Source of the DNA: Gemmatimonadota bacterium | GTDB taxonomy: Bacteria; Gemmatimonadota; Gemmatimonadetes; Gemmatimonadales; GWC2-71-9 | NCBI GenBank assembly: GCA_029862935.1 | Contig: JAOTWK010000148.1 | Span: 1 to 7,971 of the forward strand | Direction of reading: 5' to 3' | DNA: 7,971 bases | Shown here: positions 1 to 7,971 of the stretch, one piece after another | Layout: every line of letters begins with the position of its first letter | Numbering within the stretch: position 1 is the stretch's first letter | Notes under the pieces: model-generated | Told to the model about the DNA's origin: nothing | What the model saw: only the letters and a program-made list of their open reading frames with translations | The model's database searches: none | Made by a program: the position numbers and the translations under genes

Positions 1-1
1 C

Positions 2-2299
2 GAGGGTGGGGTATACCGCTCGGATGACGGCGGGAAGACATGGACCCGGACCAACGAGGAGCGGAGACTGAGACAGCGTGCGTTCTACTACACGCGTGTC
101 TATGCGGATCCAGAGAATCCGGACGTGATGTACGCGCTCAACACGGGATTCTATCGCTCGCAGGACGGAGGAAAGACGTTCCGTCGCATCTCGGTGCCCC
201 ACGGGGACAACCACGATCTGTGGATTGCGCCCAACGATCCGAATCGCATGATCGAGGCCAACGACGGTGGCGCCAACGTCTCGTTCAACGCCGGAGCAAC
301 GTGGACCGAACAGGATTATCCCACCGCGCAGTTCTACCGTGTCATGACGACCAACCACGAGCCGTATTTCATCTGCGGCGCGCAACAGGACAACTCGACG
401 GCGTGCATCCCGAGCCGCGGCTGGAATCACCTGGGTCGACAGGGTGGGGGATCCGGCCCGTTCTACTTCGCGCCGGGTGGCTGTGAGAGCGGATACATCG
501 CGAACAGTCCCGCAAACCCCAACATCTTCTACGCGGGGTGTTACGGGGGGAGTCTCAGCCGATTCGACTACCACACCGGCACGCGGCGTCAGATCAACGT
601 GTGGCCCGAGAACCCGATGGGGCAATCGTCCGAGGACTTGATCGAGCGCGTGCAATGGACGTTCCCAATCGTGTTCTCCCACCACGATCCCAATGTGCTG
701 TACACGGGAACGCAGAAGGTCTGGAAGACGACCAACGAAGGGCAGACGTGGACGGCGATCAGTTCAGATCTGACGCGTCACGCCCCGGAGACGATGGGCG
801 CGTCGGGCGGTCCGATCACGAAGGATCAGACCGGGGTCGAGACGTACGCCACAGTCTTTGCCATCGCGCCGTCGCACCACGACGCCAACGTGATCTGGGT
901 GGGGTCGGATGACGGGTACGTGCATGTGACGCGGGATGGCGGAGGGAGTTGGCAGAACGTGACGCCGCGTGACGCCCCCGACTTCATCCGCATCAACACG
1001 ATCGACGCCTCACCTACGGCCCCGGGGAAGGCGTATGTCGCGGGCATTCGCTATCTCGTGGACAACGATCGCGGGCCCTACATCTGGAAGACGGATGACT
1101 TCGGCGCGACATGGACCAAGATCGTGAACGGAATCCCTGCTGACGATTTCATCCGGGCCGTGCGGGAAGACCCCGCGCGCCCCGGTCTCCTGTACGCGGC
1201 GTCGGAGCGCACGGTCTACGTCTCGTGGGATGACGGGGGAAGCTGGCAGCCGTTGACGCTTGGTCTCCCCACCGTGCAGGTCTCGGACCTCGTAGTTGCA
1301 AACGACGACATCGTGATCGGGACGCACGGGCGCTCGTTTTGGTCGCTCAACGGGATCGGACCGCTCCGGCAGTTGAGTCCGCAGATCGCAGAGGCCATCG
1401 TGCACCTGTATGACCCGGCCGACGCTGTGCGCGGGGTGGATGGCGGTGTCCAGGTGGTGTACTACCTGAAGGAGACAGTGGATTCCTTGACCCTCGAGTT
1501 CCTGGACGCCGGCGGCACCGTCATCGACAGCTTTGTCGGGACGGCCGACGCAGGTGGAGAACGGGACGAGAGCGAGCCCAGTTTTGGGTTCGGGGGTGGT
1601 CGGCGGTCACCGTCAGTGGAGGCCGGCTCACACAGCTTCACCTGGAACATGCGGTACCCCGGATACACGGACTTCGATGGCCGAATCTTCTGGGCGGCCG
1701 GCAACTTCGGCCCGATGGCGGTACCGGGGTCGTATCGGGTGAGACTCATGACGGGAGAGGTTGTACAGACGCAGGACTTTGCCATCACGATGGATCCGCG
1801 GCTCGAGGAACAGGTCACTGTGGCACAGCTCGAGCAGCGATTCGACTTGGCTCTTGAGATCCGCGACCGTGTGAGCGATGCGAACGAAGCGGTGATCTGG
1901 ATTCGCGACATCAAGACCGCGATTGACGATCGACTGGAAGCCACGAGCGATCGCGCCGTCACGCGCCAGGCAGAGACGACGAAGTCGCGCTTGAGTGCCG
2001 TGGAGGGCGAGGTCTATCAGGTGCGCAACGAGAGCAATCAAGATCCGCTCAACTTCCCGATCAAGCTCAACAACAAGCTTGCGGCACTCATGGGGGTGGT
2101 GGAGAGTGGCGAGGCGCCCCCGACCGACCAGGCGGCTCAGGTGTATCAGCATCTGAGTGGGCTGCTGCAAACGCAGCTTGACCGACTGAATAGCATTGTG
2201 GAGACGGACTTGGGCCGCTTGAACACGCTGTTGGAGGCTCAGGGGCTCGAGCCGATCGAGGTAGAACGCCCGGTGCGTGGGGAGACAGCTGGGAGTTGA
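2..2299 (+). CDS. Sortilin/VPS10-like Asp-box (BNR) repeat beta-propeller protein, N-terminus outside the window
   Basis: The frame is open from base 2 to the TGA at 2297-2299 (765 residues), and the start lies upstream of the window. Seven Asp-box motifs of the form S/T-x-(D/N)-x-G-x-T/S-W/F are visible, for example YRSDDGGKTW near the edge, YRSQDGGKTF about 50 residues in, then at bases 719-751, 919-951, 1078-1113 and 1213-1245. They mark the blades of a sialidase/sortilin-type propeller. The propeller closes with a THGRSFW motif near base 1322, typical of bacterial VPS10-domain 'glycosyl hydrolase' annotations. Next come a beta-rich segment (about 1450-1800, ending in PGSYRVRL) and a helical, charged tail (about 1800-2270) that may form a coiled coil. 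Family members are usually around 1000 residues, so about a quarter is missing, probably including a secretion signal. Asp-boxes are structural and no catalytic residues can be named, so enzymatic activity is not claimed. Base 2300 onward is repeat DNA. Confidence 0.9.
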   Translation, partial: EGGVYRSDDGGKTWTRTNEERRLRQRAFYYTRVYADPENPDVMYALNTGFYRSQDGGKTFRRISVPHGDNHDLWIAPNDPNRMIEANDGGANVSFNAGATWTEQDYPTAQFYRVMTTNHEPYFICGAQQDNSTACIPSRGWNHLGRQGGGSGPFYFAPGGCESGYIANSPANPNIFYAGCYGGSLSRFDYHTGTRRQINVWPENPMGQSSEDLIERVQWTFPIVFSHHDPNVLYTGTQKVWKTTNEGQTWTAISSDLTRHAPETMGASGGPITKDQTGVETYATVFAIAPSHHDANVIWVGSDDGYVHVTRDGGGSWQNVTPRDAPDFIRINTIDASPTAPGKAYVAGIRYLVDNDRGPYIWKTDDFGATWTKIVNGIPADDFIRAVREDPARPGLLYAASERTVYVSWDDGGSWQPLTLGLPTVQVSDLVVANDDIVIGTHGRSFWSLNGIGPLRQLSPQIAEAIVHLYDPADAVRGVDGGVQVVYYLKETVDSLTLEFLDAGGTVIDSFVGTADAGGERDESEPSFGFGGGRRSPSVEAGSHSFTWNMRYPGYTDFDGRIFWAAGNFGPMAVPGSYRVRLMTGEVVQTQDFAITMDPRLEEQVTVAQLEQRFDLALEIRDRVSDANEAVIWIRDIKTAIDDRLEATSDRAVTRQAETTKSRLSAVEGEVYQVRNESNQDPLNFPIKLNNKLAALMGVVESGEAPPTDQAAQVYQHLSGLLQTQLDRLNSIVETDLGRLNTLLEAQGLEPIEVERPVRGETAGS

Positions 2300-2301
2300 G
2301 G

Positions 2302-2351
2302 AGGGGCAGGAAGGGCAGGAGGGGCAGTACTGCGGCTACAGGGCGGCAGGG
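2302..2351 (+). repeat. Module A repeat: G-rich 9-base tandem units after a stop codon
   Basis: Three near-identical 9-base units lie at 2302-2310, 2311-2319 and 2320-2328 (aggggcagg, aagggcagg, aggggcagt), followed by a decayed G-rich stretch to 2351. The array starts two bases after the stop codon of the upstream gene, with the G-rich strand in the sense direction. Five runs of three or more G occur (2303-2306, 2313-2315, 2321-2324, 2341-2343, 2349-2351), so the transcript could form a G-quadruplex; that is an inference. The same unit recurs at 2859, 4297 and, inverted, around 5140-5182. Confidence 0.8.
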
Positions 2352-2358
2352 CTGAACC

Positions 2359-2480
2359 AGACGACTGAGACGACTCGGACGACGACGACCGATGGCCGAA
2401 CCGGACGACTCTGACGACGAGGACGACTGCTAGGACGACTGCGACAACGGCAGCGCGGACGATTGCCACGACGAACTACG
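2359..2480 (+). repeat. Module B repeat: degenerate 9-base gacgac-type array
   Basis: The stretch is dominated by units close to gagacgact with a mostly 9-base spacing. It is regular at 2359-2390 and more degenerate toward 2480. Reading frames through it give only low-complexity Asp/Ser/Arg strings and have no ribosome site, so I regard it as non-coding. It lies between module A and module C in the 272-base gap between the propeller gene and the nfu-like gene. Cleaner copies are at 2929-2964 (inverted) and 4324-4359. Confidence 0.75.
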
Positions 2481-2509
2481 ACTGGCAGAGGGAACCACCG
2501 ATAGCTCAA

Positions 2510-2579
2510 GGCTCATGGCTGATGGCTGATGGCTGTAGGCTGACAGCTGAATAACTGAAAACTGAGAACCGATGACTGA
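2510..2579 (+). repeat. Module C repeat: heptanucleotide array running through the nfu-like start codon
   Basis: Ten 7-base units run in one phase from 2510 to 2579: ggctcat, ggctgat, ggctgat, ggctgta, ggctgac, agctgaa, taactga, aaactga, gaaccga, tgactga. The units diverge toward the 3' end. The ATG at 2572-2574 of the next gene straddles the last two units, so the leader and the first codons of that gene appear built from this repeat. A complementary five-unit copy lies at 3234-3268. Confidence 0.8.
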
Positions 2580-2859
2580 CTCAACCATTACTGACGACCG
2601 CATGTACGATCTCGTAGACGAGATCTTCCGTACGCAGGTCAATCCGGCAGTGGCGCAACACGGCGGACGCATCGATCTCATCGACGTGCAGCACGGAATC
2701 ATCGTCGTCCGCATGATGGGTGGGTGTCAGGGCTGTGGCATGGCGACCCAGACGCTGCGGCAAGGCATCGAAGCATCGCTCGAGCGAACGGTGCCAGGCT
2801 TCCGCGGCATTCAGGACATCACGGATCACGACGCCGGGACGAATCCGTATTACGAGTAG
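2572..2859 (+). CDS. NifU C-terminal-domain (Nfu-type) Fe-S cluster scaffold/carrier protein
   Basis: This 95-residue protein is a single NifU C-terminal domain. The family binds a 4Fe-4S cluster between two subunits through a C-x2-C motif and hands it to apo-proteins in the cytoplasm. The motif is GGCQGCGMA (Cys52, Cys55), preceded by the HGG...IDLIDVQHG strand-turn-strand and followed by TLRQGIEASL, the helix expected after the motif. The C-terminus DHDAGTNPYYE matches the ending of many short bacterial Nfu proteins. No A-type or NifU N-terminal domain is attached. No convincing Shine-Dalgarno sequence precedes ATG 2572; the upstream sequence is module C repeat. An in-frame ATG at 2602 (residue 11) would keep the whole domain and is a real alternative. 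The TAG stop is at once followed by module A repeat. Clients could include the Fe-S proteins nearby, but that is inference. Confidence 0.93.
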   Translation: MTDSTITDDRMYDLVDEIFRTQVNPAVAQHGGRIDLIDVQHGIIVVRMMGGCQGCGMATQTLRQGIEASLERTVPGFRGIQDITDHDAGTNPYYE

Positions 2860-2905
2860 GGGCAGGAGGGGTAGGAGGGGCAGAGGGGGACGGAAGGGGC
2901 AGAGG
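2859..2905 (+). repeat. Module A repeat with four G4 tracts (G-quadruplex motif)
   Basis: Five 9-base units follow in phase: 2859-2867 ggggcagga, 2868-2876 ggggtagga, 2877-2885 ggggcagag, 2886-2894 ggggacgga and 2895-2903 aggggcaga. The first G is the last base of the nfu-like TAG stop. G tracts at 2859-2862, 2868-2871, 2877-2880 and 2885-2889 are separated by 5, 5 and 4 bases, a strong quadruplex-forming pattern on the coding strand. This is the cleanest copy of module A in the window. Confidence 0.85.
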
Positions 2906-2923
2906 AGACCGAGCTGCCCCTTC
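2893..2923 (+). terminator. Hairpin of opposed A repeats, possible transcription terminator after the nfu-like gene
   Basis: A perfect 10-base-pair stem joins gaaggggcag (2893-2902) to ctgccccttc (2914-2923), with an 11-base loop. Only a weak T-containing stretch (ttatct) follows, so intrinsic termination would be imperfect. The right arm is the complement of module A, so the hairpin arises where a direct and an inverted repeat copy meet. A role in ending the nfu-like transcript before the tRNA promoter is plausible but inferred. Confidence 0.5.
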
Positions 2924-2928
2924 TTATC

Positions 2929-3008
2929 TAGTCGTCTTTGTCGTCGCAGTCGTCTGAGTCGTCTGTTCTGTTGCCCTCCCGCCCTGCTGCTTCTGCCTTC
3001 CACTTCCC
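2929..3008 (-). repeat. Inverted modules B and A
   Basis: Read on the minus strand, this is degenerate A-like sequence followed by four clean 9-base B units. On the plus strand the B units are tagtcgtct 2929-2937, ttgtcgtcg 2938-2946, cagtcgtct 2947-2955 and gagtcgtct 2956-2964, followed by a C/T-rich tract to about 3008. Together with the direct A copy at 2859 it forms a head-to-head arrangement between the nfu-like gene and the tRNA genes. I see no coding potential here. Confidence 0.75.
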
Positions 3009-3012
3009 TGTC

Positions 3013-3041
3013 TTGATTCCCTCTCCGACCCCCGGTATGTT
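3013..3041 (+). promoter_or_regulatory. Candidate sigma70-type promoter for the tRNA pair
   Basis: TTGATT (3013-3018) and TATGTT (3036-3041) are separated by exactly 17 bases, each matching the consensus hexamer at four of six positions. Initiation would fall near 3048, about 24 bases before the first tRNA base. The leader contains a small ggagg/cctcc inverted repeat (3053-3057 with 3065-3069). No competing promoter is obvious closer to the tRNA genes. Confidence 0.5.
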
Positions 3042-3071
3042 CCCCTCCCTTAGGAGGTTACGTCCCTCCGA

Positions 3072-3153
3072 GCCCTGGTGGTGAAACTGGTAGACACGCT
3101 GTCTTGAGGGGGCAGTGGCGCGAGCCGTCCCGGTTCGAATCCGGGCCAGGGCA
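3072..3153 (+). tRNA. tRNA-Leu (anticodon GAG)
   Basis: This folds as a class II tRNA. The acceptor stem gccctgg (3072-3078) pairs perfectly with ccagggc (3146-3152), with discriminator A at 3153. The D-arm contains ctggtaga. The anticodon stem ctgtc/ggcag encloses the loop ttgaggg (3104-3110) with anticodon GAG at 3106-3108, reading CUC/CUU. A long variable arm (3116-3128, ggc-gcga-gcc hairpin) is typical of leucine tRNA. The T-arm is cccgg-ttcgaat-ccggg (3129-3145). No 3' CCA is encoded, so it must be added after transcription. It is probably cotranscribed with the tRNA-Thr starting five bases downstream. Confidence 0.96.
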
Positions 3154-3158
3154 TGGCT

Positions 3159-3230
3159 GCCACCGTAGCTCAGCGGTAGAGCTCTCGATTCGTAATCGAG
3201 TGGTCGTCGGTTCGATTCCGACCGGTGGCT
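3159..3230 (+). tRNA. tRNA-Thr (anticodon CGT)
   Basis: This is a 72-base class I cloverleaf. The acceptor gccaccg (3159-3165) pairs with cggtggc (3223-3229), with discriminator T at 3230. The D-arm is gctc (3168-3171) with gagc (3179-3182). The anticodon stem ctcga/tcgag holds the loop ttcgtaa (3189-3195) with anticodon CGT at 3191-3193, decoding ACG. The T-arm is gtcgg-ttcgatt-ccgac (3206-3222). No CCA is encoded. Module C repeat begins four bases after its end, leaving almost no spacer before the converging gene on the minus strand. Confidence 0.96.
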
Positions 3231-3233
3231 CTC

Positions 3234-3268
3234 TGAGCTTTCAGCTCTCAGCTGTCAGCTTTCAGCTC
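3234..3268 (-). repeat. Module C repeat: five heptanucleotides overlapping a stop codon
   Basis: The plus-strand units are tgagctt 3234-3240, tcagctc 3241-3247, tcagctg 3248-3254, tcagctt 3255-3261 and tcagctc 3262-3268, the complement of the 2510-2579 array. The TGA stop of the minus-strand ferredoxin gene (3262-3264) and the two codons before it fall in the last unit. Apart from four bases next to the tRNA, the array fills the whole space between the converging tRNA-Thr and ferredoxin genes. Confidence 0.85.
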
Positions 3269-4218
3269 GTCAGGACGAGGGGTTCCCTGACGGGTGCTCC
3301 TTCCCCGATCTCGCGCACATCCAATGGAATACCCTTGCGCTCGTCGCGGACGAGTGCGATCGCCTCCGTGTCGCAATGCCCCTCACACACTCCGCATCCC
3401 ATGCACTTCTCCCATTCGACGCGAGCGCGGCCGTTGACGGATACCGCTTCGAACGGACAGGCTTCCTCGCAGGTACCGCAGGCGATGCAGGCCAACTCGT
3501 CGACCTCCGCGACGAAGCCGGACGACGCGACCATTGGGATGCCGTTCTTCACCATCGCCTCCAAGCCGCCGCAGCAGCAGGAGCAGCAATTACAGATGGC
3601 GTAGAAACGGTTGTCGCAGGCGTCCTTGAAGTACGCGGTGTGCACGTGGCCGCGCTCGTGTTCGGCCTCGAGGAGCGCCAGTGCTTCGTCTTGTGACACG
3701 CGTCGCGAGCGCTCTGGGTGGTGGTCTCGCGTGAACGACCCTTCTCCCACGATCATGCACACGTCCGTGGGTTGACATGGGTTCTCACGCGCGTGCCGGC
3801 ACGGACACTCGAGCAGCGTCACGGTGGGCGAAGCCTGGAGCACGATGTCGCGTGCGGTCGGGTAGGGGATCACCTGCTCCAAGTCGGTTCTCGCGATGTC
3901 GTGATCGAGTCGGATGATGGCGCAGGCCAGCTCGGTCGGCACGACCTTGCCGTGATAGTGGTCAGCCCACCACTGCTTGAAGCGCGGTGACATTCGCGGC
4001 ATTACGCGATGGACAAGGAAGCTGATGTACTGATACGGCCATCGCCCATAGACGTACCCGTGCAGCGCGTTGAGCAATGACCGATGGTGTCCGTTCTGCC
4101 CACGGCGATTGAGCGCCTTCCGGGTGGATGGCAGCATCAGATGGCCCCGCTCACCGATGATCCACAAGGCAGCAAGAGCCACGAACGGAACAGCCACGAG
4201 CGAAAGGAGCCAGAACAT
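3262..4218 (-). CDS. Membrane-anchored cysteine-rich protein with two C-terminal 4Fe-4S ferredoxin motifs
   Basis: I choose ATG 4216-4218 (318 residues) because AGGAG stands 7 bases upstream and the protein then begins directly with a hydrophobic helix (residues 1-22, MFWLLSLVAVPFV...). A TTG at 4255-4257 would add 13 residues. The middle carries two further cysteine groups: CPCRHARENPCQPTDVC (Cys138, 140, 148, 154) and CNCCSCCCGG (Cys209, 211, 212, 214, 215, 216). Two classic ferredoxin motifs follow: CIACGTCEEACP (Cys244-254) and CMGCGVCEGHC (Cys272-282). Similar CPCR...CNCC-x-CCC...ferredoxin proteins occur in diverse bacteria and archaea as '4Fe-4S binding protein'; to my knowledge their reaction is unknown. 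Electron transfer at the membrane is likely, and the extra cysteines may hold a further cluster. Its stop codon lies in repeat C and its upstream region is module A-B-D repeat. Confidence 0.88.
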   Translation of the reverse strand: MFWLLSLVAVPFVALAALWIIGERGHLMLPSTRKALNRRGQNGHHRSLLNALHGYVYGRWPYQYISFLVHRVMPRMSPRFKQWWADHYHGKVVPTELACAIIRLDHDIARTDLEQVIPYPTARDIVLQASPTVTLLECPCRHARENPCQPTDVCMIVGEGSFTRDHHPERSRRVSQDEALALLEAEHERGHVHTAYFKDACDNRFYAICNCCSCCCGGLEAMVKNGIPMVASSGFVAEVDELACIACGTCEEACPFEAVSVNGRARVEWEKCMGCGVCEGHCDTEAIALVRDERKGIPLDVREIGEGAPVREPLVLTS

Positions 4219-4289
4219 GGGCGTGCTCCTAAAGAGGTGAGGTGCCGTTACCGCCAAAGTGCGGAAAAGAGTGAGAAAGCGCTAGGTTG

Positions 4290-4447
4290 GTGGAGGGGGG
4301 CAGATGGGGCAGAGGGGGCAGGAGAGACGACTCGGACGACTGAGACGACTGAGACGACCAATTGGGACGCTCTTCTCCAACCGTCTTGGACCGTCCTAGA
4401 CCGTCTTGGACCGTCTCGCTGTTCTCGACCGTCCTTGACCGTCTCTG
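4290..4447 (+). repeat. Composite A-B-D repeat block
   Basis: Seven 9-base units run in one phase from 4297 to 4359: ggggcagat, ggggcagag and ggggcagga (module A), then gagacgact, cggacgact, gagacgact and gagacgacc (module B). A 20-base gap leads to module D, 10-base units accgtcttgg at 4380, 4390 and 4400, an 18-base variant at 4410, then accgtccttg at 4428 and accgtctctg at 4438. The shared phase of A and B suggests they are variants of one array. The block fills most of the gap between the divergent ferredoxin and small membrane protein genes. Any promoters for those genes are hidden in or next to it; I found no convincing one. Confidence 0.85.
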
Positions 4448-4502
4448 ATCTTCGAAACACCTGACTCCCCGTCGCGTAAGGTGACACGAGGAGGGAAATA
4501 CC

Positions 4503-4784
4503 ATGGACTTCGGAAATCTCATTTGGATTGCCGCAACCGGCGCGGCCAGTATCTGGGGTTACATCCAGACGCGACGCTTCGTGCGCCAGAAGCTCAGGTT
4601 TGTCGAACCGGTGCAGAAACCGGTGGCACCTGTTGTCGCCGGCGCGGCCGCGGCGCTCATCGCCGCACCTGTGGTGTGGCTGCTACCCTTTGTCGGTGTG
4701 GGGACGGCTGTCCTGTTCGGTGCCGGTGTCGGCGTCGGCGCGAGTCACGGCCAGAAGGACGTGAGACGGTTGCCTGGCGGCTAA
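4503..4784 (+). CDS. Small hydrophobic membrane protein of unknown function
   Basis: This is a 93-residue protein starting at ATG 4503, with gaggaggg about 6 bases upstream, one of the best ribosome sites in the window. Residues 4-20 (GNLIWIAATGAASIWGY) form one likely membrane helix. A basic stretch follows (TRRFVRQK, residues 23-30). A long Ala/Val/Gly-rich region at about 42-80 is enough for two more helices joined at a Leu-Pro. The tail is short and charged (GQKDVRRLPGG). The basic loop after helix 1 would stay cytoplasmic by the positive-inside rule. I do not recognise the family and see no catalytic motif. Codon use resembles the neighbours and the frame is intact, so it looks like a real gene. 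With the next gene it sits between inverted A-B-D repeat blocks. Confidence 0.8.
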   Translation: MDFGNLIWIAATGAASIWGYIQTRRFVRQKLRFVEPVQKPVAPVVAGAAAALIAAPVVWLLPFVGVGTAVLFGAGVGVGASHGQKDVRRLPGG

Positions 4785-4798
4785 GCATGCCATAAAAT
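4770..4798 (+). promoter_or_regulatory. Candidate promoter for the DRR-motif gene
   Basis: TTGCCT (4770-4775) and TAAAAT (4793-4798) are spaced by 17 bases; the -10 box matches consensus at five of six positions. The -35 box lies inside the last codons of the small membrane protein gene. Transcription would begin near 4805, about 20 bases before the TTG start or 60 before the ATG start of the next gene. This suggests the two small genes can be expressed separately. Confidence 0.5.
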
Positions 4799-4825
4799 GG
4801 GCTGCGACCGCTCGAGGCACCGATC

Positions 4826-5071
4826 TTGAAGGGTGGTGTCGACGTCCCTTCGACCGGAATCGGCATGAACAACGGGCCATTCGGCTTTGATGCATCACAG
4901 GAACGGCGTTCCGGCGATGACCGCCGTGCGCCGGGGGATCGTCGTGCGGGGACCGAGCGACGAAAAGAAGTGCGGCGCCGTCCACGCCCCACGACGAGCA
5001 CGGGACGCCGCCGGGGGAACGATAGGCGTGTTGGTGAACGGCGAAGCGGTCTGGATCGTCGGGTGGCCTAG
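4826..5071 (+). CDS. Small Arg-rich protein with repeated DRR/ERR motifs, function unknown
   Basis: This is 81 residues from TTG 4826 (GAGG 8 bases upstream) or 68 from ATG 4865, which has only a weak GGAA upstream; the start is uncertain. The C-terminal two thirds is a run of short motifs: ERRSGDDRRAPGDRRAGTERR, a linker rich in Arg and Pro, then GNDRRVGERRSGLDRRVA. Spacing between RR pairs is mostly 7-8 residues, which could place the charges on one face of a helix or in a disordered nucleic-acid- or lipid-binding tail. Similar RRSG-x-DRR strings occur in scattered bacterial proteins, including tails of signalling proteins, but I know of no assigned function. The only other long forward frame here lacks such periodicity, supporting this one. 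The stop (5069-5071) is followed within ten bases by inverted repeat D. Confidence 0.68.
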   Translation: MKGGVDVPSTGIGMNNGPFGFDASQERRSGDDRRAPGDRRAGTERRKEVRRRPRPTTSTGRRRGNDRRVGERRSGLDRRVA

Positions 5072-5077
5072 AATCAA

Positions 5078-5182
5078 GACGGGCCGAGACGGCCGAGGAC
5101 GGTCTAAGGGCGCCACACTCCTCGAGTCGTCTCAGTCGTCCCCCCTCTGCCCCCTCTGCGCCGTCTCCCCCTCCTACTCCCT
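5078..5182 (-). repeat. Composite A-B-D repeat block, inverted copy
   Basis: Read on the minus strand from 5182 downward, the order is G-rich module A (runs of three to six G at 5179-5181, 5167-5171, 5150-5154 and 5140-5145), two B units (plus-strand gagtcgtct 5124-5132, cagtcgtcc 5133-5141), then degenerate D units (accgtcctcg, gccgtctcgg, cccgtcttg) down to 5078. This is the same module order as at 4290-4447 in opposite orientation. Its A end abuts the TAG stop of the minus-strand epimerase-like gene (5183-5185), again G-rich in the sense of transcription. Confidence 0.8.
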
Positions 5183-6088
5183 CTATCTCAGTAGATCCTC
5201 CAGAGCCTGATCCAGCGCCGGGAACTGAAACTCGAATCCTGCGTCCAGTGCTCGCGTTGGGATGGCGCGCTGGAGGTCGAGCAATGCGTCCGCCGCTTCC
5301 CCCAGCATGAGCCTCAGGACGAACGCGGGGGCCGGGACGAACGCAGGGCGATGGAGCGCCTTACCAAGCGCCGCGGCAAACTCGGCGACGGTCACGGGGT
5401 TGGGAGCGGTCAGGTTGATCGGACCGCTGAGCCGATGGTCAAGTGCATAGAGGATCAGCTCAATGTGATCGGCGAGATGGATCCACGACCACCATTGGTC
5501 GCCCGATCCCCACGGTCCACCGAGCCCGAGACGAAAGAGCGGCAGGAGCGCGTCGAGGACGCCTCCTCCCTGGCCCAACACCAAGCCTGTGCGCAGCAAC
5601 GCCACCGTCGCCACGTCCTGGGCCTCGAGTGCTGCGGCCTCCCAGTCCTGCGCCAGCGCCGCCAGGAAGTCGTCACCGGGAGGAGCCGACTCGTCGACAA
5701 TCGCGTCGCCGCGCACCCCGTAAAACCCTATGGCTGATGAGCTTAGCAAGATCTCTGGTGGTGTGGCTGCCTGCTTCATGGCGGCAACCAGGTTCTGCGT
5801 CGTGTCGATCCGGCTGCGGCGGAGCAGGGACTTGCGGGCCTCCGTCCAGCGGTGTGGCGGATCCACGATCTTGGCCCCTGCCAGGTTCACGATCACGTCC
5901 GCTTGCGCGACCTCCGTCTGCCAGCGACCGGCCAACACCGGATCACCCCGCACCACCCGTACCGCCGGATCATCCCACGGATCGCGACCCGACCGAGAGA
6001 GCACGACGCACTCGTGACCCCTCGCTGCAAAGACGCGAACGAGGTGCGATCCGATGAATCCTGAGCCGCCAGTGATGAAAACCCGCAA
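5183..6088 (-). CDS. TIGR01777-family NAD(P)-binding epimerase-like protein (extended SDR, YfcH type)
   Basis: The sequence opens with MRVFITGGSGFIGSHLV, the Rossmann nucleotide-binding loop GGxGFIG at residues 7-13. It continues with VNLAGA (about 68-73), SSSAIGFYG (116-124), RTGLVLG (about 166-172) and WSWIHLAD (200-207), all hallmarks of the TIGR01777 group. The C-terminus (RPAFVPAPAFVLRLMLGEAAD... to ALEDLLR) is the usual DUF1731-like end. Length (301 residues) is normal. The usual YxxxK catalytic pair of SDR enzymes is not evident, as expected for this group, whose substrate is unknown. I prefer TTG 6086-6088 because an AGGGA stands 8 bases upstream and most homologues begin at this point; TTG 6092-6094 would add two residues. 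The gene diverges from the radical SAM gene across an AT-richer gap of about 165 bases, where I found no strong promoter on either strand. Confidence 0.9.
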   Translation of the reverse strand: MRVFITGGSGFIGSHLVRVFAARGHECVVLSRSGRDPWDDPAVRVVRGDPVLAGRWQTEVAQADVIVNLAGAKIVDPPHRWTEARKSLLRRSRIDTTQNLVAAMKQAATPPEILLSSSAIGFYGVRGDAIVDESAPPGDDFLAALAQDWEAAALEAQDVATVALLRTGLVLGQGGGVLDALLPLFRLGLGGPWGSGDQWWSWIHLADHIELILYALDHRLSGPINLTAPNPVTVAEFAAALGKALHRPAFVPAPAFVLRLMLGEAADALLDLQRAIPTRALDAGFEFQFPALDQALEDLLR

Positions 6089-6256
6089 CGACAAAATCCC
6101 TAAGTGATTGTTTTTATTGAGTTTAGGTGGAACACCGGTTGGCCTGAGGTGTGTGAAGGGGTAACTTTCTCAGCGTAGAGAATCTACTCAGGAGCCTAGT
6201 CTAGCGCAGAGCCAAACGCTGCCTTCGTCGCAGGCGATCCGACCGGAGGAGGGCCT

Positions 6257-7438
6257 ATGCGGGTGCGTTATCTCACCCAACTGTCGAAGCTCGAGGGCCT
6301 CACGGCCGAGGAGCGTCGACGGCTCGAGCCGGTAGCCTCTCGCTACGCTTTTCGCTTGAACAGCTATTACGAGCGGCTGATCAACTGGGCCGATCCGAAC
6401 GACCCCTTGCGCCGTCTTGTCATCCCGCTGGAATCCGAGCTCAACGATTGGGGAGTCCTGGACGCGAGTGCCGAGGCAGGCTACACGCCGGTCCGCGGGT
6501 GCCAGCATAAGTACACCGACACCGCGTTGCTGTTGATCAACGAGGTGTGTGGTGCCTACTGCCGCTACTGTTTCCGCAAGCGGCTGTTCATGAATGACAA
6601 CGACGACGCGGCCATCGACCACCGACCCGGACTCAGGTACATCGCAGAGCACGAGGAGATCACCAACGTGCTGCTGACGGGCGGCGATCCTCTCATCATG
6701 TCGACCCGTCGACTCGAGACGATCATCAGCGACGTGGCGGCGGTTCCGCACGTCCGCATCGTGCGGATCGGCTCCAAGATGGTTGCGTTCAATCCCTACC
6801 GGGTGCTCGACGATCCCAGTCTGCTCGAGATGATCACCCATTTCTGCGAGAGCGGTACGCAGATCTACATCATGAACCATTTCGACCATCCGAGGGAACT
6901 GACTCCCGAAGCACGGCGGGCCATCACGCTGCTCAAGCAGGCCGGTGCGATGACGATCAATCAATGTCCGATTGTGCGCGGCGTAAACGACAGCCCGCGG
7001 ATCTTCGGTGCGTTGTTCCGCGAGTTGTCGGTCATGGGGTGCCCGCAATACTACGTGTTCCAGGGACGTCCAACCGCCGGCAACGAGCCCTACGAAGTTC
7101 CCATCGTCAACGGGTATAACATCGTGCTCGAAGCGTCACGCCACGTGTCGGGGCTGGCCAAGCGTGCGCGCTTTGCGATGTCGCACCAGACGGGGAAGAT
7201 CGAGATCTTCGGCGTCGACGATCGGTACATCTACATGCGCTATCACCGCGCCCACAAGAAAGAGGACTTCGGGCAAGTCGTGGTCGCACTGCGTGATGAC
7301 GATGCGTACTGGCTGGACCAATTGACGATTGTCACGGGGCCGGATTCGGCCATCGAGCACGCGGCGGGCCACGATCCGAGCGCGGGCTTCGGAAGTGACT
7401 CGTACGAGGGTCGCCACCGGAGGTGGCTAAGGGGGTAG
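6257..7438 (+). CDS. KamA-family radical SAM protein (lysine 2,3-aminomutase-like)
   Basis: This 393-residue protein starts at ATG 6257 behind a strong GGAGGAGG. The radical SAM triad is CGAYCRYCF (Cys98, Cys102, Cys105), which holds the 4Fe-4S cluster that cleaves S-adenosylmethionine. GGDP at 142-145 is the SAM-binding loop. RGVND (241-245) and YYVFQGRP (266-272) follow as in KamA/EpmB proteins, and Lys314 in HQTGKIEI sits where the PLP-binding lysine of lysine 2,3-aminomutase occurs. Aligned by eye to the clostridial enzyme, the two aspartates that bind the substrate amino group (Asp293 and Asp330 there) fall at Arg271 and about Ala307, so lysine is unlikely to be bound in the same way. 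An N-terminal extension of about 75 residues and a tail beyond Lys314 of about 80 residues are present. No elongation factor P gene is nearby to suggest an EpmB role. Family certain, substrate unknown. Confidence 0.92.
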   Translation: MRVRYLTQLSKLEGLTAEERRRLEPVASRYAFRLNSYYERLINWADPNDPLRRLVIPLESELNDWGVLDASAEAGYTPVRGCQHKYTDTALLLINEVCGAYCRYCFRKRLFMNDNDDAAIDHRPGLRYIAEHEEITNVLLTGGDPLIMSTRRLETIISDVAAVPHVRIVRIGSKMVAFNPYRVLDDPSLLEMITHFCESGTQIYIMNHFDHPRELTPEARRAITLLKQAGAMTINQCPIVRGVNDSPRIFGALFRELSVMGCPQYYVFQGRPTAGNEPYEVPIVNGYNIVLEASRHVSGLAKRARFAMSHQTGKIEIFGVDDRYIYMRYHRAHKKEDFGQVVVALRDDDAYWLDQLTIVTGPDSAIEHAAGHDPSAGFGSDSYEGRHRRWLRG

Positions 7439-7460
7439 GGCTGCCCGATCGACGACAGTC

Positions 7461-7497
7461 AAGCGTGCGGTGCACCCAGTAGGTGCGCCGCACGTTT
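7461..7497. terminator. Strong hairpin between converging genes, likely bidirectional terminator
   Basis: cgtgcggtgcacc (7464-7476) pairs with ggtgcgccgcacg (7482-7494) over 13 base pairs with a single G-U, around a 5-base loop. The flanking aag/ttt extends the stem. It lies 23 bases after the radical SAM stop and 24 bases before the end of the minus-strand gene. The T run is short in both directions, so efficiency is uncertain. It is unrelated to the repeat modules. Confidence 0.75.
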
Positions 7498-7520
7498 CTG
7501 CGTTGGGCTGAAGGTGACGA

Positions 7521-7971
7521 TCAGTGTCGGTCGTCGACCTGAATCCGTGCATCAATCGCGAGTGCTCCCTGCTCCAGGGCTATCAGCGGATTGATGTCCA
7601 TTTCAATGATCCGTGGATGCCGCTCGGCGAGTTGTGACAGTCGAAGGATCGCTTGCGACAGGGCCGTGCGATCGCGTGGTGGCTCGCCCCGGACGCCTTC
7701 CAACAGCCGATACATTTTCACCTCGCGGATCATCTCCTCCGCGTCGGTGTCCAACAGCGGCGTGAGACGAAGTACCACGTCTTTCATCACTTCGACGTAG
7801 ATACCGCCCATCCCGAACATCACCAGCGCCCCAACCCGCGGCATGCGGGTGAGGCCAACGATGGTCTCCGTTCCTCCCGACGCCATCTGCTGGACCAGAA
7901 TTCCGTGCAACCCTTCCCCCGTTTCCCTGCCCCCCTTCTGCCTCCCCTCCTCTACTCTCTTCACCATCTCT
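7521..7971 (-). CDS. ADP-forming acetate/acyl-CoA ligase, C-terminal end of the ATP-grasp domain (partial)
   Basis: The frame is open from the window edge to the stop at 7521-7523. It shows the conserved end of the ATP-grasp domain of NDP-forming acyl-CoA synthetases: GILVQQMASGGTETIVG, VMFGMGGIYVEVMKD, LLEGVRGEPPRD, LSQLAERHPRI and IIEMDINPLIAL, ending in AIDARIQVDD. In this family these enzymes interconvert acyl-CoA, ADP and phosphate with acid, CoA and ATP; Glu and Asn of EMDINP lie in the metal/ATP site. The gene may be a separate beta subunit, a fused alpha-beta enzyme or the Pat-type protein acetyltransferase fusion; the missing part would decide. An ATG at 7965-7967 is in frame but would yield a truncated domain, and the frame stays open upstream of it, so I do not take it as the start. 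About 20 residues before GILVQQM are encoded by repeat-like purine-rich DNA. Confidence 0.85.
   Translation of the reverse strand, partial: EMVKRVEEGRQKGGRETGEGLHGILVQQMASGGTETIVGLTRMPRVGALVMFGMGGIYVEVMKDVVLRLTPLLDTDAEEMIREVKMYRLLEGVRGEPPRDRTALSQAILRLSQLAERHPRIIEMDINPLIALEQGALAIDARIQVDDRH
7914..7962 (-). repeat. Module A-like purine-rich tract inside the acyl-CoA ligase reading frame
   Basis: On the coding (minus) strand this is a G/A-rich string with gaggggaggcag, aagggggg, cagggaa and gggggaaggg elements. It resembles module A but is less regular than the intergenic copies. It is in frame and encodes roughly VEEGRQKGGRETGEG, just before the conserved HGILVQQM strand. The G-rich strand is the sense strand, as for the copies that follow stop codons. 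Membership in the repeat family is likely but not proven, because any purine-rich Glu/Gly/Lys coding stretch looks similar. Confidence 0.5.

Follow-up and report, generated by a model that had tools for sequence, protein, structure and literature searches.

Short tandem arrays at gene ends in a Gemmatimonadota lineage, with repeat units and paired arms that differ between species

STRR sequences are defined by a heptamer unit, and such heptamers are known from heterocystous cyanobacteria. Heptamer arrays of GGGAATC in Xanthomonas and of GGGGA(C/T)T in Nostoc have been described, with one unit type followed per genus and, according to that account, no strand preference relative to genes; those of Xanthomonas are 89-93% intergenic at a mean distance of 28 nt from the upstream ORF, and 70 and 75 inverted-pair cases, variable between the two species, are given (PMC4692102). 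In Beggiatoaceae, TAACTGA arrays are situated in front of start codons (PMC4679880). REP/REPIN elements, with a 20-40 bp palindrome and a GTAG/CGTC tag at one end, occur as singles and inverted dimers that mostly adjoin ORF 3' ends and may sit inside genes, and CGTC-tagged palindrome families are described there without a dedicated transposase (PMC3733652). Borg tandem repeats are fast-evolving, located in gaps and genes, biased in strand composition towards A, and built of perfect units that are multiples of three in ORFs (PMC9879509). In mitochondria of Nematomorpha, protein-coding genes contain inverted repeats in which both arms encode conserved protein (PMC6649704). In two open-access, genome-wide repeat surveys (tandem and inverted repeats), a word search found Gemmatimonadota unnamed in the main text, and one paper on repeats in this phylum deals, in its available text, with elements of at least 80 bp.

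The arrays studied here were found in a contig of an uncultured Gemmatimonadota bacterium, analysed over its whole length of 7,971 nt (the window), and in relatives of the same order. Like the Xanthomonas and Nostoc heptamers, they are G-rich, imperfect, dispersed, 7 bp in one of their periods, placed near the upstream ORF and in part arranged as inverted pairs. What differs from this already known kind of short intergenic tandem array is that several units and periods (7, 9 and 10 bp) occur per genome, that unit and period vary between related species at one site, and that paired arrays with co-varying arms are found in coding sequence. The loose parallel with STRR drawn in an earlier note on this DNA holds, as direct short tandem units are intergenic, patchy across lineages and present in many copies per genome, although only unit C is a heptamer, with A and B of 9 bp and D of 10 bp. 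Unlike in Beggiatoaceae, DNA past stop codons is favoured. Singles and inverted dimers adjoining ORF 3' ends, some in genes, recall REP/REPIN, but here the arms are tandem, vary in copy number and, by eye, lack a palindromic head, the unit at a given site is not the same from species to species, and CGTC lies within the D core of every unit. The fast evolution, the presence in both gaps and genes and the strand bias, here for purines, are shared with Borg repeats, whereas the units are imperfect, measure 9 or 10 bp inside a cysteine-synthase-like gene, and form inverse pairs. In contrast to the palindromes of Nematomorpha, arms in this gene are tandem units encoding variable stretches around a conserved core.

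Self-match in the window exceeded the threshold 39, 57, 15, 17 and 24 times for periods of 7, 9, 10, 12 and 14 bp, respectively, against means of 0.00-0.03 in 30 Markov simulations, which excludes a chance origin of the arrays. Tandem Repeats Finder (TRF) located arrays in the gaps where they had been reported, and several unit types, imperfect and in both orientations, were confirmed. The claim that they fill nearly every intergenic gap was too wide: arrays are present in five of the eight gaps longer than 20 bp, and those at 4785-4825, 6095-6256 and 7439-7520 are free of them. Core counts over 1161 intergenic and 6810 genic bases gave, respectively, 16 and 33 occurrences of GGGGCAG and 22 and 36 of GACGACT with one mismatch allowed, and 7 and 6 exact occurrences of ACCGTC.

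The first A array, with a 9 bp unit near AGGGGCAGG, starts from the stop codon (2297-2299) of a sortilin-like gene and occupies 2299-2327 on the plus strand. It is followed on the same strand by a B array with the GACGACT core (2358-2442), in which the period shifts from 9 to 12 bp at 2420-2442, and by a C heptamer array with the CTGA core (2500-2571) that extends across the start codon of nifU at 2572; TAACTGA occurs once within the C run of the window. Another plus-strand A array (2858-2905) begins at the nifU stop codon (2857-2859), and beyond it lie one reverse A unit at 2914 and a reverse B array (2927-2969). A minus-strand C array of AGCTGAN heptamers (3226-3273) overlaps the end of an Fe-S gene, whose stop codon (3262-3264) falls within a unit. 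Further on the plus strand, an A array (4294-4323) is directly abutted by a B array (4324-4359) and followed by D decamers with the ACCGTC core (4378-4447), a core shared with the pattern that 28 of 288 relatives contain. The last arrayed gap carries, all in reverse, D-like decamers (5076-5103), two B units (5125-5141) and an A array (5141-5182) that adjoins the stop codon of a NAD-dependent epimerase-like gene (minus strand, 5183-6094). TRF, self-match and core count all contributed to these assignments, except that the first two A arrays rest on TRF and self-match, the A array at 4294-4323 and the D-like decamers on TRF and core count, and the two B units on self-match and core count. In addition, an A-like run was noticed by eye on the minus strand in the coding linker of an acyl-CoA-ligase-type ATP-grasp gene (7915-7965), a linker with tandem repeats also in one relative locus (L001).

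The earlier note had proposed a preferred order, A-B-C or A-B-D. A precedes B in the same orientation in three of the four gaps with both unit types (2300-2571 and 4258-4502 on the plus strand, 5072-5182 on the minus strand). The exception is the gap 2860-3071, where four A units are forward and one is reverse, all four B units are reverse, and B comes before A when read on the minus strand; a conserved order is therefore unestablished.

In 288 genomes of the same order, patterns for A, B, C and D were searched. Units of types A, C and D are abundant in some genomes and few or absent in most, with maxima of 113, 150 and 57 matches in single relatives, so these three types are neither confined to the window nor at chance level. 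The B pattern gave no exact match and 31 inexact places, against 75 control matches (both summed over the 288 genomes), and these places look like Asp-codon repeats. The exact A-A-B-B pattern had no match across genome contigs, while in viral contigs the B pattern was found in 35, by eye mostly in what look like coding repeats and in a few seemingly non-coding cases. Because A, C and D are patchy and B does not exceed control, the units do not make up one conserved modular family, as had been suggested.

In stretches of 27 relatives, 85 intergenic arrays were recorded, most commonly with periods of 7 (27 arrays) and 9 bp (18). These stretches were not chosen by array position, and some surround KamA or Fe-S orthologs; extra ones from G058, G059 and G008 were added after arrays had already been seen there. 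In 23 cases an array end is no further than 20 nt from a stop codon, against 12.7 expected (2000 runs with arrays shifted within their own gaps, maximum 22), with some gene distances wrong, as genes were called by our own codon-usage caller, which in the window found seven of eight protein genes and missed 4826-5071. Since array ends near start codons are also above permutation (19 against 11.0), the stop preference is not exclusive. On the sense strand, 17 of the 23 stop-adjacent arrays are purine-rich, five are pyrimidine-rich and one is even.

In the purine sense, D is a decamer GACGGTVRRR, the tail of which is genome-specific (1.85 bits, where shuffles averaged 1.02 and never exceeded 1.15; based on 167 units from 12 genomes). 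Among 83 D clusters in relatives, two counted twice owing to the overlap of L208 and L254, and at least two "intergenic" ones (L202; L239 near 3621) being the coding cysteine-synthase-like site, 61 have a single arm and 18 are inversely paired, the purine arm coming first in 18 of 18 pairs and in reversed order in none. In G010 and G036, the two genomes with two pairs each to compare, the loops differ. With duplicates removed, and with six arms inside genes and eight lacking a neighbour dropped, of 40 arms that have at least three cores and follow a gene in the same direction, 24 are no more than 20 nt from its sense stop codon, compared to three of 24 for an antisense stop; where the upstream gene is opposite and the arm faces its start, six of 11 arms are within 20 nt of that start.

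The clearest pairing was observed in the cysteine-synthase-like gene, where paired 9- or 10-bp arrays within the coding sequence flank the conserved core, as judged by eye, in all 18 readable close orthologs and in none of six distant ones; six of 30 loci (2/20 at ≥76% identity and 4/10 at ≤68%) had been dropped for want of a motif match. The unit and even its period differ in place among the 18. Arm duplexes have z ≤ -2.5 in 17 of 18 close and in none of the six distant orthologs. Within the 18 array-bearing orthologs, the alignment score with the own arm is 44.6 against 22.6 with arms of other species (p ~1e-5, which overstates independence because the species are related), and the own right arm ranks first among all 18 in only nine cases, or four by duplex energy. 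Paired arms at this site are thus shown to differ together between species. At one orthologous site (site 3), flanks are 93-94% identical and the repeat units differ.

Slippage followed by decay, the origin suggested in the earlier note, would by itself fail to account for species-specific units with mutually matching arms, and slippage is retained here as one component. We see about an even chance that these are 7-10 bp tandem arrays in tolerated DNA at gene ends, often straight after stop codons, shaped in this Gemmatimonadota lineage by slippage plus template switching. Strand slippage would lengthen and shorten arrays; where an inverted second arm is present, template switching in replication would copy one arm onto the other, so that the pair is rewritten jointly and place, not sequence, is inherited. 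Template switching has been presented as both creating and maintaining hairpins (PMC8794818), and RNA-DNA hybrids have been linked with quasi-palindrome mutations in yeast (PMC3820800). DNA past the stop codon may be favoured because the ribosome is gone and purine-rich RNA re-anneals to the template as an R-loop; alternatively, insertions there may simply be harmless. No mutation was directly observed, and the part played by R-loops is one that we infer. Units or whole arms would also move between sites of a genome by some route, and effects on transcript ends, if any, would be secondary. Somewhat below even odds, and so tentatively, we place the stronger idea of sequence-independent hairpin loci. 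In these, site, paired layout and pairing would be inherited, the unit and even its period (9 or 10 bp) would be exchanged jointly in both arms, also where these lie within the coding region of a metabolic gene, and each genome would tend to favour a unit dialect of its own across many sites. Such loci call for some mechanism by which one arm is rewritten from the other and units travel from site to site, and a templated writer could conceivably be behind them. Against rewriting, sites far apart within a genome have a unit in common, for which local rewriting gives no account, nor does it account for the common ends GGAGATTAG...GAGAT of several elements in G058 and G060; furthermore, the window's own candidate arms show no stronger pairing than shuffled sequence (z -0.3 to -1.3).

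Common ends are among the points in favour of REP/REPIN-like mobile elements, that is, short non-autonomous arms copied by a transposase as singles or inverted dimers and tolerated at gene 3' ends, an explanation we hold possible and rather unlikely. By eye, A-type arms at several G058 and G060 loci have such ends and are single, direct copies (L362) or inverted pairs with different spacers, and the array at one orthologous gap (site 1) is present in some relatives and absent in others, while the positions known for REPs agree with those seen here. PF01797 (Y1/RAYT-type transposase, a family wider than RAYT) is matched in 12 of 18 array-rich and four of 12 other genomes, a weak excess. However, the array-rich G060, G005, G036, G194, G190 and G248, drafts that may be incomplete, have no PF01797 match, and the array-poor G075 and G017 have three and two; this transposase does not clearly follow the arrays. 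The arms, moreover, are tandem 7-10-mers instead of single palindromes, and the in-place change of unit and period among the 18 cysteine-synthase-like orthologs also speaks against transposition.

We regard as improbable that the array hairpins are functional 3' elements, either (bidirectional) terminators or protectors of mRNA 3' ends, with pairing kept by selection. Inverted repeats located past stop codons are characteristic of terminators in bacteria (PMC13155455), and the stop-adjacent position, the constant lead of the purine arm, the matching of own arms at the cysteine-synthase-like locus and the placement of 18 of the 83 D clusters between convergent genes would fit. Just outside paired D arms, the adjoining 14 nt are enriched in T (0.33 against 0.17), in part because degenerate units are T-rich. 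Intrinsic terminators, though, combine a G+C-rich hairpin with a U tract, and a T run of at least four follows paired arrays on just five of 36 sides. The majority of D clusters have one arm only, some fill the very short gap between genes of the same direction (L219, L197), and the best paired case sits in coding sequence. RNA folding of the arrayed gaps in the window gave z of -2.3 to -0.5, and Rfam models matched two tRNAs and nothing else in the window, and in seven loci of relatives the sole match was a fluoride riboswitch adjacent to one array. An artefact, be it chance in low-complexity sequence, misassembly or coding repeats wrongly read as intergenic arrays, is hardly credible: the B shortfall and A-type counts near control in most genomes would agree with it, but simulations of the window were near zero, arrays lie within megabase contigs (3.17 Mb in G058, 1.33 Mb in G087), and D has 205 matches against ten for control, summed over the 288 genomes, so that it is ruled out for the window and D, and for A and C in high-count genomes.

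Arrays that hold their place after gene ends while their words change by species would represent an unusual way for DNA to keep structure without sequence. If slippage and template switching are at work, matched arms with changing sequence would be a natural record of template switching across many species, readable from existing genomes, and compensatory stem change, usually taken as proof of a functional RNA, could arise from a mutation process. If the arrays are instead functional, they would constitute 3' elements that lack any conserved sequence and are invisible to homology searches.

The window carries eight protein genes and two tRNAs, and matches itself at periods of 7, 9, 10, 12 and 14 far above Markov simulations. 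Its repeat units are of four types: A and B (9 bp), C (7 bp) and D (10 bp). Arrays were confirmed at the positions claimed by an earlier note made from the sequence alone, although they fill five of the eight gaps longer than 20 bp rather than nearly every gap, and 4785-4825, 6095-6256 and 7439-7520 are without an array. One array starts at the stop codon of the sortilin-like gene (2299) and another at that of nifU (2858), while in a heptamer array at 3226-3273 one unit includes the stop codon of the Fe-S gene, which is on the minus strand. A run of C units crosses the nifU start codon, and the N-terminal residues of NifU thus look derived from the array. The proposed order of A before B in a single orientation holds in three of the four gaps having both, the exception being gap 2860-3071. 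An acyl-CoA-ligase-type gene has G-rich array DNA in its coding linker in two species (7915-7965 in the window, 11264-11780 in the related locus L001); the linker in L002 is lysine-rich without an obvious array, and the motif had no match in L006, L026 and L171.

The KamA-like protein of the window is 74-82% identical to eight loci, seven titled Gemmatimonadota, Gemmatimonadetes or Gemmatimonadales and one Bacterium HR33; the next best reaches 66%. The window shares its gene order wholly or partly with L001, L002, L006, L026 and L171, and orthologous gaps were compared by eye, long ones in part. Downstream of the sortilin-like gene, the window has A, B and C, L171 has GGGAAAA-like units and then their reverse complement, and L026 has GGGCGGA-like units with a reverse-complement run; the 29 bp gap of L006 is array-free, and no obvious array was seen in the viewed part of the 364 bp gap of L001. 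Downstream of nifU, AGGGGCAGG in the window corresponds to three copies of AGAGGGGAT and then inverted CCCTTCTAT in L026, units like GACGGCAG in L001 and, in L171, a short inverted pair that is G-rich. No such array was present in the portion viewed upstream of the Fe-S gene in L002 and L171. Turnover is also fast at other orthologous sites. The first site holds decamer pairs in L239, L259 and L260, GGGAGCR heptamer pairs in L264 and L273, and 27-38 bp of array-free sequence in L263, L265, L268 and L272. At a third site, flanks are 93-94% identical between genomes G035 and G037, and the array units are unlike.

Unit types were searched, each with a control pattern, in 288 genomes belonging to the same order as G002 (CP070716, Gemmatimonadota bacterium bin486). 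Type D (ACCGTCTNNN three times, up to 2 mismatches) gave 205 matches in sum vs 10 for the reversed control, in 28 genomes, with a single-genome maximum of 57. A-like arrays (GGGGNAGNN three times, 1 mismatch) were present in 91 genomes and were numerous in G058 (113; control 13), G060 (85; control 18) and G001 (82; control 8); counts in most other genomes were about those of the control. C-like arrays (GCTGANN four times, 2 mismatches) occurred in 112 genomes, G194 having the most (150). Their control, the reversed pattern AGTCGNN, was itself abundant elsewhere (130 in G082), and those genomes therefore seem to use other heptamers. B was found, always with 1-2 mismatches, at 31 places in 28 genomes; its control hits summed to 75. 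Under an identical mask, arrays make up 0.198 of intergenic DNA in the window, 0 to 0.048 in stretches of 26 relatives, and 0.175 in that of a further one, G087. In this 20-kb stretch (L160; 17.5% of intergenic bases), AGAGACT and TCGAGAA heptamer arrays were seen by eye at 4033-18906 on both sides of a gtcatcctgagcg...-type palindromic repeat.

Across 167 D units, from 12 genomes with at least six each, GACGGT precedes a base that is mostly not T and then three bases that are mostly purines. This tail is specific to the genome (1.85 bits, where shuffling reached at most 1.15; units of one array are not independent). Loops differ between two sites in G010, and likewise in G036. Several A-type arms in G058 and G060, single or in inverted pairs, read by eye GGAGATTAG-(NAGGGGAAG)2-4-GAGAT, and these shared ends speak in favour of whole arms being copied. 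Such genome dialects are not absolute, because the unit in the cysteine-synthase-like gene of G037 is unlike the genome's other arrays. Other repeats include an intergenic array of about 9 copies of 21-bp TCGATTCGAAGCTTCAAGACA in G059 (L141, 8438-8623) and a dispersed repeat whose matches, mostly in G035 and G037, fall on either strand (L238, 300-411).

Position relative to genes was addressed with 85 intergenic arrays in stretches of 27 relatives, compared with random placement within their own gaps; 119 more arrays lay inside genes and one was skipped. Ends facing a stop codon lay within 20 nt of it in 23 of 88 cases (12.7 expected; at most 22 in 2000 runs), and ends facing a start in 19 of 82 (11.0 expected). 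Of D arms with at least three cores, 51 remained once duplicates were removed; they were within 20 nt of or overlapped a sense stop in 24/40 cases, an antisense stop in 3/24, the start of an oppositely oriented upstream gene in 6/11 and a downstream start in 6/27. The 83 D clusters at 68 loci, selected for the unit and not for position, comprise 61 single arms, 18 inverted pairs and 4 direct series; 18 are flanked by convergent genes, 31 by co-directional and 8 by divergent ones, while 17 fall in called genes and 9 are unassigned. The purine arm leads in all 18 inverted pairs, with none reversed. In L190 (1546-1610), a fluoride riboswitch comes directly after a paired decamer array.

The second array site of L239 is coding sequence, in a cysteine-synthase-like gene (best NCBIfam match CysM, under its curated cut-off) whose start codon shares bases with the stop codon of the gene before it. 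A left array is followed by the core EPALWGLVGNTPLIP, an inverted right array and FLKAEW. The motif was readable in 24 of the best 30 ortholog loci from the 288 genomes. Paired arrays are present in all 18 readable loci among the 20 with at least 76% identity, and in none of the 6 readable among the 10 with at most 68%. Units measure 9 or 10 bp, by eye GACGGTAGAG, GGCGGCAGAG, GTCGGTGGAG, GGCGGTCAG, GACGGAAGG, GGAACGATG and others, and the core averages 78% identity. In the 18 array-bearing orthologs, which belong to related and hence not independent species, arms score 44.6 against their own partner vs 22.6 against partners of other species, a result reached by 0 of 100,000 permutations; the own partner is the row's best match in just 9 of 18, and in 4 of 18 by duplex energy. 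A separate test on 15 species agreed in sign. Of the 18, 17 have a duplex z of at most -2.5 and one has -1.5; values for the six distant orthologs range from -0.8 to 1.5. In 14 of 15 loci, L239 included, the site length differs from that of L239 by a multiple of 3; only L270 departs from this, its end at the anchor lying one base further on. Arms of the window itself pair no better than shuffles, so pairing is demonstrated in relatives only.

The closest known system is that of the Xanthomonas and Nostoc heptamers, already described with 3' proximity and inverted pairs. In the open-access literature we found no description of arrays of this kind in Gemmatimonadota, nor of several periods per genome, in-place unit replacement or co-varying paired arrays inside a gene. 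Contigs from viral collections (L123 1-130, L103 680-704, L105 4516-4540) carry arrays of AGGACGACT or GAGACGACT; in L123 a GGGACGGTC array lies next to them, an arrangement of two unlike 9-mers that the window also shows.

PF01797 transposases were detected in 12 of 18 array-rich vs 4 of 12 other genomes, six array-rich genomes being without any. We propose that arrays may grow in tandem by slippage, and that both arms could be replaced jointly by template switching between inverted arms. PMC8794818 describes template switching as creating and keeping hairpins, and PMC3820800 reports that transcription-linked RNA-DNA hybrids promote quasi-palindrome-type events in yeast. Such hybrids would be favoured in purine-rich DNA just 3' of stop codons, where ribosomes come off the RNA.
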